Below, one piece after another: positions 1 to 64,000 of a DNA stretch of 64,000 bases. The stretch comes from Alphaproteobacteria bacterium (GTDB lineage: Bacteria > Pseudomonadota > Alphaproteobacteria > Micavibrionales > Micavibrionaceae). Where the stretch lies: the NCBI GenBank assembly GCA_030424975.1, contig JAUHVY010000001.1:307093-371092 (forward strand), read 5' to 3'. A program made the translations under genes and the position numbers. Positions within the stretch are counted from its first letter, which is position 1, and each line of letters opens with the position of its first letter. The notes below the pieces were generated by a model that was not told the DNA's origin, ran no database searches, and saw nothing but the letters and a program-made list of their open reading frames with translations.

Positions 1-1375
1 CAATATAGCGAAGCCATGCACCCCATGTCGGGTCTTTATCGTCGCTCATGACGTCGTTATTCCAAATCAGGTTTTTGGTCACAGGGTGTTGATGACCTAG
101 GGGGGTGACCTTTGGCACATATTTATTCTCGTTAACTGTTCCCGTCGGGCGGGCAGGTAAAATCTGACCGAGTGGCGTGTCGTAAACTGATCGGTTGGTG
201 GCAAAGCTCGGCCCGCTTGAAACCAAGAACGCCCCGCCTTTTTGTACATATTCCGTGATATTCTGGAAGTAGCGTTCCGGCAGGATGTTGTTCACGCTGT
301 AGCGATCGAAAATAATTAAATCGAAATCATATAGTTTGCGTTCGAATAGCTCCTGAAACGGAAATGCAATCAGGGAGAGTTGATTTTTCGGTGTGTAGTC
401 GAATTTTTGCGGTTCCCGCAAAATGGTGAAATGTACCAAATCAACACCCGGATCCCCTGTGAGGAGGTTACGCCATGTGCGTTCACCCGCATGCGGAACA
501 CCGGAAACTAGTAAAACCTTTAATCGGTCACGTACACCATTGGCTATGACGGCGGTTTTGTTATTTGCTTTTGATATTTCGTCTTTTACCGCTTCAACTT
601 CGATAGAAAACACATTTTGTCCCGCATGATCCAGGGGAACCGATACGGATTGCGTTTTATTGACGGGTACATAATATGTGCGCTGTTCACCGTTATGAAG
701 CGTAAGCGTGACTTCGGCGTTTGATGCGCCGATATTGCGTGTATCATCGACTTTGTACTTTATCGTAATATTTTTTCCGACAAGGCCATAGGCAGGGGCG
801 TTCTCAATAACGATTTGTCGATCTTTTTCATTTTTCTTACCTGATAAAATGACGTGTACTGGGCCGTATGCGTCAAATTCATCCGCAATTTTCGGTACAT
901 CATGCACCTGACCGTCTGTGATGAATATCACGCCTGCACGACGTTTTTTCGGTACATCACTGAGGCTTTGGTCAAGGGCATCAAATAAGTCGGTTCTGTT
1001 CGTCAATAGGGCGTTTTTAGGGGCCTCTATGACGCGTAATTCGAATTGTCCGCTGTCGTTGATTTCGGATTTCAAATACTCCAATACGTTGTTTGTCGTT
1101 TGGGTACGCTGTTGCATTGTTTGGCTGGTGCTGCGGTCTACAACGATGACGGCGACATCCTTGACATAGTTTCGCTCTTCTCTGAGCAAAGACGGGTTGA
1201 GTAACGCCAATGTAAAGGCGATATAGGCGATAACGCGCAACATAAGGCCACGGCGGTATATAAAGGCGGACGCCACCAGAAGCCCAAGTCCGATAACGGC
1301 GATAAGGGCAATCCATACTGTATCCAGATATGGTGTAAAGTGCAGCGTTGTGGTCAGGCTTGTATTTGCGTTCAT
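1..1375 (-). CDS. vWA-domain membrane protein (incomplete, C-terminus beyond left edge)
   Basis: The minus-strand frame is open from the ATG at 1375 to the window edge, giving 458 residues. Two hydrophobic helices (about residues 20-40 and 46-60) are followed by a von Willebrand A-like domain: VVDRSTS at about residue 80 is a MIDAS DxSxS motif, and FITDG follows later. The rest resembles the glutamine-amidotransferase-like companion that alphaproteobacteria encode next to DUF4159 proteins. The start lies one base after the stop of the DUF4159 gene, so the two are probably translationally coupled. The operon order MoxR, DUF58, DUF4159, vWA protein is like Bat/MoxR clusters, whose roles in envelope stress or complex assembly are only partly known. 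The exact substrate is unknown. Confidence 0.8.
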   Translation of the reverse strand, partial: MNANTSLTTTLHFTPYLDTVWIALIAVIGLGLLVASAFIYRRGLMLRVIAYIAFTLALLNPSLLREERNYVKDVAVIVVDRSTSQTMQQRTQTTNNVLEYLKSEINDSGQFELRVIEAPKNALLTNRTDLFDALDQSLSDVPKKRRAGVIFITDGQVHDVPKIADEFDAYGPVHVILSGKKNEKDRQIVIENAPAYGLVGKNITIKYKVDDTRNIGASNAEVTLTLHNGEQRTYYVPVNKTQSVSVPLDHAGQNVFSIEVEAVKDEISKANNKTAVIANGVRDRLKVLLVSGVPHAGERTWRNLLTGDPGVDLVHFTILREPQKFDYTPKNQLSLIAFPFQELFERKLYDFDLIIFDRYSVNNILPERYFQNITEYVQKGGAFLVSSGPSFATNRSVYDTPLGQILPARPTGTVNENKYVPKVTPLGHQHPVTKNLIWNNDVMSDDKDPTWGAWLRYI

Positions 1376-1376
1376 T

Positions 1377-4157
1377 TTAGCGTCCTAACCTTTCCAGAAT
1401 ATGTGGAATGTGTACTTGGTCGGCTTTATAATTTCCGGTCAATGCATACATCATCAGGTTTACGCCAAAGCGCAAGGCTTGCTCTTCTTGCGCGGTATCT
1501 TGGCTCTGGCTGTAGATGCTAAAACCGTTATTGCGTGTTTGTCTGGAATCTGCCCATGCGCCTGCCCAATCGTTGCTTCCGATTAAAACGGATGACACAT
1601 TATCGCGCCCGCCCAAGCTTTGTTGTTCGAGCCACAGTGTTCCGCTGCTGTAACGGCCCGGAAATTCATCCAGTAAATAATATGATCGCCCTAAGACGTG
1701 ATCTTGCGGGATAGGGGCAATTGGGGGGATATTCAAAGACGATGTAATACGGCGCAGAGCCTTGGCATTTGGTGAGTTAATATTATTGCTGAGGGTGCGG
1801 TTTTGATCGCGCGTATCAAATAAAATCGTACCGCCCTGATCCAGATAGTTTTGAATATTTTCAAGCGCCTCATCCGAATATTGTTTTTGTGTATCCGTTA
1901 CCGCCCAATAGATTAACGGAAAAAATGAAAGATCGTCTTTTTCAGGGTCGACACTGACAACACCTTCCGGTTCAACGGATGTGCGTTGTGTCAAAACCTC
2001 GGAAAGGCGGGTCAGACCGCGTTCTGTCGTTGAATCAACGTTGCTGTTTCCTGTTTTTACATATGCGAGGAATGTGCCGCTGGCTAATTTTATATCATTG
2101 GCCTCATTCGCCATCGCGGGCGTGGCAATGCATAAGAGAACAAACCCGATAAGCAGTGTTTTCACCGCGCCTTTCAGGGATTGAAGGCGGAAACCTGACA
2201 GGCCGCGGCCAAGCATAAACATCATAATCAGCCAATCCAATGCAAAGAACAGAATAGCAGCATAAAGGAGGTATGGCATCAAATCGATCTCAAAATCTTT
2301 TTTGTATTCGCGTGTTGTAACACTAAGCGGTAGGTTCGATGTTGTCACAAGCGCATCTTGTTTTTCGCCGATATTCAGGGCGAATTGTGTTTGCGCGTTT
2401 CCGTATATACCGGGCGGCGTCACAGATGATGGTCTTGCGCGTTCTATGTCTTTTGCTGAGATTGGGTTTACTGCTGCAGGCGGGCTGATGAGGCCGCCAT
2501 ATCCATCCATAATCATCAGTGGGTCAAGTGCAGAGAATGTTTTTGTCGTCATACTTGCGCCTGATGTTCCCGCCAATTGCACAATGCGTTTTAAGACAGA
2601 GACGTAAAGTCCGGAAAGTGCGAAGTCAGACCAATCGGTATTGGCTGTTGTATGAATAAGAACGAGCATACCCTTTTCAAGCGGGGCGGCGGTAATAAAC
2701 GGTGTGCCGTCGCTCAGGCGCGCCCAGACTTTATTCTCAAGGTCTTGCGCGGGGTCAGCTAAGATTTGCTGTGATATTTGGATGTCGATGGGAATGTCTA
2801 GTCCGTAGAACGGGCTATCCTCTGCGAAAGGCTCAATTTTTTGCGGTTCATCCCATGTTAACGCACCGGAAAGGGATCGCCCGCCTGCGCGTAATTGCAC
2901 AGGTAGCAAGAATTGATCATTCGCAAGGTCTGCCATATTCGGACCCGCAAACCGCAGCAGTAATCCGCCGCCCTTAACCCAGTTTTCGATGCTGTTCAGG
3001 GTTTCCGTTGTCATCGCTGCCACATCAGGTAAAACCATGACGGATACGCCTTCCGCTATCAGTTTGGCCGGATCATCCATTGTGATTTTTGCAGATGGTT
3101 CAAGTGCGCGGCGAATATAGTATGTTTCCTCGATTAGCGGGGCGCTTTCATCACCTTGCGCCGAGCCGGCAATACCGACGTGACGTTTTTTAAACTGATC
3201 ATCAAGGAGGTAGATGCTTCCTGCGCCGCGGCGACCGCTGATTTTAAATTGTGATAAATCGTTGCCTTGTCCTTCGGGGATTTCAAAACGCACATTCTGC
3301 GGCAGGGCGTTGGTATCAAGCGCGACAGATTGAATATCAACAATATTGCCGCCTTGGGTTATGGCTTGCACAGATATGGTCGCGTTTTGTGCAAAGTCTT
3401 TTGGGGCATCTAAATTTATACGTATCGGAGATCCTTTATCACTGGCGCTGCGTACAGCATTATCGGGGCGGAGTAAAAGCGGCAGGCTTGCGCTATTCGG
3501 CCGCACATATTCAACCCCGCCTTGACGTTGCAGGGTGTTCACAACACCGTTTACATCGCCTAAATCAAGCCCGTGTGAGAGCCATAAGCTGTGAAGAGAT
3601 TTGCCTTTGGGAGTCTTTGATATTGTTTCGTATAGGGCGCTGTAATTTGGATTCCATGGTTGTGGTGACAGGCCACGTAAAATTGATATCGCTTCGGCTT
3701 CGGCTAATGGGCCGTGTTGAACTGGAGCGACTTCGCCCAAAAGTGGAGTTGTTGGCAAGATGTATATATCACGTCCTGCGCGTGCGGCTTGAGCAATGGC
3801 TTCTTCTGCGGCACTTATTTGTGTATCCCAGCTTTGCGCGGATGCCCAGTCATTATCAATCACCAGTCTTAACCCGCCTTGACCAGCCAGTGTTTCCGAC
3901 GGGTTAATAATCGGACGTGAGAGCGCAAGGATAAGCAGCGCGACCATCAGAAGCCTAAGGAGGAGGAGCCACCAGGGCGATGCGCTTGGTGTTTGTTCTT
4001 CTGCTACCAACCCGTGAAGGAAGCGTGTCGTCGGGAGAAATATTTTCTTCGGCGCAGGCGGCGTAATACGCAAAATATACCACAGCACGGGAAGCGCCAA
4101 CAGCGCGGACAGGATGAATGGTTGCGTGAAGACGATTTGTGCGAGAAAGGAAAACAT
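1377..4157 (-). CDS. DUF4159 domain membrane protein with BatA-like N-terminus
   Basis: A protein of 926 residues. The first 60 residues form two membrane helices with the pattern of the BatA N-terminal two-helix domain (LPVLWYILRITPP), and SRPII follows the second helix. The middle is a periplasmic region, with further membrane helices around residue 630 and near 670. The last 210 residues fit DUF4159, seen in YWAVTDTQKQYSDEAL and GGTILFDTRDQN, a glutamine-amidotransferase-like fold. The length is normal for alphaproteobacterial members. It lies one base from the DUF58 gene upstream and one base from the vWA gene downstream, so it belongs to a tight operon. The function of the family is not established. 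Confidence 0.88.
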   Translation of the reverse strand: MFSFLAQIVFTQPFILSALLALPVLWYILRITPPAPKKIFLPTTRFLHGLVAEEQTPSASPWWLLLLRLLMVALLILALSRPIINPSETLAGQGGLRLVIDNDWASAQSWDTQISAAEEAIAQAARAGRDIYILPTTPLLGEVAPVQHGPLAEAEAISILRGLSPQPWNPNYSALYETISKTPKGKSLHSLWLSHGLDLGDVNGVVNTLQRQGGVEYVRPNSASLPLLLRPDNAVRSASDKGSPIRINLDAPKDFAQNATISVQAITQGGNIVDIQSVALDTNALPQNVRFEIPEGQGNDLSQFKISGRRGAGSIYLLDDQFKKRHVGIAGSAQGDESAPLIEETYYIRRALEPSAKITMDDPAKLIAEGVSVMVLPDVAAMTTETLNSIENWVKGGGLLLRFAGPNMADLANDQFLLPVQLRAGGRSLSGALTWDEPQKIEPFAEDSPFYGLDIPIDIQISQQILADPAQDLENKVWARLSDGTPFITAAPLEKGMLVLIHTTANTDWSDFALSGLYVSVLKRIVQLAGTSGASMTTKTFSALDPLMIMDGYGGLISPPAAVNPISAKDIERARPSSVTPPGIYGNAQTQFALNIGEKQDALVTTSNLPLSVTTREYKKDFEIDLMPYLLYAAILFFALDWLIMMFMLGRGLSGFRLQSLKGAVKTLLIGFVLLCIATPAMANEANDIKLASGTFLAYVKTGNSNVDSTTERGLTRLSEVLTQRTSVEPEGVVSVDPEKDDLSFFPLIYWAVTDTQKQYSDEALENIQNYLDQGGTILFDTRDQNRTLSNNINSPNAKALRRITSSLNIPPIAPIPQDHVLGRSYYLLDEFPGRYSSGTLWLEQQSLGGRDNVSSVLIGSNDWAGAWADSRQTRNNGFSIYSQSQDTAQEEQALRFGVNLMMYALTGNYKADQVHIPHILERLGR

Positions 4158-4158
4158 A

Positions 4159-5052
4159 TTAAGCGACCCTTTCTTCGTTTGTTATTCGCCACAAGTTTAG
4201 CAATGTATCGGCGATATCCTGATCGGTGCGGTGCAGAATGTAGATCCAGTTTTGTTGCTGACATAATGTATGCATGTCTTGGATATGCTGCTCGATACGG
4301 CTTTGATAGGCGGCCTTTATAGATGATACGTGATTGATGACTTCATCCGGATCATTGCCTAGCCCTTGAAAACGTACGCGCCCGCTATAGGATAAGAATA
4401 TTTCCGCGGGGTCCAAAACCTGCACGATAATTGCGTTTGATGTGCGCGCGCCTAAATCATCAAAGATGCGTTTTGTTTCATCAATAGGAGATAGAAAATC
4501 ACCGACGCCGATGAAATGCGCGTGTTTCGGCAGGTCGTAATCATGCGTAGAAGGCAGGTATTCATCTGTGTTTTGACAATCAAACAGGTTTTGCGCAATT
4601 TTTTGTAAATGATCTTCGCTTTTTCCTGTTTGTCCCCGCCCGTATAGGCCAATTTGTTCTTTTGCCCGTTTGAGCAACAGGGCGATAGAAAGGCTCAGAA
4701 CTTGTGTCTGCGCCTGTTTGTTCAGGCGTGATTTATCCGATGTAAATGCCATGGACTTGCCACCTGCGCACCAGATAAAGGTTTTGCGCGTTGTTTGCCA
4801 TTCCTTTTGTTTCACATATATTTCATCGGTTTTTGCCGATTGCCGCCAATCAATATCTTGTGGTTGGTCTGATTGCGGGTGATATTCACGATATTGCCAA
4901 AATCGTTCACCTGCGCCGACTTTTCGTTGATGATGCTCACCCTGCAGGACATTATCGGCGAGCTTTTCGGCATGCATCACCAGTGCAGGAAGAGATGATA
5001 TTTCATCTTCCGCCGTATGGCGTAAACCGGCAATGGTTTTAAAAAAGCTCAT
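4159..5052 (-). CDS. DUF58 domain-containing protein
   Basis: A protein of 297 residues. The DUF58 signature is clear: a basic FWQYREY segment followed by QDIDWRQSAKTD around residues 65-76. DUF58 proteins are usually encoded beside MoxR ATPases and vWA proteins, exactly as here, and are thought to act as MoxR partners; the biochemical role is unproven. The protein has no obvious membrane segment, unlike longer DUF58 proteins. The MoxR gene ends 30 bases upstream of this start, and the DUF4159 gene begins two bases beyond its stop. Confidence 0.9.
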   Translation of the reverse strand: MSFFKTIAGLRHTAEDEISSLPALVMHAEKLADNVLQGEHHQRKVGAGERFWQYREYHPQSDQPQDIDWRQSAKTDEIYVKQKEWQTTRKTFIWCAGGKSMAFTSDKSRLNKQAQTQVLSLSIALLLKRAKEQIGLYGRGQTGKSEDHLQKIAQNLFDCQNTDEYLPSTHDYDLPKHAHFIGVGDFLSPIDETKRIFDDLGARTSNAIIVQVLDPAEIFLSYSGRVRFQGLGNDPDEVINHVSSIKAAYQSRIEQHIQDMHTLCQQQNWIYILHRTDQDIADTLLNLWRITNEERVA

Positions 5053-5082
5053 AAAACTACTAACTGTGTCAGTTTTTTATCT

Positions 5083-6075
5083 CTACAGGTTTTCTGCAAT
5101 ATCACGGATTAAGTTATCAAGCGTCAGCCCTTGTGTTTTGGCCTTGAAATTCAAAGCCATACGGTGACGCAAAATAGGACCCGCCAGTTCTATGACATCT
5201 TCTTCGAGCGGGCTTGTGCGCCCCTGTAATAATGCACGCGCACGAATGGCCAACATCAAGCTCTGTGATCCGCGCGGACCCGGCGCCCATGTGACATATT
5301 CGTTAATGTGATCTGCGGCATCCGGACCCGGACGCAATGAACGTACGAGGCGTACGATCATATCAACCACGCTGTCGCCGACGGGCATATCACGCACAAT
5401 GTGTTGGATATCCATCAGGTCTTGCGCGCTCATGATGGTTTGCGGATCGGCAATTTTGTTTGTGGTCGTGCTCAGGATAATGTCGCGCTCCGCCTGTGCA
5501 TCAGGATACGTCACATTGACCTGCATTAAAAAGCGGTCAAGCTGCGCCTCGGGAAGGGGGTATGTTCCTTCTTGTTCGATCGGGTTTTGTGTCGCAAGAA
5601 CGTGGAACGGTGCGGGCAATTTTTGCGGTACGCCTGAAACGGAGACTTCTTTCTCCTGCATGGCCTGTAACAATGCCGATTGTGTGCGCGGCGATGCACG
5701 GTTAATTTCGTCTGCCATAAAGAATTGGGTGAAAATCGGCCCCGGAATAAAGCGGAAGGCGCGCTTGCCCTTGGCATCTTGTTCCAAAACCTCAGAGCCC
5801 AGAATATCGGCAGGCATTAAATCAGGTGTACATTGTACGCGGTTTGATTGCAGCCCGGTAACATGTGCAACCGTTTCAACAAGCAATGTTTTCGCAAGAC
5901 CCGGTACACCGATTAACAGGACATGACCACCGGATATCAATGTAATCAGTGTTTGATCAACAACATCGTCCTGCCCGATAATAACCTTTGCAATTTCATG
6001 TTTTGCATCGACAACCTTTTTATGCGCCGTATCGAAGTTATCGATTGCATTCGCTTTTGTCTTTGGTGATGCCAT
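5083..6075 (-). CDS. MoxR-family AAA+ ATPase
   Basis: A protein of 330 residues, the usual MoxR length. Walker A is GVPGLAKT (56-63), Walker B is FFMADEINRA (about 118-127), and sensor-type ATQNPIEQEGTYPLPEAQLDRF follows in two consecutive motifs. The C-terminal lid helical bundle carries the WAPGPRGSQ motif typical of MoxR. MoxR proteins are chaperone-like ATPases thought to remodel or activate metal- or vWA-containing partner proteins. It is the first gene of the minus-strand operon with DUF58, DUF4159 and vWA genes, and is divergent from the CCA-adding enzyme gene, so the promoter should lie within 6076-6213. Confidence 0.95.
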   Translation of the reverse strand: MASPKTKANAIDNFDTAHKKVVDAKHEIAKVIIGQDDVVDQTLITLISGGHVLLIGVPGLAKTLLVETVAHVTGLQSNRVQCTPDLMPADILGSEVLEQDAKGKRAFRFIPGPIFTQFFMADEINRASPRTQSALLQAMQEKEVSVSGVPQKLPAPFHVLATQNPIEQEGTYPLPEAQLDRFLMQVNVTYPDAQAERDIILSTTTNKIADPQTIMSAQDLMDIQHIVRDMPVGDSVVDMIVRLVRSLRPGPDAADHINEYVTWAPGPRGSQSLMLAIRARALLQGRTSPLEEDVIELAGPILRHRMALNFKAKTQGLTLDNLIRDIAENL

Positions 6076-6213
6076 GGTGATAAACCCTTCTTGATGAAAA
6101 CTTACTTAAATATACAATTCGCACAATACGGTTTTTAGTTCCATAGAAAGTGCAAGAATGTATAATACGCAAAAATCATCGAATTGCATGCCTTTTTAGA
6201 ACGAAAAATCAAA

Positions 6214-7428
6214 ATGTCTTTGAAAATTGCCCGCCATATTGTTGCTCAGGAATGGATGCGAAGCGCTCCGACGCAAAGGCTTTTACGTATATTGCAAGGC
6301 TCTATCCCTGCGGATGAGCCGCAAGCCTTATTTGTTGGCGGGTGTGTGCGTAATGTTATCTTGGGAAAACGCGTGGAGGATATAGATATCGCCACGCCGT
6401 TACTGCCCGAAGATATCATGGAAATTCTTGAAAAAGAGGGCGTAAAAGTCATTCCGACAGGATTACAGCACGGCACGATAACAGCCGTATGTGATGGTGA
6501 GGTTTATGAGATTACGACATTGCGCCGTGATGAAGAAACAGATGGCCGCCATGCACAGGTCAGTTTTACGCAAAGTTGGGTCGAGGATGCAAAGCGGCGT
6601 GATTTTACTATGAATACGTTGCTGCTAGACGGTCGGGGTAATGTTTATGACCCGCTAGGGGATGGTCTGAATGATATAGACCGTAAATGCGTGCGCTTCG
6701 TCGGGAAGGCCAAGCAACGCATAGAGGAAGATCACTTGCGTATTTTACGTTTCTTCCGTTTCAGCGCCCTTTACAGTGATGCTTTTGACGCAGAAGGGCT
6801 CAAGGCTTGTGAGGAGGGCGCGCCCCTGATTGCGAAGCTGTCAAAAGAGCGTATCACACAAGAGTTCTTCAAAATTATAGCCAGTGAGAAACCGCATGAG
6901 GTTTTAGAGGTCATGTTCACCCATGGCGTATTGAAGGATTTTGATTTTGAAAATTATAACCCTGAATTTTTTGAACATTTTTGTATGTTTCAAACGCGAT
7001 ACACCCTGCAGGCGCTTTCATCACGTTTATTTGTGATGGCGGCTTTGGATTTTGAGAATATCAAAGCCATGGAACGTTACATTCTGTTTCCAAAAGTTTT
7101 TCTACGCGATATGCAGGCCGTTGACGGTGCATTGAACCTTCCTGACCTTTCATGCGACCATGCGGTACGTCGTGCAATATATAGGTTTGGGCGTAGTTTA
7201 ACGGCGCAAGCACTCATCATTGAGCTGGTTCAGGATCGTGTCATGAACGGATATGCGCCAAAGGCATTAGACATTATTCAAAATTGGGATATTCCGATGT
7301 TTCCGATTTCCGGGCAGGATTTAATGGCAAAAGGGTTCGCCCAAGGACCTGCGCTTGGTGCAGAGTTAGAACGGCTTGAGAATGAATGGGTAGAGAGCGA
7401 TTTTAAAACACTGCCTGATGGTGTTTAA
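6214..7428 (+). CDS. cca: CCA tRNA nucleotidyltransferase / poly(A) polymerase family
   Basis: A class II nucleotidyltransferase that adds or repairs the 3' CCA of tRNA. FVGGCVRN (about 40-47) followed by EDIDIAT (DxD at about 56-58) is the nucleotidyl-transfer site, RRDFTMN is the conserved neck motif, and EEDHLRILRFFRF follows. The length, 404 residues, fits the alphaproteobacterial form. The ATG at 6214 is chosen over a TTG ten codons upstream because only it begins close to the conserved domain. The last four bases overlap the 3' end of the convergent ATP-grasp gene. Confidence 0.93.
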   Translation: MSLKIARHIVAQEWMRSAPTQRLLRILQGSIPADEPQALFVGGCVRNVILGKRVEDIDIATPLLPEDIMEILEKEGVKVIPTGLQHGTITAVCDGEVYEITTLRRDEETDGRHAQVSFTQSWVEDAKRRDFTMNTLLLDGRGNVYDPLGDGLNDIDRKCVRFVGKAKQRIEEDHLRILRFFRFSALYSDAFDAEGLKACEEGAPLIAKLSKERITQEFFKIIASEKPHEVLEVMFTHGVLKDFDFENYNPEFFEHFCMFQTRYTLQALSSRLFVMAALDFENIKAMERYILFPKVFLRDMQAVDGALNLPDLSCDHAVRRAIYRFGRSLTAQALIIELVQDRVMNGYAPKALDIIQNWDIPMFPISGQDLMAKGFAQGPALGAELERLENEWVESDFKTLPDGV

Positions 7429-8405
7429 GCAATTTCCATTGATTGGTCATTATTTGCACGATAATTTTCATCATTTGCGGCGTTTGCTGGTGGCGCTGTT
7501 GTGGCCTGTATTTTTGCAATCATGAGGTCTGTTAATTCCGTTATGCGTTCACGACCTTCGGGCAGATCGTTCTCAATACGATAATACCCCATTGGCGATG
7601 TGTTGCCTTCCATGACCCATACATTACCCTCGCGGTCACGTTTCATATCAAACGCGATATAGGAAACGCCATGCTCTTCTTTTAAATATGCGGCGATATC
7701 ATTCATTTGGTTCAGGATTTTTTCATCCTTTACTTCGCTTAGGGCCACGCCGGGCCAATGTCCGGGGTCGGTTAAGACATCTGCGGGAATGTCTTGGTCT
7801 GTGCGACGGTCAAAGGTGATGATGGCTTTTCCGTCAAAGCAAACGGCACGAAATTCCGGGTAAAAGCCGTCGTCATCACCCAAATATTCCTGTATGAGCA
7901 TCAGCGCGCCTTGGCTTCCCTCTGATCTGACGCTTTTGATGGCGCTGTGTAATTCGTCTTCGTCATGCGCGATATGAACATTACGCGACAATGACCCGCG
8001 ATTAGGTTTTAATACTAACGGGAAAGTAAACGGGTGCTCAGGATCATTAATTTTTGTGATGATCTCTGCGGTTACATCATCTGTGGTTTTTTTCGATGTT
8101 TTATGGAGCATCTCCGTGTGTGGCCATGGCAGGGCATCTTTGGTTTTTTGATACATAGACCATTTATCTCGTACTAATTCTTCTGCGTCTTTCGGGTTGA
8201 AGGGCGTATGGCCAAAAAGAAAATCATGAGATTGTTGTTTGAAATCAATACTAATATTCGGCAGGTGCCCTTCAAGGATTGAATCGTGATGGATTTTTAA
8301 GGTCATATCATCGCGGGGGCTGCTGCGTTTAAACGCATCAACCATATAAGCCGACAGATATTTTTGATCTCTTAAATTATCATCCACGTATGGAGCGCCC
8401 CTCAT
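7425..8405 (-). CDS. ATP-grasp domain protein (RimK-like ligase)
   Basis: A protein of 326 residues with an ATP-grasp core. PLVLKPNRGSLSRNV (about 134-148) is the nucleotide-binding lysine region, LIQEYLG follows, and the Mg-binding end is YIAFDMKRDREGNVWVMEGN, with the D/E/N triad seen in carboxylate-amine ligases. The family includes RimK and glutathione synthetase-like enzymes that join an amino acid to a carboxylate. The substrate cannot be read from sequence. It lies upstream of cca on the opposite strand and downstream of hemF with about 60 bases between them; nothing in this context names a pathway. No clear ribosome-binding site precedes the ATG. Confidence 0.8.
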   Translation of the reverse strand: MRGAPYVDDNLRDQKYLSAYMVDAFKRSSPRDDMTLKIHHDSILEGHLPNISIDFKQQSHDFLFGHTPFNPKDAEELVRDKWSMYQKTKDALPWPHTEMLHKTSKKTTDDVTAEIITKINDPEHPFTFPLVLKPNRGSLSRNVHIAHDEDELHSAIKSVRSEGSQGALMLIQEYLGDDDGFYPEFRAVCFDGKAIITFDRRTDQDIPADVLTDPGHWPGVALSEVKDEKILNQMNDIAAYLKEEHGVSYIAFDMKRDREGNVWVMEGNTSPMGYYRIENDLPEGRERITELTDLMIAKIQATTAPPANAANDENYRANNDQSMEIA

Positions 8406-8464
8406 TATTATTTTTTATGAGGGTATAATGCAATTTGTGATATGAAAAAGTAAAGAAAATTCCC

Positions 8465-9385
8465 CTACGGCCATTTTACCTCGGGTGGCATGGACATTAA
8501 TATGGCCTCTGTGTTGCCACCGGTTTTCAGGCCAAAGGTCGTGCCGCGATCATAAAGAAGATTAAATTCAACATATCGACCGCGTTTAATCAGTTGATGT
8601 TCACGTTGTTCTGCGGTCCAGCCTTCATTCATGGAACGTCTGACAATATCAACATAGGTGTCTTTGAATGTCGTGCCCACATCCTTAGTAAAGGCCAGAT
8701 CATCTTTCCATTCTTTGCGGTCAAGGTAATCATAGAATATGCCGCCAATGCCGCGTGGTTCGTTCCTGTGCGGCAGGAAGAAGTAACGATCGCACCATTC
8801 CTTGAATTCCGTGTAATATTCAGGATCGTGTCGGTCGCAACATGCTTTCAGGGCGCTGTGAAACGCTTTTGTATCGGTCTCATTTTCAAACATTGGCGTT
8901 AAGTCTGCGCCGCCGCCAAACCAGCTTTTGGATGTGCAGATCATACGCGTATTCATATGGACCGCCGGAACAAGTGGTGATTGCATATGCGCGACGAGTG
9001 AAATGCCCGATGCCCAAAATGCACCGTTACTTTCTTGTGCACCCGGTATTTGTTTTGCAAATTCTTCGCTGAATGTGCCATGGACTTCGGAAAAGTTTAC
9101 ACCGACCTTTTCAAAAACACGCCCGCGCATAACGGCCATGCGCCCGCCGCCATGAAGCTCTGATCCTGATGCGTTTGGCGTCAGGTTTTGATCTGCACGT
9201 GACCAGACCTTTTTGTCAAAACGTCCTGCAGGGGTATCTGTTTTCGGGCCGGCGGACAGGGTGTCTTCTAGTGCTTCAAAGGCATCGCATATTTGATCCT
9301 GCAATTCCTTGAACCAACCTGCGGCTATTCTTTTTTTATCATCCAATGTCATGGGCGTGTCGTCTTTTACTGTGTTGTCTTTCAT
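8465..9385 (-). CDS. hemF: oxygen-dependent coproporphyrinogen III oxidase
   Basis: Converts coproporphyrinogen III to protoporphyrinogen IX in heme synthesis using O2. The 306 residues carry the family signatures: [20 protein letters not shown] (143-162), [14 protein letters not shown] (about 205-218), [20 protein letters not shown] and EAILMSMPP near the end. It starts seven bases after the trmL stop, so the two are probably one transcript. The presence of hemF indicates an aerobic or microaerobic lifestyle, in line with the bc1 operon a kilobase away. Confidence 0.96.
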
Positions 9386-9391
9386 GTTGTC

Positions 9392-9841
9392 CTAGCTCCA
9401 TCGTGTTTGGCGCAATACTTCGCCCGTTATCATAGAGGTCGCATTCACAATATTAAGAGAGCGCAATCCGTGATGCATCGGAATACATACACGGGCATCG
9501 CTGGCTTCATGTACATTTTCGGGGACGCCCGAACTTTCCTGTCCCGCAAGCAATATATCATCTTCGCGGAAAGAAAAAGAGGTATATGGCTGGCTTGATT
9601 TTGTGCTCATCAGGATAATGCGGTGTTTTCCTTGGTAGCAATCAAGAAAATGATTCCAATTTTGATGCTTGGTGATGGTGATTTTATCGAAATAATCCAT
9701 TGCAGATTGTCGAATTTTGCGCTCATTCCATAAAAAACCACAAGGTTCGATAATTTCTAAGCCAATATTCATGCATGCACACAGGCGCATCATCGCCCCA
9801 AAATTTTGCGGTATATCCGGCTGATACATTGCGATTTTCAA
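9392..9841 (-). CDS. trmL: tRNA (cytidine(34)-2'-O)-methyltransferase
   Basis: A SPOUT-class methyltransferase of 149 residues that 2'-O-methylates the wobble nucleotide of tRNA-Leu isoacceptors. MYQPDIPQNFGAMMRLCA near the N-terminus is motif 1. LLAGQESSGVPENV and LRSLNIVNATSM form the knotted AdoMet site. It is upstream of hemF with a seven-base gap. This same window encodes a tRNA-Leu(CAA), one of the two known TrmL substrates in E. coli (established for E. coli; inferred here). Confidence 0.93.
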   Translation of the reverse strand: MKIAMYQPDIPQNFGAMMRLCACMNIGLEIIEPCGFLWNERKIRQSAMDYFDKITITKHQNWNHFLDCYQGKHRIILMSTKSSQPYTSFSFREDDILLAGQESSGVPENVHEASDARVCIPMHHGLRSLNIVNATSMITGEVLRQTRWS

Positions 9842-10041
9842 GGGAATCTCCGTATTTGTGGGTTATAAAAACGCGCCTTCTTTCTAAACAGTTCGGAATA
9901 AAAAAACAATTTTCTTTTGCAGGACTGGAAAGCTAGGGCTTGATCTTATATAAAGAGAGGATTAAAAGACTTTCTCATGTAATGATCCGATTGGATTATT
10001 TTCTTATTAATTAAATGATAAATAAAGAGGTTAAGGCGAAA

Positions 10042-10584
10042 ATGTCAGCCCCTAAAGAAACAGAACAACATGGTGAAACACGCCGTGACTTTATGGCAAT
10101 ACTGGCCGGCGCATTCGGTGCGATCGGTGGAGCATTCGCAGTATGGCCGATGATCAACTCGCTAAATCCTGCGAAGGATACGTTGGCGCTATCAACAATT
10201 GAAGTTGATTTATCGCAAATTCAAAAAGGTCAATCGAAGACAGTGATGTGGCAGGGTAAGCCGGTTTTCATCCGTCACCGTACGGAAGAAGAGATTACCG
10301 AGGCACGTGAAGTGGATGTACAGTCTTTGACAGATAAGCAATCAGATGAAGATCGTGTGCAAAAGCCGGAGTGGTTGGTTGCTGTTGGTGTGTGCACACA
10401 TTTGGGCTGTATTCCTCAGGGGCAAAAGCAAACAGATAATCACGGTGATTATGACGGGTGGTTCTGTCCATGTCACGGATCACATTATGATACATCAGGA
10501 CGTATTCGAAAGGGTCCGGCGCCGAAAAATTTGGCTGTGCCACCTTATGAATTCCTCAATGACACTACAATCAAGATTGGATAA
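10042..10584 (+). CDS. petA: ubiquinol-cytochrome c reductase Rieske iron-sulfur subunit
   Basis: The 2Fe-2S subunit of the bc1 complex. A twin-arginine leader and anchor (TRRDFMAIL, 13-21, then a hydrophobic segment) is followed by the globular domain with CTHLGC (118-123) and CPCHGSHYD (142-150), which supply the two Cys and two His cluster ligands and the disulfide pair. The ATG at 10042 is preferred to one nine codons upstream because AAAGAGG precedes it and this N-terminus matches the family. It begins the petABC operon; petB starts 11 bases after the stop. Confidence 0.96.
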
Positions 10585-10595
10585 GGATAAGTAAA

Positions 10596-12191
10596 ATGGG
10601 AAGCGGACCACGCGAAGAATTTGATAACCCTGTGGTTGAATGGATTGATTCCAGGATGCCGATTTTTACGATGTTGCAAAAGGAATACGGTGTATTCCCG
10701 ACGCCGAAGAACTTTAACTGGTTCTGGAATTTCGGTGCGATTGCAATGTTTATGCTTATGACGATGATCGTAACAGGCATTTTCCTTGCGATGCATTACA
10801 CGGCGAATACTGAACTGGCATTCGATAGCGTTGAGCGTATTACGCGTGACGTTAACGGTGGTTGGTTGCTCCGTAATATTCATATGAACGGTGCGTCGTT
10901 CTTCTTTATTGCTGTTTATATCCATATTTTCCGCGGTATGTATTACGGGTCGTATAAACGCCCGCGTGAACTTCTGTGGATTTTAGGTGTGGTCATTTTC
11001 TTGCTTATGATGGCAACGGCCTTTATCGGTTACGTTCTTCCTTGGGGGCAGATGAGCCTTTGGGGTGCGACGGTTATCACAAACTTGTTCTCGGCAATTC
11101 CGTTTGTCGGTGAAGACATCAGAACGCTTCTATGGGGTGGTTTTGCCGTTGATAACCCGACATTGACACGTTTCTTTGCGCTTCACTACTTATTGCCGTT
11201 TGTTATCTTTGCCGTTGTATTTTTGCACGTATGGGCATTGCACGTAACGGGCTCTAATAACCCGCTTGGTATTGATGTGAAGGGTCCGCAAGACACCTTG
11301 CCGTTTAACCCGTATTACACAATGAAGGATATTTTCGGTCTGATCTTATTTATTATTGTCTATGCGTTCTTTGTATTTTATGCACCGGATTCACTCGGAC
11401 ACCCTGATAACTACACTCCGGCGAACCCGTTGGTGACCCCGCCGCATATCGTTCCTGAGTGGTACTTCTTGCCGTTCTATGCGATCTTGCGTGCGATCAC
11501 GTTCAACTTCAATATCTACATGCTTGCAGGTGTTGCGTTGTTAGCGGTGTTTATGGTCGAGTTTATCTGGAGACATTCACCTAAATATCTTGGTAAGAGT
11601 GCTGGTATCGCATTATTGGTAATAGGTGGTGCGTTGGCATTGTTCGGTCTTCTCGCTGGCTTTAATCAGCATTGGACAATTCCGTTCACAGATATGCCTA
11701 TTCCTTTAACATCTGCTGAAACATCTCCAATCTCGGCGAAACTTGGTGGTGTGTTGGCGATGTTCGGCTCTATCGGTTTGTTAGTGATCTTGCCATGGCT
11801 TGATAATCACCCGATCCGCTCGGCGCGTTTCCGTCCGCTATTCCGCATTTTTGTGATTGTGTTCACGTTCTCTGTGTTTGTTCTCGGTTATGCCGGTTCA
11901 CAACCTGCTGACCGTGTGTATTGGTCAACATGTATCGGTGATGCACAAGCGTGTGAAGTATTGGCGCATGGCGCAGGTCATGGTGCAGCAGCACATCACG
12001 AAGCAGATGCAGGCGCGGAGCCATTGGTGTTGAAATTCGATAACACGATGTTGGCGCAAGCGTTCACAGGTGTCTACTTCCTATTCTTCCTAATTATCTT
12101 GCCGCTTTTGAGCCGTTTTGAAAAAGGCCGTGAGCTACCGACTTCTATTCATGAAGCCGTATTGGCAAAAAAACAAAAAGCAGGAGCATAA
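10596..12191 (+). CDS. petB: cytochrome b of the bc1 complex, with two internal insertions
   Basis: Membrane subunit carrying the two b hemes and both quinone sites. Conserved parts include [14 protein letters not shown], the Qo motif [14 protein letters not shown], and the late [16 protein letters not shown]. The protein is 531 residues, against about 400-430 in most alphaproteobacteria. The excess is in two places. After AILRAITF (about residue 300) come about 75 residues with two extra hydrophobic stretches, before [14 protein letters not shown]. Between the last two helices is a loop of about 35 extra residues rich in His and Ala ([19 protein letters not shown]). The frame is intact through both, so they are not sequencing errors. 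petC starts five bases downstream. Confidence 0.95.
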
Positions 12192-12196
12192 TATAA

Positions 12197-12973
12197 ATGT
12201 TGGTACGTAATATTTTCTTTGCCGTTGTTCTGGCCGTTGCGCCTGTATCATCTGCCTTTGCTTCCGGGGGAGATACTCCGACACCACCTTCACAAAGCTG
12301 GCAATTCGAAGAAGGCTTGTTCGGCATGTATGGAACATATGACAAGGCGGCGTTACAGCGCGGTTACAAAATTTACCGTGAAGTATGTTCATCATGTCAC
12401 AGCATGAAACGCATTTACTTCCGCAATCTTGAGGCTCTTGGTTACAATGAAAACCAAATCAAAGCGATTGCAGCGGAATACACCGTTGAGGACGGGCCGA
12501 ACGAAGAAGGTGATATGTTTGATCGCACGGCTATACCAAGCGATGCATTTATTTCACCTTTTGCCAATGATAACGCAGCGAAGTTTGCGAATGGCGGTGC
12601 TTTACCTCCTGATTTGTCCTTGATTACCAAGGCGCGTGCAAACGGTTCTAACTATGTTTATGCGTTGTTGACCGGGTATGAAGAAGCGCCGCACGGTGCA
12701 GACCTTGCACAAGGGCAGCATTGGAACAAGTATTTCGCAGGACATAAGCTATCTATGGCACCACCATTGATGGACGGTCAGGTGACATATGAAGACGGTA
12801 CGCCTGAAACATTGGAGCAATATTCACGTGATATCGTGCAATTCTTGACTTGGGCGGCTGACCCGCACATGGAGGCACGTAAAAAAGCCGGTTTCCGTGT
12901 TTTGGTTTTCTTGATTTTGTTTGCGGGTATTATGTATGCCGTGAAGAAACGCACATGGGCAGATTTGCATTAA
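12197..12973 (+). CDS. petC: cytochrome c1 of the bc1 complex
   Basis: The periplasmic c-type cytochrome of the bc1 complex. A signal peptide (about 1-22, ending AFA) is followed by the heme-attachment motif CSSCH at 64-68. The Met axial ligand sits in KLSMAPPLMDG. A single C-terminal anchor helix (VLVFLILFAGIMYAV) ends in KKRTWADLH. The length, 258 residues, is ordinary. It is the last gene of petABC; an inverted repeat with a T-run follows the operon. Confidence 0.96.
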   Translation: MLVRNIFFAVVLAVAPVSSAFASGGDTPTPPSQSWQFEEGLFGMYGTYDKAALQRGYKIYREVCSSCHSMKRIYFRNLEALGYNENQIKAIAAEYTVEDGPNEEGDMFDRTAIPSDAFISPFANDNAAKFANGGALPPDLSLITKARANGSNYVYALLTGYEEAPHGADLAQGQHWNKYFAGHKLSMAPPLMDGQVTYEDGTPETLEQYSRDIVQFLTWAADPHMEARKKAGFRVLVFLILFAGIMYAVKKRTWADLH

Positions 12974-13005
12974 TTGCGAAAGAAATAAGAGTTTAAATAA
13001 TTTAA

Positions 13006-13047
13006 TAAGCGTGCCTTGTTGTGTATAATAAGGCGCGCTTTTTATTA
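13006..13047 (+). terminator. terminator after petABC
   Basis: A stem of AAGCGTGCCTT pairing with AAGGCGCGCTT (one G-T type mismatch) is followed by TTTTTATTA. It fits a rho-independent terminator for petABC and lies in front of the DUF924 gene. Confidence 0.6.
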
Positions 13048-13063
13048 TCTAAGGGGATGTTTG

Positions 13064-13615
13064 TTGCGGGATACCAAGCAAGAAGTTTTAAGTTTTTGGT
13101 TTGAGGAAACATTGCCACAGCAATGGTTTCAAAAAAATGAAAGCTTTGATCAAGAGATTAAAGAGCGTTTTATGGTGACTTATGAAATGGCGCGCAAAGA
13201 TTTATGTACCGATTGGGTGAAAAATGCCGATGGTGTTTTGGCACTGTGTATTGTTTTAGATCAATTTCCACGCAATATGTTTCGTGATAGCCCTAAAGCC
13301 TTTGAAACGGATGATAAAATACTCGGTATCGTAAAGGAGGGCATTAATAAAGGCTTCGATAGCATTTTAGCCCCAGTAAAACGTCGTTTTTTCTATATGC
13401 CTTTTATGCATAGTGAGGATTTAAAAGATCAGACGCGCTGTGTCTCTTTGTTTGAAACCATGAAAAATGACGATCCTATGAGTTACGAATATGCGGTTAA
13501 GCATTTTGAAGTTATTGAAAAATTTGGAAGATTTCCGCATAGAAATAAAGTATTAGGACGTGAAAGCACGGAAGAAGAATTAAAATACCTTAGTCTTCCC
13601 GGCGCAGGATTCTAG
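13064..13615 (+). CDS. DUF924 family protein
   Basis: The protein is about 183 residues. The family signature is visible throughout: [15 protein letters not shown] at the N-terminus, [23 protein letters not shown] in the middle, [12 protein letters not shown], and [21 protein letters not shown] at the end. DUF924 proteins are helical, TPR-like, and of unknown biochemical role. TTG at 13064 is chosen as start because AAGGGGA lies seven bases before it; an adjacent TTG at 13061 is equally possible, and no ATG is in frame. The gene stands alone between petC and DUF1328. Confidence 0.85.
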
Positions 13616-13632
13616 AAAATAAGGCCTTTTCA

Positions 13633-13657
13633 GGAACTAAATGCCTTTTGATCCGTT
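13633..13657 (+). promoter_or_regulatory. EcfG-type promoter, GGAAC-N16-CGTT
   Basis: GGAAC at 13633-13637 and CGTT at 13654-13657 match the alphaproteobacterial general-stress sigma consensus exactly. It is 38 bases upstream of the DUF1328 start and on the same strand. The assignment to the ECF factor in this window is an inference. Confidence 0.75.
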
Positions 13658-13695
13658 TGCTTATTGTGAATGGAAAAAAAGAAAGGAATTTAGAC

Positions 13696-13872
13696 ATGCT
13701 TGGATGGGCTTTAACATTTTTAGTGGTAGCACTGATTGCAGGTGTACTTGGTTTTGGTGGGATTGCAGCTGTTTCTGCAGAAATCGCACAAATCGTATTT
13801 TTTGTATTTCTTGTGCTGTTCCTTATTTCGGCTCTGGTTGGCGCGCTTCGTGGCCGTACACCACCGGTTTAA
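13696..13872 (+). CDS. DUF1328 small membrane protein
   Basis: A protein of 58 residues beginning [20 protein letters not shown], with two membrane helices separated by AVSAEIAQ and ending ALRGRTPPV. This is the DUF1328 (YtjA-like) pattern, a small inner-membrane protein common in stress regulons of proteobacteria, of unknown function. AAAGGAA lies seven bases before the ATG, which favours this start over an upstream in-frame ATG that would overlap the promoter. An exact EcfG-type promoter precedes it and a strong terminator follows, so it is a single-gene unit. Confidence 0.9.
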
Positions 13873-13898
13873 CACCGCATTTTAATATTCAGTTTCTC

Positions 13899-13925
13899 AA
13901 AAAAGGCGCATTTGCGCCTTTTTTT
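13899..13925 (+). terminator. rho-independent terminator after DUF1328 gene
   Basis: AAAAAAGGCGCA-TTT-GCGCCTTTTTTT: a perfect GC stem flanked by an A-run and a T-run, able to work in both directions. Confidence 0.85.
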
Positions 13926-13986
13926 CTATGCAGACACCCTTATTCATGCGACATTGACGGATAATTTAAGATATTAGAGAATCCGC

Positions 13987-16224
13987 ATGGACAGAGTTTT
14001 ACTACGCAATTTTATGATATTTGTTTCAATTTTATTGTTCTGTTCAATAGGGTTGATTTTTACCCTGTTAAGTACAAATAAAGACCTTGATAAGACAGAT
14101 CTTCTTATTGAATTGACACAGAACAGAATTATTGAAGCTGAACAGCTTTCGACTGAGATCGAGAGCATGATGTCTGCGCAGCGTGGTTTCTTAATTTCCG
14201 GACAAGAACATTTTTTGGATGAGTATAAGGATCATAAAAAGCGTGTTTCCGATCACTTAGCCTCCTTATCGGAGCTATATGCTAATCGTCCGGCACAAAT
14301 CAGTCGTATTGATGAGATTCGAAATTATTATGTTGAGTTTGCACTAAAATTAGAAGAGCGCTCCCAGGCGAGTGATGAAATTGTTATTCGACCTGATTTT
14401 TTGAATGATATTGTTGTTATTGATGCGATTAAAAGCAACATCGCGGAGACGAACCAAACTATTTTAAAGGATGCGTATAGCAAGCTTGAGCAGCATGTCA
14501 AGAAATTGGATGCAAAGAGAAACTCGTATTTCTCCACATTGATTGTGTCAATTGCTTTCGGAACGATTTTGATTCTTTTGTTGAATTGGTTTCTGTTTAT
14601 GGCGCAACGTAAAAGAACGACTATTCAGGAAAATTTGGAAGATACAGAAAAGCGCTTTGCGACTGTTATTGATGGTACACAAGATGGAATTTACGATTGG
14701 AATTTGAAAGCAGGCGATGTTTTTTATTCTGGGCGTTTCTTTACAATGCTGGGGTATGATCGTAAGTCTGCGACTGAAAATATAGAGACCCTCTATGATT
14801 TGGTGCACGAGGAAGATTTAGAAACATTAAAAAGTTTTGTAAATGATTACCTGAATGGCGATCGTTCTGAATTCATTATAGAATTTCGTATGAAGCATGA
14901 AAAGGGCCAATGGATTTGGGTCCAATCACGTGGTAAAGCAATTTTTGATAAAAAAGGCAATGCGCAGCGTTTGGTCGCCGCGTTAACGGATATTACGCCG
15001 ATTGTACGTGAAAAGGCCATGCTTGAGCGCCAAAAAGAAGAAGCCGAAGATGCAAATCGCGCAAAAACGGATTTTCTTGCGCATATGAGCCATGAGATCA
15101 GAACCCCCCTTACTGCGATTAATGGTATTGCCGAGATTATGACGAAAAATCAGTCTAATCTTGATGACAGGCAGAAGAAGTTGGTTTCTACATTGATGTC
15201 AAGTACATCCACATTAAAAGATCTGGTGAATGATCTTTTGGACTTTTCAAAGATCGAGAGCGGAGAACTTGAGCTTGAGGAGCAACAATTTGAAGTCAGT
15301 GAGATCTTTGAACAGACCATCAGTATGATGTCATTAAAAGCTGCAGAGAAAGGGATTAGTTTCTTGTTTGATTACAAGAAAGTCGAGGCCCTTGAAGTGG
15401 TCGGAGATAAACTTCGCATGCGTCAGATTTTGGTGAATTTGATCGGAAATGCAATTAAGTTTACGGAACAAGGTAGTGTGAAAATCGGTGCCTACATTGA
15501 ACCGCGTCGTGGTGTCGATTGCTTATGTATTGATGTCGCGGATACAGGTATAGGTATTGAGGCGGAAAAGTTTGATATGATTTTCGAACGTTTTAAGCAG
15601 GCCGATACAACAGTTACACGAAAATACGGTGGTACGGGATTAGGGTTGCCGATTTCACGAAATTTAGCACGTTTGATGGGCGGCGATATTGTTATCAGCA
15701 GTGCGATTGACCAAGGAACGACGTTTACGGTTTTCATTCCTATCCGTGAAGGTGAAAGGGTTTCCTTAAAATCTGTAGGTAAAAAAAGCAGTAAGAAACT
15801 CGATGAAAAATTTTCTGCTATCGGAAATGATAACAAACCGATTTTGATCGTGGAGGATTATGAAGGCAATATTGTCGTAATAACCTATGTTTTAGATGAG
15901 GCAGGAATTCCGTATGATGTTGCCAAAAATGGTGAAGAAGCATTAGAAAAATGGTCCGGTAAAAGTTACGCAGCCATTTTGATGGATGTTCAAATGCCCA
16001 AGATGGATGGTTTCACCGCCACAAAACGTATTAGAGAAAACGAAATTACGCAGAATGTAGAGCGCACTCCGATTATCGGTATGACTGCTCATGCTTTGAT
16101 CGGTGATAAAGATAAATGTATTGAGGCGGGAATGGATGAATATATTCCCAAGCCGATTGTCGATGCGGATTTGAAAAAACTTTTGCTTAAGTTTTTGGAC
16201 GAGCCGCAGGATAAAGCGGCATGA
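13987..16224 (+). CDS. hybrid sensor histidine kinase (CHASE3-PAS-HisKA-HATPase-REC)
   Basis: A protein of 745 residues. An N-terminal helix (about 8-30), a CHASE3-type periplasmic helical domain (about 40-180, with MMSAQRGFLISGQEHFLDEY) and a second helix (about 183-205) form the sensor. A PAS domain (about 220-345) follows. The HisKA domain has the phospho-His at residue 369 (HMSHEIRTP), the ATPase has the N box (LVNLIGNAIKFTE) and the G boxes (DTGIGI, GGTGLGLPIS), and the receiver has Asp667 (LMDVQMPKMDG). It is not an HWE-type kinase as often seen feeding PhyR. It converges on the ECF sigma gene, and a response regulator gene lies just beyond that; a functional link is plausible but not shown. 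Confidence 0.93.
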   Translation: MDRVLLRNFMIFVSILLFCSIGLIFTLLSTNKDLDKTDLLIELTQNRIIEAEQLSTEIESMMSAQRGFLISGQEHFLDEYKDHKKRVSDHLASLSELYANRPAQISRIDEIRNYYVEFALKLEERSQASDEIVIRPDFLNDIVVIDAIKSNIAETNQTILKDAYSKLEQHVKKLDAKRNSYFSTLIVSIAFGTILILLLNWFLFMAQRKRTTIQENLEDTEKRFATVIDGTQDGIYDWNLKAGDVFYSGRFFTMLGYDRKSATENIETLYDLVHEEDLETLKSFVNDYLNGDRSEFIIEFRMKHEKGQWIWVQSRGKAIFDKKGNAQRLVAALTDITPIVREKAMLERQKEEAEDANRAKTDFLAHMSHEIRTPLTAINGIAEIMTKNQSNLDDRQKKLVSTLMSSTSTLKDLVNDLLDFSKIESGELELEEQQFEVSEIFEQTISMMSLKAAEKGISFLFDYKKVEALEVVGDKLRMRQILVNLIGNAIKFTEQGSVKIGAYIEPRRGVDCLCIDVADTGIGIEAEKFDMIFERFKQADTTVTRKYGGTGLGLPISRNLARLMGGDIVISSAIDQGTTFTVFIPIREGERVSLKSVGKKSSKKLDEKFSAIGNDNKPILIVEDYEGNIVVITYVLDEAGIPYDVAKNGEEALEKWSGKSYAAILMDVQMPKMDGFTATKRIRENEITQNVERTPIIGMTAHALIGDKDKCIEAGMDEYIPKPIVDADLKKLLLKFLDEPQDKAA

Positions 16225-16225
16225 A

Positions 16226-16260
16226 AAAAGACCTGCAATAATTGATTTGCAGGCCTTTGA
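16226..16260. terminator. bidirectional terminator-like hairpin between kinase and sigma genes
   Basis: GACCTGCAA...TTTGCAGGCC forms an imperfect stem, flanked by AAAAAAG on the left and CCTTT on the right. It sits between two converging genes. Confidence 0.5.
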
Positions 16261-16279
16261 GTTTCTTGTATTGAGAGTT

Positions 16280-16783
16280 TTAAGCTGCCTTAGAGTAAAT
16301 AGGGTCATTAAGATTTAAGGCATCTTTGAGGTTTTCACGGGCACGTGAAACGCGTGATCTGACTGTACCAACAGGTATGTTTAACTTTTTAGATACGTCA
16401 TCATATTTATTTCCGCCAACAAAAATCATCGTCAAAATTTGTCTGTGCTTCTTCGGTAATGTGTTGATGGCTTCACTTACTTTGCGGTATTCCGCTTTAA
16501 CTTCTTGATCTGCATCTACTTTTTGAGTGTTGATGTAGTTTTCAGGATCATATTTTGTTTCAAATTTATTACGGCGTCTGATACCGGAAATAAAGATGTT
16601 GTACATAATTTTTGATGTCCAACCAAACAGGTTTGTGTCTTCTTTAAACAGGTGCTTTTTGACCAATGCTCTTTCAATCGTGTTGTGAAGCAAGTCTTCT
16701 GCATCGTGACGATTTTGTGTTAGCTTATAAGCAAATTTCATTAGCTTTTCAGTTTCCTGCATTAGTGCGTCGTTCGTAAACAT
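16280..16783 (-). CDS. ECF sigma factor, probably EcfG-type general stress sigma
   Basis: A protein of 167 residues with sigma region 2 (FAYKLTQNRHDAEDLLHNTIERAL, read in two overlapping helices at about 17-40) and region 4 (LPKKHRQILTMIFVGG, then GTVRSRVSRARENLKDAL). The region 2 pattern tltxxxxDAEDLxxxTxxRA resembles EcfG. Support for EcfG also comes from context: exact GGAAC-N16/17-CGTT promoters surround it. EcfG factors are normally held by NepR and released by PhyR; neither is visible within this window. It has no such promoter of its own that I can find. Another ECF group remains possible. Confidence 0.82.
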   Translation of the reverse strand: MFTNDALMQETEKLMKFAYKLTQNRHDAEDLLHNTIERALVKKHLFKEDTNLFGWTSKIMYNIFISGIRRRNKFETKYDPENYINTQKVDADQEVKAEYRKVSEAINTLPKKHRQILTMIFVGGNKYDDVSKKLNIPVGTVRSRVSRARENLKDALNLNDPIYSKAA

Positions 16784-16935
16784 TTTTAACCTCTTTATTC
16801 ATTTGTTATGAGAACTACGATAAGGCAGGCATGTATCACGATTTTGTCGCGTATGTTTCACTTCGGTAAAAGTTTGTATCTTTTTTGTAACAAGCATAGT
16901 AAATTGCGTTCATCTTATTTAAGTGACGGGGCAGG

Positions 16936-17670
16936 ATGAACAAGGGCAAAGTTTTAAGTATCGATGATGATGATGGTATACAGCTTGTTGTGAGCGAATA
17001 TTTGCAAGATGATGGATACAATGTCACTCAGGCAAATGATGTTGCCACGGCACTCGTTAAAATTGATCAAGATGTCTTTGATGTCGTTTTATTAGATCTT
17101 ATCTTACCTGATGGGGAGGGGCTAAGCCTTATTCCGCAATTTAAACAAAAGGTACAAACGCCGATTATTGTTGTATCCGGTAAGAGTGATACAATGGAAA
17201 AGGTTGTCTGTTTGGAAATGGGCGCCGATGATTATATCACTAAGCCATTTGAAATGAGGGAGCTTTCCGCACGAATAAAGGCTGTCATGCGCCGATCTGA
17301 TGCCGGCGGGGCAACAAAGGCTGCGGATACGGAAAATAATACATCAGAACAAAAGGCGGAAGTTGTATCCTTTTGTGAGGGGTGGCGTCTTGATCGCGCT
17401 CAATATCAGGTGTTCAAGCCTGATGAATCTTCGGCGGAACTAACAACAGGCGAATTTGTATTGCTTGATGCATTACTGAGTGCTCCCCAAAGAACCCTTA
17501 GCCGTGAGCGCTTATTTGAATTAACCCGCGACGGTGAATATGATGCATATGATCGTGCTATCGACATTCAGGTGGGGCGCCTGCGTAAAAAGCTGCAGGA
17601 TGAGAATGCAGAAATAATTAAAACAGTCCGCGGTGTTGGTTATATGTTTTGCGGAAAAATATCTGCTTAA
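16936..17670 (+). CDS. OmpR-family response regulator
   Basis: A protein of 244 residues: a receiver domain (1-120) with the acidic pair D10/D11, phospho-acceptor Asp54 (VVLLDLILPDGEG) and Lys of TKPFEMREL, a linker of about 30 residues rich in Ala, Glu and Thr, then a winged-helix effector domain ending RAIDIQVGRLRKKLQDE and IKTVRGVGYMF. It is a DNA-binding transcription factor. The neighbouring hybrid kinase is a candidate partner. It is divergent from the sigma gene, with 152 bases between them, and a terminator follows. Confidence 0.93.
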   Translation: MNKGKVLSIDDDDGIQLVVSEYLQDDGYNVTQANDVATALVKIDQDVFDVVLLDLILPDGEGLSLIPQFKQKVQTPIIVVSGKSDTMEKVVCLEMGADDYITKPFEMRELSARIKAVMRRSDAGGATKAADTENNTSEQKAEVVSFCEGWRLDRAQYQVFKPDESSAELTTGEFVLLDALLSAPQRTLSRERLFELTRDGEYDAYDRAIDIQVGRLRKKLQDENAEIIKTVRGVGYMFCGKISA

Positions 17671-17701
17671 AAAATATATTATATATATATAAATAAGTGA
17701 T

Positions 17702-17727
17702 GCGCCGTTTTCGGCGTTTTTTTTTTG
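17702..17727 (+). terminator. terminator after response regulator gene
   Basis: CGCCG-TTTT-CGGCG followed by a run of T residues. Confidence 0.75.
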
Positions 17728-17798
17728 CTATTTGGGGGAACCTATAGCAGGGCATGAATTGTTTGCGTTGTATCGAAACAAAGCAGAAGGATTCGAAT

Positions 17799-18275
17799 AT
17801 GACGCATCATGATGAAAATCAAAAAATCTGGAATATAGTCAAAAAAATTAAAGTCGGTATGTTAACATCAACAAACGGAAGTTCTTATCACGCCCGTCCC
17901 ATGCGCATTGTTCAAGATGAGTATAACGGGGTGTTGTGGTTTTACACGCGCATCGATTCAGATAAAACGAAAGACATCTATACAGACGATAATGTTTGCG
18001 TAACATTTTGCGACCCGAATGATTCTCAGGTTTCATTGTCAGGGGTGGCGCGTCTTTCTATGGATCGGGCATTGATTGATCGCTTTTGGTCGCCATTCGT
18101 TGCGGCATGGTTTCCGGAAGGAAAAGATGACCCCGCATTGGGGGTTTTGGAAATCACAGTCAATAAAGGCGAGATATGGGAGGAGCGAGATAATAAACTT
18201 TTTCAAATGTTAGAAATTATCAAAGCGAATATCTCGGGAAAGCAACCTGACCTTGGTTGTCACGAAAAAATTTAA
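17799..18275 (+). CDS. pyridoxamine 5'-phosphate oxidase-like general stress protein
   Basis: A protein of 158 residues with the split-barrel FMN-binding fold of general stress protein 26 types: KIKVGMLTSTNG, YHARPMRIVQDEYNGVLWF, DNVCVTFCDPND, and a C-terminal region with FWSPFVAAWFPEGKDDP and LGVLEITVNKGEIWE. Members bind flavin and are linked to general stress, but are not the pyridoxine pathway enzyme. The ATG at 17799 has AGAAGGA eight bases upstream and is chosen over an ATG 15 codons earlier. GGAAC occurs at 17737 but with no CGTT at the proper spacing, so its promoter is not assigned. Confidence 0.87.
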   Translation: MTHHDENQKIWNIVKKIKVGMLTSTNGSSYHARPMRIVQDEYNGVLWFYTRIDSDKTKDIYTDDNVCVTFCDPNDSQVSLSGVARLSMDRALIDRFWSPFVAAWFPEGKDDPALGVLEITVNKGEIWEERDNKLFQMLEIIKANISGKQPDLGCHEKI

Positions 18276-18301
18276 GGAACTGTTTTCGTTGATGCTGCGT
18301 T
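18276..18301 (+). promoter_or_regulatory. EcfG-type promoter, GGAAC-N17-CGTT
   Basis: GGAAC at 18276-18280 and CGTT at 18298-18301, exact consensus. It begins immediately after the PNPOx-like stop codon and lies about 60 bases before the entericidin-like gene, which is the first of three very small genes. Confidence 0.75.
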
Positions 18302-18362
18302 GTTGTGACGTATATGACGTGATTTTTATCATGTGGAGAAAAGGACTAGAAAGGAATTACAT

Positions 18363-18503
18363 ATGTTTGGGAAATTGAAATTTTTTACACTGTTTGTTTT
18401 AGCTGCATCAGCTTTGAGCTTGTCAGCGTGTGAAACAATGGAGGGCTTTGGACAGGATGTTGAGAAGGCAGGCCAATCTGTTCAAAACGCTGCAAATGAT
18501 TAA
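18363..18503 (+). CDS. entericidin-like small lipoprotein
   Basis: A protein of 46 residues. Residues 1-22 are a lipoprotein signal ending in LSLSAC (lipobox, Cys at about 23), followed by ETMEGFGQDVEKAGQSVQNAAND. This is the entericidin A/B pattern: a tiny lipoprotein often induced in stationary phase or stress. AGAAAGGA lies eight bases before the ATG. It heads a three-gene run behind an exact EcfG-type promoter. Confidence 0.88.
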   Translation: MFGKLKFFTLFVLAASALSLSACETMEGFGQDVEKAGQSVQNAAND

Positions 18504-18523
18504 TTTTTATGGAGGCGAATATT

Positions 18524-18685
18524 ATGAGTAACAGAAATCTTCTTACCATTATTATCGTTTTATTACTTGGAGTGATTGCTGTTGTTGTGATGAGACAACC
18601 GACCCAATCAAATGCAAGTGGTGTAGGGGATCAAATATCGGAAGGCCTGGAAGAAGTGGCTGATGAGATAGACGATCATACTTAA
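18524..18685 (+). CDS. small single-pass membrane protein
   Basis: A protein of 53 residues: MSNRN, one membrane helix (LLTIIIVLLLGVIAVVVM), then a hydrophilic acidic tail (GLEEVADEIDDHT). GGAGG lies eight bases before the ATG. It sits between the entericidin-like gene and a 23-residue membrane peptide, 20 bases from each, with a terminator after the set. The function is not known; small stress-induced membrane proteins of this shape are common. Confidence 0.75.
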   Translation: MSNRNLLTIIIVLLLGVIAVVVMRQPTQSNASGVGDQISEGLEEVADEIDDHT

Positions 18686-18706
18686 TTATAAGCAGGAGGG
18701 AATAAT

Positions 18707-18778
18707 ATGCGTGGAATACTATTATGGCTAGTCGGTGTGCCGATACCTGTTATTGTATTGATATACTTGATGTTTTAA
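18707..18778 (+). CDS. 23-residue membrane peptide
   Basis: MRGILLWLVGVPIPVIVLIYLMF: a single hydrophobic helix with a central PIP. AGGAGGG precedes the ATG by seven bases, an unusually strong ribosome-binding site for so short a frame. Peptides with this MRGxxxWLxGxPIPxI pattern occur in many proteobacteria and are usually left unannotated. It is the last member of the entericidin-like operon, directly before a terminator. Confidence 0.72.
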   Translation: MRGILLWLVGVPIPVIVLIYLMF

Positions 18779-18783
18779 CAAAA

Positions 18784-18813
18784 TAAGCCTCGTTTTAGAG
18801 GCTTGTTTTTTTT
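18784..18813 (+). terminator. terminator after the three small stress genes
   Basis: AAGCCTC-GTTTTA-GAGGCTT followed by GTTTTTTTT. Confidence 0.85.
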
Positions 18814-18816
18814 GAG

Positions 18817-18842
18817 GGAACTTATGATGTTTGTCGCGCGTT
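18817..18842 (+). promoter_or_regulatory. EcfG-type promoter, GGAAC-N17-CGTT
   Basis: GGAAC at 18817-18821 and CGTT at 18839-18842, exact consensus, four bases after the T-run of the previous terminator and 46 bases before the next start codon. Confidence 0.75.
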
Positions 18843-18888
18843 GGTAATATTAGAATTCAGGTTAAGTGCCAATAGTATGGAGGTTAAG

Positions 18889-19137
18889 ATGAACCACAAG
18901 CAAACATTGAAAGAGATTAAGAAGGATCCGTCTTATTATTATAAATCACCGCAAAAGGTCGTGCGTGATGTTTCATTCGATGAGAAGGAAAAGAAAGAAA
19001 TTTTGAATCAATGGGAGCAAGACGCTAAGGCATTGCTGCGCGCGGAAGGGGAAAATATGCCTGCGGAGCGCGCTATGAAAATTGACCCCGCCGAACAGCT
19101 TCAGGATATTGAAAATGCCAAGAGGAAATTGAAGTAA
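18889..19137 (+). CDS. conserved small hypothetical protein
   Basis: A protein of 82 residues, charged and probably helical, with no membrane segment. Its conserved-looking core is KDPSYYYKSPQKVVRDVSFDEKEKKEILNQWEQDAKALLRA (read as two parts). Similar short proteins occur next to stress genes in alphaproteobacteria. The ATG at 18889 follows GGAGG by seven bases, and the upstream in-frame ATGs would fall within or just beside the promoter. Its TAA overlaps the first base of the mscS start (TAATG), so the two are translated together. Confidence 0.8.
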   Translation: MNHKQTLKEIKKDPSYYYKSPQKVVRDVSFDEKEKKEILNQWEQDAKALLRAEGENMPAERAMKIDPAEQLQDIENAKRKLK

Positions 19138-20663
19138 TGCGATTTTTTCTGATTTTAATCGCTACTATGATTTTGTGCCATCCGGTGATGGCGCAAAATA
19201 TTCTGCCCCAAGAGAGTGCTCAAAGTAGTGAGGCTGGCGCAGAAGGCGGACAAGATTCTGTGCAAACCGGTGAATTATCAGACCTTATACAGACCCTTGA
19301 AAATGATGAAAGCCGCAAAGAATTTGTAGATCAATTGAAAACCTTGGTTGAGGTAAACGGCGAGGTTGAAAAGCCGGAAGACAATGCGTTGGAAAACGTA
19401 ATCGCTATTACTGAAACGCTTGGTATAGAGGGGCAAACACAAAGTTTTATCGATGGGTATACAAATTTTTTATCGAATAATAATTTAAATTCTTCCTTTA
19501 TCGGGAAGCTAAGCCTAAGTGCCTTTGCGCTTATCGGCTTTTTTGTTTTTTTATCGCTCGTTAAACGTTTTGCCGCTTCCGGTTTAAAGAAGCTATTGGC
19601 GCTTAAACAAAAATACGCGCTAACCCACAGTCGTTTTACAACATATGTCCGTATCTTACGTTATGGCGCGAATATCATCGTGACATTGCTGTTTTTCTAT
19701 TCTCTATCGTTGATCTGGAGCGTTACGGATTTAGGTGTATGGGAAAGTAGCTATGCAGTGGCCCTGCTGGGGAATACGGTGAATATCCTGACAATTGTAT
19801 TAATCGCAGCCGTTTTTTGGGAGGGGATCAACGGTTTTGCCGAATATAACCTTCGCAAAAGGGGGGTGCGAAATAGTGCGCGTACGCAAACTTTAATGCC
19901 AATTGTGCGTAAAATATTATTTATGGTGTTTATGGCCATTTTTACGCTGATGTTGCTTTCTGAATTGGGTATTAACATCCTGCCGTTAATGGCCGGTGCC
20001 GGTGCCGTGGGTATTGCCGTTGGTTTTGGTGCACAAACGATTGTGAAAGATTTTCTAAGTGGTTTTACAATCATTCTGGAGGATTTGATCCAAGTTGGTG
20101 ATGTTGTAACCCTTGCCGGGCGTAGTGGATTGGTTGAACAAATTACGATCCGAAAAATTCAACTTCGTGGCCTGGATGGTACAGTATATACAGTGCCGTT
20201 TAACGAGATTGATATCATTGAAAATATGACGAAGGGCCATAGCTATTATCTTATGGATATCGGTATTGCATATCGCGAAGATCCGGATGAAGTTATTGGT
20301 TATCTGAAGGATATCGGAGAGGAAATGCGCAATGAGGATGCATATAAGGCATTGATTTTGGATGATATTGAAATTTTAGGGGTCGATAATTTTGCCGATA
20401 GCGCCGTGATCATTAAAGCGCGCATTAAAACGAAACCAAAAGATCAATGGACTGTTGGGCGAGAGTTTAATCGCCGTATGAAACATGTATTTGATAAGAA
20501 TAATGTTGAAATGCCGTTCCCGCATCAAACAATTTACTTTGGTGAAGATAAACAGGGTAAAGCACCCCCCGTGCCAATTGTTGTTGAAGATAAATCGGCA
20601 AAGAAAACGCCTGATGAAATGAAGAAAGACATTAAGGGCGAAGACAATCAGGAGGCTGCTTAA
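19137..20663 (+). CDS. MscS-family mechanosensitive channel
   Basis: A protein of 508 residues. A signal peptide (about 1-19, VMAQ) precedes a periplasmic region of roughly 90 residues, then membrane helices near 125-145, 170-200, 215-235 and 265-285. The pore-lining segment is MAGAGAVGIAVGFGAQTIVKDFLSG (two consecutive parts, about 285-310), followed by the MscS beta domain (ILEDLIQVGDVVTLAGRSGLVEQI). A charged C-terminal tail ends the protein. The family releases solutes under hypo-osmotic stress. Coupled to the small gene before it, and controlled by an EcfG-type promoter. Confidence 0.92.
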   Translation: MRFFLILIATMILCHPVMAQNILPQESAQSSEAGAEGGQDSVQTGELSDLIQTLENDESRKEFVDQLKTLVEVNGEVEKPEDNALENVIAITETLGIEGQTQSFIDGYTNFLSNNNLNSSFIGKLSLSAFALIGFFVFLSLVKRFAASGLKKLLALKQKYALTHSRFTTYVRILRYGANIIVTLLFFYSLSLIWSVTDLGVWESSYAVALLGNTVNILTIVLIAAVFWEGINGFAEYNLRKRGVRNSARTQTLMPIVRKILFMVFMAIFTLMLLSELGINILPLMAGAGAVGIAVGFGAQTIVKDFLSGFTIILEDLIQVGDVVTLAGRSGLVEQITIRKIQLRGLDGTVYTVPFNEIDIIENMTKGHSYYLMDIGIAYREDPDEVIGYLKDIGEEMRNEDAYKALILDDIEILGVDNFADSAVIIKARIKTKPKDQWTVGREFNRRMKHVFDKNNVEMPFPHQTIYFGEDKQGKAPPVPIVVEDKSAKKTPDEMKKDIKGEDNQEAA

Positions 20664-20678
20664 TCTTTTGAAATATCA

Positions 20679-20704
20679 GGAACAAAAGGCGTCTTTCACC
20701 CGTT
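20679..20704 (+). promoter_or_regulatory. EcfG-type promoter, GGAAC-N17-CGTT
   Basis: GGAAC at 20679-20683 and CGTT at 20701-20704, exact consensus, 24 bases before the lipid kinase ATG. It also argues against a longer reading of that gene. Confidence 0.75.
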
Positions 20705-20727
20705 GTTATTCTAAAGGGATAAGGAAA

Positions 20728-21678
20728 ATGAAAGACAAGAAAAGCAAAGATTTTCACATCTTGATTAACAAAGATTCGGGCGGAGCACAGTTTTTGGGCA
20801 GACAAAAAATGCAACGCCTGGTGGACGAAAGTAATTTATCTATACAATCATTTCGGTTTTTAAAGGTCACCAATCTTATTCAAACATTTTCAGAACTCAA
20901 TCACAGCGGTGAGGCGGTTTTAGTTGGCGGTGGTGACGGTACCATAAAAGCATGTGCGGAAATCGCCGTAGAGAGCGGCAACGGTTATGGCATTATTCCA
21001 TTGGGAACGATGAATCTGTTGGCGCGTGACATCGGTCTTTCCGAGAGCATTGAAGATGTTCTGGATAGTTACGCCGGCGATACGGATGTACGAATGCTTG
21101 ATGTTGGCACGATAAATGATCAGGTTTTTTTGTGTTGTGCAGGTATTGGCACAATTCCTGAGGCTTCGGAATATCGCGAAGAAACACGTCATTTACCCAA
21201 TATTTTAGCCATGCCCAAATTATTGTCGGTAATTTTAGCGACAATGGATAAGCTGAAAAATCAAAAGTTATATTTAAATATTGATGGGAAAATCAAAAAA
21301 ATCAGATCTTCAAGTTTGGTTGTTTCAAACAACAATTTTAATATTAATCCGGACAATGGGATTGACGGCCTGCGCAAGGAGGCGTTGACCGACGGAGTAT
21401 TGGGTGTGTATTCCGTTTCGCCAAAGACATTAATTGATCGCTTTCGAATTCTCTCACGCCTTGTAACGGGTGGTTGGCAGAAGGATTCATCCGTACAAAC
21501 ATGGCAAGGGAAGAGCGTTAGCATTAATACGCATAAAGCGCGTCAACTCCTCTCCCTTGATGGAGAGGCGATGGAGCTTCCTACGCCGCTCGAGTTTCGT
21601 GTTATGCCATCGGCGTTACCGATGCTCATTCCTGCATGTGCTGATTTTTCTGGCAGCGGTGAGAGGAGAGCCGCATGA
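20728..21678 (+). CDS. diacylglycerol kinase-like lipid kinase
   Basis: A protein of 316 residues of the DAGK catalytic family. FHILINKDSGG starts the fold, LVGGGDGTIKACAE is the nucleotide-binding GGDGT motif, GIIPLGTMNLLARDIGL is the second family signature, and LSLDGEAMELP lies near the C-terminus. Such enzymes phosphorylate diacylglycerol, sphingosine or related lipids; the substrate here is unknown. The ATG at 20728 has ATAAGGA just upstream. It heads an operon with an exoD-like gene (4-base overlap) and a phosphoesterase gene. Confidence 0.9.
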   Translation: MKDKKSKDFHILINKDSGGAQFLGRQKMQRLVDESNLSIQSFRFLKVTNLIQTFSELNHSGEAVLVGGGDGTIKACAEIAVESGNGYGIIPLGTMNLLARDIGLSESIEDVLDSYAGDTDVRMLDVGTINDQVFLCCAGIGTIPEASEYREETRHLPNILAMPKLLSVILATMDKLKNQKLYLNIDGKIKKIRSSSLVVSNNNFNINPDNGIDGLRKEALTDGVLGVYSVSPKTLIDRFRILSRLVTGGWQKDSSVQTWQGKSVSINTHKARQLLSLDGEAMELPTPLEFRVMPSALPMLIPACADFSGSGERRAA

Positions 21679-22244
21679 GTGGCGCCATGGAAATTTACGA
21701 TAAGTTAGAAGATGCCAGCGATGAAAACGGAGAGGTATCTTTTGGCGATATAATTGAATCGCTACGTGGAAAGGGTTTCGGCGCGTTCTTTATTGCGCCC
21801 GCTATGATTGTCGTTTTGCCAACGGGTGCTATTCCGGGTATACCTGCCATATGTGGTGCGTTATTGCTTGTGATTGCAGTACAGATCATTTTGGGACGTA
21901 AACATCCGTGGATACCGAAAAAGATAAAAGATATTAGGTTTTCACAATCGAAATATAAGAGTGCGATATGTAAGGCGAAACCTTATGCAGAAAAAATAGA
22001 CAAGTTTATTCGTCCGCGATTTCAAATCATGACCAAGGGAAAGATGAAGCGTTTGGGCGCATTAGTGTGTATCGCCCTTTCTGTTGCGATTATGGTGATC
22101 GGGTTCATACCGATGGCGCCCGCATTATTCGGTTCTGCCATTTTATGGTTTGGTATCGGTTTTGCCTCACATGACGGATTACTTGTTACGATTGGGTATA
22201 TACAGGCGGTTATACTGTTTTCCGTTGTCCCGATGTGGATGTAG
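21675..22244 (+). CDS. ExoD family membrane protein (first copy)
   Basis: A protein of 189 residues with ExoD features: FGDIIESLRGKGFGAFFIAPAMIVVLPTG at the N-terminus (read in two parts), LGRKHPWIPKKIKD in the loop, and three or four membrane helices. ExoD was described in Sinorhizobium in exopolysaccharide production and alkali sensitivity; its biochemical role is unknown. The start overlaps the lipid kinase stop by four bases (ATGA). A second, diverged ExoD lies near 48 kb beside dsbB. Confidence 0.88.
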   Translation: MSGAMEIYDKLEDASDENGEVSFGDIIESLRGKGFGAFFIAPAMIVVLPTGAIPGIPAICGALLLVIAVQIILGRKHPWIPKKIKDIRFSQSKYKSAICKAKPYAEKIDKFIRPRFQIMTKGKMKRLGALVCIALSVAIMVIGFIPMAPALFGSAILWFGIGFASHDGLLVTIGYIQAVILFSVVPMWM

Positions 22245-22272
22245 ATGCGTAAAATTAGGTAAAGGTGATTTC

Positions 22273-23061
22273 ATGAAGATTGTACATCTGTCAGATTTAC
22301 ATTTCGGAACAGAAAAAGATGAGGTCGAAGAATATTTACTCTCGGCCTTGTCATTATTAGAGCCGGATTTAGTAATCATTAGCGGTGACTTTACACAAAC
22401 GGCTAGGTATGAAGAGTTTCAGGAGGCCAGAGCCTTTCTGGATGCATTAAATGTGCCGTATTTATGTGTGCCGGGAAATCATGATATTCCTGCTTATAAT
22501 TTGTTTGAACGGTTTTTTGCGCCGTACCGACGATACAAGAAATATATAAGCGACGAGCTATGCCCTGTATTTCAAAATAATGAGGTTTTGATAACGGGAC
22601 TAAACAGTGCGCGTCGTGCATTGTTGCATTGGAATTGGGCAAATGGTGCAGTTTCAAAGCGCCAGTGTCGCCGTTTGCAGAGCATATTTAAATCAAATGC
22701 ACCGGCGCAGTGGAATATTTGTTTTTTGCATCATCCTGTGTTTTTTGATACGGCAAACAGCCCGTTAAAGGTAACGGTCTTTGGCCGTGATACGTTTTTA
22801 AAATCATTAGCCGAGAGTGATGTTGATATTGTTTTGACAGGGCATACGCACCATGCAGGTGTGGCCATGCAACAATCAGGCATAACAGCAGGAAATAAGA
22901 TTATTCATATCGGTGCATCAACGGCGCTGTCGACCAGGTTACGTAAACAGGCAAACGGTTTTAATTTGCTTCATCTTCGTGCAGATCAGGTTGAGATTTT
23001 CACCTATTCATTGGAGGAGGGCGGCTTTAAGGAAGTAGATCGCATTACGATTGCAAAGTAA
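22273..23061 (+). CDS. calcineurin-like metallophosphoesterase
   Basis: A protein of 262 residues with the full metal-binding series: DLHFGTE (10-16), SGDFTQTA, PGNHDIP, HHPVFFD and GHTHHAG. The family hydrolyses phosphomonoesters or phosphodiesters (CpdA-like members act on cAMP, others on lipid headgroups such as UDP-diacylglucosamine); the substrate cannot be told. The ATG at 22273 follows AAAGGTGATTTC and begins right at the conserved MKIVHLSDLHF. It is the last gene of the lipid kinase-exoD operon. A lipid-related substrate would suit that context but is inferred. Confidence 0.9.
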   Translation: MKIVHLSDLHFGTEKDEVEEYLLSALSLLEPDLVIISGDFTQTARYEEFQEARAFLDALNVPYLCVPGNHDIPAYNLFERFFAPYRRYKKYISDELCPVFQNNEVLITGLNSARRALLHWNWANGAVSKRQCRRLQSIFKSNAPAQWNICFLHHPVFFDTANSPLKVTVFGRDTFLKSLAESDVDIVLTGHTHHAGVAMQQSGITAGNKIIHIGASTALSTRLRKQANGFNLLHLRADQVEIFTYSLEEGGFKEVDRITIAK

Positions 23062-23084
23062 TGTTTGTATATAAAGCGCAGATA

Positions 23085-23117
23085 TAAAAAAACACGGCCA
23101 TGACGGTCGTGTTTTTT
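23085..23117. terminator. bidirectional terminator between converging units
   Basis: AAAAAAACACGGCC-ATGA-CGGTCGTGTTTTTTG, with one G-T pair, A-run on the left and T-run on the right. It serves the phosphoesterase operon and the converging minus-strand operon. Confidence 0.75.
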
Positions 23118-23139
23118 GTTTATATGTGTTTTTATTTTA

Positions 23140-23235
23140 TTAGTACAGGCTTGAGGCTTCGTACATGACAAAAACGCCTAGGCATGCGGCCGTAAAGAAC
23201 AGAGCCATACTTATACCAAGAAATTCGCGGTTCAT
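23140..23235 (-). CDS. 31-residue membrane protein
   Basis: A short protein starting MNREFLGISMALFFTAACLG and ending VFVMYEASSLY: one membrane helix with short tails. GAGGGAG lies seven bases before the ATG on the minus strand, and the stop of the PRC-barrel gene is only 15 bases upstream, so it is very probably the last gene of that stress operon. It is too short for ordinary gene callers. I do not recognise the family. Confidence 0.7.
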   Translation of the reverse strand: MNREFLGISMALFFTAACLGVFVMYEASSLY

Positions 23236-23249
23236 GATTTTTCTCCCTC

Positions 23250-24224
23250 TTAGAGTTGTGGTTGTGGTTCAGTGTAAAGCTGTTTTGCAAGGTCTTCTGT
23301 TTGTGCCTTTGTTAATTTCACGTCATAGCCATCCTTGTTTTTCACGATATTGGCTTTTTCGAACGGAATACCGAATTCAACAGGTTGCATGTTTGGTGAA
23401 AGCGAAGGCTTCAATAAGAAATAGATTTTCTGCACTTCTGCGTTTCTATAAACGACTGTGCGTACTTCACCGGCAAGTTTACCTTCAAAGTCCAAAACCT
23501 GACCGTCATGAAGGTCACGCAGACTCATATAGTTTTCAGGCAAAGATTCGTACTGAAATGCTTCATTTGACGTAAATTCTTTATTGTCAACATTCAGATA
23601 AACCGATCCGTTCGGCGTTTGTTTACGTACGTCTTTGAAATCAAGTTCGGTTAGTTTTTGACGGTAGCCCTGACCTTCGGCATCGACAACGATTACTGCG
23701 GCTTCGCCCGTGTTTTTGTTAATGATGATGTCGTTGATTTTACCAACGGATTCTTCATCGGCGGCTAATACAGGCTTTCCGATAATGTCTGCAACAGTGT
23801 GGCGTTGGCTATCATCTTTCATTTTTGCCATCAGCATAGCTTGTTGCTTGATTGCTTGTTCTGCTTCAACAATCGCTGTCCCGTCCACTTGGCCTGTTAC
23901 GGATTGAATTGTATCTTTTACAAGGTCTTTACCTTCTTCTATAATTCCTTTGTCATTGCTTGTAGCAGCTTGCTGTTGTGCGGCTGTTGGCGGGGCGGGG
24001 ATAAGTTCACCGTCCGGTGTCATTTCCAGATTGGTCGCCGTGATTTGTGCAGATCCGTCTTTACTATCGCCACTACCGAGGTACCAAAGCAGGAATCCTG
24101 CACCAAGCGCAAGCAAGAAAACAAATGTGAATATTTGTCCGACACTTCGTCTTGCGTAGGGTTGATAGTGATCATCTTCGAGAACCGGTGCGTTCTCAGG
24201 GCTAAATCTGTTTGATCCAAACAT
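23250..24224 (-). CDS. membrane-anchored protein with PRC-barrel domains
   Basis: A protein of 324 residues. A helix at about 28-50 (IFTFVFLLALGAGFLLWYLG) anchors it, a low-complexity linker with a basic-hydrophobic helix follows (about 60-140), then a PRC-barrel-like domain (ADIIGKPVLAADEESVGKINDIIIN, read in two parts, about 144-215) and probably a second (about 235-310, DGQVLDFEGKLAGEVRTVVY). PRC-barrels are small beta folds found in photosynthetic reaction centres, RimM and many stress proteins. It lies 14 bases after pmp3 in an EcfG-type operon. Confidence 0.82.
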   Translation of the reverse strand: MFGSNRFSPENAPVLEDDHYQPYARRSVGQIFTFVFLLALGAGFLLWYLGSGDSKDGSAQITATNLEMTPDGELIPAPPTAAQQQAATSNDKGIIEEGKDLVKDTIQSVTGQVDGTAIVEAEQAIKQQAMLMAKMKDDSQRHTVADIIGKPVLAADEESVGKINDIIINKNTGEAAVIVVDAEGQGYRQKLTELDFKDVRKQTPNGSVYLNVDNKEFTSNEAFQYESLPENYMSLRDLHDGQVLDFEGKLAGEVRTVVYRNAEVQKIYFLLKPSLSPNMQPVEFGIPFEKANIVKNKDGYDVKLTKAQTEDLAKQLYTEPQPQL

Positions 24225-24238
24225 CGTGTTCTCCTGTT

Positions 24239-24418
24239 TTAGGTTTTTGCGATGACATACACGGCATGGATAATGCCCGGGATGTATCCAAGAATTGTCA
24301 AAATTACATTGATCCAGAATGATTTGTTAATTCCGACGGCTAATGCCACGCCAAGCGGCGGCAATAAAATGGCAAATAAAATTTCAATAATATCTCTTTC
24401 TTGAGCTTGAGTAGTCAT
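24239..24418 (-). CDS. Pmp3/YqaE family membrane protein
   Basis: A protein of 59 residues with the Pmp3 signature: IIEILFAILLPPLGVALAVG, then FWINVILTILGYIPGIIHAVYVI. Members are two-helix plasma membrane proteolipids induced by salt, cold or other stress. The ATG at 24418 is preceded by AGGAGTG; longer upstream frames would cross the neighbouring small gene. It is the second gene of a four-gene operon that ends at 23140. Confidence 0.93.
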   Translation of the reverse strand: MTTQAQERDIIEILFAILLPPLGVALAVGINKSFWINVILTILGYIPGIIHAVYVIAKT

Positions 24419-24443
24419 TGTGTCACTCCTGTTTTTTAATACA

Positions 24444-24587
24444 TTATATGGATGCAGAATTTGTGACATGTTGAATAATGTCACGTGTATTTGGCACCTG
24501 CGGAAGATCGTCACCTCTTGGTGCCGCGTCGCAGACATCTAAAATCTGTTCTAACTTTAAAACCTTTTTTGAAACATGATTTCGCAT
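24444..24587 (-). CDS. 47-residue hypothetical protein
   Basis: A short frame starting MRNHVSKKVLKLEQILDVCD and continuing AAPRGDDLPQVPNTRDIIQH. It has no membrane segment and no motif I recognise. GGAGG lies five bases before the ATG, and an exact EcfG-type promoter sits about 35 bases upstream, so it is the likely first gene of the operon that continues with pmp3 (25 bases downstream), the PRC-barrel gene and the 31-residue gene. Confidence 0.68.
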   Translation of the reverse strand: MRNHVSKKVLKLEQILDVCDAAPRGDDLPQVPNTRDIIQHVTNSASI

Positions 24588-24618
24588 GGTTTCCTCCATA
24601 TTGTTTCTTCACTATACA

Positions 24619-24644
24619 AACGCCTTAATATGGATTTGGGTTCC
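24619..24644 (-). promoter_or_regulatory. EcfG-type promoter (minus strand), GGAAC-N17-CGTT
   Basis: On the minus strand GGAAC (24644-24640) and CGTT (24622-24619) are 17 bases apart, exact consensus. It drives the 47-residue gene, pmp3, PRC-barrel and 31-residue genes. It directly abuts the terminator of the csbD gene. Confidence 0.75.
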
Positions 24645-24690
24645 TCAAAAAAGAAAGAGCCCACAGACTACGCATGGTAATCTGTGGGTT
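24645..24690 (-). terminator. terminator after csbD-like gene (minus strand)
   Basis: CCCACAGA (24660-24667) pairs with TCTGTGGG (24681-24688); on the minus strand the stem is followed by GCTCTTTCTTTTTTG. Confidence 0.75.
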
Positions 24691-24732
24691 TCTGGGTCAA
24701 GAAGATGGTGGGGATTCTCACCCGAATAGCAT

Positions 24733-24936
24733 TTAAGCGGCCATTCGTTTTTCAAATTCGTTAATTTGTTTTTCGGCTTCGTCTTTTGCGATACCGTATT
24801 GTTCTTGAATTGCACCGCTTAGTTTTTCGCGGTTACCTTCGATTTGGTCCAAATGGTCATCTGTGAGTTTGCCCCAGGTGTTTTGAACATCACCTTTCAG
24901 CTGTTTCCATTTACCTTCTAAAATATCCTTGTTCAT
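24733..24936 (-). CDS. CsbD family stress protein
   Basis: A protein of 67 residues with the CsbD pattern: MNKDILEGKWKQLKGDVQ, WGKLTDDHLDQIEGNREKL and a repeated amphipathic helix (GAIQEQYGIAKDEAEKQI). CsbD-like proteins are small, abundant, induced by general stress and of unknown mechanism. AGGAGAC precedes the ATG by six bases. No EcfG-type promoter lies directly upstream; it may be read through from the PRC-barrel gene before it, past the intervening hairpin. Confidence 0.93.
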   Translation of the reverse strand: MNKDILEGKWKQLKGDVQNTWGKLTDDHLDQIEGNREKLSGAIQEQYGIAKDEAEKQINEFEKRMAA

Positions 24937-24961
24937 AATTTGTCTCCTGTTGTTAAGCGTT

Positions 24962-25007
24962 AAGAAAAACGGGATCCCTGCCCCCGTATGGGCACCGGGG
25001 CAGGGAA
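24962..25007 (-). terminator. strong hairpin after PRC-barrel gene (minus strand)
   Basis: TCCCTGCCCC (24975-24984) pairs perfectly with GGGGCAGGGA (24997-25006), followed on the minus strand by TCCCGTTTTTCTTA. Confidence 0.75.
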
Positions 25008-25024
25008 AGGGGGGTAGTAACTGA

Positions 25025-25861
25025 TTAGTTACTTACTTTTTCAGCGTAGCTTTTAAACAGAGCTGCATTATTTGCGCTCAATTTGAAGTCAACTTCGCCT
25101 TCTTTAGCTGCCGGCTCGGCCTGATCATAGTTAAGTGCAGCCTGTGCGCCACCCATACCTAGGGTTTCATTATAGCCAATCACAAAATGGTCAACCGCAC
25201 CGTTTTGAATGATCAAGTCATCAATGCTTGCCAAAACTTCTTCGTTAGGCGCAATGATGTCACCATCCAGAACGTTATTTACGCTCAATGCCTTCATAGG
25301 AAGAACTTTTACGTTCTGAGCATTTGTATCAATATAAGAGAATTCAACAGCACTGTTGATTGCTTCTTCTGTTAAAGGGGCCACGGTCGTGCCATTGGCA
25401 CTATTCTGGGCAACAAGATTATAGTCGATAGCAACTTCTTTACCTGTACCGAAGAAATCACCATCACCAATGATTGCTAGCTCAACATCACCATTTTCAT
25501 CAATGATAAGGTCATTTAATGTACCAACACGTTCGTTTGCACTGTTCATCACCGGTTGGCCGATCATGTTGCTAGCCATTGCGTTTTCATTAACCGTAAC
25601 GTTTTGAACTTTAACGTTATTTGGGCTTGTCGCATCAGACATTGCATTCTTAAGATCAGAATAGGCATCTTTTGTTGCTTGTGCGGCATCATGTGCGGCA
25701 TCCGATACTGCATCTTTTGTATCTTCCCAGCCTTGCTTCATTTCTTCGCTTGTCACATGCGTAGCATCAGATTGACTTTGTGTGCGCTCATCTGCAGCCA
25801 TCGCACCACCTGCTGTTAATAGGGCTGTTGCTGATACTGCTGTTAAAAGTAATTTTTTCAT
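25025..25861 (-). CDS. secreted PRC-barrel domain protein
   Basis: A protein of 278 residues. A signal peptide (1-22, ending GGAMA) is followed by an alanine-rich helix (about 45-75) and two PRC-barrel-like domains: IGQPVMNSANERVGTLNDLI (about 99-118) to residue 170, and a second one with DGDIIAPNEEVLASIDDLI (about 197-215). It is probably periplasmic. It is a paralogue in layout, though not in membrane anchor, of the PRC protein encoded near 24 kb. An exact EcfG-type promoter lies 40 bases upstream of the start. Confidence 0.85.
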   Translation of the reverse strand: MKKLLLTAVSATALLTAGGAMAADERTQSQSDATHVTSEEMKQGWEDTKDAVSDAAHDAAQATKDAYSDLKNAMSDATSPNNVKVQNVTVNENAMASNMIGQPVMNSANERVGTLNDLIIDENGDVELAIIGDGDFFGTGKEVAIDYNLVAQNSANGTTVAPLTEEAINSAVEFSYIDTNAQNVKVLPMKALSVNNVLDGDIIAPNEEVLASIDDLIIQNGAVDHFVIGYNETLGMGGAQAALNYDQAEPAAKEGEVDFKLSANNAALFKSYAEKVSN

Positions 25862-25900
25862 ATCTAGTCTCCTTTGGTCATTCGCTTGATATGCCCTGCC

Positions 25901-25925
25901 AACGTATGATTGTTTTTATTGTTCC
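25901..25925 (-). promoter_or_regulatory. EcfG-type promoter (minus strand), GGAAC-N16-CGTT
   Basis: On the minus strand GGAAC (25925-25921) and CGTT (25904-25901) are 16 bases apart, exact consensus, 40 bases before the PRC-barrel ATG. Confidence 0.75.
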
Positions 25926-25953
25926 AAAAAAAATAAATTCTTTAAATTTAAGG

Positions 25954-25980
25954 TAAAAAAATGCCGGCGCGGGGCCGGCA
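25954..25980 (-). terminator. terminator after 73-residue gene (minus strand)
   Basis: GCCGGC (25963-25968) pairs with GCCGGC (25974-25979), followed on the minus strand by ATTTTTTT. Confidence 0.75.
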
Positions 25981-26039
25981 GAGTTAGTTAGTTAAGAGTA
26001 GGTAGGTAAGAGTAAAACTAAAACGTTTTCAGTAATTTT

Positions 26040-26261
26040 TTAATTCAGGCGGACATCAATATAGTCGATATTACCGGTTTGCTTTTCCGCCTGTTCACAT
26101 AGGTCTGCAAGCTGTTCTATAAGTGATCCTACATTTTGAATGCCGCCTTTATTGGCGCGAAGTGCCAAAATGTGTTCGCGTGGTGTTACGCCTTGTTTTA
26201 CAAACGCATCATTTAAATTGCTGTTTGTGTTGGCTTTAATCTGTGTTGGTAGGTAAGACAT
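26040..26261 (-). CDS. small hypothetical protein
   Basis: A hydrophilic protein of 73 residues beginning MSYLPTQIKANTNSNLNDAF and ending GNIDYIDVRLN, with a probable helix around VGSLIEQLADLCEQAEKQ. I do not recognise it. AGGTATTAA precedes the ATG. It sits in the stress region but lacks an EcfG-type promoter; its own terminator follows. Confidence 0.65.
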   Translation of the reverse strand: MSYLPTQIKANTNSNLNDAFVKQGVTPREHILALRANKGGIQNVGSLIEQLADLCEQAEKQTGNIDYIDVRLN

Positions 26262-26388
26262 TTTTAATACCTCATCGTTTGTTGATGAGAAAATCTTATG
26301 AGCGCAATGTAACAGGAAAATGCCTGAATTGTTTCAGTATTGAAAAATTTTGTTTCAGTTTTGTAACAGCATAAAGGCAGTATTTTTC

Positions 26389-26413
26389 GGAACAATATGT
26401 GGTGGTCTTCGTT
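26389..26413 (+). promoter_or_regulatory. EcfG-type promoter, GGAAC-N16-CGTT
   Basis: GGAAC at 26389-26393 and CGTT at 26410-26413, exact consensus, 40 bases upstream of the DUF2383 gene start. Confidence 0.75.
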
Positions 26414-26453
26414 GGTTTTGTATACCCCACTTAAAATAAAGGAGAAAACCTTG

Positions 26454-26906
26454 ATGTTTACACAAGAAAATAAAGAACTGGCTAAGCTTATTAATATAAA
26501 TAAAGACGCAAGCGAGTTTTACGAAGAAGCGCGCGACCAAGTTGAAAGCGCCCATTTAAAAGAAACGTTCCTGCAATTAGAACATCTTCACAAAGACGTG
26601 TACAAAAAAATTCAAGGCCAGGTGCGCGCGAACGGCGGAGATCCGGAAGCAGAAGAAACGTTAATCGGTAAAACACGTGAAATATTCGGTGTGTTGATTA
26701 GCAAAATTAGTACAAAGCCCGATGTGACACTGGTATCTCATCTGGAGGAAGCAGAAGATAGATGTTTGAACTCTATGAAAGATGCCGTTGCAAATGATTC
26801 TGTTTTGCCCGAAACAAAAACGATGCTTCACCAAGAGCTATCTGCTCTGCAGAAAAGCCACGATTATATGAAGGCATTGAAAGAAACAATGAAGGATGCT
26901 GCTTAA
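26454..26906 (+). CDS. DUF2383 (PA2169-type) four-helix protein
   Basis: A protein of 150 residues, all helical, with the DUF2383 pattern: KLININKDASEFYEEARDQV, EHLHKDVYKKIQGQVRANGG, and HLEEAEDRCLNSMKDAV. The fold is ferritin-like but I see no complete di-iron ligand set. Members are common in stress regulons of proteobacteria. AAAGGAG lies nine bases before the ATG at 26454. An exact EcfG-type promoter precedes it and a terminator follows, so it is a single-gene unit. Confidence 0.88.
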   Translation: MFTQENKELAKLININKDASEFYEEARDQVESAHLKETFLQLEHLHKDVYKKIQGQVRANGGDPEAEETLIGKTREIFGVLISKISTKPDVTLVSHLEEAEDRCLNSMKDAVANDSVLPETKTMLHQELSALQKSHDYMKALKETMKDAA

Positions 26907-26936
26907 TATTTTCAGGTAACTTTATGATTTTATTTA

Positions 26937-26967
26937 ATGTCCGCGTGTATGCGCGGGCATTTTTTTT
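26937..26967 (+). terminator. terminator after DUF2383 gene
   Basis: GTCCGCG-TGTA-TGCGCGGGC, an imperfect stem, followed by ATTTTTTTT. Confidence 0.7.
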
Positions 26968-26992
26968 GAACTAAATTTTTATGCTCTGCGTT
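26967..26992 (+). promoter_or_regulatory. near-match EcfG-type promoter, TGAAC-N17-CGTT
   Basis: TGAAC at 26967-26971 and CGTT at 26989-26992: one mismatch in the -35 element (T for the first G), correct spacing, 38 bases upstream of the EF-hand gene, the same distance as the exact sites. Confidence 0.45.
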
Positions 26993-27029
26993 TGCTCTAT
27001 GAAAAGAAGAAACATAGAAAGGACGAATT

Positions 27030-27575
27030 ATGTTTTATAAATTAATGACAGGGGCAGCTGTTTTTACGGCATTGATGGCTCCTACTATGAATGCTCAAGC
27101 AGAGACAGTGACAACAAAGGTGCAGGTTGAGCAAAAGAAATTACCCGACATCAACGAAGTAAATTTCTCGGCTTTTGATGCTAATGGTGATGGTGAATTC
27201 ACAAAAGAAGAAGTTGGTGAACGTTTGTTCAAAAGCTTTGACCGTGATGGTAACCACATGATTGATAATTTGGAATGGGATCACAAAACAGTGATGACAA
27301 TTATTCCGATGGAAGTTGAAACTGTGACATATGTTGATACGAACAACGACGGTTTGGACGAAGAAGTGCAATATGATTACGGTACGTTTTTCGAAATGTC
27401 AGGTTTGTCAAAATTTGATAAAAATATGAACGGTCTTTCTGCCGAGGAATTTATTGAAAAGGGTTTTCAAGAGCTGGATAAAGATGAAAATAACTTGATC
27501 GGCCTTGAAGAATGGAAAGCTGCTTATGAAATTTCAGAAGCACCGGCCAATGCTGATCAATCTAATTACAACTAA
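27030..27575 (+). CDS. secreted EF-hand calcium-binding protein
   Basis: A protein of 181 residues with a signal peptide (1-24, NAQAE). EF-hand loops are visible: DANGDGEFTKEE (50-61), DRDGNHMIDNLE (72-83), DTNNDGLDEEVQ (about 102-113), DKNMNGLSAEE and DKDENNLIGLEE near the end. Most have the D-x-D/N-x-D/N-G spacing needed for calcium. Several loops are paired, as expected. Role unknown; a periplasmic calcium buffer or sensor is a guess. AGAAAGGA precedes the ATG. The promoter is a near match to the EcfG consensus. Confidence 0.87.
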   Translation: MFYKLMTGAAVFTALMAPTMNAQAETVTTKVQVEQKKLPDINEVNFSAFDANGDGEFTKEEVGERLFKSFDRDGNHMIDNLEWDHKTVMTIIPMEVETVTYVDTNNDGLDEEVQYDYGTFFEMSGLSKFDKNMNGLSAEEFIEKGFQELDKDENNLIGLEEWKAAYEISEAPANADQSNYN

Positions 27576-27598
27576 GCACTGTATAAGAGCATTGGACG

Positions 27599-27635
27599 AA
27601 AACCTTCCCCATATATTTGGGGAAGGTTTTTTTAT
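27599..27635 (+). terminator. terminator after EF-hand gene
   Basis: AAAACCTTCCCC-ATATATTT-GGGGAAGGTTTTTTTAT, perfect stem with T-run. Confidence 0.9.
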
Positions 27636-27672
27636 ATATGGAAGTGGAGGGGGCTTTTTTTAGTTGGGAGAT

Positions 27673-27709
27673 AAAAAAACCGGGCGAGGAAAGGGGCGCC
27701 CGGGTTTTT
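27673..27709. terminator. bidirectional terminator hairpin
   Basis: AAAAAAACCGGGCG pairs with CGCCCGGGTTTTT across a short loop. It serves the minus-strand PH-domain gene that ends at 27729 and may back up the EF-hand terminator. Confidence 0.75.
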
Positions 27710-27728
27710 CTCACAGTGTAAAAGAGTA

Positions 27729-28241
27729 TTAAAACGCCGCCTGTCTTCTGACACGTTCGAATCTTTCACCTTCGATCTGTAATTCAACTGTTCTGTTTTG
27801 ATGTGTTAGACGTTCCTGTAATTCACGGATGATAGCGTCTCCGCCAACAAGTTGTGGAATCGCTAATGTGCCTGATCCGATCCCCGTAATAATGACAGTT
27901 GAATATCCAAAAACGCGACCGATTATAGGTTCTGCTAAATACGCCGTTTCAACACGTTCAATGGGTAATTGAACCCAATCTCGTGATAAATAACCTGTGC
28001 GCACCATAACTTTTTGGTCGGTTAGAATAACATGTGTCGTTATGTAGTTAACAATGGATACATACACCGGATAAATACTCATCACCAATATGGCGCCACC
28101 GACAATCGGATGAAAGAAAATGGCAACGATTAGGGCGAATGTGATGGCTAAGAACGGTTTTAAAAACACAATTTCATGCGTGCGAGCATCACGGAGTATT
28201 TTTTCATCAGGCGCAATCAATGAGTCAATTTGAGTAATCAT
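27729..28241 (-). CDS. bacterial PH-domain membrane protein
   Basis: A protein of 170 residues. Two helices at about 30-75 (FALIVAIFFHPIVGGAILVM) are followed by a bPH2/DUF304-type domain: THVILTDQKVMVRTGYLSRDWVQLPIERVETAYL (read in two parts), RVFGYSTVIITGIGSGTLAIPQL. The family is membrane-bound, of unknown role, and often stress-linked. The ATG at 28241 has GAAAGGACA just before it; a longer upstream reading would cover the promoter. An exact EcfG-type promoter lies 40 bases upstream. Confidence 0.87.
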   Translation of the reverse strand: MITQIDSLIAPDEKILRDARTHEIVFLKPFLAITFALIVAIFFHPIVGGAILVMSIYPVYVSIVNYITTHVILTDQKVMVRTGYLSRDWVQLPIERVETAYLAEPIIGRVFGYSTVIITGIGSGTLAIPQLVGGDAIIRELQERLTHQNRTVELQIEGERFERVRRQAAF

Positions 28242-28280
28242 ACTATGTCCTTTCAAAAATATTTTTCCTCTCGGGACAAA

Positions 28281-28306
28281 AACGCATGAAAATAGAAAAT
28301 TGTTCC
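28281..28306 (-). promoter_or_regulatory. EcfG-type promoter (minus strand), GGAAC-N17-CGTT
   Basis: On the minus strand GGAAC (28306-28302) and CGTT (28284-28281) are 17 bases apart, exact consensus, 40 bases before the PH-domain gene. Confidence 0.75.
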
Positions 28307-28457
28307 TATTTTTAATGATGAATCGTGTTTTTGAAAGAATGCCCATATTAGAAATTACTTTAAAGAACTGATAAATTGGAGTGATTCAGTCTGTTTTGAT
28401 TTTCGTCAAAATTCGCGTTATCCTATATGTTCACATCTCAACAATTGGAGGAAACGT

Positions 28458-28667
28458 ATGCCTTTATCTACCGTATCCGAAGTATCGAATATCAACTCTC
28501 GTGTGATTGCTTTGAAAGAACGTCATGCAGTGCTGGCGCAGGAGTTGGATGAAGCGCGTAAAAGTCCGTCGGTAGACAATATTTACATTAATATTCTAAA
28601 GAAAAGAAAGTTAATGGTGAAAGAGAAACTGATGTATGAGGAAGAAATGGCGCGGCAAACCGCGTAA
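28458..28667 (+). CDS. DUF465 (YdcH-like) family protein
   Basis: A helical protein of 69 residues: LKERHAVLAQELDEARKSPS followed by ILKKRKLMVKEKLMYEEEM, the two-helix DUF465 layout with HxxLxxEl and LKKxKLxxKdxl. Function unknown. GGAGG lies nine bases before the ATG. It is a single-gene unit with its own terminator and no EcfG-type site. Confidence 0.88.
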   Translation: MPLSTVSEVSNINSRVIALKERHAVLAQELDEARKSPSVDNIYINILKKRKLMVKEKLMYEEEMARQTA

Positions 28668-28690
28668 TACAGCCATTGATTTGAAATTTA

Positions 28691-28717
28691 AAAAGCCGGG
28701 CGATTGACCCGGCTTTT
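28691..28717 (+). terminator. terminator after DUF465 gene
   Basis: AAAGCCGGG-CGATTGA-CCCGGCTTTT, perfect stem with short T-run; can also end the converging TrcR transcript. Confidence 0.75.
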
Positions 28718-28741
28718 GCTATTTGTATTCATTGCGATGAC

Positions 28742-29440
28742 CTAGAATATGTCATCTTCGCTTGGCGCCTCTGAACCCGGTAGGAAGTTCGAGAAGTCAA
28801 AACCGCCTGTTGGCTGTTGTGATTCTTCGTCTGCCGGTGCGTTCATTGCCTGAAGTTGTGCTTCACGCTGGGCTTTAATCGTTTCAGGATCTTTACCTGC
28901 TGCTTTTAAACCTTTTTCATAGGCTTTTTCGAATTCTGTATATGTACACAAACCAAGATCAGCAGGGTGACGCGGACGTAAATTCGATGAATTCGGGTGT
29001 GTACGCTCACGGATAGATGCGATAGTAGGTTTTGTCGTACCGACAAGTTTACAAATCTGTGCATCTGAAATTTCAGGGTTATGCTTCAGGATATACGCAA
29101 TCGCATCAGGCTTATCACCGCGTTTAGAAACCGGAGTATAACGCGGGCCCTTTGAACGCACACGTACCACAGGAAGGTCTCTTTTAGCAGGTTTTAGCGA
29201 TGCCGCAGGATCACCTTCGCAACGGTCTAATTCTTTTTGTGATAATTCGCCATGATCAATCGGGTTGCGACCAACAAGGCCTTTGCCGATTTCTTCGTTT
29301 GCCAAAGCTTCAACTTCGATTTCTGTAATACCTGTGAATTCTGCGATTTGCTTGAATGTTAGCGCTGTGTTCTCAATCAGCCAAACAGATGTTGCTTTTG
29401 GCATTAATAATACTGCGCTTTGTTGTGCGGCCTTCGCCAT
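28742..29440 (-). CDS. DUF1013 / TrcR-type cell cycle transcription regulator
   Basis: A protein of 232 residues, nearly restricted to alphaproteobacteria. LMPKATSVWLIENTALTFKQIAEFTGI (read in two parts) is the N-terminal helix-turn-helix-like start. IAYILKHNPEISDAQICKLVGTTKPTI is a second one, and RERTHPNSSNLRPRHPADLGLCTYTEFEKAY follows. The C-terminal 50 residues are low in complexity. DUF1013 proteins are named cell cycle transcriptional regulator TrcR; a link to CtrA control was proposed in other species. AAGGAGA precedes the ATG. It is a monocistronic gene on the minus strand. Confidence 0.9.
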   Translation of the reverse strand: MAKAAQQSAVLLMPKATSVWLIENTALTFKQIAEFTGITEIEVEALANEEIGKGLVGRNPIDHGELSQKELDRCEGDPAASLKPAKRDLPVVRVRSKGPRYTPVSKRGDKPDAIAYILKHNPEISDAQICKLVGTTKPTIASIRERTHPNSSNLRPRHPADLGLCTYTEFEKAYEKGLKAAGKDPETIKAQREAQLQAMNAPADEESQQPTGGFDFSNFLPGSEAPSEDDIF

Positions 29441-29693
29441 TGTCTTCTCCTTAAAACAATATTCAAATCATGAAGGGCATCCGAACCTGTCCCTTGGTTC
29501 AATGCTATATTTTAATCAATTTATTAGGGAACGGTATCGACCATAAGCGATCTTTTGCCTGAATACCAGCTTTTTTTACATGTACGGGCTTTTTGCTGAA
29601 AATGAATATAGGCGTTGCTTTTACGTTAATATGCTTTTAGTGTTTTTGGTGTAAAACTCTATATGTTCCCAAGCAATCGCGAGAGTGTATCGA

Positions 29694-29876
29694 ATGTTCC
29701 TTGATGATGATCTTCCTGTAAAAAAAGACGGTGCGTTTCCGCGAAACCTTGAAAACCTGTCAGTCGCCGATTTGAATGAATATATCAATGCATTGGAAGG
29801 GGAGATTGACCGCGTTAAACAGGATATAGAGCGTAAAAAAGCATCGCAGGATGCCGCAGCAAAATTTTTCAAATAA
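29694..29876 (+). CDS. DUF1192 family protein
   Basis: A protein of 60 residues beginning MFLDDDLPVKKDGAFPR, then NLENLSVADLNEYINALEGEI and a helix ending KKASQDAAAKFFK. This is the alphaproteobacterial DUF1192 pattern (short acidic N-terminus, LSVxELxxRIxxLxxEI, ASxxAAxxFFk). Role unknown. A GTG nine bases upstream could also start it (three extra residues); neither has a strong ribosome-binding site. guaC begins 35 bases downstream on the same strand. Confidence 0.85.
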   Translation: MFLDDDLPVKKDGAFPRNLENLSVADLNEYINALEGEIDRVKQDIERKKASQDAAAKFFK

Positions 29877-29911
29877 AGACATGATGAAAATATAAAAAGT
29901 AAAGGAATACC

Positions 29912-30955
29912 ATGCGTATAGAAGAAGATATTAAACTGGACTTTAAAGATGTTTTGATCCGTCCGAAGCGATCTACATTGCGTTCGCGTAAAGATGTCGA
30001 CATCACCAGAGATTATGTCTTTAAGTGGAGTAAGAGAAGCTATCACGGTGTTCCGATTATTGCGGCGAACATGGATGGTGTCGGTACATTTTCCATGGCA
30101 AAAGCGTTTTTGGAACATGACGCAAAAATGAGTGTTGCCCTGCATAAGCATTATCCGCTTGAGGATTTGATCGCGTTTTTCAATGAAAATGATGCGCAAT
30201 CTGCATGGTACAGCATTGGTATGGTCACCGCAGATCAGGAGAAATTAGATGCCTTTATGCAAAAATGTCCGAATAAAGTAGAGAAAATATGTCTTGATGT
30301 TGCCAATGGTTACAGTGAGCATTTTGTTGATTTTGTAAAAGGTACGCGTGAGAAATACCCTGATCTTACGATTATGGCCGGAAATGTTGTTACCGGTGAA
30401 ATGGTCGAGGAGCTTATTCTGGCGGGTGTTGATGTGGTAAAGGTCGGTATCGGCCCCGGTAGTGTTTGTACAACTCGTAAAATGACCGGTGTCGGTTATC
30501 CGCAATTATCGGCGATTATTGAATGCGCAGATGCGGCACATGGTCTTGGTGGCCTGATTTGTGCGGATGGCGGTTGTACGGTTCCGGGTGATCTTGCCAA
30601 AGCCTTTGGTGCGGGCGCGGACTTCATTATGCTTGGCGGAATGCTTGCGGGACACGATCAATCCGAGATGAATATTATTGAGGCGGATGGCGAAAAGTTC
30701 GTAACCTTCTACGGAATGAGTAGTGATACGGCAATGACCAAGCACAAGGGCGGCGTTGCAGAATATCGCGCAAGTGAGGGTAAGACGGTGAAAATCCCGT
30801 ATCGCGGTGATATTTCCGGTACGTTACAGGATGTTTTGGGCGGTGTACGTTCCGCATGTACATATGTTGGTGCGAAACGATTAAAGGAGCTGTCGAAGCG
30901 CACAACCTTCATTCGTGTTACGCAACAAATCAATAATGTCTTTGGTGCGAGCTAG
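29912..30955 (+). CDS. guaC: GMP reductase
   Basis: Converts GMP to IMP with NADPH. The 347 residues have the IMPDH/GMPR barrel: [18 protein letters not shown] at the start, [42 protein letters not shown] around the catalytic Cys (here split: GPGSVCTTR), [15 protein letters not shown], and [13 protein letters not shown]. The last motif and the C-terminal [20 protein letters not shown] are the GMPR rather than IMPDH form, and there is no CBS insert. The length equals E. coli GuaC. AAAGGAA precedes the ATG. Confidence 0.95.
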
Positions 30956-31071
30956 AGCATTGTGACTGATTTGATTTTAAACGATTTTATACTTTGATAT
31001 ACCTTGCACCGCACACATCAAATAGATACAGTGTTGAGCGAGTAGAATTTAATACAAAAGGGATCTGATTT

Positions 31072-31434
31072 ATGGATGACATCCAAACACGTTTACAAGA
31101 AGCATCACAAAACTGTCTAAAAGCTTTTCTGAATTGGGACGGACAGAAAAAGGATGCCAAGGCGCAGGAAGAATTGCACGCCGCCATTCATGAATTACGT
31201 AAGGTGTCTTCGCGTTTGGAAATTGAATTGGCCTTGAGCGAGCGTGATCAAATGACATCAAAGCCCTTGCCTATTCCACCACACCGTTCTTCTAAAAAGG
31301 TTCCAAAGGACAATAATAGCGGCCCCAAAGCTGGTGGAAACAATGCCCCTAAGGAAAGCAGCGGCGGCGTGGAAATTCAATCGAAGCCCAAAAGACGCCG
31401 TACAGCGCCAAAATCAGGCAGCGAAGAAGAATAA
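31072..31434 (+). CDS. hypothetical protein with basic disordered tail
   Basis: A protein of 120 residues. The first 60 are a helical segment (TRLQEASQNCLKAFLNWDGQ, AQEELHAAIHELRKVSSRLE); the last 60 are low in complexity, rich in Lys, Pro, Gly and Ser, with KPKRRRTAPKSGSEEE at the end. The helical half plus basic tail suggests a small nucleic-acid or protein-binding factor, but this is only from composition. It converges on gloB with eight bases between the stops. Confidence 0.75.
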   Translation: MDDIQTRLQEASQNCLKAFLNWDGQKKDAKAQEELHAAIHELRKVSSRLEIELALSERDQMTSKPLPIPPHRSSKKVPKDNNSGPKAGGNNAPKESSGGVEIQSKPKRRRTAPKSGSEEE

Positions 31435-31442
31435 TCAGGCAA

Positions 31443-32165
31443 TTAGAAATTATCTTTCTTTTGACGAAGCGCGGCGAATTCCTCCGCGCTTTTTGCTTTC
31501 ATGAAAATGTTTGTGGCTTTTTCCTGCCCGATTGTTGTCGGTATTGTCGGTTTATCTTGCGCGCGCAGGGCTTTGACCTCTTCGATACGTTTTTTAAGGG
31601 CAGGGTTTTCACGATCTTGCGCAAGGCAGAAGCCGGCATTTCCCTTTGTGTACTCATGTCCGCAATAGACAAGCGTATCATCAGGCAGGGCGGCTAGTTT
31701 TTGAAATGACCTGTACATATCTGCGGCTGTACCTTCAAATAAGCGTCCGCAGCCCATTGAAAACAGTGTGTCGCCCGTGAAGACGGCCTTTGCCTCGGGG
31801 AAGTACAGGCATATTCCGGCGCGCGTGTGGCCGGGGGTCTCGATGATATGTGCCTGTGCGTTGCCGATATTGAATATATCGCCATCATTTAACGGTATTG
31901 TCACATTGCCTTTAACGCTTGAGATTTCCTTTTCAGGTGCGGCAATTGGTAAGTCATAAAGCGTCTGAAGCTTTGGATTGCCGTTTACATGATCCCAATG
32001 GTGATGTGTATTGATAATATAAGAGGGCGTTTTGTTGTGTGCCTTAAGATAAGCAATGACGGGAGCGGCTTCGCCCGGGTCAATAATGGCGCCAACGCCG
32101 TCATCAGATTCAACGTAGTAGGCGTAATTATCACTGATGATCGGGATCATATCAATCTTCATCAT
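31443..32165 (-). CDS. gloB: hydroxyacylglutathione hydrolase (glyoxalase II)
   Basis: Hydrolyses S-lactoylglutathione in methylglyoxal detoxification. The metallo-beta-lactamase motif is INTHHHWDHVNG (about 50-61), with further metal ligands in ETPGHTRAG, FTGDTLFSMGCGRLFEG and YCGHEYT. The C-terminal HAGH domain is present (AQDRENPALKKRIEEV, then RQKKDNF), so this is a genuine glyoxalase II of 240 residues. The start overlaps the stop of the methyltransferase gene before it by four bases. Confidence 0.94.
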   Translation of the reverse strand: MMKIDMIPIISDNYAYYVESDDGVGAIIDPGEAAPVIAYLKAHNKTPSYIINTHHHWDHVNGNPKLQTLYDLPIAAPEKEISSVKGNVTIPLNDGDIFNIGNAQAHIIETPGHTRAGICLYFPEAKAVFTGDTLFSMGCGRLFEGTAADMYRSFQKLAALPDDTLVYCGHEYTKGNAGFCLAQDRENPALKKRIEEVKALRAQDKPTIPTTIGQEKATNIFMKAKSAEEFAALRQKKDNF

Positions 32166-33070
32166 GGCGTGGTTTTTTCCCCTGTTTTAATCTCTGTGGT
32201 GTTTAGGGCTTCGGCCAGGCTGTGTTCTGCGCTGCCTGGTCTTAACGGCTTTTGCTGTGACTCATGTGGCGCCCATCCTAACAGGAAAATGACCTCGAAT
32301 GAAGCGGGGATGCGTCCGTCACTTTCTGCGTGGTTCTCCTGATATCTTTGCGCTGCGTTCATGAAAAACTGCCGTTGTGATGGTGTTTTTTGTCGTGCAG
32401 ATATGGCGTTGTTCTCGCCCATGCCGCGCAAATCATGCATTAATTTGAATATGTGGTCATATGTTACCGTAATGATATCTGAATCAACAACGGGTAATGC
32501 AAATCCCGCACGTTGCAGCAAGTCACCCATTTGCGCCTTGTCCGCGAACGGGGCGATGCGCGGGCTGATGCCTTGATACATTTCTATTTCGGTTTCAGTG
32601 AATGTTTGGCGCAATTCATGCAATGTTTCACCGCCAAGGATTGATGCGATGAACAGGCCATCACGTTTGAGAGCATTTTTAATTTGTAATAAAGCGCCCG
32701 GTAAATCATTCACAAAGTGCAGGTTTAAATTGCTGATGATCAGGTTGCAGCTTTGCGGTTTGAGTGGCAGAAATTCTTCATCTGCCTGCACGTAATGGCC
32801 GTTAATATCCGAGAGCGGTGCATCGCATAGATCGAGTGTCAGTACGTTTTCAATTTTGTCATGTTTCGTGATGGGGCATCGTGATCCGATATTCACCGTG
32901 TTTTCGAATGTGCGATTTATATCAAGCAGGCGATCCGCAAGGTTTTTGCGGCTCCATTCATACAAAAAATCATATTGTTCGAATGTTGCGCGTGCGCGTT
33001 CACGGTTGTGTTTGATGCGGTGGCGATCAAACACGGTGATATCCGCGTTGCTGGTTTCAGGTTGTGCCAT
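32162..33070 (-). CDS. NDUFAF5-like methyltransferase domain protein
   Basis: A protein of 302 residues of the BioC/NDUFAF5 type of class I methyltransferase. VFDRHRIKHNRERA at the start, ISNLNLHFVNDLPGALLQIKNAL, ILGGETLHELRQTFTETE, PRIAPFADKAQMGDLLQRAGF and LMHDLRGMGENN are all typical of it. The first AdoMet motif is degenerate (NIGSRCPITK in place of a GxGxG loop), so activity is uncertain. Eukaryotic NDUFAF5 hydroxylates an Arg in complex I; the bacterial function is not settled. It is between the 925-residue protein (one-base overlap) and gloB (four-base overlap) in a single operon. Confidence 0.87.
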   Translation of the reverse strand: MAQPETSNADITVFDRHRIKHNRERARATFEQYDFLYEWSRKNLADRLLDINRTFENTVNIGSRCPITKHDKIENVLTLDLCDAPLSDINGHYVQADEEFLPLKPQSCNLIISNLNLHFVNDLPGALLQIKNALKRDGLFIASILGGETLHELRQTFTETEIEMYQGISPRIAPFADKAQMGDLLQRAGFALPVVDSDIITVTYDHIFKLMHDLRGMGENNAISARQKTPSQRQFFMNAAQRYQENHAESDGRIPASFEVIFLLGWAPHESQQKPLRPGSAEHSLAEALNTTEIKTGEKTTP

Positions 33071-35847
33071 TATTCCGGCTTCGGTTCGTTCTTTTCATCT
33101 TCCAGAGCCTGCCTGATGGCCTCAATTTCCTTTTGGAAATCATCCACCAAATCGACATCATCATTGTCGTAATCATCAGAGATATCATTTAGATCATCTG
33201 TTTCATCGTCAATATCATGTTCCATTGAATCGCGTAAATGCTTTTTGGCTTTTTGGTTTTCTTCCTCAATGTCGGTTTCATCAGGCGATTCCGCGTCAAG
33301 GTTTTTGCTCTGTGCGTCTTTGCCTTCTGCAATGCCAAGCTTTTTCTTTTTACGCTTTTTCTTGATCTTTTCTTCTGCGGCTTTGGCCGGTGTGGTGACC
33401 TCTTCGCTTGATCCGCTCAAGATGTCTTTTGCCGTGCGTGCAAGCGGCAATGGTGTTTCCGTTGGTCTGATTTTGAATGTGCGGCCATCGGTCGGCGTGA
33501 CGGGTTGCGGCATCGACCAATCGGGCTGTGCGGATTTAAAGATATCCTCAAGCAGGACTTTGACATCGCGGCGCGCCTGTAATTTCATGTGGCCGGGCAT
33601 GTATCTGTATGCGCGGGCAATTGTCGTCATGAAGTGTTGTTCCTTGGAAATTGATTTCCAAAGTAGCATGTATTGGTAAATCGGCATGAAGCGCATGCTC
33701 GGGTCTTTGAATTGCGTTGGCGGGGCGGCAATCGCAAACGGGTGTATGCGTTGCGGTGTGATGCCGACATGGCTGTAGTAGCTTTCACCGAGTTTCAGAA
33801 CCATATCAGGCGTAACACCGAATTTTTCAGCAATAAATTGTTTCAACATTTTGTAATTCACGATTTCTTTCGGAATGTTGAACTGCGGTACGCTCGCACT
33901 TAATCCTTTGCCCTCAAAACGTTGCGGGATTGGCATGTGCTTAACCGTGAACCCTGCGTGAACATCACCTTTTATGCTTTTTGTCAGTGGCAGAACAACG
34001 GCTGTATTGATGGTTTTTTCATCGGATAACACAAAGTCGAGATGTTCTGATGAGATGCCTGTGCGGCCGCCTTGGCTAAAGCCCTCTTCAACGAAAATTG
34101 AATTAATGGCACGTAATTGTCCGGCAGACCCTTTGACCTCTTTGAAACGCTTATCGCTGTTCCCAACTTGTTTCAAGAAATCACGTACTTTGAACTCTTG
34201 CGTGATTTTTCCGGATGCAATGAAAACATCACGGGCAATCCAGTTCTCTGCTTTGACGCCGATATGTTGCATCAATGACAAGAGCTGTAGCTCCAGTCGT
34301 GAGTTCGGAATAAGACCCACGGCGATCGCATCTAGGATTTGTTGTGCGTTAAATTCGCGAATAACACCTTTTGCCTGAAAGCGGTGCTGTTCAAGGATTT
34401 TCCGTTTCGGCGCAAAGGCTTTGCGCTCATCGGCAACTTCGACGTAGTAGGTGTGAACGCGCTCATCGATATAATTCGGATCCGGGTAATAAACAGGACC
34501 CTCTTTGAGGGTGCTGTCGCCTTTTTGTTTTAATCCGATATGAGACTTCAGGAATTTCGCTGTTGTGCGCTCATTAACCGGGCCTAAATTTACAATGTCT
34601 TTAATATCGGTTGTGATGGCCTCTGTCATGTGCCCCGACCATTCACGTCCGTCAATATTGGCGCCGCTTCGGGCGACCGCATTTGTTATACCGCGTACAA
34701 CCCCATCATGAAGATAGATATACAGGCGCCCCTCATCGTTAATGCGATAGGGGATAATCTCTGCTGTTTCCATGTCACGGGTAACAACATCAACCAATGT
34801 ACCGTCTTTTTGATCGCGCATGGTTTTGACAACAAGATCGCCTTCATCCTCTAATGTGATACGGCGTTCCTGAATATTCAGGCTTGATCGTTCAGGCAAT
34901 TTGCGGGCAACGGCAATAAAGCTTGTTGGCGGGTCGCCGATAACATCACCATCAGATTTTAAAAGGCGGAAATGCCCTTCGAAATTTGTACGAATATAAT
35001 CTTCGTCCCAATGCGGGGCTGAATATTCCATGCGTGCGCCAAGTGATCGTAATTCATGCCTGAATTCATCAACGGAAAAGAATGTGTATTCAAACGGTAA
35101 ATGGCTTTCCCATATGTCGCGATTATCCTTACGCATAATGAATTCATAGGCCCATTTATACGGCAGACGGAACAGGCGTGTGCGCGGGAAACGCGGCGGT
35201 AATTCTTCCAGAAAGAAGCCACCACACCCCGGATCTTGTTTGGGCTGCGCATGTTCGGAATACCAAACAAGAAGATCCGCTTCGGATAACTCCTCCAGGC
35301 TGTCGCCTTTGCTTTCTTCGTCATGCATTTCGATCAATACAAATTCACCAACTGGCGGCTTTGCATAGTCACGAATAAACATTAGCCCGTCATCTTTGAG
35401 CATTGAAAATTGTTTGCGCAATGTGTCGCTGACCATGCGCTCGTTGTAACGTGCGTTTGAATAAACCTGGTGCAGCGTAAAGGAGTTGATGATTGCATCT
35501 AAAGATTCCGGTTCCGCAACGTCACCGGATACGTCACCGACCTTGAATTCAAGATTGTGCAGAATGTATTTTTCCTTGGCATCCTTGATTGTTTGCTTAC
35601 TTTTATCAACGCCGATAAAACGCAAACGCGGATTAAGTGCGGCCATCGTATAGGTCAGCATGCCATCTTCGCAGCCTAAATGCATAACCCTAGAATTATC
35701 ATCCAGCATAAGGTGGGATAGGGTGAACCATGCACGGCGCACCGTTGTGAACGGTACATCACGCAGCAGATAGTTACGCTCCTCGATATAATCTATCTTG
35801 GTCGTTTCAAAGAGATCGTCTTCTTCAGGCTTATTGATTTCTACCAT
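33070..35847 (-). CDS. large multidomain methyltransferase-like protein
   Basis: A protein of 925 residues. The N-terminal third is a class I methyltransferase domain (about 40-200): RVMHLGCEDGMLTYTMA is motif I and FIGVDKSKQTI motif II. The middle has two stretches (about 340-500 and 600-745) with the strand pattern of Nudix hydrolases (LYIYLHDGVVRGITNAV, ERVHTYYVEV; HPFAIAAP), but without a readable catalytic Nudix box. After about residue 820 comes a lysine-rich run (KIKKKRKKKKLG) and an acidic tail with many Asp residues. Nothing in it names the substrate. It is the first gene of an operon with the NDUFAF5-like gene and gloB. Confidence 0.78.
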   Translation of the reverse strand: MVEINKPEEDDLFETTKIDYIEERNYLLRDVPFTTVRRAWFTLSHLMLDDNSRVMHLGCEDGMLTYTMAALNPRLRFIGVDKSKQTIKDAKEKYILHNLEFKVGDVSGDVAEPESLDAIINSFTLHQVYSNARYNERMVSDTLRKQFSMLKDDGLMFIRDYAKPPVGEFVLIEMHDEESKGDSLEELSEADLLVWYSEHAQPKQDPGCGGFFLEELPPRFPRTRLFRLPYKWAYEFIMRKDNRDIWESHLPFEYTFFSVDEFRHELRSLGARMEYSAPHWDEDYIRTNFEGHFRLLKSDGDVIGDPPTSFIAVARKLPERSSLNIQERRITLEDEGDLVVKTMRDQKDGTLVDVVTRDMETAEIIPYRINDEGRLYIYLHDGVVRGITNAVARSGANIDGREWSGHMTEAITTDIKDIVNLGPVNERTTAKFLKSHIGLKQKGDSTLKEGPVYYPDPNYIDERVHTYYVEVADERKAFAPKRKILEQHRFQAKGVIREFNAQQILDAIAVGLIPNSRLELQLLSLMQHIGVKAENWIARDVFIASGKITQEFKVRDFLKQVGNSDKRFKEVKGSAGQLRAINSIFVEEGFSQGGRTGISSEHLDFVLSDEKTINTAVVLPLTKSIKGDVHAGFTVKHMPIPQRFEGKGLSASVPQFNIPKEIVNYKMLKQFIAEKFGVTPDMVLKLGESYYSHVGITPQRIHPFAIAAPPTQFKDPSMRFMPIYQYMLLWKSISKEQHFMTTIARAYRYMPGHMKLQARRDVKVLLEDIFKSAQPDWSMPQPVTPTDGRTFKIRPTETPLPLARTAKDILSGSSEEVTTPAKAAEEKIKKKRKKKKLGIAEGKDAQSKNLDAESPDETDIEEENQKAKKHLRDSMEHDIDDETDDLNDISDDYDNDDVDLVDDFQKEIEAIRQALEDEKNEPKPE

Positions 35848-36012
35848 ACTTGTCGTTTGCCCCTCACTTGTTGACTTGGGGCGTCCCCTTTAATATCCCG
35901 CTTTTATATCGTTTATTTTATTTTTTTCAAGACGTACATAATAACGTGTCTTATGCTTTTGATGCAAAACAATTTATTGGAAAATCTATCGGGCTTTGTT
36001 TAGTGTGTTTTT

Positions 36013-36771
36013 ATGGCCGTAAGAAAAGAAAAAATTGAACGCCTGTGGATGCGGATTCTGGACACGGTTTTACCTCCGCGTTGTCCGGTTACAGGCGATA
36101 TTGTTGATGCGCAAGGCATGGTGTCCTCTGCGGCATGGGCAAAGCTTAATTTTATCGCGGATCCGATGTGTCGGTGTTGTGGTGTGCCGTTTGATTTTGA
36201 TCGCGAAGATGTTGGTGATGGCGGCTTATGTATGGCGTGTCTGCGACGCTCTCCTGCCTTCGTGAGTGCGCGCGCGCCCCTTGTGTATGACGAGGCCAGC
36301 CGCGATCTGATCCTTGCGTTCAAGCATGGCGATAAACCCCATATCGTGCCGAGCTTTATCCCGTGGCTGTTGCGGGCAGGTGAACATATGATTGAGGGGG
36401 CGGATTATTTCGTTCCCGTGCCGTTGCACAGGCGGCGTTTAATCGCTCGCAGATATAATCAGGCTGCGATTATGGCCCATGAATTATCCCGCGTAAGTGG
36501 TGTTGATGTTTTGCCTGCGGCGTTGTTGCGGGTACGATCAACCCCCAGTCAGGGGCATTTGAGCCACGAAGAGCGAAAGAAGAATGTGAACCGCGCGTTT
36601 CGTATAAGTAATTCATGCAATGAATTGATAAATAACAAAAATATTGTGTTGGTTGATGATGTGTTTACCACAGGCGCGACGGCAAATGAATGCGTAAAAA
36701 CATTAATGACGGGGGGCGCAAAGCGTGTGGATGTTCTGACGCTTGCGCGTGTGCTTCGTGATGATTTCTAA
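36013..36771 (+). CDS. ComF family phosphoribosyltransferase-like protein
   Basis: A protein of 252 residues. An N-terminal zinc-finger-like region (LPPRCPVTGDIV, DPMCRCCGVPFDFD, LCMACLRR) precedes the double-zinc ComF layout, then a phosphoribosyltransferase fold: LAFKHGDKPHIV, RRLIARRYNQAAIMAHELSR, and the PRPP-binding NIVLVDDVFTTGATANEC. ComF proteins act in natural transformation in some species; the precise reaction is not known. It is convergent with the ubiquinone hydroxylase gene (two bases between the stops). Confidence 0.9.
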   Translation: MAVRKEKIERLWMRILDTVLPPRCPVTGDIVDAQGMVSSAAWAKLNFIADPMCRCCGVPFDFDREDVGDGGLCMACLRRSPAFVSARAPLVYDEASRDLILAFKHGDKPHIVPSFIPWLLRAGEHMIEGADYFVPVPLHRRRLIARRYNQAAIMAHELSRVSGVDVLPAALLRVRSTPSQGHLSHEERKKNVNRAFRISNSCNELINNKNIVLVDDVFTTGATANECVKTLMTGGAKRVDVLTLARVLRDDF

Positions 36772-36773
36772 GG

Positions 36774-38012
36774 CTATAGTGTTTCGCCGCGTGTAATGCG
36801 ACCGCTATCGAGGCTTGGGGCAAGGCCATGTTGCATCGCCAGCATTTTAAGCGGAGAGAACCGATCAACCATCTTGAGCCCAATGCGACGGATGTCTTTG
36901 ATAGGGGCGCGGTGTGTTCCCACGATACGGTTCATGCGATCAACTCCGAAAAAGCGCGTGCCGATATCGATTGATCTACGTTTTTCATACTGTCGCAAGG
37001 TACTTTGTGCGCCTATATCGCCGCCGATTTTGGCTGTATCAAAAATGGTTTCAGCCAGTGTTGCGACATCCCGCAAGGAGAGGTTTAGCCCTTGTGCCGT
37101 GATAGGGGACATGACATGCGCGGCCTCGGCAATGAGCGCGGTGCGCGGTGCCGTCAGTCTATCGGCCTTAATTGCACAAAGCGGCCAACATTGCGGCGCG
37201 GTTTCCAATGTAATACCGCCAAGAATATTGTTTGTTGCCGCCTGTAATGTGTTTTCGAATGCGTCTTTTGGTAATTTCATTAATTCATCGGCGCGCGGCG
37301 TTTTTTCAACCCAAACGACACTCGATTGATTGCCCATCATGGGGACAAGAGCAAAGGGGCCGCCTTCGCGGTGAAATTCGGTGGATGTATTGTTATGTGA
37401 TCTGGAATGGTTGATAACGCAGGTTATGGCCGATTGATCATATTGTGTTCTGTGCGCTTTGATCCCTGCAATTTTACGCACCAGCGATCCGCGCCCGTCT
37501 GCGCCGACAATCAAGCTTGCGGATATGGTTTCGCCATTGTCAAGTGTGGCAATGACGCGTGCGCCGTTTTCGATTTTGTAATCTTCGAGCATAACAGGGC
37601 AATGCATCGTGATGTTTTCATGGGCATCGCATTGTTCGAAAAGATAAGCGCGCAATTTGTCATTCGGAATATTCATGCTGAAATAATCAAGGCCGATGTC
37701 AAAGGCATCAAATTCTGATGTGATGGTTTGTTGTCCGCGCATGCTGTCATCAATTAAGCACATGACTTCCATTTTGGTGCCGATTGATTCGTGAAATTCT
37801 TTTGTTCCTGCGGCCTTCAGGACGTTCAGTGATGTTTGCATCAGGGCAACGGTGCGCCCTGTTACGGGGGTGTCTTTTTCGGTGGCGGGTTTGTTTGGTT
37901 CAATTATGTGAACGCACAAGCCCTTATCCGCAAGGAGTTTCGCAAGCGTCAGCCCTGCAATCCCTGCGCCTGAAATCAAAATATCTGCCGTGTATTTTTT
38001 TGATTTTGTCAT
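36774..38012 (-). CDS. UbiH/COQ6-type FAD-dependent monooxygenase
   Basis: A protein of 412 residues. The FAD fingerprint is ADILISGAGIAGLTLAKLLADKG (read in two parts, from about residue 9). GADGRGSLVRKIAGI and ALIAEAAHVMSPITAQGLNLSLRDVATLAE are the two later FAD motifs of the UbiH/UbiF family. It should hydroxylate the ring of a ubiquinone precursor, in agreement with the ubiquinone-dependent bc1 complex encoded earlier; the ring position cannot be told from sequence. The ATG at 38012 has AAGAAGG eight bases upstream and is chosen over a TTG two codons before it. Confidence 0.9.
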   Translation of the reverse strand: MTKSKKYTADILISGAGIAGLTLAKLLADKGLCVHIIEPNKPATEKDTPVTGRTVALMQTSLNVLKAAGTKEFHESIGTKMEVMCLIDDSMRGQQTITSEFDAFDIGLDYFSMNIPNDKLRAYLFEQCDAHENITMHCPVMLEDYKIENGARVIATLDNGETISASLIVGADGRGSLVRKIAGIKAHRTQYDQSAITCVINHSRSHNNTSTEFHREGGPFALVPMMGNQSSVVWVEKTPRADELMKLPKDAFENTLQAATNNILGGITLETAPQCWPLCAIKADRLTAPRTALIAEAAHVMSPITAQGLNLSLRDVATLAETIFDTAKIGGDIGAQSTLRQYEKRRSIDIGTRFFGVDRMNRIVGTHRAPIKDIRRIGLKMVDRFSPLKMLAMQHGLAPSLDSGRITRGETL

Positions 38013-38091
38013 GTTCAAGCCCTTCTTAAGGCACTATAATCGCCTTTTATTGAACTGCAAGGGTTTACATTCAGGAAAGGGTTTAAATCGT

Positions 38092-38349
38092 ATGGCCAAT
38101 GTTGAAATCTACACGTGGACAACATGTCCTTATTGTATCAAAGCAAAGGGATTGCTTAATCGCAAAGGGGTTGAATTTACAGAATATAATATCACCGGCG
38201 ATGATGATGCGCGTGCAAAAATGGTTGAGCGTACAGGCGGGCCAAAATCCGTTCCTCAAATTTTTATCAATGATGTGCATTATGGCGGATGCGATGATTT
38301 GCATGCGTTAGATGCCGAAGGCAAACTGGATGTGATTCTCAATGGTTAA
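38092..38349 (+). CDS. grxC: glutaredoxin 3
   Basis: A class I glutaredoxin of 85 residues that reduces disulfides and mixed disulfides with glutathione. The active site is TTCPYCIKAK (about 10-19). GGPKSVPQIFIND has the cis-Pro loop, and HYGGCDDLHALDAEGKLD is the glutathione-binding end. AGGAAAGGG precedes by ten bases. It heads the run grxC, nitrilase-like, metC, HerA-like; the next gene overlaps it by eight bases. Confidence 0.95.
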   Translation: MANVEIYTWTTCPYCIKAKGLLNRKGVEFTEYNITGDDDARAKMVERTGGPKSVPQIFINDVHYGGCDDLHALDAEGKLDVILNG

Positions 38350-39178
38350 GACATTAAAGGTCGCGTGTGTTCAAATCACGAGCGGCCCTGATATTGCACA
38401 AAACCTTGAAAAGGCAGGTGCGTATGTGCGGCAAGCCGCAGCGGATGGCGCGCAATTTATTGTGACTCCTGAAAATACGTGCCATATCCGCTTTCCCGCT
38501 CATCTGAAAAAGGATAGTGCGCAGGCGCAGGAAACGCACCCCGGTGTGCCGTTCTTTTCTGATCTCGCGAAGGAGCTTGGCGTAACCATATTGGTCGGCT
38601 CTATGGCGATTAAGGCGGGAGATGAGAGATTGCTCAATCGCTCGTTCTTCTTTGCACCTGACGGATCGTTGAAGGTTGTTTACGATAAAATCCATCTGTT
38701 TGATGTGCAGCTGCCTACGGGGGAGATCCACGCCGAAAGCGATGTGATGCGCCCCGGCGCGCAGGCCGTTGTTGCGGGAATAGACGGAGATTTTAAGGTC
38801 GGTTTGAGCATTTGTTACGATCTGCGCTTTTCACATTTATATCGCGATCTTGCGAAGGCGGGTGCGAATATTTTATGTGTTCCGGCGGCGTTTACCGTGC
38901 CGACGGGGCAGGCGCATTGGGAAACATTGCTTCGCACGCGCGCAATTGAAACGGGTTCTTATGTTATGGCTGCCGCGCAAGTGGGCGAGCATGAGGGCGG
39001 GCGCAAAACATATGGTCATTCCATGATTATCGGCCCGTGGGGGCGCGTTTTGGCGCAAAAAGAAAGCGGCGAAGGGTATATCATACATGAAATTGATCTG
39101 CAGGAGGTTGAAACTGCGCGCGGCGCTATCCCTGCCTTGCAGCATGATCGGGAATATGAGGTGAAAGTTTATGAGTGA
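38342..39178 (+). CDS. carbon-nitrogen hydrolase (Nit1/Nit2-like)
   Basis: A nitrilase-superfamily amidase of 278 residues. The catalytic Glu is in VTPENTCH, the Lys in VVYDKIHLFDVQ, and the Cys in VGLSICYDLRF. The C-terminal end ALQHDREY fits the Nit branch. Nit1-type enzymes hydrolyse deaminated glutathione; co-transcription with grxC (8-base overlap) makes such a glutathione-repair role plausible. The stop overlaps the start of metC by eight bases. Confidence 0.9.
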   Translation: MVKTLKVACVQITSGPDIAQNLEKAGAYVRQAAADGAQFIVTPENTCHIRFPAHLKKDSAQAQETHPGVPFFSDLAKELGVTILVGSMAIKAGDERLLNRSFFFAPDGSLKVVYDKIHLFDVQLPTGEIHAESDVMRPGAQAVVAGIDGDFKVGLSICYDLRFSHLYRDLAKAGANILCVPAAFTVPTGQAHWETLLRTRAIETGSYVMAAAQVGEHEGGRKTYGHSMIIGPWGRVLAQKESGEGYIIHEIDLQEVETARGAIPALQHDREYEVKVYE

Positions 39179-40337
39179 TCATAAAAAGTACCGTAGAGAA
39201 ACGGACTTGATGCATGCAGGGCGTAAGCCCGATGATTATTTTGGTGTTGTAAATCCGCCTATTTGTCGTACATCGACCATTTTATACAAAGATTTGGCGG
39301 CTTATTTTGACCCGAATACGAAATATCGGTACGGGCGTGTGAATAATCCGCTATCGCAGTCGTTCGAGGAAGCAATTGCCGCGTTGGAAGGTGGTTTTCA
39401 TGCGATCACAGCGTCCAGTGGTTTGGCGGCGATTACCACCACGATGTTGGCATTTCTGCAAAGCGGAGATCATGTTTTGATGGTCGATAGTTGTTATCCG
39501 CCAACGCGTTTTTTTGCGAATAAGCAGTTGGCAGGTTTCGGCGTCGATATTGAATATTACGACCCGTTAATCGGTGCAGGAATTCAAGATTTAATCCGCG
39601 AAAACACAAAGATGATTTATCTGGAATCGCCGGGCTCAGCGACATTTGATGTGCAAGATGTTCCCGCGATTGTACGCATCGCAAAGCAGAACGCCATTTT
39701 AACAGTCATGGACAACACTTATTCTGCGGGGGTTTTGTTTAAACCGCTATCGCATGGTGTGAATATTTCTGTGCAGTCGGCGGCGAAATATTTAGGCGGG
39801 CATTCCGATGTTAACCTTGGTGTTGCCGTGGCGGATGATGAGGCGCATTATAAAAAATTGAAATCCTGTGCCGTGAATTTGGGAACATGCGCCGCAGCAG
39901 AGGATTTGTACCTCGCGATGCGCGGCCTTCGTACGCTAGAGATGCGTTTGGATCATGCGCATAAGAATATGATGTGCGTCCTTAGTTGGTTTGAGCGCCG
40001 CAAGGAAGTGCAAGCAATATATTGCCCGATTTTACAAAAATCACCGGGGCATAAAACGTGGAAACGTGATTTTAAAACGACCAATGGTTTGTTTAGCGTT
40101 TTGTTCAAGCCTGAATATTCTATGGAGCAGGTGGGACGCTTTGTTGATGCGCTTGCGCTTTTCCCTGTCGGGAGTAGTTGGGGTGGGTATGAAAGCCTGA
40201 TTCAGCCGCAAGATATGAAGAGCTACCGCTCAAATTGGGAAAAAGAAGGCGTGTTCCTAAGGTTTCAGATCGGGAATGAGAATCCGCAAGACTTAATTGA
40301 GGATTTAGATAATGCAATCAAATTCTTACGTGCATAA
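39171..40337 (+). CDS. metC: cystathionine beta-lyase
   Basis: A PLP enzyme of 388 residues in the Cys/Met metabolism family. TRRE-like start (YRRETDLMHAGRKPD), TKYRYGRVNNP, AITASSGLAAITTTMLAF, TVMDNTYSAGVLFKP and the Schiff-base lysine in SVQSAAKYLGGHSDVNLG, then SWGGYESLIQP. These fit MetC, which splits cystathionine to homocysteine, better than the gamma-synthase, but the two families overlap in sequence. It is the third gene in the grxC operon. Confidence 0.88.
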   Translation: MSDHKKYRRETDLMHAGRKPDDYFGVVNPPICRTSTILYKDLAAYFDPNTKYRYGRVNNPLSQSFEEAIAALEGGFHAITASSGLAAITTTMLAFLQSGDHVLMVDSCYPPTRFFANKQLAGFGVDIEYYDPLIGAGIQDLIRENTKMIYLESPGSATFDVQDVPAIVRIAKQNAILTVMDNTYSAGVLFKPLSHGVNISVQSAAKYLGGHSDVNLGVAVADDEAHYKKLKSCAVNLGTCAAAEDLYLAMRGLRTLEMRLDHAHKNMMCVLSWFERRKEVQAIYCPILQKSPGHKTWKRDFKTTNGLFSVLFKPEYSMEQVGRFVDALALFPVGSSWGGYESLIQPQDMKSYRSNWEKEGVFLRFQIGNENPQDLIEDLDNAIKFLRA

Positions 40338-40358
40338 GTTAAGTTAATGGGGGCGGAT

Positions 40359-41840
40359 ATGACATGTTTGCAAGATGATGCAATATTCCTTGGTAAGAGT
40401 GACAATGGTGAGGGTGAGAACCAATATTTCCCGTTAAAGTGGGGGAATCGTCATGGTTTGATTGCGGGGGCAACAGGAACAGGAAAAACTGTTACTCTTC
40501 AGGTGCTTGCGGAGGGATTCTCAAGTGCAGGTGTGCCTGTTTTTATGGCGGACGTAAAAGGTGATTTGTCCGGCTTGTCGCGTGATTCCGAAATGGAGGA
40601 TTTCCTTGTTAAAAGGTCGCAGCTTATCGGGTTTTTGGATGAGTATGATGCTGCCCCTTTCCCCACGGTTTTCTGGGATTTATTCGGTGAGCAAGGGCAC
40701 CCCGTAAGAACGACCGTATCGGAAATCGGTCCGCTTTTGTTATCGCGTATGTTGGAGCTGAATGATACGCAAGAGGGTGTGTTAAATATCGCTTTCCGTG
40801 TTGCGGATGGGCAGGGACTTTTATTGCTTGATTTAAAGGATTTACGCGCATTACTTAATGTTGTGAATGAGCAGCGCGCAGAGATTTCTTCGGCCTATGG
40901 AAATGTGTCGCCGCAGTCAATCGGTGCAATTCAACGCTCATTACTTCGTTTAGAGGATCAAGGCGCAGGGAAATTCTTTGGTGAACCTGCACTTGATCTA
41001 CGCGATTTTATGCGCACAGATAAAGATGGGCGCGGTATGGTAAATATACTGGCGGCGGATAAATTAATGAATTCTCCGCGTCTTTACGGTACGTTTTTGC
41101 TTTGGATGTTATCTGAGCTGTTTGAGGAGTTGCCCGAAGCCGGTGATGCGGATCGCCCGAAGCTTGTCTTTTTCTTCGATGAAGCGCATTTATTGTTCAA
41201 CGACGCCCCAAAGGCATTATTGGAAAAGGTCGAGCAAGTTGTGCGTTTGATCCGATCAAAGGGCGTTGGCGTGTTTTTTGTCACTCAAAGCCCCGATGAT
41301 ATACCTGATACTGTATTGGGGCAGCTTGGAAACCGCGTACAGCACGCATTGCGCGCGTTTACTCCGAAACAGCAAAAAGCCATTCGCATGGCATCACAAA
41401 CATATCGCGCGAACCCTGCCTTTAACGTCGAGGAAGTTATCACCGCAATGGGGGTGGGTGAGGCGCTTGTTTCCACTTTGGAGGGCAAGGGGCAGCCATC
41501 CATCGTGCAGCGTACAATGATCCGTCCGCCATCCTCTAAATTGGGTCCGGTTACAAAGGCTGTGCGTAAAAGCATTATGATGGAAAGCCTGATGTCCGAT
41601 AAATATGATACGGCCGTCGATAATGAATCTGCCTATGAGGTTTTACAGGAACGTGCCGCAAAGGCCGCGAAACATGCTGAAAAAGAAAAGGTGTCAAAGC
41701 CGAAGAAGCGTTCATCAAGCAGGCAAAGCGTTGGCGAAGCGGCAGTAAAATCGCTTGTGCGCTCTCTTAGTTCGTCTGTCGGGCGGACAATTGCACGTGA
41801 AATTGTACGCGGATTTATGGGAGCGTTAAAAAAGCGCTAA
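40359..41840 (+). CDS. HerA-like DUF853 ATPase
   Basis: An ATPase of 493 residues in the HerA-FtsK branch, DUF853 family. Walker A is [17 protein letters not shown] (about 32-48), Walker B is [13 protein letters not shown] (about 266-278), and [12 protein letters not shown] is the sensor region. The length and C-terminal basic tail ([19 protein letters not shown]) are ordinary. The role of the family is unknown; it is thought to act on DNA or as a helicase. The ATG at 40359 is chosen since GGGGGCGG lies before it; an ATG four codons upstream is also possible. Ten bases past metC. Confidence 0.9.
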
Positions 41841-41850
41841 GCTTTTGTGA

Positions 41851-42279
41851 TTATGGCTCGGGTGCGCGCATCAAGGCAATGTGCTCATCTGTTGGCGGAT
41901 TGAAGCTGTCTGTCTCCTCGAAACCAAAACGTTCATAGAGGCTCATTGCAGGGTTTGTGCCCGCGACGCTAGCGAATGCGGGTGTGCATTCCTCATCAAG
42001 GAGGGCTGTGACCTCTGTCATCATTTCGCTGCCTAAGCCTTCGCCTTGATAATCGGGATGCACAAAGAAGCGCGCGATATGCACACTTTTATCTGCATTT
42101 TGCGAAACGATGGTAACGCCAAGAATATCTTCCTCTTCCTGTACACAAAAAACGCGGTCGTTTTCGATATAATCCGCCAGAATTTCCGCGCGAACAGGCT
42201 CGGCGTTTTGCTCATCCCAGAATGCGGAAAGATCTTGGATTTCATCAAGGTCGTCAAGTGTTGCAAGGCGTACGGGCAT
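41851..42279 (-). CDS. GNAT family N-acetyltransferase
   Basis: A protein of 142 residues with the GNAT fold. ILGVTIVSQNADKSVHIARFFVHPDYQGEGLGSEMM (in two parts) contains the acetyl-CoA binding Q-x-x-G-x-G motif, and NPAMSLYERFGFEETD is the family's motif B region. Substrate unknown. It lies 28 bases downstream of an XRE regulator gene on the same strand, a layout also met in some toxin-antitoxin operons, though nothing else supports that. Its stop is 10 bases from the convergent HerA-like gene. Confidence 0.85.
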   Translation of the reverse strand: MPVRLATLDDLDEIQDLSAFWDEQNAEPVRAEILADYIENDRVFCVQEEEDILGVTIVSQNADKSVHIARFFVHPDYQGEGLGSEMMTEVTALLDEECTPAFASVAGTNPAMSLYERFGFEETDSFNPPTDEHIALMRAPEP

Positions 42280-42307
42280 GTTTAGATACTCAAAGTCATA
42301 AGTTATT

Positions 42308-42622
42308 TTAGGTTAAATCACCGACATTAACCCCAAGGGCACCGGCGATAGCCTTCATGGCACGTAATGATCCGTCTTTTTTTCCGGTTTCAATCTCTGT
42401 CAAATAGGGGCGGGAAATGCCCGATTTTTCGGCCAAATCAGATTGCGTCATTTGGCGGAATTTACGGATGATTTTAATCGGGTGCGATTGGCGCGCAGAA
42501 ATTTGATCCAGTACATCATCGGGAAGTTCGCTGTCTTGTCCGCTACCTGTCAGGTCACGGTAATCATGTAGCGGAACCAAAACATATGGTTTTCCCTGAA
42601 TGTGTAATAAATCGTATTTCAT
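42308..42622 (-). CDS. XRE family HTH regulator
   Basis: A protein of 104 residues. The N-terminal part (MKYDLLHIQGKPYVLVPLHD) has the short beta pattern of PhD-like antitoxins. The C-terminal part is a helix-turn-helix (KIIRKFRQMTQSDLAEKSGI, SRPYLTEIETGKKDGSLRAM) of the Cro/CI type. It is upstream of the GNAT gene and may regulate it. No palindrome could be assigned in the 60 bases in front of the gene with confidence. Confidence 0.82.
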   Translation of the reverse strand: MKYDLLHIQGKPYVLVPLHDYRDLTGSGQDSELPDDVLDQISARQSHPIKIIRKFRQMTQSDLAEKSGISRPYLTEIETGKKDGSLRAMKAIAGALGVNVGDLT

Positions 42623-42684
42623 GGCTGCTTTCCCTCCTGATCAACCTGGCAACATTGTATCAAGAATTTAACATATGTATAGGG

Positions 42685-43716
42685 TTAAAACCGTTTCGTC
42701 AGTGTGACAGAGCCGAAGACACTGTTTTCATCTTGGGCTTTAAATTCCTTGGTGCGCAGGTTCAGAGTGTAAGACAAGCGCCAATCATCATACATGAGTG
42801 ATACACCGCCGTTTACATCGCCGACGAAATATTCTTTATCGACACTGTGGCTGTCTTTGAATGTGTTGCCGTCAAGAAAGATGTCGCGTGCAACGGCGCG
42901 CCCGTGTAATCCTGCAAAAACTTGCCAGTCAAAGCCATCGCCGCCATTTGCAAAAACGCCTGTGCCGGGGAGGGCAGGGCGCACACGTGGTGGTGTGTCG
43001 ATAAGCTTGGTCGAGCCAAGAACAAAAGTTGCCCCCGTTCCGATATTTGTGCGCACATTCCCTAATGATACGGATACACTTGGTTCAATGCGGAAATTCA
43101 TGTGTTTGAAATCGTGGCTATAGGCAAATGGCATGCGGCGTTGCCATGATACGATCAGGCCGGGTTCAAATTCTAATTGGTTTTTCCATCCTTTGGGAAT
43201 GGGGGAATCCGTAACGTGCTTGTGAATGAATTTCTGTGTCTGTTCACCTAATGCTTCGGGGCCGATGACGCCAAGGGTGAATTCCAATTCGTCGACATGT
43301 TCAGGGACGGTTTCGTTATAGGTTACATTCGCAAGCCCGACAGAGCCGTATAAAAAGGCCGCCCACGGGCGATCATTTTCCGGTTGTTCTGCAATTTTGA
43401 TGTCTTCGGGCGTGTAGATGTTGTGGCCAAGTGTGTAAAAGGTTGATGTTGAGCTGTTTACATCAAATGTCGGTATTTTTTCCGCCACCGTGTCAATAAC
43501 GGGCGGAACGTTAATGTTTGTATCAAACCAAGTTGCGCGAACGCCGCTGGTGTAAAAACGGTCTGTACCACCGCCGAAATTATCATTTTCTATTGAAAGG
43601 CTAAGGTAGGAGGCGCTTTCTTTTTCAAGACTTTTTAATGCAGGTTCTTCTGCATGAACAATATGAGCCTGCGTGGTCAAGATAAGAGTGAGGAGCGTTG
43701 CGCCTTTTAATTTCAT
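42685..43716 (-). CDS. LpxR/DUF2219 family lipid A deacylase-like outer-membrane protein
   Basis: A protein of 343 residues with a signal peptide (1-22, HAEE). SIENDNFGGGTDRFYTSGVR near the start carries the catalytic Asn-Asp of LpxR, with the Thr/Ser of YTSG; GHNIYTPED, NDRPWAAFLYGS and a His in HKHVTD follow, and the protein ends in VTLTKRF, as an outer-membrane barrel does. LpxR removes the 3'-acyloxyacyl group of lipid A. Alphaproteobacteria have many DUF2219 proteins not tested for this activity. Confidence 0.87.
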   Translation of the reverse strand: MKLKGATLLTLILTTQAHIVHAEEPALKSLEKESASYLSLSIENDNFGGGTDRFYTSGVRATWFDTNINVPPVIDTVAEKIPTFDVNSSTSTFYTLGHNIYTPEDIKIAEQPENDRPWAAFLYGSVGLANVTYNETVPEHVDELEFTLGVIGPEALGEQTQKFIHKHVTDSPIPKGWKNQLEFEPGLIVSWQRRMPFAYSHDFKHMNFRIEPSVSVSLGNVRTNIGTGATFVLGSTKLIDTPPRVRPALPGTGVFANGGDGFDWQVFAGLHGRAVARDIFLDGNTFKDSHSVDKEYFVGDVNGGVSLMYDDWRLSYTLNLRTKEFKAQDENSVFGSVTLTKRF

Positions 43717-43784
43717 TCGTTTACTTTCAAAATATCGTTATGTTTATCTATCCTATATAACGTGATTATGCTAGAAAACAATCC

Positions 43785-44444
43785 ATGACAATATCGAATT
43801 ATTATGAATTCGGCCCCGATGCCGACAAGGTTAAGTCGTTGATTTTCATGCTACATGGTGTGGGATCAAACGGGCAAGACCTTATATCTCTCGCGCCGTA
43901 TTTGGCAAACGCTGTGCCTGATGCGATGTTTATTTCACCTGATGCGCCTTTTGCCTGTGATATGGTGCCGCCTGGTTACCCTAACTCTTTTCAATGGTTT
44001 TCCTTACAGGACCGTGACCCGAAGGTGATGCTGGATGGCGTGAAGGGTGTCTTTGATCAGGTGGAGGAATTTGTCACAGCACAGGCCGCGCGTTTTGATG
44101 TGCCGATGGATAAGGTTGTTTTGCTTGGCTTTTCGCAAGGAACAATGACCAGCTTGCATTGCGCGCCACGTTTTAAGGATAAAGTCGCAGGTGTTCTGGG
44201 GTATTCCGGTGCTTTACTTTGGGATGGTGATTGCGATGCATCAGCATTGCAGAAAATGCCGATACATTTGATTCATGGTGATTACGATGATGTCGTTCCG
44301 GTTGCCGCGTTAAAGAATGCCCAAGAAACGCTTTCTGCGCATGGGTATGATATTAAAACCTATGTGTGCCGTGGCTTAACGCATTCCATTGATCAGGCCG
44401 GAATTGATAAGGGCATGCAGTTTTTGAAGAATGTTTTATCCTGA
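43785..44444 (+). CDS. carboxylesterase / phospholipase (alpha/beta hydrolase)
   Basis: A protein of 219 residues of the Abhydrolase_2 family. LIFMLHGVGSNGQDLISLAP carries the oxyanion HG, LLGFSQGTMTS the nucleophile elbow (GFSQG), and the Asp and His are in HGDYDDVVPV and GLTHSIDQ. The set is complete. Such enzymes (YpfH- or acyl-protein thioesterase-like) cleave short esters or lysophospholipids. The following gene begins 20 bases on and may be in the same unit. Confidence 0.9.
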   Translation: MTISNYYEFGPDADKVKSLIFMLHGVGSNGQDLISLAPYLANAVPDAMFISPDAPFACDMVPPGYPNSFQWFSLQDRDPKVMLDGVKGVFDQVEEFVTAQAARFDVPMDKVVLLGFSQGTMTSLHCAPRFKDKVAGVLGYSGALLWDGDCDASALQKMPIHLIHGDYDDVVPVAALKNAQETLSAHGYDIKTYVCRGLTHSIDQAGIDKGMQFLKNVLS

Positions 44445-44464
44445 TGTAAATGAAGGATCATGCA

Positions 44465-45781
44465 ATGGAAACATATAAGCTTTTCAAGCTGGATGAGGGC
44501 GGTGAAACCTATAAAACGGCGGCGCATTATGGTTCTGTGCGTCAGGGGTTTTATAAGGCATTTGCACATGATCGCGCGGTGTTTAATGATGAGGTTGCAA
44601 AGAAACGTTTGATTGAAAATATTGCATCAATTGATCCGAATATTCATGAAACGCTCGGTTTAAATGCACCTGTTATTCAGGTGCAGGATAACCAGATTCA
44701 ATCTCATCCGCGGGGGTATGAGCAATTCCCGACAATTTATGAGAATAGTTACGGCATCGCCCAAGAGGACGGTTCAACCAAAGATGTGGTTGAGATGTAT
44801 ATGTTTTCGCCCATTGGCTATGACGGGCAGTATTACGAGCCGCAGGATGCAACTTTATTATCTGATGAGAAGGATATAAAACGCGTTGAGGCAATGTTGT
44901 TTGCAGGTGGGTGGTTAACCCCCGCCGTCATTAGCAGCCAAAAGCAAAACGGCGTTGAGGTTCCGCATGATTATGAGCCGATTGAAGATGATGCCAAGCT
45001 ACATGCAAGCGCTCACACCCGTATTTGTTTTATTGCGCAGGGGCAAACATTGGTCATGTTAGAAGATTACGATGAACGGGTAGCGGAGCAAAGGGCAGCG
45101 ACGGATCTGGTCATGAGCCGTATTGATGAAATTGTAAAACAAGATTTGCGCGAAGGGTTTATGGCGCAAATACCGCAGGGTGAGGATTACTATATTAATT
45201 CCATGATCAGCCAAAGTGATGATGTGCCGCCAAAAAATGTCTATGAGATTTCTGTGCGTCAAAGCGGAAATGTTGGAATGATGGCCGCGGGGCAGCCATT
45301 GACCATGCAGGATAATGATTTTTTTCATGTGAAGAACGGGCACGGCAGAGGGGAGTGTGTGATTTCCCCTAATACAAAAACGCAGCAAGGGCGCGCATTA
45401 AAAGCATTGATGGATGATGTACCGCAAAAACCGCATCTGTCTGATTACCCGTCTTTGGTCGCGGATCTGCCATTTGAGGAAGGTGGCTTTGATGCCATGC
45501 TTGGGGTGAACGGACATGTGCCGATGATGCGAGAATTTCAGGGGCATAAGGTTCTGATCTATAATACGGATGACCCGCAATATGATGAATTTTGTCCGCC
45601 CGATTCTATTCCGTTTTCTGCTGAATTGTATAACTGGTTACAGGCGGATGCTGCAGACCAGCAAATGGGAATTTCTGCACCGCCTGCGCCGGATGAATTG
45701 GTACGCGAGATTGAGATGTTGGAATATCGTTTGGGACATGACGGAAACGCACCGGGGCTCCTGCCTGATAATGATATGTAA
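44465..45781 (+). CDS. hypothetical protein
   Basis: A soluble acidic protein of 438 residues that I do not recognise. It has no signal peptide, no membrane segment and no repeat. Sequence of note: HPRGYEQFPTIYENSYGIAQ, EMYMFSPIGYDGQYYEP, FFHVKNGHGRGECVISPNT and a C-terminal acidic tail. The ATG at 44465 follows AAGGATC by seven bases and is preferred to an ATG five codons earlier. The base and codon use resemble the neighbours, so it is unlikely to be a recent arrival. Confidence 0.75.
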   Translation: METYKLFKLDEGGETYKTAAHYGSVRQGFYKAFAHDRAVFNDEVAKKRLIENIASIDPNIHETLGLNAPVIQVQDNQIQSHPRGYEQFPTIYENSYGIAQEDGSTKDVVEMYMFSPIGYDGQYYEPQDATLLSDEKDIKRVEAMLFAGGWLTPAVISSQKQNGVEVPHDYEPIEDDAKLHASAHTRICFIAQGQTLVMLEDYDERVAEQRAATDLVMSRIDEIVKQDLREGFMAQIPQGEDYYINSMISQSDDVPPKNVYEISVRQSGNVGMMAAGQPLTMQDNDFFHVKNGHGRGECVISPNTKTQQGRALKALMDDVPQKPHLSDYPSLVADLPFEEGGFDAMLGVNGHVPMMREFQGHKVLIYNTDDPQYDEFCPPDSIPFSAELYNWLQADAADQQMGISAPPAPDELVREIEMLEYRLGHDGNAPGLLPDNDM

Positions 45782-45981
45782 AATATCGTGGTGTTTCAAT
45801 GGCTTGTTGCGCAATATGTAAAATTGTGGAGTGCAGCATAAAAACTTACTTTTATTGTAATAAAATTACTTCTTTCTGTGATATAATTATATTATGTAAT
45901 CGCGGGATGATGCGGTTTTGATATTCTTTTGGCCCGTAATCCCCAGAGCAGGTGCAATGCCTAATGAAAGGAGACGGCAAG

Positions 45982-46551
45982 ATGAACAGGACAGTACCGT
46001 TGGAGCGATGTAGTGCATTAATACTCAATGCGGATTATAGGCCGCTGAGTTATTTCCCCTTATCGGTATGGTCTTGGCAGGATGCTGTTAAGGCCATTTT
46101 TCGTGGTAGTGTGAACGTCGTATCAGAATATGAGCGCACGGTCAGGTCACCCGAGTTGGAGATGAAACTGCCATCTGTTTTGGCACTTAAGGAATATGTT
46201 ACAACGTCGCGAAAGCCGGCCTTTACTCGATTTAATTTGTTTTTGCGCGATCAATGGCAATGTCAATATTGCGGTGATGATTTTGCAACGCATGAATTAA
46301 CATTTGACCATGTGATACCGCGTTCGCGGGGGGGGCGCACAAATTGGGAAAATATTGTCGCAGCCTGTCAGTGCTGTAACACGAAAAAAGGCAATAAGAT
46401 GCCGCAGGATATAGGAATGTTTCCGCGCATAAAGCCAAGGCAGCCAACAGTATTTGAGCTGCGGCATAGCGGGAGAAAGTTTCCGCCCAATTTCCTCCAT
46501 GAGAGCTGGAGCGACTTTTTATATTGGGATGCGGAGCTGAGTGAGGATTAA
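45982..46551 (+). CDS. HNH endonuclease (alphaproteobacterial type)
   Basis: A protein of 189 residues. The first 85 residues (ALILNADYRPLSYFPLSVWSW, AVKAIFRGSVNVV) are a domain found with this family in nearly all alphaproteobacteria. The HNH motif is FLRDQWQCQYCG (two Cys), THELTFDHVIPRSRGG, NIVAACQCCNTKKGN, followed by LHESWSDFLYW. It cleaves or nicks DNA, or has a repair role; unproven. The ATG at 45982 has AAAGGAG eight bases upstream. Confidence 0.9.
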   Translation: MNRTVPLERCSALILNADYRPLSYFPLSVWSWQDAVKAIFRGSVNVVSEYERTVRSPELEMKLPSVLALKEYVTTSRKPAFTRFNLFLRDQWQCQYCGDDFATHELTFDHVIPRSRGGRTNWENIVAACQCCNTKKGNKMPQDIGMFPRIKPRQPTVFELRHSGRKFPPNFLHESWSDFLYWDAELSED

Positions 46552-46671
46552 AAGAATTGGCATGCCACGGAAAGCGGTTTTCAGGTCTGCCATTAACCGG
46601 CGCAACGTCGAAGAAATAGCCATGGTGGCTGTCTAAGGCTTCGCGCATACGTGCAATGAAAGGAGGATGTT

Positions 46672-47031
46672 ATGTTTAATCATATAACGAATCTAGCACA
46701 ATTACGGTCAACGACGCAGGCTGTAGGGTTTTTCTTGTTCTACACCGTGTTGCTCGTTGGGCTATCAACCTTCCTCGGCCATTACATGGGCACTTTCGGT
46801 CTTGTCGATGGTAGTGTGGGCTCTTTCTTTGAGGGCGGCCATTGGCATACGCTGGTTGGGGCGGCCTGGACACTGATTTTGTCCAGTATGATCCTGTCCG
46901 GTAAAAAGCTGACGAATGACATGATGTCGGTCGTGATTGCTTTTGTCGGCGTGTATCTTGCCTATAAGGTTGATGTTCTTTTGGGGATGGTCATGGTTTC
47001 ATACCTGACAACTTTGGAGAGCGGCAAATAA
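46672..47031 (+). CDS. small hypothetical membrane protein
   Basis: A protein of 119 residues with three or four membrane helices (about 17-40, 60-80, 85-115). RSTTQAVGFFLFYTVLLVGLS is its most distinctive part. I do not recognise the family. A similar sequence, KQSIGFFLFHGGIATVVVG, is found in the 41-residue gene that follows the terminator, so the two may be a duplicated pair. AAAGGAGGA precedes the ATG. Confidence 0.7.
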   Translation: MFNHITNLAQLRSTTQAVGFFLFYTVLLVGLSTFLGHYMGTFGLVDGSVGSFFEGGHWHTLVGAAWTLILSSMILSGKKLTNDMMSVVIAFVGVYLAYKVDVLLGMVMVSYLTTLESGK

Positions 47032-47063
47032 CCGTATAAAATATATCTAACTAAACCTAAATC

Positions 47064-47096
47064 AGAGCCGGACGTATTTCTTCGGCTCTTTTTTTA
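47064..47096 (+). terminator. terminator after the membrane-protein gene
   Basis: AGAGCCG (47064-47070) pairs with CGGCTCT (47083-47089), then TTTTTTT. Confidence 0.75.
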
Positions 47097-47195
47097 TTTG
47101 TTTTGGTCTGTATGGCGCGGAAAACCTTGACTTTTTGTGCGTATGTCGTTATAAGCGACATTATTTAACGCATATATTATGATGAAGTGAGCGCC

Positions 47196-47321
47196 ATGTT
47201 TGACGACCTATTTGATTTCGGCAAGAAAAGAACCCTAAAGCAATCTATCGGATTTTTTTTGTTCCACGGAGGAATAGCCACGGTTGTTGTGGGTGTTTTA
47301 AACCTTGTTTCTGCGTCTTAG
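47196..47321 (+). CDS. 41-residue membrane protein
   Basis: A short protein: MFDDLFDFGKKRTLKQSIGF at the start, then FLFHGGIATVVVGVLNLVSA. One helix is present. It resembles the first helix of the 119-residue gene upstream (QSIGFFLFH against QAVGFFLFY). GAAGTGAG lies before the ATG, a weak ribosome-binding site. Its 3' end overlaps the 3' end of dsbB on the other strand by 24 bases. Confidence 0.55.
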   Translation: MFDDLFDFGKKRTLKQSIGFFLFHGGIATVVVGVLNLVSAS

Positions 47322-47828
47322 GTTATACATTACCGCCGATACGATACAGAATACGAACAAGCCCAAGCATAAAATCACATTGTAATTGGCCATAGACAGG
47401 CCAATGATCGGGTCTTGCCATGGTATATCTGCACAAGATGCGGTTGGGGCGCTCAGTATATTTTCAAGGATAGATTTTTCACCTTCATCTTCGAAATGAA
47501 CGGCGCATCCCTCGAATGCTGAAATCCACCATTTTTGTTCAACCCCTGTGTGATAGAATGCAAGGCAGCTATTGACGAAAAATGTGATGCCGGTGAATGA
47601 ATATATGGCTGCTACGGCTTTTGGTTTTTTGCGCATCGTAAGACCAAATAGCGATAGGAAAAACGCCAACGCAAACGGGAAACGTTGGTAGACGCATAAA
47701 ATACAGGGTTCCAGCCCTAAAAAGGCTTCGGAGTATAGAGCTGCGCCTACGGCTGTCAGAGACATTAATGCAATAAGAGAGAAGCCAATCGCCGGTGTGG
47801 CAAGGCAATGTATCAATAGTTTTTTCAT
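47298..47828 (-). CDS. dsbB: disulfide bond formation protein B
   Basis: An inner-membrane protein of 176 residues that reoxidises DsbA and passes electrons to quinone. The first pair is GLEPCILCVYQRFP, and the second pair is the two Cys of EGCAVHF and TASCADIP, in the second periplasmic loop. Four membrane helices are present. The ATG at 47828 overlaps the stop of the exoD-like gene upstream by four bases. Confidence 0.92.
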   Translation of the reverse strand: MKKLLIHCLATPAIGFSLIALMSLTAVGAALYSEAFLGLEPCILCVYQRFPFALAFFLSLFGLTMRKKPKAVAAIYSFTGITFFVNSCLAFYHTGVEQKWWISAFEGCAVHFEDEGEKSILENILSAPTASCADIPWQDPIIGLSMANYNVILCLGLFVFCIVSAVMYNLRRRNKV

Positions 47829-48445
47829 GGTGCGATATATCCTTTTATAACGTCCTTGATAATATCCAGCCCCTCTGTCCCTAAGAATATCGTAACTGCC
47901 GCCAGCATGCAAACCCAACCCATGCCAATTATCGCGCCCGCAATAACCGCAAGCCCGTCACGGGAAATAACACCGACAGACATCAGGGCAATGCCCATGC
48001 TCGGCACGGTATTCGTTAAAGGAAAGGGGAGGCACACGGCCAATGTCATGATGAATCCCATTACCCCGATCAGGTGTGAAAAGACGCCCTGTGTGATGAA
48101 TTCTAAACGCGGCTTTATAATTTTTTCGATGCGCTCGACCCATGGTGTGGCAGAGGCAATCATGCCGATTATTTTTTCGCGTCTAAACGTTTTGGCTTTT
48201 AATTTCGCCGGAAACCAAATGGTGTGGCGGCCTATGGCTTGTTGCGCCGTAAGAAATAAAAGCGGTATGCCAAGAACCGTGCCAACACCAACCGCCGGCA
48301 GGGGCAGGGCGGCGGGCAGGGCAAAGAAAAACAAAAAGACACCAAATGCGCGCTCGTGAAAAACTTCTAAAAGCTTCGCCAAACTAATTTCTTCTTCGGT
48401 GACTTGTGTTTCAATCGTTTTGAAAATATCGGATACGGATCTCAT
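47825..48445 (-). CDS. ExoD family membrane protein (second copy)
   Basis: A protein of 206 residues. ISLAKLLEVFHERAFGVFLF, then FALPAALPLPAVGVGTVLGI, GRHTIWFPAKLKAKTFRREK and four membrane helices match ExoD. It is strongly diverged from the stress-region copy near 22 kb, so it is not a recent duplicate. The ATG at 48445 is preferred; a TTG 14 codons upstream is possible. dsbB overlaps its stop by four bases, which points to one transcript. Confidence 0.87.
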   Translation of the reverse strand: MRSVSDIFKTIETQVTEEEISLAKLLEVFHERAFGVFLFFFALPAALPLPAVGVGTVLGIPLLFLTAQQAIGRHTIWFPAKLKAKTFRREKIIGMIASATPWVERIEKIIKPRLEFITQGVFSHLIGVMGFIMTLAVCLPFPLTNTVPSMGIALMSVGVISRDGLAVIAGAIIGMGWVCMLAAVTIFLGTEGLDIIKDVIKGYIAP

Positions 48446-48577
48446 GAAAGAATGGATATCAGAATTTATATGTGGTGACGAGTGCAAATCGTGACTTATG
48501 CGGCAAAAACAAACTCTTCTAAAAAGTGAATTTTTAAGTTGAAGATTTTTTTTAGATGAGTATTATCCCTAAACGTC

Positions 48578-50188
48578 TTAATTGCGGTGTGCCCCTGTGG
48601 TGGAATTGGTAGACGCGCCGGATTCAAAATCCGGTTCCTTCGGGAGTGCGAGTTCGAGTCTCGCTGGGGGCACCATCTTATACTCACCGTCCTTAATTTG
48701 GTCTAAAAGCGAGAATGGAAGCGCTTTTGCGGGAGTTCGAAAACCTTCATTTCGCACATATGGCAGTCGCTCTGAAAATGCCAATTTCAGTACCAATCTT
48801 TTGTGATTGAGGTTGCCTGTATCCCATAAATTCTGCGGGTTTCCAAGGAAGGTGATAGCAGTTCGAAAAGTGTCGTCGAAGGTCGCAAGCGGACGGCCGC
48901 AATTTTTAATCTGTTCTTGCAATAAAAGCTTATCCTCTTCCAGCTTTTCGATCTTGCCCTCATACGCGACAATCAGATTGACACTTTGCGTTTCAGCGAT
49001 GCGATCTATGAAATGCTCGCTTTGTTTTTCGAGGCGTAACAGCTCGCGTTTCATAAAGGTGACTTCTTCCTTGCCGTTATCGCGGCGATGATCCCAAAGG
49101 GCGCCGAACATCTCGGCGGCGGTATAGAACAAGTCAGGCGTGGGCGTAAGCTCGGCCAGCATCTTTTCAAATTCATCTTCGATTGTTGCACGTGGAATGG
49201 ATTTACCGCGCTCAGGGCATTCCTTCCCTTGGCAGAGATAATACGCATAACGCCCGCCAACACCTTTTGACCAGCAAGAGGTATAAGGTTTGCCGCAACT
49301 GCCGCATGTCACGTATCCGCGCAATGGGAAATCCTCATGGATGTCTTTGCGGCGTGGTGCCATGCTCTGATTTTCTAATCGCTGTTGTATCCTCTTCCAT
49401 GTTTCAAAGCTGATTAACGCTTCATGTTTGCCAGGGTGCATTTTGATATCCCAATTCGGCACATCGAGATACCCCGCATATAAGGGGCGTTTGAGAATAT
49501 CGTTCACGGTTTTGAAATGGACTTCGCCTTTTTTGTTTTTATTTGGAAATGCTGGTTTGCTTTCCAAGAAGTTCTTAAACTCGCCTTGTGTGGCAAAGCG
49601 GCCAGAGGCGAAGCCCTCAAGTGCTTCCCTCACGATAGAGGCGACAGGTTCATCAGGAACCAAGATTTTGCCGTGCATGGGTTTGTTTTCAAATTTATAG
49701 CCAACGGGCGCATGAAACACCCAATAGCCATTCATCACCCTTGCACGCATGCGGTTTCTGACTTGCTCGGTGTTCTTCTCTCGTTGGTGCGCGGCTACAC
49801 TGGCCAGCAAGTGCTCAACAAGGCGGCTATCGGAGTCATCGCCAAATTCAATGGACGGGCTTTCGAGTTTGCCGCCCGCTTCGGCGATGGATGATCTGAG
49901 CTTGATATGGGTTTCGATGTTACGGGCTAAACGGCTAATATCATCGATAATGACGACGAGGTTTTCTTTCTTGTGCGCTTTGAGGAAGACCAGCATTTTT
50001 TGAATGTTCGGGCGGTCTAATAATTTGCCCGTAATGCCTTCATCTTTGAATACGTCGATAACCTCATAGCCTTTATGCTTTGCGTATTCGCGGCATCGTG
50101 TTTCTTGAGATTGTAGGCCGTGACCCTCTTTGACCTGTTTCGGGCTGGAGACACGGCAATAAATAACGGCTTTTCTACGTTGAGTCAT
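48578..50188 (-). CDS. large serine recombinase (site-specific integrase)
   Basis: A protein of 536 residues. The resolvase catalytic domain has the active-site Ser in YCRVSS (about residue 14) and the Arg of DDISRLARN. A recombinase domain (HAPVGYKFEN, LKRPLYAGYL), a zinc ribbon (VTCGSCGKPYTSCWSKG, LCQGKECPERGK) and a coiled coil (about 395-450) follow. It should insert and excise the element. The last 30 residues (after GEYKMV) are not native: they are the antisense strand of tRNA-Leu, PPARLELALPKEPDFESG... in part. The native ending, 26 codons, is preserved at 57079-57158. It begins within 14 bases of the accessory gene. Confidence 0.94.
   Translation of the reverse strand: MTQRRKAVIYCRVSSPKQVKEGHGLQSQETRCREYAKHKGYEVIDVFKDEGITGKLLDRPNIQKMLVFLKAHKKENLVVIIDDISRLARNIETHIKLRSSIAEAGGKLESPSIEFGDDSDSRLVEHLLASVAAHQREKNTEQVRNRMRARVMNGYWVFHAPVGYKFENKPMHGKILVPDEPVASIVREALEGFASGRFATQGEFKNFLESKPAFPNKNKKGEVHFKTVNDILKRPLYAGYLDVPNWDIKMHPGKHEALISFETWKRIQQRLENQSMAPRRKDIHEDFPLRGYVTCGSCGKPYTSCWSKGVGGRYAYYLCQGKECPERGKSIPRATIEDEFEKMLAELTPTPDLFYTAAEMFGALWDHRRDNGKEEVTFMKRELLRLEKQSEHFIDRIAETQSVNLIVAYEGKIEKLEEDKLLLQEQIKNCGRPLATFDDTFRTAITFLGNPQNLWDTGNLNHKRLVLKLAFSERLPYVRNEGFRTPAKALPFSLLDQIKDGEYKMVPPARLELALPKEPDFESGASTNSTTGAHRN
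48591..48675 (+). tRNA. tRNA-Leu(CAA)
   Basis: Acceptor GCCCCTG pairs with TGGGGGC, followed by ACCA (CCA encoded). The anticodon arm is CCGGA-TTCAAAA-TCCGG, giving anticodon CAA. The long variable arm (TTCCTTCGGGAGT) is proper for a class II tRNA, and the T-arm has AGTTCGAGTCT. Its 3' end is the insertion site of the mobile element, and its antisense strand is read as the tail of the recombinase gene. Confidence 0.97.
48670..48705. repeat. left attachment-site direct repeat (attL)
   Basis: 36 bases identical to 57159-57194. The first six (GCACCA) are the end of tRNA-Leu; the rest is the 3' part of the recombinase gene. On its left lies tRNA sequence. Confidence 0.85.
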
Positions 50189-50444
50189 GGGGCTGCTCTC
50201 CTTCCTGTGGCGCGGGCAATAACGGCATATTGTGTTGATGTTTTGAGTCTACGGTTTTGCGTGAATCCTGTAAATCGGAAACACGGTTTTTCTTGGCGTG
50301 TATCTGGTCGGGATGGATTCCAAAGGCGCGATCAACAAAGCTTTCCATGATGAGCCATAGGTCGTGGATAAGCTCGATTTTCTGTTCGCGGGTTAAATCC
50401 ATATTCTCCAGCATAGGTAAATATTTGTTAATGTCTGGTTGCAT
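50175..50444 (-). CDS. accessory protein of the recombinase (unknown family)
   Basis: A protein of 89 residues. MQPDINKYLPMLENMDLTRE and KIELIHDLWLIMESFVDRAF are probably helical; the C-terminal 35 residues are hydrophilic (AKKNRVSDLQDSRKTVDSKH). I believe similar small proteins accompany serine recombinases in alphaproteobacterial elements; what they do is not known (a directionality factor is a guess). AAGGAG lies ten bases before the ATG. It overlaps the recombinase start by 14 bases. Confidence 0.72.
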   Translation of the reverse strand: MQPDINKYLPMLENMDLTREQKIELIHDLWLIMESFVDRAFGIHPDQIHAKKNRVSDLQDSRKTVDSKHQHNMPLLPAPQEGEQPHDST

Positions 50445-50559
50445 GGCGGCTTCTCCTTGTCGTTTACGGTGACAAGTTAAATTTACCAGTTGGTGCGGCG
50501 CAGCATGGGCGCTTCCGTGTGCTCGAATAAATATGTCGATAGTTATTGACATGTTAAAT

Positions 50560-50581
50560 TATGTCCATTAGTCTGGACATA
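50560..50581. promoter_or_regulatory. ars operator palindrome at the arsR start codon
   Basis: TATGTCCA (50560-50567) and TGGACATA (50574-50581) form a perfect 8-base inverted repeat with six bases between. It ends on the A of the arsR ATG. A TTGACA lies at 50546-50551, so bound ArsR would cover the promoter start region. Confidence 0.75.
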
Positions 50582-50946
50582 TGGATATACAAGAAGCAAT
50601 CATTATGTTTGATGCGCTATCTCAGGAAACTCGCCTGAGTGCATTTCGTTTGTTAGTAGAGGCTGGCGTTGAGGGCTTGCCTGCAGGTGCAATCAGTGAA
50701 AAGCTGGGTACACCGCACAACACAATGTCTTTTCACTTAAATCACCTGTCCAACGCAGGGATTATTTCATCACGTAAGGATGGGCGCTCGGTTATTTACT
50801 CTGCGAACTTTGATGTCATGCGTGATTTGATCGGATTTATGGTGAAAGATTGCTGCAGCGTTGAATTCGCCAGCATCCGTGAAGACAAGAAGAAAGGCTG
50901 CTCAATAATCGAGCTTGCAAATTGTTGCTCCCCTAAATCAAAATGA
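50581..50946 (+). CDS. arsR: ArsR-family arsenite-responsive repressor
   Basis: A winged-helix protein of 121 residues. MDIQEAIIMFDALSQETRLS and FRLLVEAGVEGLPAGAISEK form the start, HNTMSFHLNHLSNAGIISS the recognition helix. Cys91-Cys92, Cys107 and Cys115-Cys116 in the C-terminal third resemble the vicinal Cys set of arsenite-sensing ArsR of the Acidithiobacillus type, rather than the N-terminal CVC of E. coli ArsR. It heads the ars operon and the operator palindrome ends at its start codon, so the transcript may be leaderless. Confidence 0.93.
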   Translation: MDIQEAIIMFDALSQETRLSAFRLLVEAGVEGLPAGAISEKLGTPHNTMSFHLNHLSNAGIISSRKDGRSVIYSANFDVMRDLIGFMVKDCCSVEFASIREDKKKGCSIIELANCCSPKSK

Positions 50947-50957
50947 AAGGTCTGATT

Positions 50958-51398
50958 ATGAAACGTATGCATATACATGTTGGTGTTGAAAATCTGGATG
51001 ACAGTATTAAATTTTACAATGCGCTGTTTAACGCTGAGCCCGTCAAAACAAAAGGCGACTATGCCAAGTGGATGCTCGATGACCCGCGTATAAATTTTGC
51101 GATTTCAACGCGTGTAAAAACAAAAGGCGTTGATCACCTCGGTATTCAGGTGGATGACTTATCCGAACTTGAAGCAATCAGAACGCAAATGTCAGCGGCT
51201 AATATCTCAACACATGACGATGGTGAAACAACGTGTTGCTATGCACGCTCTGAAAAATCTTGGATAGAAGACCCAAGCGGCATTGCTTGGGAAGCTTATC
51301 AAACGATGGACGATGTGCAGATTTTTTCTGACAAAGACGCAGCAGCCGGTTCTGCTTGTTGCGTACCAAACGCCAACCAGAAAACGGGCTGCTGCTAG
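50958..51398 (+). CDS. arsI: ArsI-type glyoxalase-fold C-As lyase
   Basis: A type I extradiol dioxygenase-fold enzyme of 146 residues. Metal ligands His5 (MKRMHIH), His60 (GVDHLGI) and Glu112 (WEAYQ) and the substrate Cys pair Cys93-Cys94 (ETTCCYA) match ArsI, which cleaves the C-As bond of trivalent methyl- or aryl-arsenicals. The C-terminus adds ACC and GCC motifs. AAAGG lies seven bases before this ATG; an ATG five codons upstream overlaps the arsR stop and could be used in coupling. The family also includes cadmium-induced CadI proteins, so substrate specificity is inferred from the operon. Confidence 0.88.
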   Translation: MKRMHIHVGVENLDDSIKFYNALFNAEPVKTKGDYAKWMLDDPRINFAISTRVKTKGVDHLGIQVDDLSELEAIRTQMSAANISTHDDGETTCCYARSEKSWIEDPSGIAWEAYQTMDDVQIFSDKDAAAGSACCVPNANQKTGCC

Positions 51399-51400
51399 TA

Positions 51401-52552
51401 ATGAAAAATGTTCTTGTCCTTTGTACGGGTAACTCCTGCCGTTCTATTATGGCCGAAGCTCTGATTAATCACTTAGGCGCAGGCAGCTATAAAGCGGTTA
51501 GTGCAGGCAGTGATCCGACTGGTGAAGTGCATCCTAAATCGATAGAAACATTAGAGCGGCATGGCATTCCATCCCATGAACCGCGAAGCAAGTCATGGGA
51601 TGAATTTGAGGGTACAAACTTTGATCTGGTGATTACGGTTTGTGATGCCGCTGCGGGGCAAAGTTGTCCGATATTCTTTGGAAAGCATGAAAAATTACAT
51701 TGGAGTACGCCTGATCCTGCCGCAGCAATTGGTAGTGAAGAGGATATAACCGCTGCATTCGAGGAGGCGTTTGAAATATTGAAGATAAGGGTTGAAGGCT
51801 TAATGCAGATTAGGCTGGCAAAGAAAAATTTGATCACCCTTGTTGAACAAACAAAGGTCATGCTTAGACAACATGTTTCTTTTGAAAAAAGTGATTTAAC
51901 AGGGCGAATGATTACTTACTTCATATACAAACAACTTGATCATGCTATGTCAGTCATAAAGCTTGATCCGTCCATGGATACTGTCTTAATCGCTAGAACA
52001 ATGATTGAAGGTGTTATCAATTTAACTTGGGTATTGGAGCAACCTGAGACCCGCGTGGAAGATTGGTTCAATTATTCATCTGTCTATGATTTTAATTTAC
52101 TGAAGGACAAAGAAAGCGGCGGCTCATTTATCTCGGATAATGATAGAAATAATGTACTTGAAAACTATGAAAAAAATGCGAGTGCTTTTCTAACAAAGAA
52201 AGGTAACAGGCATCATGACAATTTCCGCAAAGGTAATAACCTCTCGAACATATCAAAAGACAATACTGATTTAGAATACTTTTATCAGAATTATAAATAC
52301 TTTTCAGATTGGGTGCATTGGGGCTCGCAATCACTACGGCACGTTATAGACGAACAAGAAAATGAAATTTCATATTATGAACAAGAACATATCTACAGAG
52401 CTCCCGCGCTTGTCATTGCATTTGGAAGCCTTTTGGATATTGTCGCCAAAACGAGTGAACATTTTGGATTAGAGCAAGATGAAGCGCTAGAAGAAATATC
52501 AAACCAAATGTTGGAAGACTTGAAGAATACAGGGATGAAATTTGATGAATAA
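51401..52552 (+). CDS. arsenate reductase fused to a DUF5677-like domain
   Basis: A protein of 383 residues. Residues 1-135 are a complete thioredoxin-coupled ArsC: catalytic loop CTGNSCRS (Cys8), then Cys81 ([10 protein letters not shown]) and Cys89 (QSCPIFF). The remaining 240 residues have nothing to do with arsenate reduction: [72 protein letters not shown]. These match the pattern of DUF5677 proteins (helical, HEPN-like in appearance). The reading frame is continuous with no stop or odd joint. The gene lies two bases after arsI and overlaps acr3 by eight bases, so the fusion is under the ars promoter. Confidence 0.85.
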
Positions 52553-53591
52553 ACCAGAACAATCACCTATGGGATTATTTGAACGCTACCTCTCGCTCTG
52601 GGTTGGGCTTTGCATAGCAGCGGGCGTTGGTCTGGGTATAGCTGCGCCAAACATGTTTGAAAGCATCGCTGCGATAGAATATGCCAGCGTCAATCTGGTG
52701 GTTGCTGTTTTCATATGGGTGATGATTTATCCGATGATGGTGAATGTGGATTTCGCCAGTCTTAAAGACGTTGGCAAAAAACCAAAGGGCTTATGTATCA
52801 CGCTGGTCGTGAACTGGCTGATTAAACCGTTTACAATGGCCGCGCTTGGTATCCTCTTTTTTCAATATCTGTTTGCAGGTTTAGTTGATCCGCAAGATGC
52901 CAAGGAATATATCGCGGGGATGATTCTGCTCGGCGTTGCACCATGCACGGCGATGGTGTTTGTTTGGAGCCAGCTTGTGCGCGGCGATGCCAACTATACG
53001 CTCGTGCAGGTGTCCATAAACGATATCATTATGGTGTTTGCCTTTGCGCCGATTGCGGCGTTCTTGCTTGGCGTAACGGATATTGTTGTACCGTGGGAAA
53101 CGCTTCTTTTGTCTGTGGTGCTCTACGTTGTTATTCCTCTGGCTGCAGGATATGTGACGCGTAAAATGCTTGATAGCTCAGGTAATGATGAAAAAATTTC
53201 CAGTTTTACAGGAAAGGTTAAGCCGTTCTCGATTATGGGGTTGCTGGCGACTGTTGTTTTACTGTTTGGCTTTCAGGCGCAAACGATCATTGATAAGCCG
53301 CTCATTATTGGATTGATTGCCGTGCCACTCCTAATTCAAAGCTACGGCATTTTCGTTATTGCCTATGGTTGGGCTTATGTTTGGCGCGTGCCGTTTTCTA
53401 CCGCGGCTCCTGCAGCGCTTATTGGAACGTCGAATTTCTTTGAGTTGGCTGTTGCTGTTGCGATTAGTTTATTCGGCTTGAACTCGGGCGCTGCTCTGGC
53501 AACTGTGGTTGGGGTGCTGGTCGAGGTTCCTGTCATGTTATCCTTGGTCGCCATTGCGAACCGAACAAGAACTCTGTTTTCACAAGATTAA
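52545..53591 (+). CDS. acr3: Acr3-type arsenite efflux permease
   Basis: A membrane protein of 348 residues with ten helices. [19 protein letters not shown] at the start, the conserved Cys in [15 protein letters not shown] (about residue 128) and [19 protein letters not shown] near the end are Acr3 signatures. It exports arsenite using the proton gradient. The ATG at 52545 overlaps the end of the arsC fusion by eight bases. It is the last gene of the ars operon. Confidence 0.95.
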
Positions 53592-54061
53592 TGCCATTTC
53601 TACTGAACGCAAGCTGTGTGTTGTACTACAACACGCTTGGAAAGGGAGACGCTGCGCTCTCCCGTTTCATCCCTCTCGCGGATGGTTTTGGGCATGGGAA
53701 CACAATCCGTTCTACCATGCAAAACCATCAAAACGTATCGCCGTTTTATCTCTCGCAGGACTTGGAGAATTACCTCTCCACCTGCACCGAACCATGCATG
53801 AACATATGGATGTTCAATCGCCATTCAGGGGAGCATATCCGCTACCCCTAAAAACCCCATGATGATTTCATCAAGACCAACCGTGCGCCGATTGGATGCC
53901 GTAAGCGCTTCCCGCTTAACCAGAACCAAGGGTACGCCCTTGGATGCGTTTTGATGGATAGTTAAGAAATAGTCGTTAAACCGCTTTACAATCACAGCTT
54001 ATGGTTAATAATTAGTCGGTTATTTTCCATCGTATGTGTAATCTATAGATATGTGAAATTT
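53592..54061. other. intergenic stretch with hairpins, between acr3 and cargo gene
   Basis: No convincing gene; short frames on both strands lack motifs and ribosome-binding sites. It holds GGGAGA-TCTCCC (53644-53663), an inverted repeat GATGGTTTTG/CAAAACCATC (53681-53690, 53720-53729) and CCAAGGG-TACG-CCCTTGG (53926-53943), and at the right end the 34-base segment shared with the second element. The hairpins could be a terminator, an RNA or a recombination site. Confidence 0.55.
53982..54015. repeat. left border of the cargo slot, element 1
   Basis: CGCTTTACAATCACAGCTTATGGTTAATAATT in two parts (CGCTTTACAAT, CAGCTTATGGTTAATAATT) is shared with 57414-57446, with two base changes. It precedes the cargo gene in both elements. 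Confidence 0.7.
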
Positions 54062-54805
54062 ATGAAAAATACTTCATTAAGGAGCCCTAAGGCAAAACTG
54101 GAACGTGCAAAAAACTTAATCAAGGAAGCTGATGCGTCTCTTTCTACATACACAAACTCTGTCCATTTGTCTTTGAATAGAGGGTCTCATCCAAATGCCT
54201 CTGGTGATGATCATGTGATCATACTTAAAGCAGAGGAAGATATCCCTGATATGGTAGTTTCTATAGCTGGAGATGCGGTGCATAATATTCGCAGCGCATT
54301 AGATCATCTTGCGTGCTGCTTAGCTGTTAAGAATGGAAAAACAATGAGTGGTGTTTCATTCCCATTTGATGAAACCCAAAGTGCTTTCGAACATAGCTCT
54401 ATTAATAAAATACAGAAACTATCCGTTGAGGCGCAAAATAAAATCAAGTCATTAAAGCCTTATGGAGGGGGTAATAACTTTTTATATAGCCTTAGTCAGT
54501 TAGATAATCGTGATAAACACCGAGCTCTTTTATTAGCGTGTCTTGTACATCAAAACATACAAGGTGATTTTTCTTGTGATCATCCAATTCAGGTCTCAAC
54601 AAATTGGGTGGGTTCATTACATGATGGTATTCACCTTTTTACATTTCCTAAGTCCGCAGTGTTCACACAGAACTTGAAGTTAACTTTTTCTGTTGCACTA
54701 AATGAAGTTGATATTTTAATGGGGAAGCCACTTGTCGATGTATTGAATGAATTTTTAAAGCTTGTTGAAAATATAATTTTTGATTTTGAAAAAGAATTTT
54801 TCTGA
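54062..54805 (+). CDS. cargo protein, uncharacterised (HEPN-like appearance)
   Basis: A soluble protein of 247 residues, mostly helical at the N-terminus. Distinctive parts: AGDAVHNIRSALDHLACCLA (R-x-x-LDHLA), ISFPF-like segment (GVSFPFDETQ), SVEAQNKIKSLKPYGGGN and LSQLDNRDKHRALLL (L-x-x-x-DKHR). I recall a widespread family with these RSALDHLA and DKHR blocks, without known function; RxxxxH motifs could indicate a HEPN ribonuclease fold. The ATG at 54062 is chosen over GTG three codons before. It is more AT-rich than the ars genes, and it sits between two borders shared with the second element. Confidence 0.68.
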   Translation: MKNTSLRSPKAKLERAKNLIKEADASLSTYTNSVHLSLNRGSHPNASGDDHVIILKAEEDIPDMVVSIAGDAVHNIRSALDHLACCLAVKNGKTMSGVSFPFDETQSAFEHSSINKIQKLSVEAQNKIKSLKPYGGGNNFLYSLSQLDNRDKHRALLLACLVHQNIQGDFSCDHPIQVSTNWVGSLHDGIHLFTFPKSAVFTQNLKLTFSVALNEVDILMGKPLVDVLNEFLKLVENIIFDFEKEFF

Positions 54806-54865
54806 TACGCATTACTTTATGATCAATGCTGGTTTTGGGCTGTTTTGTGTCGTTAATTAATATGA

Positions 54866-56149
54866 TCACTCCATCGCATACCCGCTGCGGTCATGCGGCT
54901 GCGGTTTAAACTTAACGGGTTTGGGGCCGTTGCGCTCTTTCATCTCCATATACGTGCCGATGTCTTTGCGCATTTGTAGCATGGTTTCATTATGCTCATT
55001 ACGAAGGTTTTGAACATGATTTTGCAGGCGGCCACGCTCCTGTAATTGTTTGGTGATGAGTTCCTGTTTTTCCTGTTGGTCACGCGCTTGGCATTTCAGC
55101 GCGTTTTGTCTGTTCTCTTCCTGAATGCGGCGATGCTTGCCGGTTATACGGGCAAGCACACCTTTAAACCATCTGGGCAAACGCTCTTGTCGCTGCGTTT
55201 CTTCTTGCCTCTGGCGGTCATTGTGCCTTAGTTCCAATGTTGAACGCTCTGAGCGGTGACGCTCTCGAAGACTTAAAAGTGCGCTTTTAATAGGCTGGTA
55301 TTTCTTACTGCGCTCTTGCCTTACATCATTGATATGTTTTTGAAGGACATCTGTCATGATTTCGGCTATCTTGGTTTTTGCTTGCTGCACGGACGGTAAA
55401 TCCTCCTGTTTTAAACGAGCATTCAGAGCGCGGGTTTTTAAGCCCGTCCAACGACTGAGGGAATAGACTTCACCCTTATAATCCACGGCGACAAATCCGC
55501 GCCGATCTCCACGTGCAAGGGTGAAGCCGTGATTCTGCAGAGCATGAGCAAATGATTTAGCATCATCGGAAGCGCCCCAAGCTTGCTTGAAGATGTGCTT
55601 AATCATACGCGGATCATCATCTTGGCGCTTGGCCTGCTGCCACTCTTCACGCGTGAAGTTGAGCGGGTTTGTATATTGCTTATCGATAAAACCCTTGGGC
55701 ATGTTCCAGCCCTGTTCAAGATAAATATCTTTCGAAATTTCATTCAGTTTCTTTTTGTAAAACGGCAGGTTTATAGCCGTCATGCTTTGCGCATCAATGC
55801 GTGACCAGACGCAATGCGCGTGCCGTCGTCCTTCTTTTTCATGGAAGACGACAACGCGCGGCTGTCCCTCAAGCCCCATTTTCTGTTCAATGTCGCTCAG
55901 GGCTTTTTCAAATGTTTCATTGGTTACGATTTCATTTTGCGGAGGATTGAGGGAGACGGAAAATAGAAATTGTGTGCAGCGTGTTGCGCGGCTTGTGGCT
56001 TGAATTTCCTGAAACGCGCTGTGAACGGTTTCGGATGAAAACCCCGTGATTTCATGGACGGTCACATGGTCATTATCCCGATCATTTAGAAGGTGATTGG
56101 CGAGCTGTTTTGCGTTGCCTCTTTGATTGCCCTCGATAATCATGGGCAT
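54866..56149 (-). CDS. relaxase / mobilisation nuclease
   Basis: A protein of 427 residues. The N-terminal 270 residues are a relaxase: MPMIIEGNQRGNAKQLANHL, the three-His region EGRRHAHCVWSRID (about 107-120), INLPFYKKKLNEISKDIY, and WNMPKGF. The C-terminal 150 residues are a charged coiled coil (QEETQRQERLPRW, QEKQELITKQLQER). It nicks oriT for mobilisation; which MOB class is not clear from here. It overlaps the mobC-like gene by ten bases. A piece of a related gene, its last 50 codons, is found at 58409-58562. Confidence 0.87.
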   Translation of the reverse strand: MPMIIEGNQRGNAKQLANHLLNDRDNDHVTVHEITGFSSETVHSAFQEIQATSRATRCTQFLFSVSLNPPQNEIVTNETFEKALSDIEQKMGLEGQPRVVVFHEKEGRRHAHCVWSRIDAQSMTAINLPFYKKKLNEISKDIYLEQGWNMPKGFIDKQYTNPLNFTREEWQQAKRQDDDPRMIKHIFKQAWGASDDAKSFAHALQNHGFTLARGDRRGFVAVDYKGEVYSLSRWTGLKTRALNARLKQEDLPSVQQAKTKIAEIMTDVLQKHINDVRQERSKKYQPIKSALLSLRERHRSERSTLELRHNDRQRQEETQRQERLPRWFKGVLARITGKHRRIQEENRQNALKCQARDQQEKQELITKQLQERGRLQNHVQNLRNEHNETMLQMRKDIGTYMEMKERNGPKPVKFKPQPHDRSGYAME

Positions 56150-56520
56150 TGATCTCTCAGGCCAAGGACTTTGATAAGGGATTCTTTGATGAAAGCGATG
56201 TTCTGAACGGCTTCATTCAGGTCATGCAGTACGTCATCGGTGACAAGCAGGCTGCCCGTGTTGGCGGCTCTGGCCAGTTGGTTGATGTTATTGGGAATGC
56301 GTGACGCGCCGAGCTGCGCTAAAATCTGCGCGAGGATGATGTCATCTTCCTTGGGGCGAGATGTACGACCTCTGCGCGGTTTGGCATTACTCAGGAGTGT
56401 TTCACGTATATATGCGCCAAGCGGTTTTGTGCCCGCCAACTCATCCAAGAGCTGGCGTTCCTCAACGCTCAGGCGTAAGGAAAACGGTGTCGGCTTTTTT
56501 GTCTTGGTGTCATTGCTCAT
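56140..56520 (-). CDS. MobC-like relaxosome protein
   Basis: A protein of 126 residues with a ribbon-helix-helix-like start (KPTPFSLRLSVEERQLLDEL, LGAYIRETLL) and the C-terminal mobilisation pattern (ILAQLGASRIPNNINQLARA, NTGSLLVTDDVLHDLNEA). Such proteins bind oriT beside the relaxase. It is directly upstream of the relaxase gene with a ten-base overlap. oriT should be in 56521-56619, though I see no certain nic site. Confidence 0.88.
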   Translation of the reverse strand: MSNDTKTKKPTPFSLRLSVEERQLLDELAGTKPLGAYIRETLLSNAKPRRGRTSRPKEDDIILAQILAQLGASRIPNNINQLARAANTGSLLVTDDVLHDLNEAVQNIAFIKESLIKVLGLRDQCP

Positions 56521-56619
56521 GCCCTCATGATAGGCGTGATGGAGCGGAAAGTTGGGCGTACTTATCTATGTTTATGTTATGCTCTTGTTTCTTAATTAAT
56601 AACACTAAGGAATATTGGG

Positions 56620-57030
56620 ATGTCAGATTTTAAAAATATAGGCTCATGTCTTTGTGGTGAAGTGAATTATGAGGTAAGTGGAAAGATCGCTGGCTTTTAT
56701 CTGTGTCATTGTCAGTATTGTCAAAAAGATACAGGCTCCGAACATGCTGCAAATATTTTTTTATCCGATGGTGATTTGAAGTGGTTAAAGGGGGAAGGCA
56801 ATATTAAATGCTTTACGTTGCCGAGAACGCGGCACACAAAAAGTTTTTGCTCACAATGTGGATCGGCTTTGCCTTATGCGGATCATATTGATGATGCCTT
56901 GGTTGTGCCAGCAGGCAGTCTTGATAAAAAAATAAATACAAAGCCAAACGCGCATTTATTTATATCAAGCAAGGCAACATGGTCTGAGGCTCTTGAAAAT
57001 ATAAAGAAATTTGATCGCCTGCCGATTTGA
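56620..57030 (+). CDS. GFA family (CENP-V/GFA) protein
   Basis: A zinc protein of 136 residues with the GFA layout: SCLCGEVNYEVSGKI, LCHCQYCQKDTGS, RHTKSFCSQCGSALP and the later VPAGSLD. Seven Cys positions fit the structural and catalytic zinc sites. The name-giving activity, addition of formaldehyde to glutathione, is doubtful for most of the family. It is divergent from mobC, near the right end of element 1. It may be cargo. Confidence 0.9.
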   Translation: MSDFKNIGSCLCGEVNYEVSGKIAGFYLCHCQYCQKDTGSEHAANIFLSDGDLKWLKGEGNIKCFTLPRTRHTKSFCSQCGSALPYADHIDDALVVPAGSLDKKINTKPNAHLFISSKATWSEALENIKKFDRLPI

Positions 57031-57078
57031 ACTGCAATATTTTCAGAACAGGGTTGAATGCTGATTTGTTATTTTAAC

Positions 57079-57158
57079 TTACACAATCTTATCTCTTAGC
57101 AGTTGGTTCCAATCCTCAAAAACCTTAAATAATGCGTTCGAGGTTTCTCTATCGGGCT
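57079..57158 (-). other. displaced native 3' end of the element 1 recombinase gene
   Basis: Reading the minus strand from the right-hand repeat in frame with DQIKDGEYKMV gives a clean continuation: QPDRETSNALFKVF then EDWNQLLRDKIV and a TAA at 57081-57079. This is 26 codons, and it does not match tRNA sequence. It explains what the recombinase ending looks like when the element is a circle. Confidence 0.8.
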
Positions 57159-57194
57159 GCACCATCTTATACTCACCGTCCTTAATTTGGTCTA
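57159..57194. repeat. right attachment-site direct repeat (attR of element 1)
   Basis: 36 bases identical to 48670-48705. On its left is GGGCT of the displaced recombinase tail, on its right the degraded recombinase of element 2. Confidence 0.85.
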
Positions 57195-57405
57195 TCGCTT
57201 CGAATGGAAGCGCTTTTGCGGGAGTTCAAAAACCTTCATTTCGCACATATGGCAATCTTTCTGAAAATGCCAATTTCAGCACCAATCTTTTGTGGTTGAG
57301 GTTGCCTGTATCCCACAAATTCTGCGGGTTTCCAAGGAATGTGATAGCAGTTCAAAAAGTGTTGGCGTAAGCTCGGCCAACATCTTTTCAAATTCATCTA
57401 CTAAG
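57159..57405 (-). pseudogene. remnant of a second serine recombinase gene
   Basis: Positions 57159-57357 align with 48670-48868 of the intact recombinase, with about ten percent base changes; then the alignment jumps to match 49137-49183 (GGCGTAAGCTCGGCCA), an internal loss of about 270 bases, and stops at about 57400. The frame is lost. No N-terminal catalytic part is left. It is the scar of element 2. Confidence 0.85.
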
Positions 57406-57413
57406 CGTTTTCT

Positions 57414-57446
57414 CGCTTTACAATTGCAGCTTATGGTTAATAATTG
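57414..57446. repeat. left border of the cargo slot, element 2
   Basis: CGCTTTACAAT-TG-CAGCTTATGGTTAATAATT, the counterpart of 53982-54015. Confidence 0.7.
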
Positions 57447-57509
57447 TTGGCGTTGTTATTGAAAGTTTGTTTTGCCACCTAAGTGGATATAAAGATTAGG
57501 ATTTAAGTA

Positions 57510-58361
57510 ATGAAAAGAATTATTTTTAAGTATTTTGTTTTTCTCTTATTCATTGTGTTGGCTTCATCGCCTTCCACGGCTAATACAGGTTGTAAGCATA
57601 ACTTAGATCTAGAGGGCTCAATATCAGTTAAGGGGTGTGATAATCAAAAACAAACTTGTGTGAATGGAGCATCTGCCGTCTATAACTATGCTGAAAACCT
57701 CAAAGATGAATCCGACGAAATCCTGACTGTTGCAGTCTCGTCAAGCCCATGGAGGTTATATGGAGGAGATGGTCGAATAATACGTATAAAAGATTTGGCA
57801 AAAGAAATCGAAAAATCTTTAGAAGATCCCAAAGTTAAAAGTGTTAAAATTTATTCTTCTTGGAGCGATGTTAAGCCTTATGGGGCGAAAAATAGTATTG
57901 CTAAACAATTATCAGATGAACTTGACGGCTTTCCTGTATCAGGAATTGATGGCTTCTTATGGTATAAGAGCAATGGTGAAACTTATTCTACAAAACAATC
58001 ATTTACTATCGGTGCAAATTTTCCATACTTTATTGCATCGGGTGATGATGTTATGGATTCGCTAACTGATGGTGCATATATTATGGCTCAAAATTTTTTC
58101 ATCAAAAAAAAGGATCCTATCGGATTAAATCATGCCGCAGTAGGTTGGGATGTTTATATGCTGTGTCCTGATACTGCGCTACATACTTTTGAATTAGCAG
58201 CAGAGATGGATTATCCGATTGCGGCATATAATGCTGCTATTATGCGTCTGGAAAGAGCGGGGGATGGTGATTTCGAACGCGCTAAACAACTTTTAATGCG
58301 AGCAGTTAAATTGGGGGATAAGCAATCAGAAAGCTTATTAGAAGAAATAAGCCTCAAGTAA
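57510..58361 (+). CDS. secreted cargo protein with Sel1-like C-terminus
   Basis: A protein of 283 residues with a signal peptide (1-25, STANTG). The middle (about 60-180: SSSPWRLYGGDGRIIRIKDL, KIYSSWSDVKPYGAKNSIAK) is not known to me. The C-terminal 90 residues are Sel1/TPR-like (LHTFELAAEMDYPIAAYNAA, RAKQLLMRAVKLGDKQSESL). It lies in element 2 at the same place as the 247-residue cargo gene in element 1, between shared borders. It is AT-rich like that gene. No clear ribosome-binding site except AGGATTTAAGT. Confidence 0.7.
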   Translation: MKRIIFKYFVFLLFIVLASSPSTANTGCKHNLDLEGSISVKGCDNQKQTCVNGASAVYNYAENLKDESDEILTVAVSSSPWRLYGGDGRIIRIKDLAKEIEKSLEDPKVKSVKIYSSWSDVKPYGAKNSIAKQLSDELDGFPVSGIDGFLWYKSNGETYSTKQSFTIGANFPYFIASGDDVMDSLTDGAYIMAQNFFIKKKDPIGLNHAAVGWDVYMLCPDTALHTFELAAEMDYPIAAYNAAIMRLERAGDGDFERAKQLLMRAVKLGDKQSESLLEEISLK

Positions 58362-58408
58362 TTACTTTTAATTTTAAAGTTCTCTTTGTGTCGCTAATTA
58401 ATATTCTA

Positions 58409-58562
58409 TCACTCCATCGTATACCCGCCGCGTTGTTGCTGTTGCGGTTTAAATTGAACGGTTTCGGGGCTATTGCGCTCTTTCATCTCCATATACGTGC
58501 CGATGTCCTTGCGCATTTGTAGCATGGTTTCATTATGCTCATTACGGAGGTTTTGAACGTGA
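58409..58562 (-). pseudogene. remnant of a second relaxase gene (3' end)
   Basis: On the minus strand VQNLRNEHNETMLQMRKDIG, TYMEMKERN and a tail ending GGYTME followed by TGA match the last 50 residues of the intact relaxase at 54866-55018. Homology ends abruptly at about 58562. The stop and the sequence behind it (TTAATTAGC) are also shared. Confidence 0.85.
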
Positions 58563-58659
58563 AATTGGGGATGTTCTGGCTATTATCGAAAAGTTAAGTC
58601 TGTATGCCCAGATAGAATACAGGAATCTTGATACAATTGATTGTATAGAAAAGTTCTAA
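58561..58659 (+). pseudogene. 3' fragment of an unknown gene
   Basis: A frame opens exactly where the relaxase homology ends and reads EIGDVLAIIEKLSLYAQIEY then RNLDTIDCIEKF and a stop. It has no start codon. It is probably the tail of a gene cut by the element or by a later deletion. The parent family is not recognised. Confidence 0.45.
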
Positions 58660-58713
58660 CGCTTCAGTAAAAACAACTGATCAATTTCAGCACCAATATT
58701 TCATAATTGTAAG

Positions 58714-58788
58714 TGAGAATCATTATTGAAGGTGGTTGACTCAACTTATTGCTTCTTGTAACAGTTTTGCGGATGCGAATGATTTGCA
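58714..58788 (+). promoter_or_regulatory. two Fur-box-like sites upstream of the iron operon
   Basis: TGAGAATCATTATTG (58714-58728) agrees with the 7-1-7 Fur consensus TGATAATnATTATCA at 11 of 14 positions, and TGCGAATGATTTGCA (58774-58788) at 10 of 14. They are before an imelysin operon, which in other bacteria is iron-regulated. TTGACT at 58736 could be a -35. Alphaproteobacteria may use RirA, Irr or Mur instead, so the regulator is uncertain. Confidence 0.55.
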
Positions 58789-58824
58789 TTAACGAATTCA
58801 TTTCCAATAAAGGGTATTTAGATA

Positions 58825-59928
58825 ATGGTAATTTCAACGAAGAGAAGAGTAGGGCTTCTCACTGGTGCAGTAATTTTTCTTGGCTGCGTAAACCCGGTTC
58901 AAGCTGAGGAAAAAGTAGAGAATAATTTTCCTATGGTTTCCGGTGAGGTCGTGATTGAGCTTCAAAACGAATTCACAACTGATTCTGATGATTCTGCAAC
59001 AGATGACCATAACAACATGTTTTTGCGCACTGAGGTTGCTCCCAGAATTCAGTTGAATGAAAATTTTGCAATAGACGGTGTTTTGGTTTTTGAAAATATT
59101 CAGGATCGTGACCCCGATGAAGATAATTATTTCGACAATGAAGGTATATTTGTCGAAGAAATCAAGCTGAACTATGAAAACGGGCCGTGGGCTGTTTGGG
59201 CGGGTAAGTTTAATCCAGGCTTTGGCTCCGCTTGGGATTATCGCGGAATTTGGGGTGAAGACTTTGCCGAAGATTATGAAATCACGGAAAAAATCGGTGT
59301 CGGAGCGAGTTATACCTTTGAAACAGAAGCGGCAGGCACGCATACAATTTCTGCGCATACGTTCTTTGCTGATACAACATTTCTTTCAGGTTCCGTCATA
59401 ACGAAGCGCGATGTTCTGGATAAGGATGATGGCGGTGTTTCAAACACAGAGAATTTCTCTTCTTTCGTTGTTTCATTGGAAGGTGAAGATCTTGCTGGCG
59501 TTGAAAACCTTTATTACAAGCTGGGTTACCGTAATCAAGCCGAAGGTGATGCTGATTCCGGCGGTGATAATGAGAGCGGATTTGCTGTTACGCTCGGGCA
59601 TAATTTTGCCGTGAATGAGCGCGTTCAGATGGATGCTCTTGTTGAATATGTTGACATCAGTAACTTTGAGGCAGGAACGGATGATAATCGTTACCTGACA
59701 ACCAGTTTGATCACAACATTGGATGAGAAGTGGAATGTAACAGCCAGTTATACATCACGTGAGATAGATAGCACAGGTGGCGATTCAAATGACCATTTGT
59801 TCCAACTTTCAGGAGGTTATGATTTCGGCCAAGGAACAACTGCTGAAATCGGTTGGCGCAACTCTGAAGAAGGCGGCGAAGATACAGACATCATTGGTGC
59901 GCTTGTTCGCCATACATTTGAATTTTAG
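58825..59928 (+). CDS. outer-membrane beta-barrel protein of the iron operon
   Basis: A protein of 367 residues with a signal peptide (1-27, VQAEE). Repeating amphipathic strands with acidic loops (DEDNYFDNEGIFVEEIKLNY, GPWAVWAGKFNPGFGSAWDY, VEYVDISNFEAGTDDN) and the last residues VRHTFEF, ending in Phe, show a porin-like barrel. The acidic loops could be metal-attracting. I cannot name the family with certainty. The imelysin gene starts 17 bases downstream. Confidence 0.78.
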   Translation: MVISTKRRVGLLTGAVIFLGCVNPVQAEEKVENNFPMVSGEVVIELQNEFTTDSDDSATDDHNNMFLRTEVAPRIQLNENFAIDGVLVFENIQDRDPDEDNYFDNEGIFVEEIKLNYENGPWAVWAGKFNPGFGSAWDYRGIWGEDFAEDYEITEKIGVGASYTFETEAAGTHTISAHTFFADTTFLSGSVITKRDVLDKDDGGVSNTENFSSFVVSLEGEDLAGVENLYYKLGYRNQAEGDADSGGDNESGFAVTLGHNFAVNERVQMDALVEYVDISNFEAGTDDNRYLTTSLITTLDEKWNVTASYTSREIDSTGGDSNDHLFQLSGGYDFGQGTTAEIGWRNSEEGGEDTDIIGALVRHTFEF

Positions 59929-59945
59929 TAAGAGGGAATAATTCC

Positions 59946-61082
59946 ATGAAAAAGACAATTCTGACTTTAGCCTTTGGCGTATCTTTAGGTGTTTTGACTA
60001 CTGTTGCACAGGCAACAGAAACGGACGGCGCAATCACTGTTGATTCTATAACACATAGTTATACGGAAATTGTGTATTCACAATATGATGCTGCCTATAA
60101 CGATGCGGTGAAATTGCAAGAAGCGATTGATGGGTTTCTTGCAAATCCTACAAGTGAAGCCTTGGACGCGGCAAAGCAAGCGTGGTTAGTTTCAAGAAAC
60201 TCTTACGGTTTGACCGAAGCTTTTCGTTTTTATGAAGGCCCGATTGATTTTGCCGATGAAAACGGTAATGAAGGCCCGGAAGGTCGTTTGAATGCTTGGC
60301 CTTTGGACGAGGCATATATTGACTATGTGAAGGGCAATGAAGGCGCCGGGTTGGTGAATAATGCAGGCGTTGAAATAACAAAAGCGTCATTGACCGATAA
60401 AAACCAAGCCGATGATGAGGCCGAGGTCTCTACGGGCTATCACGCTATTGAATTTCTTCTTTGGGGTCAGGATTTAAGTCTGGAAACTGCAGGTGCTCGT
60501 CCGGTATCGGATTATGCTAAAACTGCTGAGAATGAGCGTCGCCGTCAGTATTTAAAAGTCGTAACGGATTTGCTGGTTGATGATCTGAAATTCTTGGTTG
60601 ATGAATGGAGGCCGGGGCAAGATAATTACGCAAAAAGCTTTGCACAAGATGAAAGGGCATTGTCTAAAATCTTGACTGCGTTGGCGACATTAAGCGGTTT
60701 TGAGCTGGCGTCCGAGCGCATGGCAACGGCTTTGGATTCAGGCGATCAGGAAGATGAACATTCTTGCTTTTCTGATAATACCCATAATGATTTCATTTAT
60801 AACGCCCAAGGCATCATGAATGTGTTTTTTAATGCCGGTATTTATGAATATTTGGAAACAAAAGATCATGAATTGGCAGAGGAATTGGAACATCAAATTC
60901 TTGATACGAAGAAATTGATTGAGGCTCTTCCACATCCTGTTGATCGTGAAATCCTAAGCACGCCGGAAGGCAGTGAAGCACGCCAAAAAATGGAAATGGC
61001 AATCACGTCGTTACAAAAGCAAGCTGACTTGTTTAAGAAGGCCGGAACTGTATTAGGGATAGATGTTTCTATTAACGAGTAA
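59946..61082 (+). CDS. imelysin family (IrpA/M75-like) iron-regulated protein
   Basis: A protein of 378 residues with a signal peptide (1-23, AQATE). STGYHAIEFLLWGQDL contains the GxHxxE motif of imelysin/EfeO/IrpA proteins, and NAWPLDEAYIDYV, RRRQYLKVVTDLLVDDLKFL and FELASERMATALDSGDQEDE are also typical. The family is periplasmic and part of iron uptake; peptidase activity was reported for some members only. GAGGGAATAA precedes the ATG. It is between the barrel gene and the di-heme gene. Confidence 0.93.
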   Translation: MKKTILTLAFGVSLGVLTTVAQATETDGAITVDSITHSYTEIVYSQYDAAYNDAVKLQEAIDGFLANPTSEALDAAKQAWLVSRNSYGLTEAFRFYEGPIDFADENGNEGPEGRLNAWPLDEAYIDYVKGNEGAGLVNNAGVEITKASLTDKNQADDEAEVSTGYHAIEFLLWGQDLSLETAGARPVSDYAKTAENERRRQYLKVVTDLLVDDLKFLVDEWRPGQDNYAKSFAQDERALSKILTALATLSGFELASERMATALDSGDQEDEHSCFSDNTHNDFIYNAQGIMNVFFNAGIYEYLETKDHELAEELEHQILDTKKLIEALPHPVDREILSTPEGSEARQKMEMAITSLQKQADLFKKAGTVLGIDVSINE

Positions 61083-61085
61083 GTG

Positions 61086-62483
61086 ATGCGCAAAAAGCAT
61101 TATATTCTAGCGATTATTATTTATGTGTCCTTTTGGGGTGTTGTTCACGCCGCGAAGGGCACATATCTTTCTACCGTTTCTGACAGTCCGTTATCCGGAG
61201 GGGGAACGACGGTATTCAATTCATCGCGTGATGCTTTTGCCAAGCCGGCGGCAAATTTGCCTACTGAAGACCTCAGGGATTTTACCTTCGGCAATAAAAT
61301 GTTTAACACCAAATGGGTAACGGCTCCTGCTTCTGTGACGTCTTTGGATGGGCTAGGGCCAAGTTTTAACCGTATGTCCTGTGCAGCCTGTCATTTTAAA
61401 GATGGTCGGGGAAGGCCTCCTGAATCCGCAAATGGGCCAATGAAGTCAATGTTGGTGCGCCTTAGTATTTCAGGCATGTCACCCGATGGCGGACCTGTGC
61501 CACATCCTGTATATGGCGATCAGTTGAATGATCGTGGTATTCATGGCGTTCCTGCCGAAGGGCAGGCGAAAATATCGTATACAGAGGTTACAGGGCAATA
61601 TCATGATGGCACGCCTTATAGTCTTCGAAAGCCAACATACACATTCACGGATATGGCCTTTGGTGAACTTGGGGGTGATGTATTATTCTCTCCGCGCGTT
61701 GCGCCTGCGGTACATGGTATGGGGTTATTGGAAGCAATATCAGAGGAGCAGATCTTAGCGTGGGCAGATCCGGAAGATAGGGATGGTGACGGCATATCAG
61801 GGCGTCCTAACTATGTTTGGGATATTGTTCATAATAAGAAATCGATCGGTCGATACGGGTGGAAGGCAAATGTTGCAACCTTGCAGCAACAAGATGCCGG
61901 CGCGGCACTTGGCGATATAGGGATCACAACATCGCTTTTTCCGGATCAAAATTGTCCGGAAAAGCAAACGAAGTGTAATGCTGCCCCGCATGGCGGTACG
62001 CCTGAAATGTCTGATGAGCAACTTAAAAAAATGAATTTTTACGTTAGCACATTAGCCGTTCCGGCTAGACGAAATGTGGATGATCCTGTCGTCTTAATGG
62101 GCGCAAATGCATTCGAAAAGGCCGGTTGCGTTCAATGCCACAAACCGCGCGTTAAAACAGGCGCATATGAAATTTCTGCATTATCCAATCAAGATATACA
62201 ACCTTTCACAGATTTGTTGTTGCACGATATGGGGGAAGGGTTAGCGGATAACAGACCCGATTTTGAAGCCAACGGACGTGAATGGCGTACGCCGCCTCTG
62301 TGGGGGATTGGTTTGGTCAAGACTGTGAACAAGCATACAAATTTCCTTCATGATGGCCGTGCCCGCAACCTTGAGGAGGCGATCCTTTGGCATGGAGGAG
62401 AAGCAGAAGCCTCAAAAGACGCATTTAAGACGATGAGTATAGAGAAACGCACAGCACTCATTGAATTCCTAAGAAGCCTGTAA
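61086..62483 (+). CDS. di-heme oxidoreductase (DHOR, thiol oxidoreductase family)
   Basis: A periplasmic c-type cytochrome of 465 residues with a signal peptide (about 1-22, VVHAA). Two heme motifs are present: RMSCAACHFKDGRG and AGCVQCHKPRV. LHDMGEGLADNRPDF and WRTPPLWGIGLV, LHDGRARNLEEAILWHGGEA are family blocks. Such genes usually follow imelysin genes, as here (three bases between). The partner role could be iron oxidation or reduction during uptake, not shown. The ATG is used; a GTG codon is directly before it. Confidence 0.92.
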   Translation: MRKKHYILAIIIYVSFWGVVHAAKGTYLSTVSDSPLSGGGTTVFNSSRDAFAKPAANLPTEDLRDFTFGNKMFNTKWVTAPASVTSLDGLGPSFNRMSCAACHFKDGRGRPPESANGPMKSMLVRLSISGMSPDGGPVPHPVYGDQLNDRGIHGVPAEGQAKISYTEVTGQYHDGTPYSLRKPTYTFTDMAFGELGGDVLFSPRVAPAVHGMGLLEAISEEQILAWADPEDRDGDGISGRPNYVWDIVHNKKSIGRYGWKANVATLQQQDAGAALGDIGITTSLFPDQNCPEKQTKCNAAPHGGTPEMSDEQLKKMNFYVSTLAVPARRNVDDPVVLMGANAFEKAGCVQCHKPRVKTGAYEISALSNQDIQPFTDLLLHDMGEGLADNRPDFEANGREWRTPPLWGIGLVKTVNKHTNFLHDGRARNLEEAILWHGGEAEASKDAFKTMSIEKRTALIEFLRSL

Positions 62484-62524
62484 TGTCCTTTTTGTTCTTT
62501 GAAAAACGCTTCAATAGTCTGTGT

Positions 62525-63226
62525 TTAGGCTTGCGATCGCTTAGCAAAAAACGCATGAATTAATCCTGCTTGATAAAACTGAACCGGAAAATCAAAACCA
62601 CCTGATGCGATAATGGATGCAACCTGCTTTGGTGGCAGAATTGCAACGTCTTTTGCATATGCTGTCTTCATCTTTTTTATGTTGTCTTCAGATAAATCTG
62701 ATTGTGCCATTGATGTTAGCCATGTCTTTAGAAGTTCATTATAATTGTCAGCATTTGTGTCTGATGCTAAATCGGAATTGACGAGAATTCCTGCTGGTGT
62801 GAGTTTATTGGCTATTTGCGTAAAGAAAGAACGACGTTCTTCTTCGTCGAGGAAAAAATGAGAAACATTAAAACATGTTGCGGCATTGTGATTTTCCTTG
62901 AGGGGTAGGGAATCTATGTAGCCTTCATGGAAAAAACAACGAGAGGTGAGGTTGTTGCGTTCTATATTTTCACGGCAAAATTGCATCATAACACTTGACG
63001 GTTCAACAACTGTAAAAGTCCAATTAGGAAACTTTTCAGCGAGATAAATGATTTCTTTTCCGGTACCCGCACCAACGCTTAGAACACGAGATTGAACAGG
63101 TAATTTATCAAAGATAGGCCCTAGAAAAAAATACAATCCATCGTTTATTGGTGCCATTTTTTTCCATTGTTGGTCATATTTGGGGGCTTGCTGGTCAAAC
63201 AGGTTGTTGAGTTCTTCTTTGTTCAT
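62525..63226 (-). CDS. class I SAM-dependent methyltransferase
   Basis: A protein of 233 residues. VLSVGAGTGKEIIYLAEKFP (about 44-63) is motif I, FTVVEPSSVMMQFCREN motif II, and CFNVSHFFLDEEER motif IV region. YDQQWKKMAPINDGLYFFLG at the start is proper for ubiquinone/trans-aconitate type small-molecule enzymes. The substrate is not known. AAGAGAT precedes the ATG. It diverges from the Rrf2 gene, and the 99 bases between them carry repeated operators. Confidence 0.87.
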   Translation of the reverse strand: MNKEELNNLFDQQAPKYDQQWKKMAPINDGLYFFLGPIFDKLPVQSRVLSVGAGTGKEIIYLAEKFPNWTFTVVEPSSVMMQFCRENIERNNLTSRCFFHEGYIDSLPLKENHNAATCFNVSHFFLDEEERRSFFTQIANKLTPAGILVNSDLASDTNADNYNELLKTWLTSMAQSDLSEDNIKKMKTAYAKDVAILPPKQVASIIASGGFDFPVQFYQAGLIHAFFAKRSQA

Positions 63227-63246
63227 TTGAATCTCTTTTTATATTA

Positions 63247-63313
63247 AGGTAACATTTGAGGTTACATATTTTAGCCGTAAAGGCAATATATGTAATTATA
63301 AAAGTTACATATT
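63247..63313. promoter_or_regulatory. operator region of the Rrf2/methyltransferase divergon
   Basis: GTTACATATT occurs twice (63261-63270 and 63304-63313), with the inverse forms GGTAAC (63248) and ATATGTAA (63288). These give two inverted repeats, GTAAC-N7-GTTAC and TGTAA-N9-TTACA, between the divergent starts. Binding by the adjacent Rrf2 protein is the simplest explanation. Confidence 0.6.
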
Positions 63314-63325
63314 AAGGGGTATTTT

Positions 63326-63730
63326 ATGAGAAAAGACAGTCGTATATCACGTGTGCTTCATATATTGGTGCATATGGATGCAAATGACGGCTCCATGACA
63401 TCGGCTCATATAGCCCAGATGTTGTCGACAAATCCTGTCGTTGTAAGAAGGATCATGGGTGGTTTAAGGGATGCAGGATATGTACGTACGATTAAGGGGA
63501 GAGGCGGAGGGTGGGTGCTTGCCTGTCCTTTGAGTAGTATAACTCTTTTGGACATATATAATATATTTAATGAAACATCTTTATTTACGATTGGATTAAC
63601 GGATGAGCATTCTGATTGTTTTATAGAGGGGAATATCAATAAGGAACTTGGAAACATTATGAATGATGCTTCAGATCTTATGTTGGGACGTTTTGGTGAA
63701 GTTACTTTAGATCGTCTGAGTAGGCGGTAG
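63326..63730 (+). CDS. Rrf2 family transcription regulator
   Basis: A protein of 134 residues: winged helix with SRVLHILVHMDANDGSMTSA, IAQMLSTNPVVVRRIMGGLR and IKGRGGGWVLACPLSSITLL, which is the Rrf2 pattern. The Cys residues seen (CPLSS at about 72 and DCFIEG at about 97) do not form the three-Cys Fe-S set of IscR or NsrR, so this may be a YwnA- or CymR-like member. AAGGGG lies eight bases before the ATG. It probably represses itself and the divergent methyltransferase. Confidence 0.9.
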   Translation: MRKDSRISRVLHILVHMDANDGSMTSAHIAQMLSTNPVVVRRIMGGLRDAGYVRTIKGRGGGWVLACPLSSITLLDIYNIFNETSLFTIGLTDEHSDCFIEGNINKELGNIMNDASDLMLGRFGEVTLDRLSRR

Positions 63731-63762
63731 CCGAAAACAATGTTGTTTTCATGTGAAATAAG

Positions 63763-64000
63763 TTAGTAGTGTGGACGGTACTCGCTGTTACTTTTTACCG
63801 TGTTTATAACCTCCCATGACAGGGTATTCGCTTCATTAATAAGTTTGTTTTTACCGAGCGGAATTTTATACCCCGTACTTATCACGCTGCTAATTTTATC
63901 TGTTTTAAAGTTATCTTCTATGTACTTTTGGAAATCAGGGATGTCGTATACAAGGTTGAATGCTCTTCTGTTTTGATGATCCAAAAAGTATTCTGTGAAA
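63763..64000 (-). CDS. unknown protein, C-terminal part only (N-terminus beyond right edge)
   Basis: The minus-strand frame is open to the edge and gives 78 residues: FTEYFLDHQNRRAFNLVYDI, PDFQKYIEDNFKTDKISSVI, and a tail ending NTVKSNSEYRPHY. I do not recognise it. The stop is 32 bases from the convergent Rrf2 stop. Confidence 0.6.
   Translation of the reverse strand, partial: FTEYFLDHQNRRAFNLVYDIPDFQKYIEDNFKTDKISSVISTGYKIPLGKNKLINEANTLSWEVINTVKSNSEYRPHY

Follow-up and report, generated by a model that had tools for sequence, protein, structure and literature searches.

Circular and integrated forms of a predicted mobilisable element encode different endings of its large serine recombinase

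The window analysed here (the whole stretch of DNA, 64,000 nucleotides) carries a large serine recombinase (LSR) gene whose attachment site lies within its own last codons, and the circular and integrated forms of the element must encode different recombinase endings. This was the core of the original prediction, and it is upheld. The native tail is conserved as protein, and a phage contig (L177) carries an uninterrupted gene with such a tail. Sequence comparison confirms the recombinase-tRNA junction of the window as real and general, and as more than a chance arrangement. A role of the tail exchange as a directionality switch is proposed below.

The recombinase gene, its tRNA junction and the element

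The Resolvase, Recombinase and zinc-ribbon domains are encoded in this order in the window LSR, with all three (3/3) above the Pfam cut-offs, and R12, V13, S14, R86 and R89 are invariant among 11 recombinase sequences; S14 is presumably the catalytic serine. The features of the element and its surroundings are collected in Table 1. As had been predicted, the integrated frame runs through GEYKMV into antisense tRNA-Leu, the recombinase and the tRNA being encoded on opposite strands, and the LSR ends in GEYK-MV-PPARLELALPKEPDFESGASTNSTTGAHRN*, i.e. 30 residues past MV.

Table 1. Features of the window element and of the adjoining remnants
Feature	Position	Strand	Remark
LSR gene, integrated form, 536 aa including stop	48578..50188	-	Pfam Resolvase, Recombinase, Zn_ribbon_recom
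Integrated ending: MV + 30 residues of antisense tRNA-Leu and flank, stop	48578..48676	-	
tRNA-Leu(CAA), target gene (B arm)	48591..48675	+	
TCGAAC at nt 19-24 of tRNA arm (T-loop region)	48652..48657	-	
Core copy GCACCA at tRNA end (attL)	48670..48675		
Small ORF overlapping recombinase start; candidate directionality factor or partner	50175..50444	-	conserved in LSR family
Cargo: HTH_20, glyoxalase-like, LMWPc + DUF5677, SBF transporter	50581..53591	+	
Relaxase (54866-56149) and MobC (56140-56520)	54866..56520	-	
GFA-family protein, last gene before far end	56620..57030	+	
Native ending: MV + 26 residues + stop (P arm of window element)	57079..57165	-	homologous tails in relatives
TCGAAC at nt 24-29 of native arm	57136..57141	-	
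Core copy GCACCA at far end	57159..57164		
Dead 3' remnant of second recombinase (older tandem element)	57160..57399	-	in-frame stop, missing stretch
Relaxase 3' remnant of older element	58408..58567	-	89% to 54865-55024

That the att site lies within the 3' end of the recombinase gene is borne out by the relatives. Indeed, a called tRNA is present at the recombinase end in 93 of the 110 related loci examined, in one reading phase in 92 of these 93 (the lone out-of-phase junction is that of L071), and 13 of the 17 loci without a called tRNA show an in-phase TGG and a T-loop-like motif at nt 19. These 93 junctions comprise 88 distinct ones, with the stop inside the locus in 85. The named loci are the top 80 among at least 557, with a bias to close relatives. 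In Alphaproteobacteria and beyond, the family targets tRNA genes for nine amino acids as well as a tmRNA gene, rather than rumA. TCGAAC is found at nt 19 in 80/93 tRNA arms, a count with one wrong row because L107 was misassigned, and 12/93 arms are without exact TCGAAC; L107 was given the neighbouring tRNA-Pro in the motif and ending-length counts (the other assignment is tRNA-Arg(TCT)) and was removed for the mirrored-motif and far-end analyses. In L072, the only tRNA arm placed at nt 9, TCGAAC occurs again at nt 19. The tRNA-derived endings span 4-310 residues. The original prediction had named as contrary evidence related recombinases with a tRNA-derived native ending. None was found among these loci: the integrated endings vary with the tRNA hit, while the native ending is shared.

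The recombinase, the relaxase and MobC are all encoded between the two GCACCA cores, which are spaced 8489 bp apart, and the window element is, by its gene content, an integrative mobilisable element for which excision and transfer are predicted. No further conjugation genes were found among 10 proteins scanned from the element. Its cargo, judged from the protein families, is presumably an arsenic resistance cassette. The small upstream ORF is kept in 97 of the 112 loci with enough upstream sequence and had no match in Pfam, PHROG or NCBIfam.

At the far end, the native ending reads MV-QPDRETSNALFKVFEDWNQLLRDKIV*, i.e. 26 residues past MV. GEYKMV followed by 26 residues and a stop had been described here; MV, the 26 residues and the stop stand, but GEYK belongs to the other, dead recombinase. 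An older tandem element beside the window element had been overlooked. In a simple motif test, recombinase sequence was present at no more than 5 of the 40 far ends.

The comparison with related elements that had been proposed as a check gave the same junction in the 93 loci mentioned above, but the exact empty tRNA-Leu junction was not found in the genus relatives, in which the downstream flanks had no match. The gene at 47825-48487, beside tRNA-Leu(CAA), is one that we take to be ExoD-like; of the 9 genus relatives that match it strongly, 5 retain the tRNA next to it, 4 of these being without a recombinase in the stretch compared and 1 being occupied (L223). A DNA search of G016 for an empty site with the flanks of the L064 element gave matches to the tRNA and none for the far flank.

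The native ending as attachment arm and as protein

In total, 57 native endings were located, 41 of them non-redundant; tails L077, L194 and L205 (indels) were dropped before the codon test and the remaining 54 were collapsed to 41. The first 30 nt of the native endings are assigned to the attP arm. In 21/26 native arms TCGAAC is placed at nt 24 (the exact motif is absent in 5/26), which puts it 5 bp farther out than the T-loop copy of the tRNA arm, counted from the core. Such an offset is known between LSR attP and attB: for the A118 LI integrase, a zinc-domain motif shifted 5 bp outward in attP relative to attB is reported (PMC3783163). A mirrored motif was not found in the other two arms, the 5-bp offset being visible in one arm only. 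The core (about 6 bp, TGG-Y-G-S) is the antisense of the tRNA CCA end, and the native arm agrees with the target at core position 6 in 24/24 and at position 4 in 22/24 elements with both ends, compared with means of 12.3 and 12.0 in shuffle controls that ignore the relatedness of elements. By eye, the TCGAAC/TTGAAC match between the arms of one element is not strict. Codons 9-10 of the tails are frozen at the DNA level (AAC in 40/41, TCG in 32/41), and this part of the native-ending conservation is attributed to an att-arm motif in the DNA.

Past the TCGAAC motif, the native ending shows the protein pattern LF..L..W...L. In codons 11-23 of the 41 tails, third-position entropy is 1.65 vs 1.07 (p = 0.0008); L16 is present in 39/41 tails, spelled TTA, TTG, CTG, CTC and by other codons, and W19 in 38/41, and the other two frames contain stops in 30/41 and 27/41 tails. 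The tails were mostly collected by protein profile, and therefore with a bias toward protein conservation, which is offset in part by a protein-blind DNA pattern: 20 of its 23 unique matches were tails, 18 of them with W19, compared with a mean of 3.1 and a maximum of 9 for scrambled-hexamer controls. These 20 protein-blind tails have no stop within 25 codons. Furthermore, tail similarity tracks recombinase similarity (r = 0.60, n = 22, L077 and L155 excluded). Native tails vary in length (24-53 codons), and their conserved portion is an internal heptad-like pattern, which is probably an amphipathic helix; in the structure prediction, made with alignment A4 and its two tail-bearing rows because tail-only rows were misaligned in A3, the tail helix has a pLDDT of 32-54. 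The L177 model shows two long helices (347-395 and 399-425), candidates for the coiled-coil arm that follows the zinc ribbon in LSRs.

The uninterrupted gene of L177 is the only full-length native-tailed case found. The tail of this gene, at 5.0 bits against the profile, was recognised by eye and carries TCAAAC, not TCGAAC; a viral-contig search with L177 for a second native-tailed gene gave the same contig only. Viral contigs yielded 15 loci, 11 of which are relatives reaching the C-terminus: 3 end in a called tRNA, 4 have the nt-19 motif, 1 is native (L177) and 3 are neither. No close full-length relative was found in 256 plasmid records (a single one covers 80% or more of the query at one locus, and identity stays below 60% throughout) or in 487 phage records (none at 80% coverage, identity again below 60%), two sets that may omit records near the window genome. 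Among the 40 plasmid matches listed, the top identity is that of a partial 36% match on a Tritonibacter megaplasmid, running into tRNA-Thr(GGT) in the phase of the relatives.

A candidate switch and its alternatives

With moderate confidence, we favour a reading that combines an LSR with attP in its own gene, a crossover in tRNA genes at a T-loop offset and a circle-only tail acting as a directionality or commitment switch. An integrative mobilisable element carries the LSR attP inside the last codons of the LSR gene. The sequence shows that in the circle the reading frame would continue across the core into the native tail, which in the window element spans 28 codons counted from the core. 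Crossover at the tRNA 3' end, over the core of about 6 bp, fuses the gene to antisense tRNA in a constant frame, and the codons of the tail stay behind at the opposite end. The outer TCGAAC motif is common to the native arm and the tRNA, displaced by 5 bp, with protein conservation beyond it. The zinc domain could read TCGAAC, which in tRNA belongs to the near-universal T-loop region, and one LSR family could therefore use many tRNAs. The tail would be a short amphipathic helix acting in the circular form only, most likely by aiding attP x attB synapsis or by opposing the reverse reaction, perhaps via the coiled-coil arm. Since the crossover falls inside the gene, it would replace this conserved helix by uncontrolled sequence, and the enzyme made after integration would therefore differ from the one that integrated. 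The outcome would be a directionality or commitment switch that works by itself and that excision resets, and we infer that the tail swap may work in this way.

The native ending could be attP-arm DNA alone, crossed by the frame by accident, the two protein forms being equivalent. The frozen codons 9-10 fit this explanation, as does the variation of the integrated endings, so that the enzyme appears to tolerate many of them; it is nevertheless unlikely, given the codon-like constraint past nt 30 (the entropy difference, L16 in varied codons, W19), the stops in the other frames and the 25 open codons of the protein-blind tails. Comparably improbable is an effect of the tail on stability or expression, by which the swap would alter the amount of enzyme and not its direction: the exchange yields arbitrary C-termini, and reduced activity is reported for the altered Mx8 integrase (PMC4701971), but variable tail ends and an internal heptad-like pattern are unlike a terminal degradation tag.

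It is far less probable that, in the integrated state, the far-end codons encode a short peptide of their own. In 28 of the 41 tails ATG is the first codon, but the flank supplies that base (TTG in 5, CTG in 4, GTG in 3 and CAA in 1 of 41), the flanks have in common only A-rich bases adjoining the core, and the tail is fused to the recombinase in L177. Least probable of all, the two endings would be an accident of a tandem array, the far-end reading belonging to a dead neighbour: a dead recombinase end is indeed present at the far end in the window, but the same tail occurs at far ends without recombinase remnants (35/40), and within single elements the native arm matches its target tRNA.

Known systems and significance

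Integrase tail swapping is already known from Mx8 (tyrosine) and from rumA ICEs (serine), and the present case concerns a serine family at tRNAs. SSV-type archaeal integrases are tyrosine recombinases whose gene is split by integration. As in the window LSR, their gene spans attP (PMC4383910). In phage Mx8 of Myxococcus xanthus, attP lies inside the integrase gene, and integration is reported to give the gene another 3' end and the protein a changed C-terminus, the altered enzyme being less active or of changed specificity (PMC6070905, PMC4701971). The window LSR family shares with Mx8 the att site inside the integrase gene and the C-terminus changed after integration, but Mx8 is described as a tyrosine recombinase in which 112 residues are replaced by 13. 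In streptococcal ICEs inserted in rumA, the att site is inside a serine integrase gene and excised and integrated forms are described as differing in their C-termini; their target is rumA and the effect is a proposed one (PMC4701971), whereas the window LSR family targets tRNAs. A118 LI resembles the window LSR in domain layout over the matched part (PDB 4kis) and shows the 5-bp shift that is seen here in one arm only, but the relevant passages on it mention neither an att site in its gene nor a tRNA target, and the word tRNA is absent from the text (PMC3783163).

According to the relevant passage of PMC4383910, no serine integrase was known in 2014 to use a tRNA gene as target, and later papers, in their corresponding passages, assign tRNA sites to tyrosine enzymes (PMC10654092, PMC11476347), one integrase of mixed similarity standing apart from this assignment (PMC11476347). 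The one serine tRNA-site prediction in the available text of that literature is a single prediction for Paracoccus phage Pami6, of a serine recombinase with a tRNA-Met site (PMC6536676).

A T-loop at the position of the attB zinc domain could be a simple, testable reason for a serine family to be found at many tRNAs. Control of direction is a standing question for serine integrases, and natural enzymes with two states that differ only in the tail would make it possible to address this directly. Integrases aimed at conserved sites could be another product of the family. More tentatively, the switch may be built into the reaction throughout a widespread LSR family: the heptad-like helix of the circle would make the enzyme an integrase, the crossover would sever the helix and leave later enzyme disabled or turned to excision, and excision would restore it, the same DNA arm serving both as helix and as T-loop look-alike that opens many tRNA genes and a tmRNA gene.

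The recombinase of the window and its two endings

The large serine recombinase (LSR) of the window has its attP in the last codons of its own gene and a tRNA 3' end as its target. The original prediction that the integrated frame runs through GEYK-MV into antisense tRNA-Leu is borne out by the window sequence, over 30 residues. It had also placed the same motif, followed by the native continuation, at the far end of the element. The two GCACCA cores are separated by 8489 bp. The native ending is present at the far end, but the GEYK preceding it belongs to another recombinase, a dead one, of which it forms the end. A within-window comparison matched 57202-57367 to 48713-48878 (93%) and 57361-57399 to 49140-49178 (95%); in this dead copy the part between the two matched segments is absent and an in-frame stop is present. 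A relaxase remnant (58408-58567, 89%) is part of the same older element. Since these recombinase and relaxase remnants of an older related element lie past the far end (57160-58567), the two elements of the window form a tandem array; at its inner junction, as read from the sequence, the younger element's native arm meets the older element's recombinase end. A 283-aa open frame (57510-58361, plus strand) is found inside the decayed older element, between these two remnants. Pfam also detects, at 51356-52552 (plus strand), an LMWPc domain, which we take to be of the arsenate reductase type, fused to DUF5677.

Features of the recombinase locus and of its native-tailed relative (L177)
Feature	Position	Strand	Description
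Recombinase gene	48578-50188	minus	536 aa; Pfam Resolvase, Recombinase, Zn_ribbon_recom
tRNA-Leu(CAA), target	48591-48675	plus	tRNA call
Native ending	57079-57165	minus	MV-QPDRETSNALFKVFEDWNQLLRDKIV-stop
Small ORF just upstream of recombinase	50175-50444	minus	family consensus LT.EQK.EL....W.IMESFVD...G
Small upstream ORF in L177	1982-2209	plus	

Related recombinases and their tRNA junctions

The same genome, assembled as two contigs of 2.43 Mb in total, encodes four further full-length paralogues (55-59% identity). The tRNA into which the gene runs differs from one to the next (Arg-CCG, Ala, Tyr and Arg-ACG), and a remnant is present at tRNA-Met. In this genome, far ends and recombinase remnants outnumber intact elements (L017 at 7582-8433, minus strand; L202, L209, L211 and L019), some of them lying at tRNA-Met and near a tRNA-Val; this surplus shows that elements have inserted and decayed here repeatedly. 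A recombinase match of any strength was obtained in 71 of the 95 genomes searched, this one included. Among the 30 loci of this genome and its relatives, 25 have a called tRNA at the recombinase end, and 24 of these share one phase, L071 being the exception. The same phase is found in all 68 of the 80 named loci with a called tRNA; these loci, the best 80 of at least 557, span Alphaproteobacteria, Nitrosomonas, Nitrospirales, Nitrospinaceae and others. The called tRNAs are those for Arg, Leu, Ala, Thr, Val, Tyr, Ser, Phe and Met; Pro, which came up as a tenth, was a misassigned row.

Of 17 loci without a tRNA call, 13 have an in-phase TGG and a T-loop-like motif at nt 19 (counted from the T of TGG), including L100 (11511-11878), whose target is a tmRNA gene; others resemble truncated tRNA ends or contig ends. 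Integrated endings comprise 4-310 residues from the core codon (median 21), the stop lying inside the locus for 85 of 88 distinct junctions. In L136, the recombinase frame passes through the tRNA into the adjacent frame for about 300 residues. In L139, L154, L169 and L170, where no tRNA is called, the ending tracks the 3' part of a tRNA and then diverges, and these elements may lie on tRNA 3' fragments, so that the 3' part may be a sufficient target.

Conservation of the native arm and tail

A profile built from four far ends of the own genome retrieved tails in relatives' elements, where they lie on the same strand as the recombinase. With 10 kb of flank, 9 of the 80 named loci also gave a tail, on that strand in 9/9, and a class-wide search gave tails in 19 of 385 genomes. 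In all, 57 tails (27 + 30, duplicates counted) were collected, with the consensus M[VA]...G[ED].SN.LF..L..W...L. In L155, a native-type tail (9599-9757, plus strand) lies a mere 250 bp or so ahead of the start of the recombinase; the locus would then be either a minimal element or the junction of a tandem. A full-length gene with its native tail was found once, in L177, as an unbroken 533-aa recombinase reading through LVDISGESSNSFLDILRNW, with its stop 19 nt ahead of the following ORF; the profile gives this tail only 5.0 bits, and it was identified by eye. It comes from a 27-kb viral contig encoding a neck protein (PHROG) and, on reading by eye, terminase- and portal-like ORFs.

At the DNA level, 21 of 26 native arms carry TCGAAC at nt 24, and 80 of 93 tRNA arms carry it at nt 19, there the T-loop region; the codons beneath it are almost invariant (AAC in 40/41 tails, TCG in 32/41). 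This 5-bp offset is that of the A118 LI integrase, whose zinc-domain motif lies 5 bp further out in attP than in attB (PMC3783163), and which is the best match among solved structures over the C-terminal part of the recombinase. By analogy, we infer that the T-loop region would serve as the attB zinc-domain motif. A mirrored motif was looked for in the opposite arms and not found. Where both ends of an element are known (24 elements), the native arm has the same base as the target at position 4 in 22 (shuffled 12.0) and at position 6 in 24 (shuffled 12.3), these shuffles ignoring kinship.

Past nt 30, the codon pattern indicates that the constraint acts on the protein. In 41 tails, codons 11-23 vary more at the third position (entropy 1.65, against 1.07; p = 0.0008 by permutation); 39 tails retain L16, through several codons, and 38 retain W19. 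Because these tails came mostly from a protein-profile search, a search with a DNA pattern alone was added; across both strands of 4.77 Mb, TGGYG-N18-TCGAAC had 23 unique matches, of which 20 were tails, against a mean of 3.1 and a maximum of 9 for 60 scrambled hexamers. W19 is present in 18 of these 20, and none has a stop within 25 codons. Codons 12, 13, 16, 19 and 23 are hydrophobic in 98-100% of tails, an amphipathic pattern with 4-3-4 spacing, and AlphaFold renders the tail, at low confidence, as a helix (pLDDT 32-54). Tail and recombinase similarities correlate (r = 0.60, n = 22), as expected if both travel as one gene.

Possible role of the tail in the circular state

An att site inside an integrase gene giving two endings is an already known principle. 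In the literature consulted, which mostly leaves out subscription papers and preprints, no LSR family aimed at tRNA genes generally, no T-loop explanation of targeting and no conserved tail lost on integration were found. Mx8 offers a functional precedent, its altered integrase being reported to have lower activity or a different specificity. The coiled-coil arms of the LI integrase aid attP x attB synapsis and impede attL x attR (PMC3783163), and a serine integrase fused to a directionality factor favours attL x attR (PMC5737554); together they make it plausible, by analogy, that a fused C-terminal part influences the direction of recombination. The small ORF just upstream of the recombinase, conserved in 97 of 112 loci and without a match in Pfam, PHROG or NCBIfam, is a candidate directionality factor or partner.

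In the proposed mechanism, the circle would encode an enzyme bearing the helix, which would recombine attP with the 3' end of a tRNA gene. Through this exchange the codons for the helix would come to lie at the element's far end, and the integrated copy would then yield an enzyme with an arbitrary ending. As the tail is selectable only when joined to the recombinase, its conservation suggests a role in the circular state.
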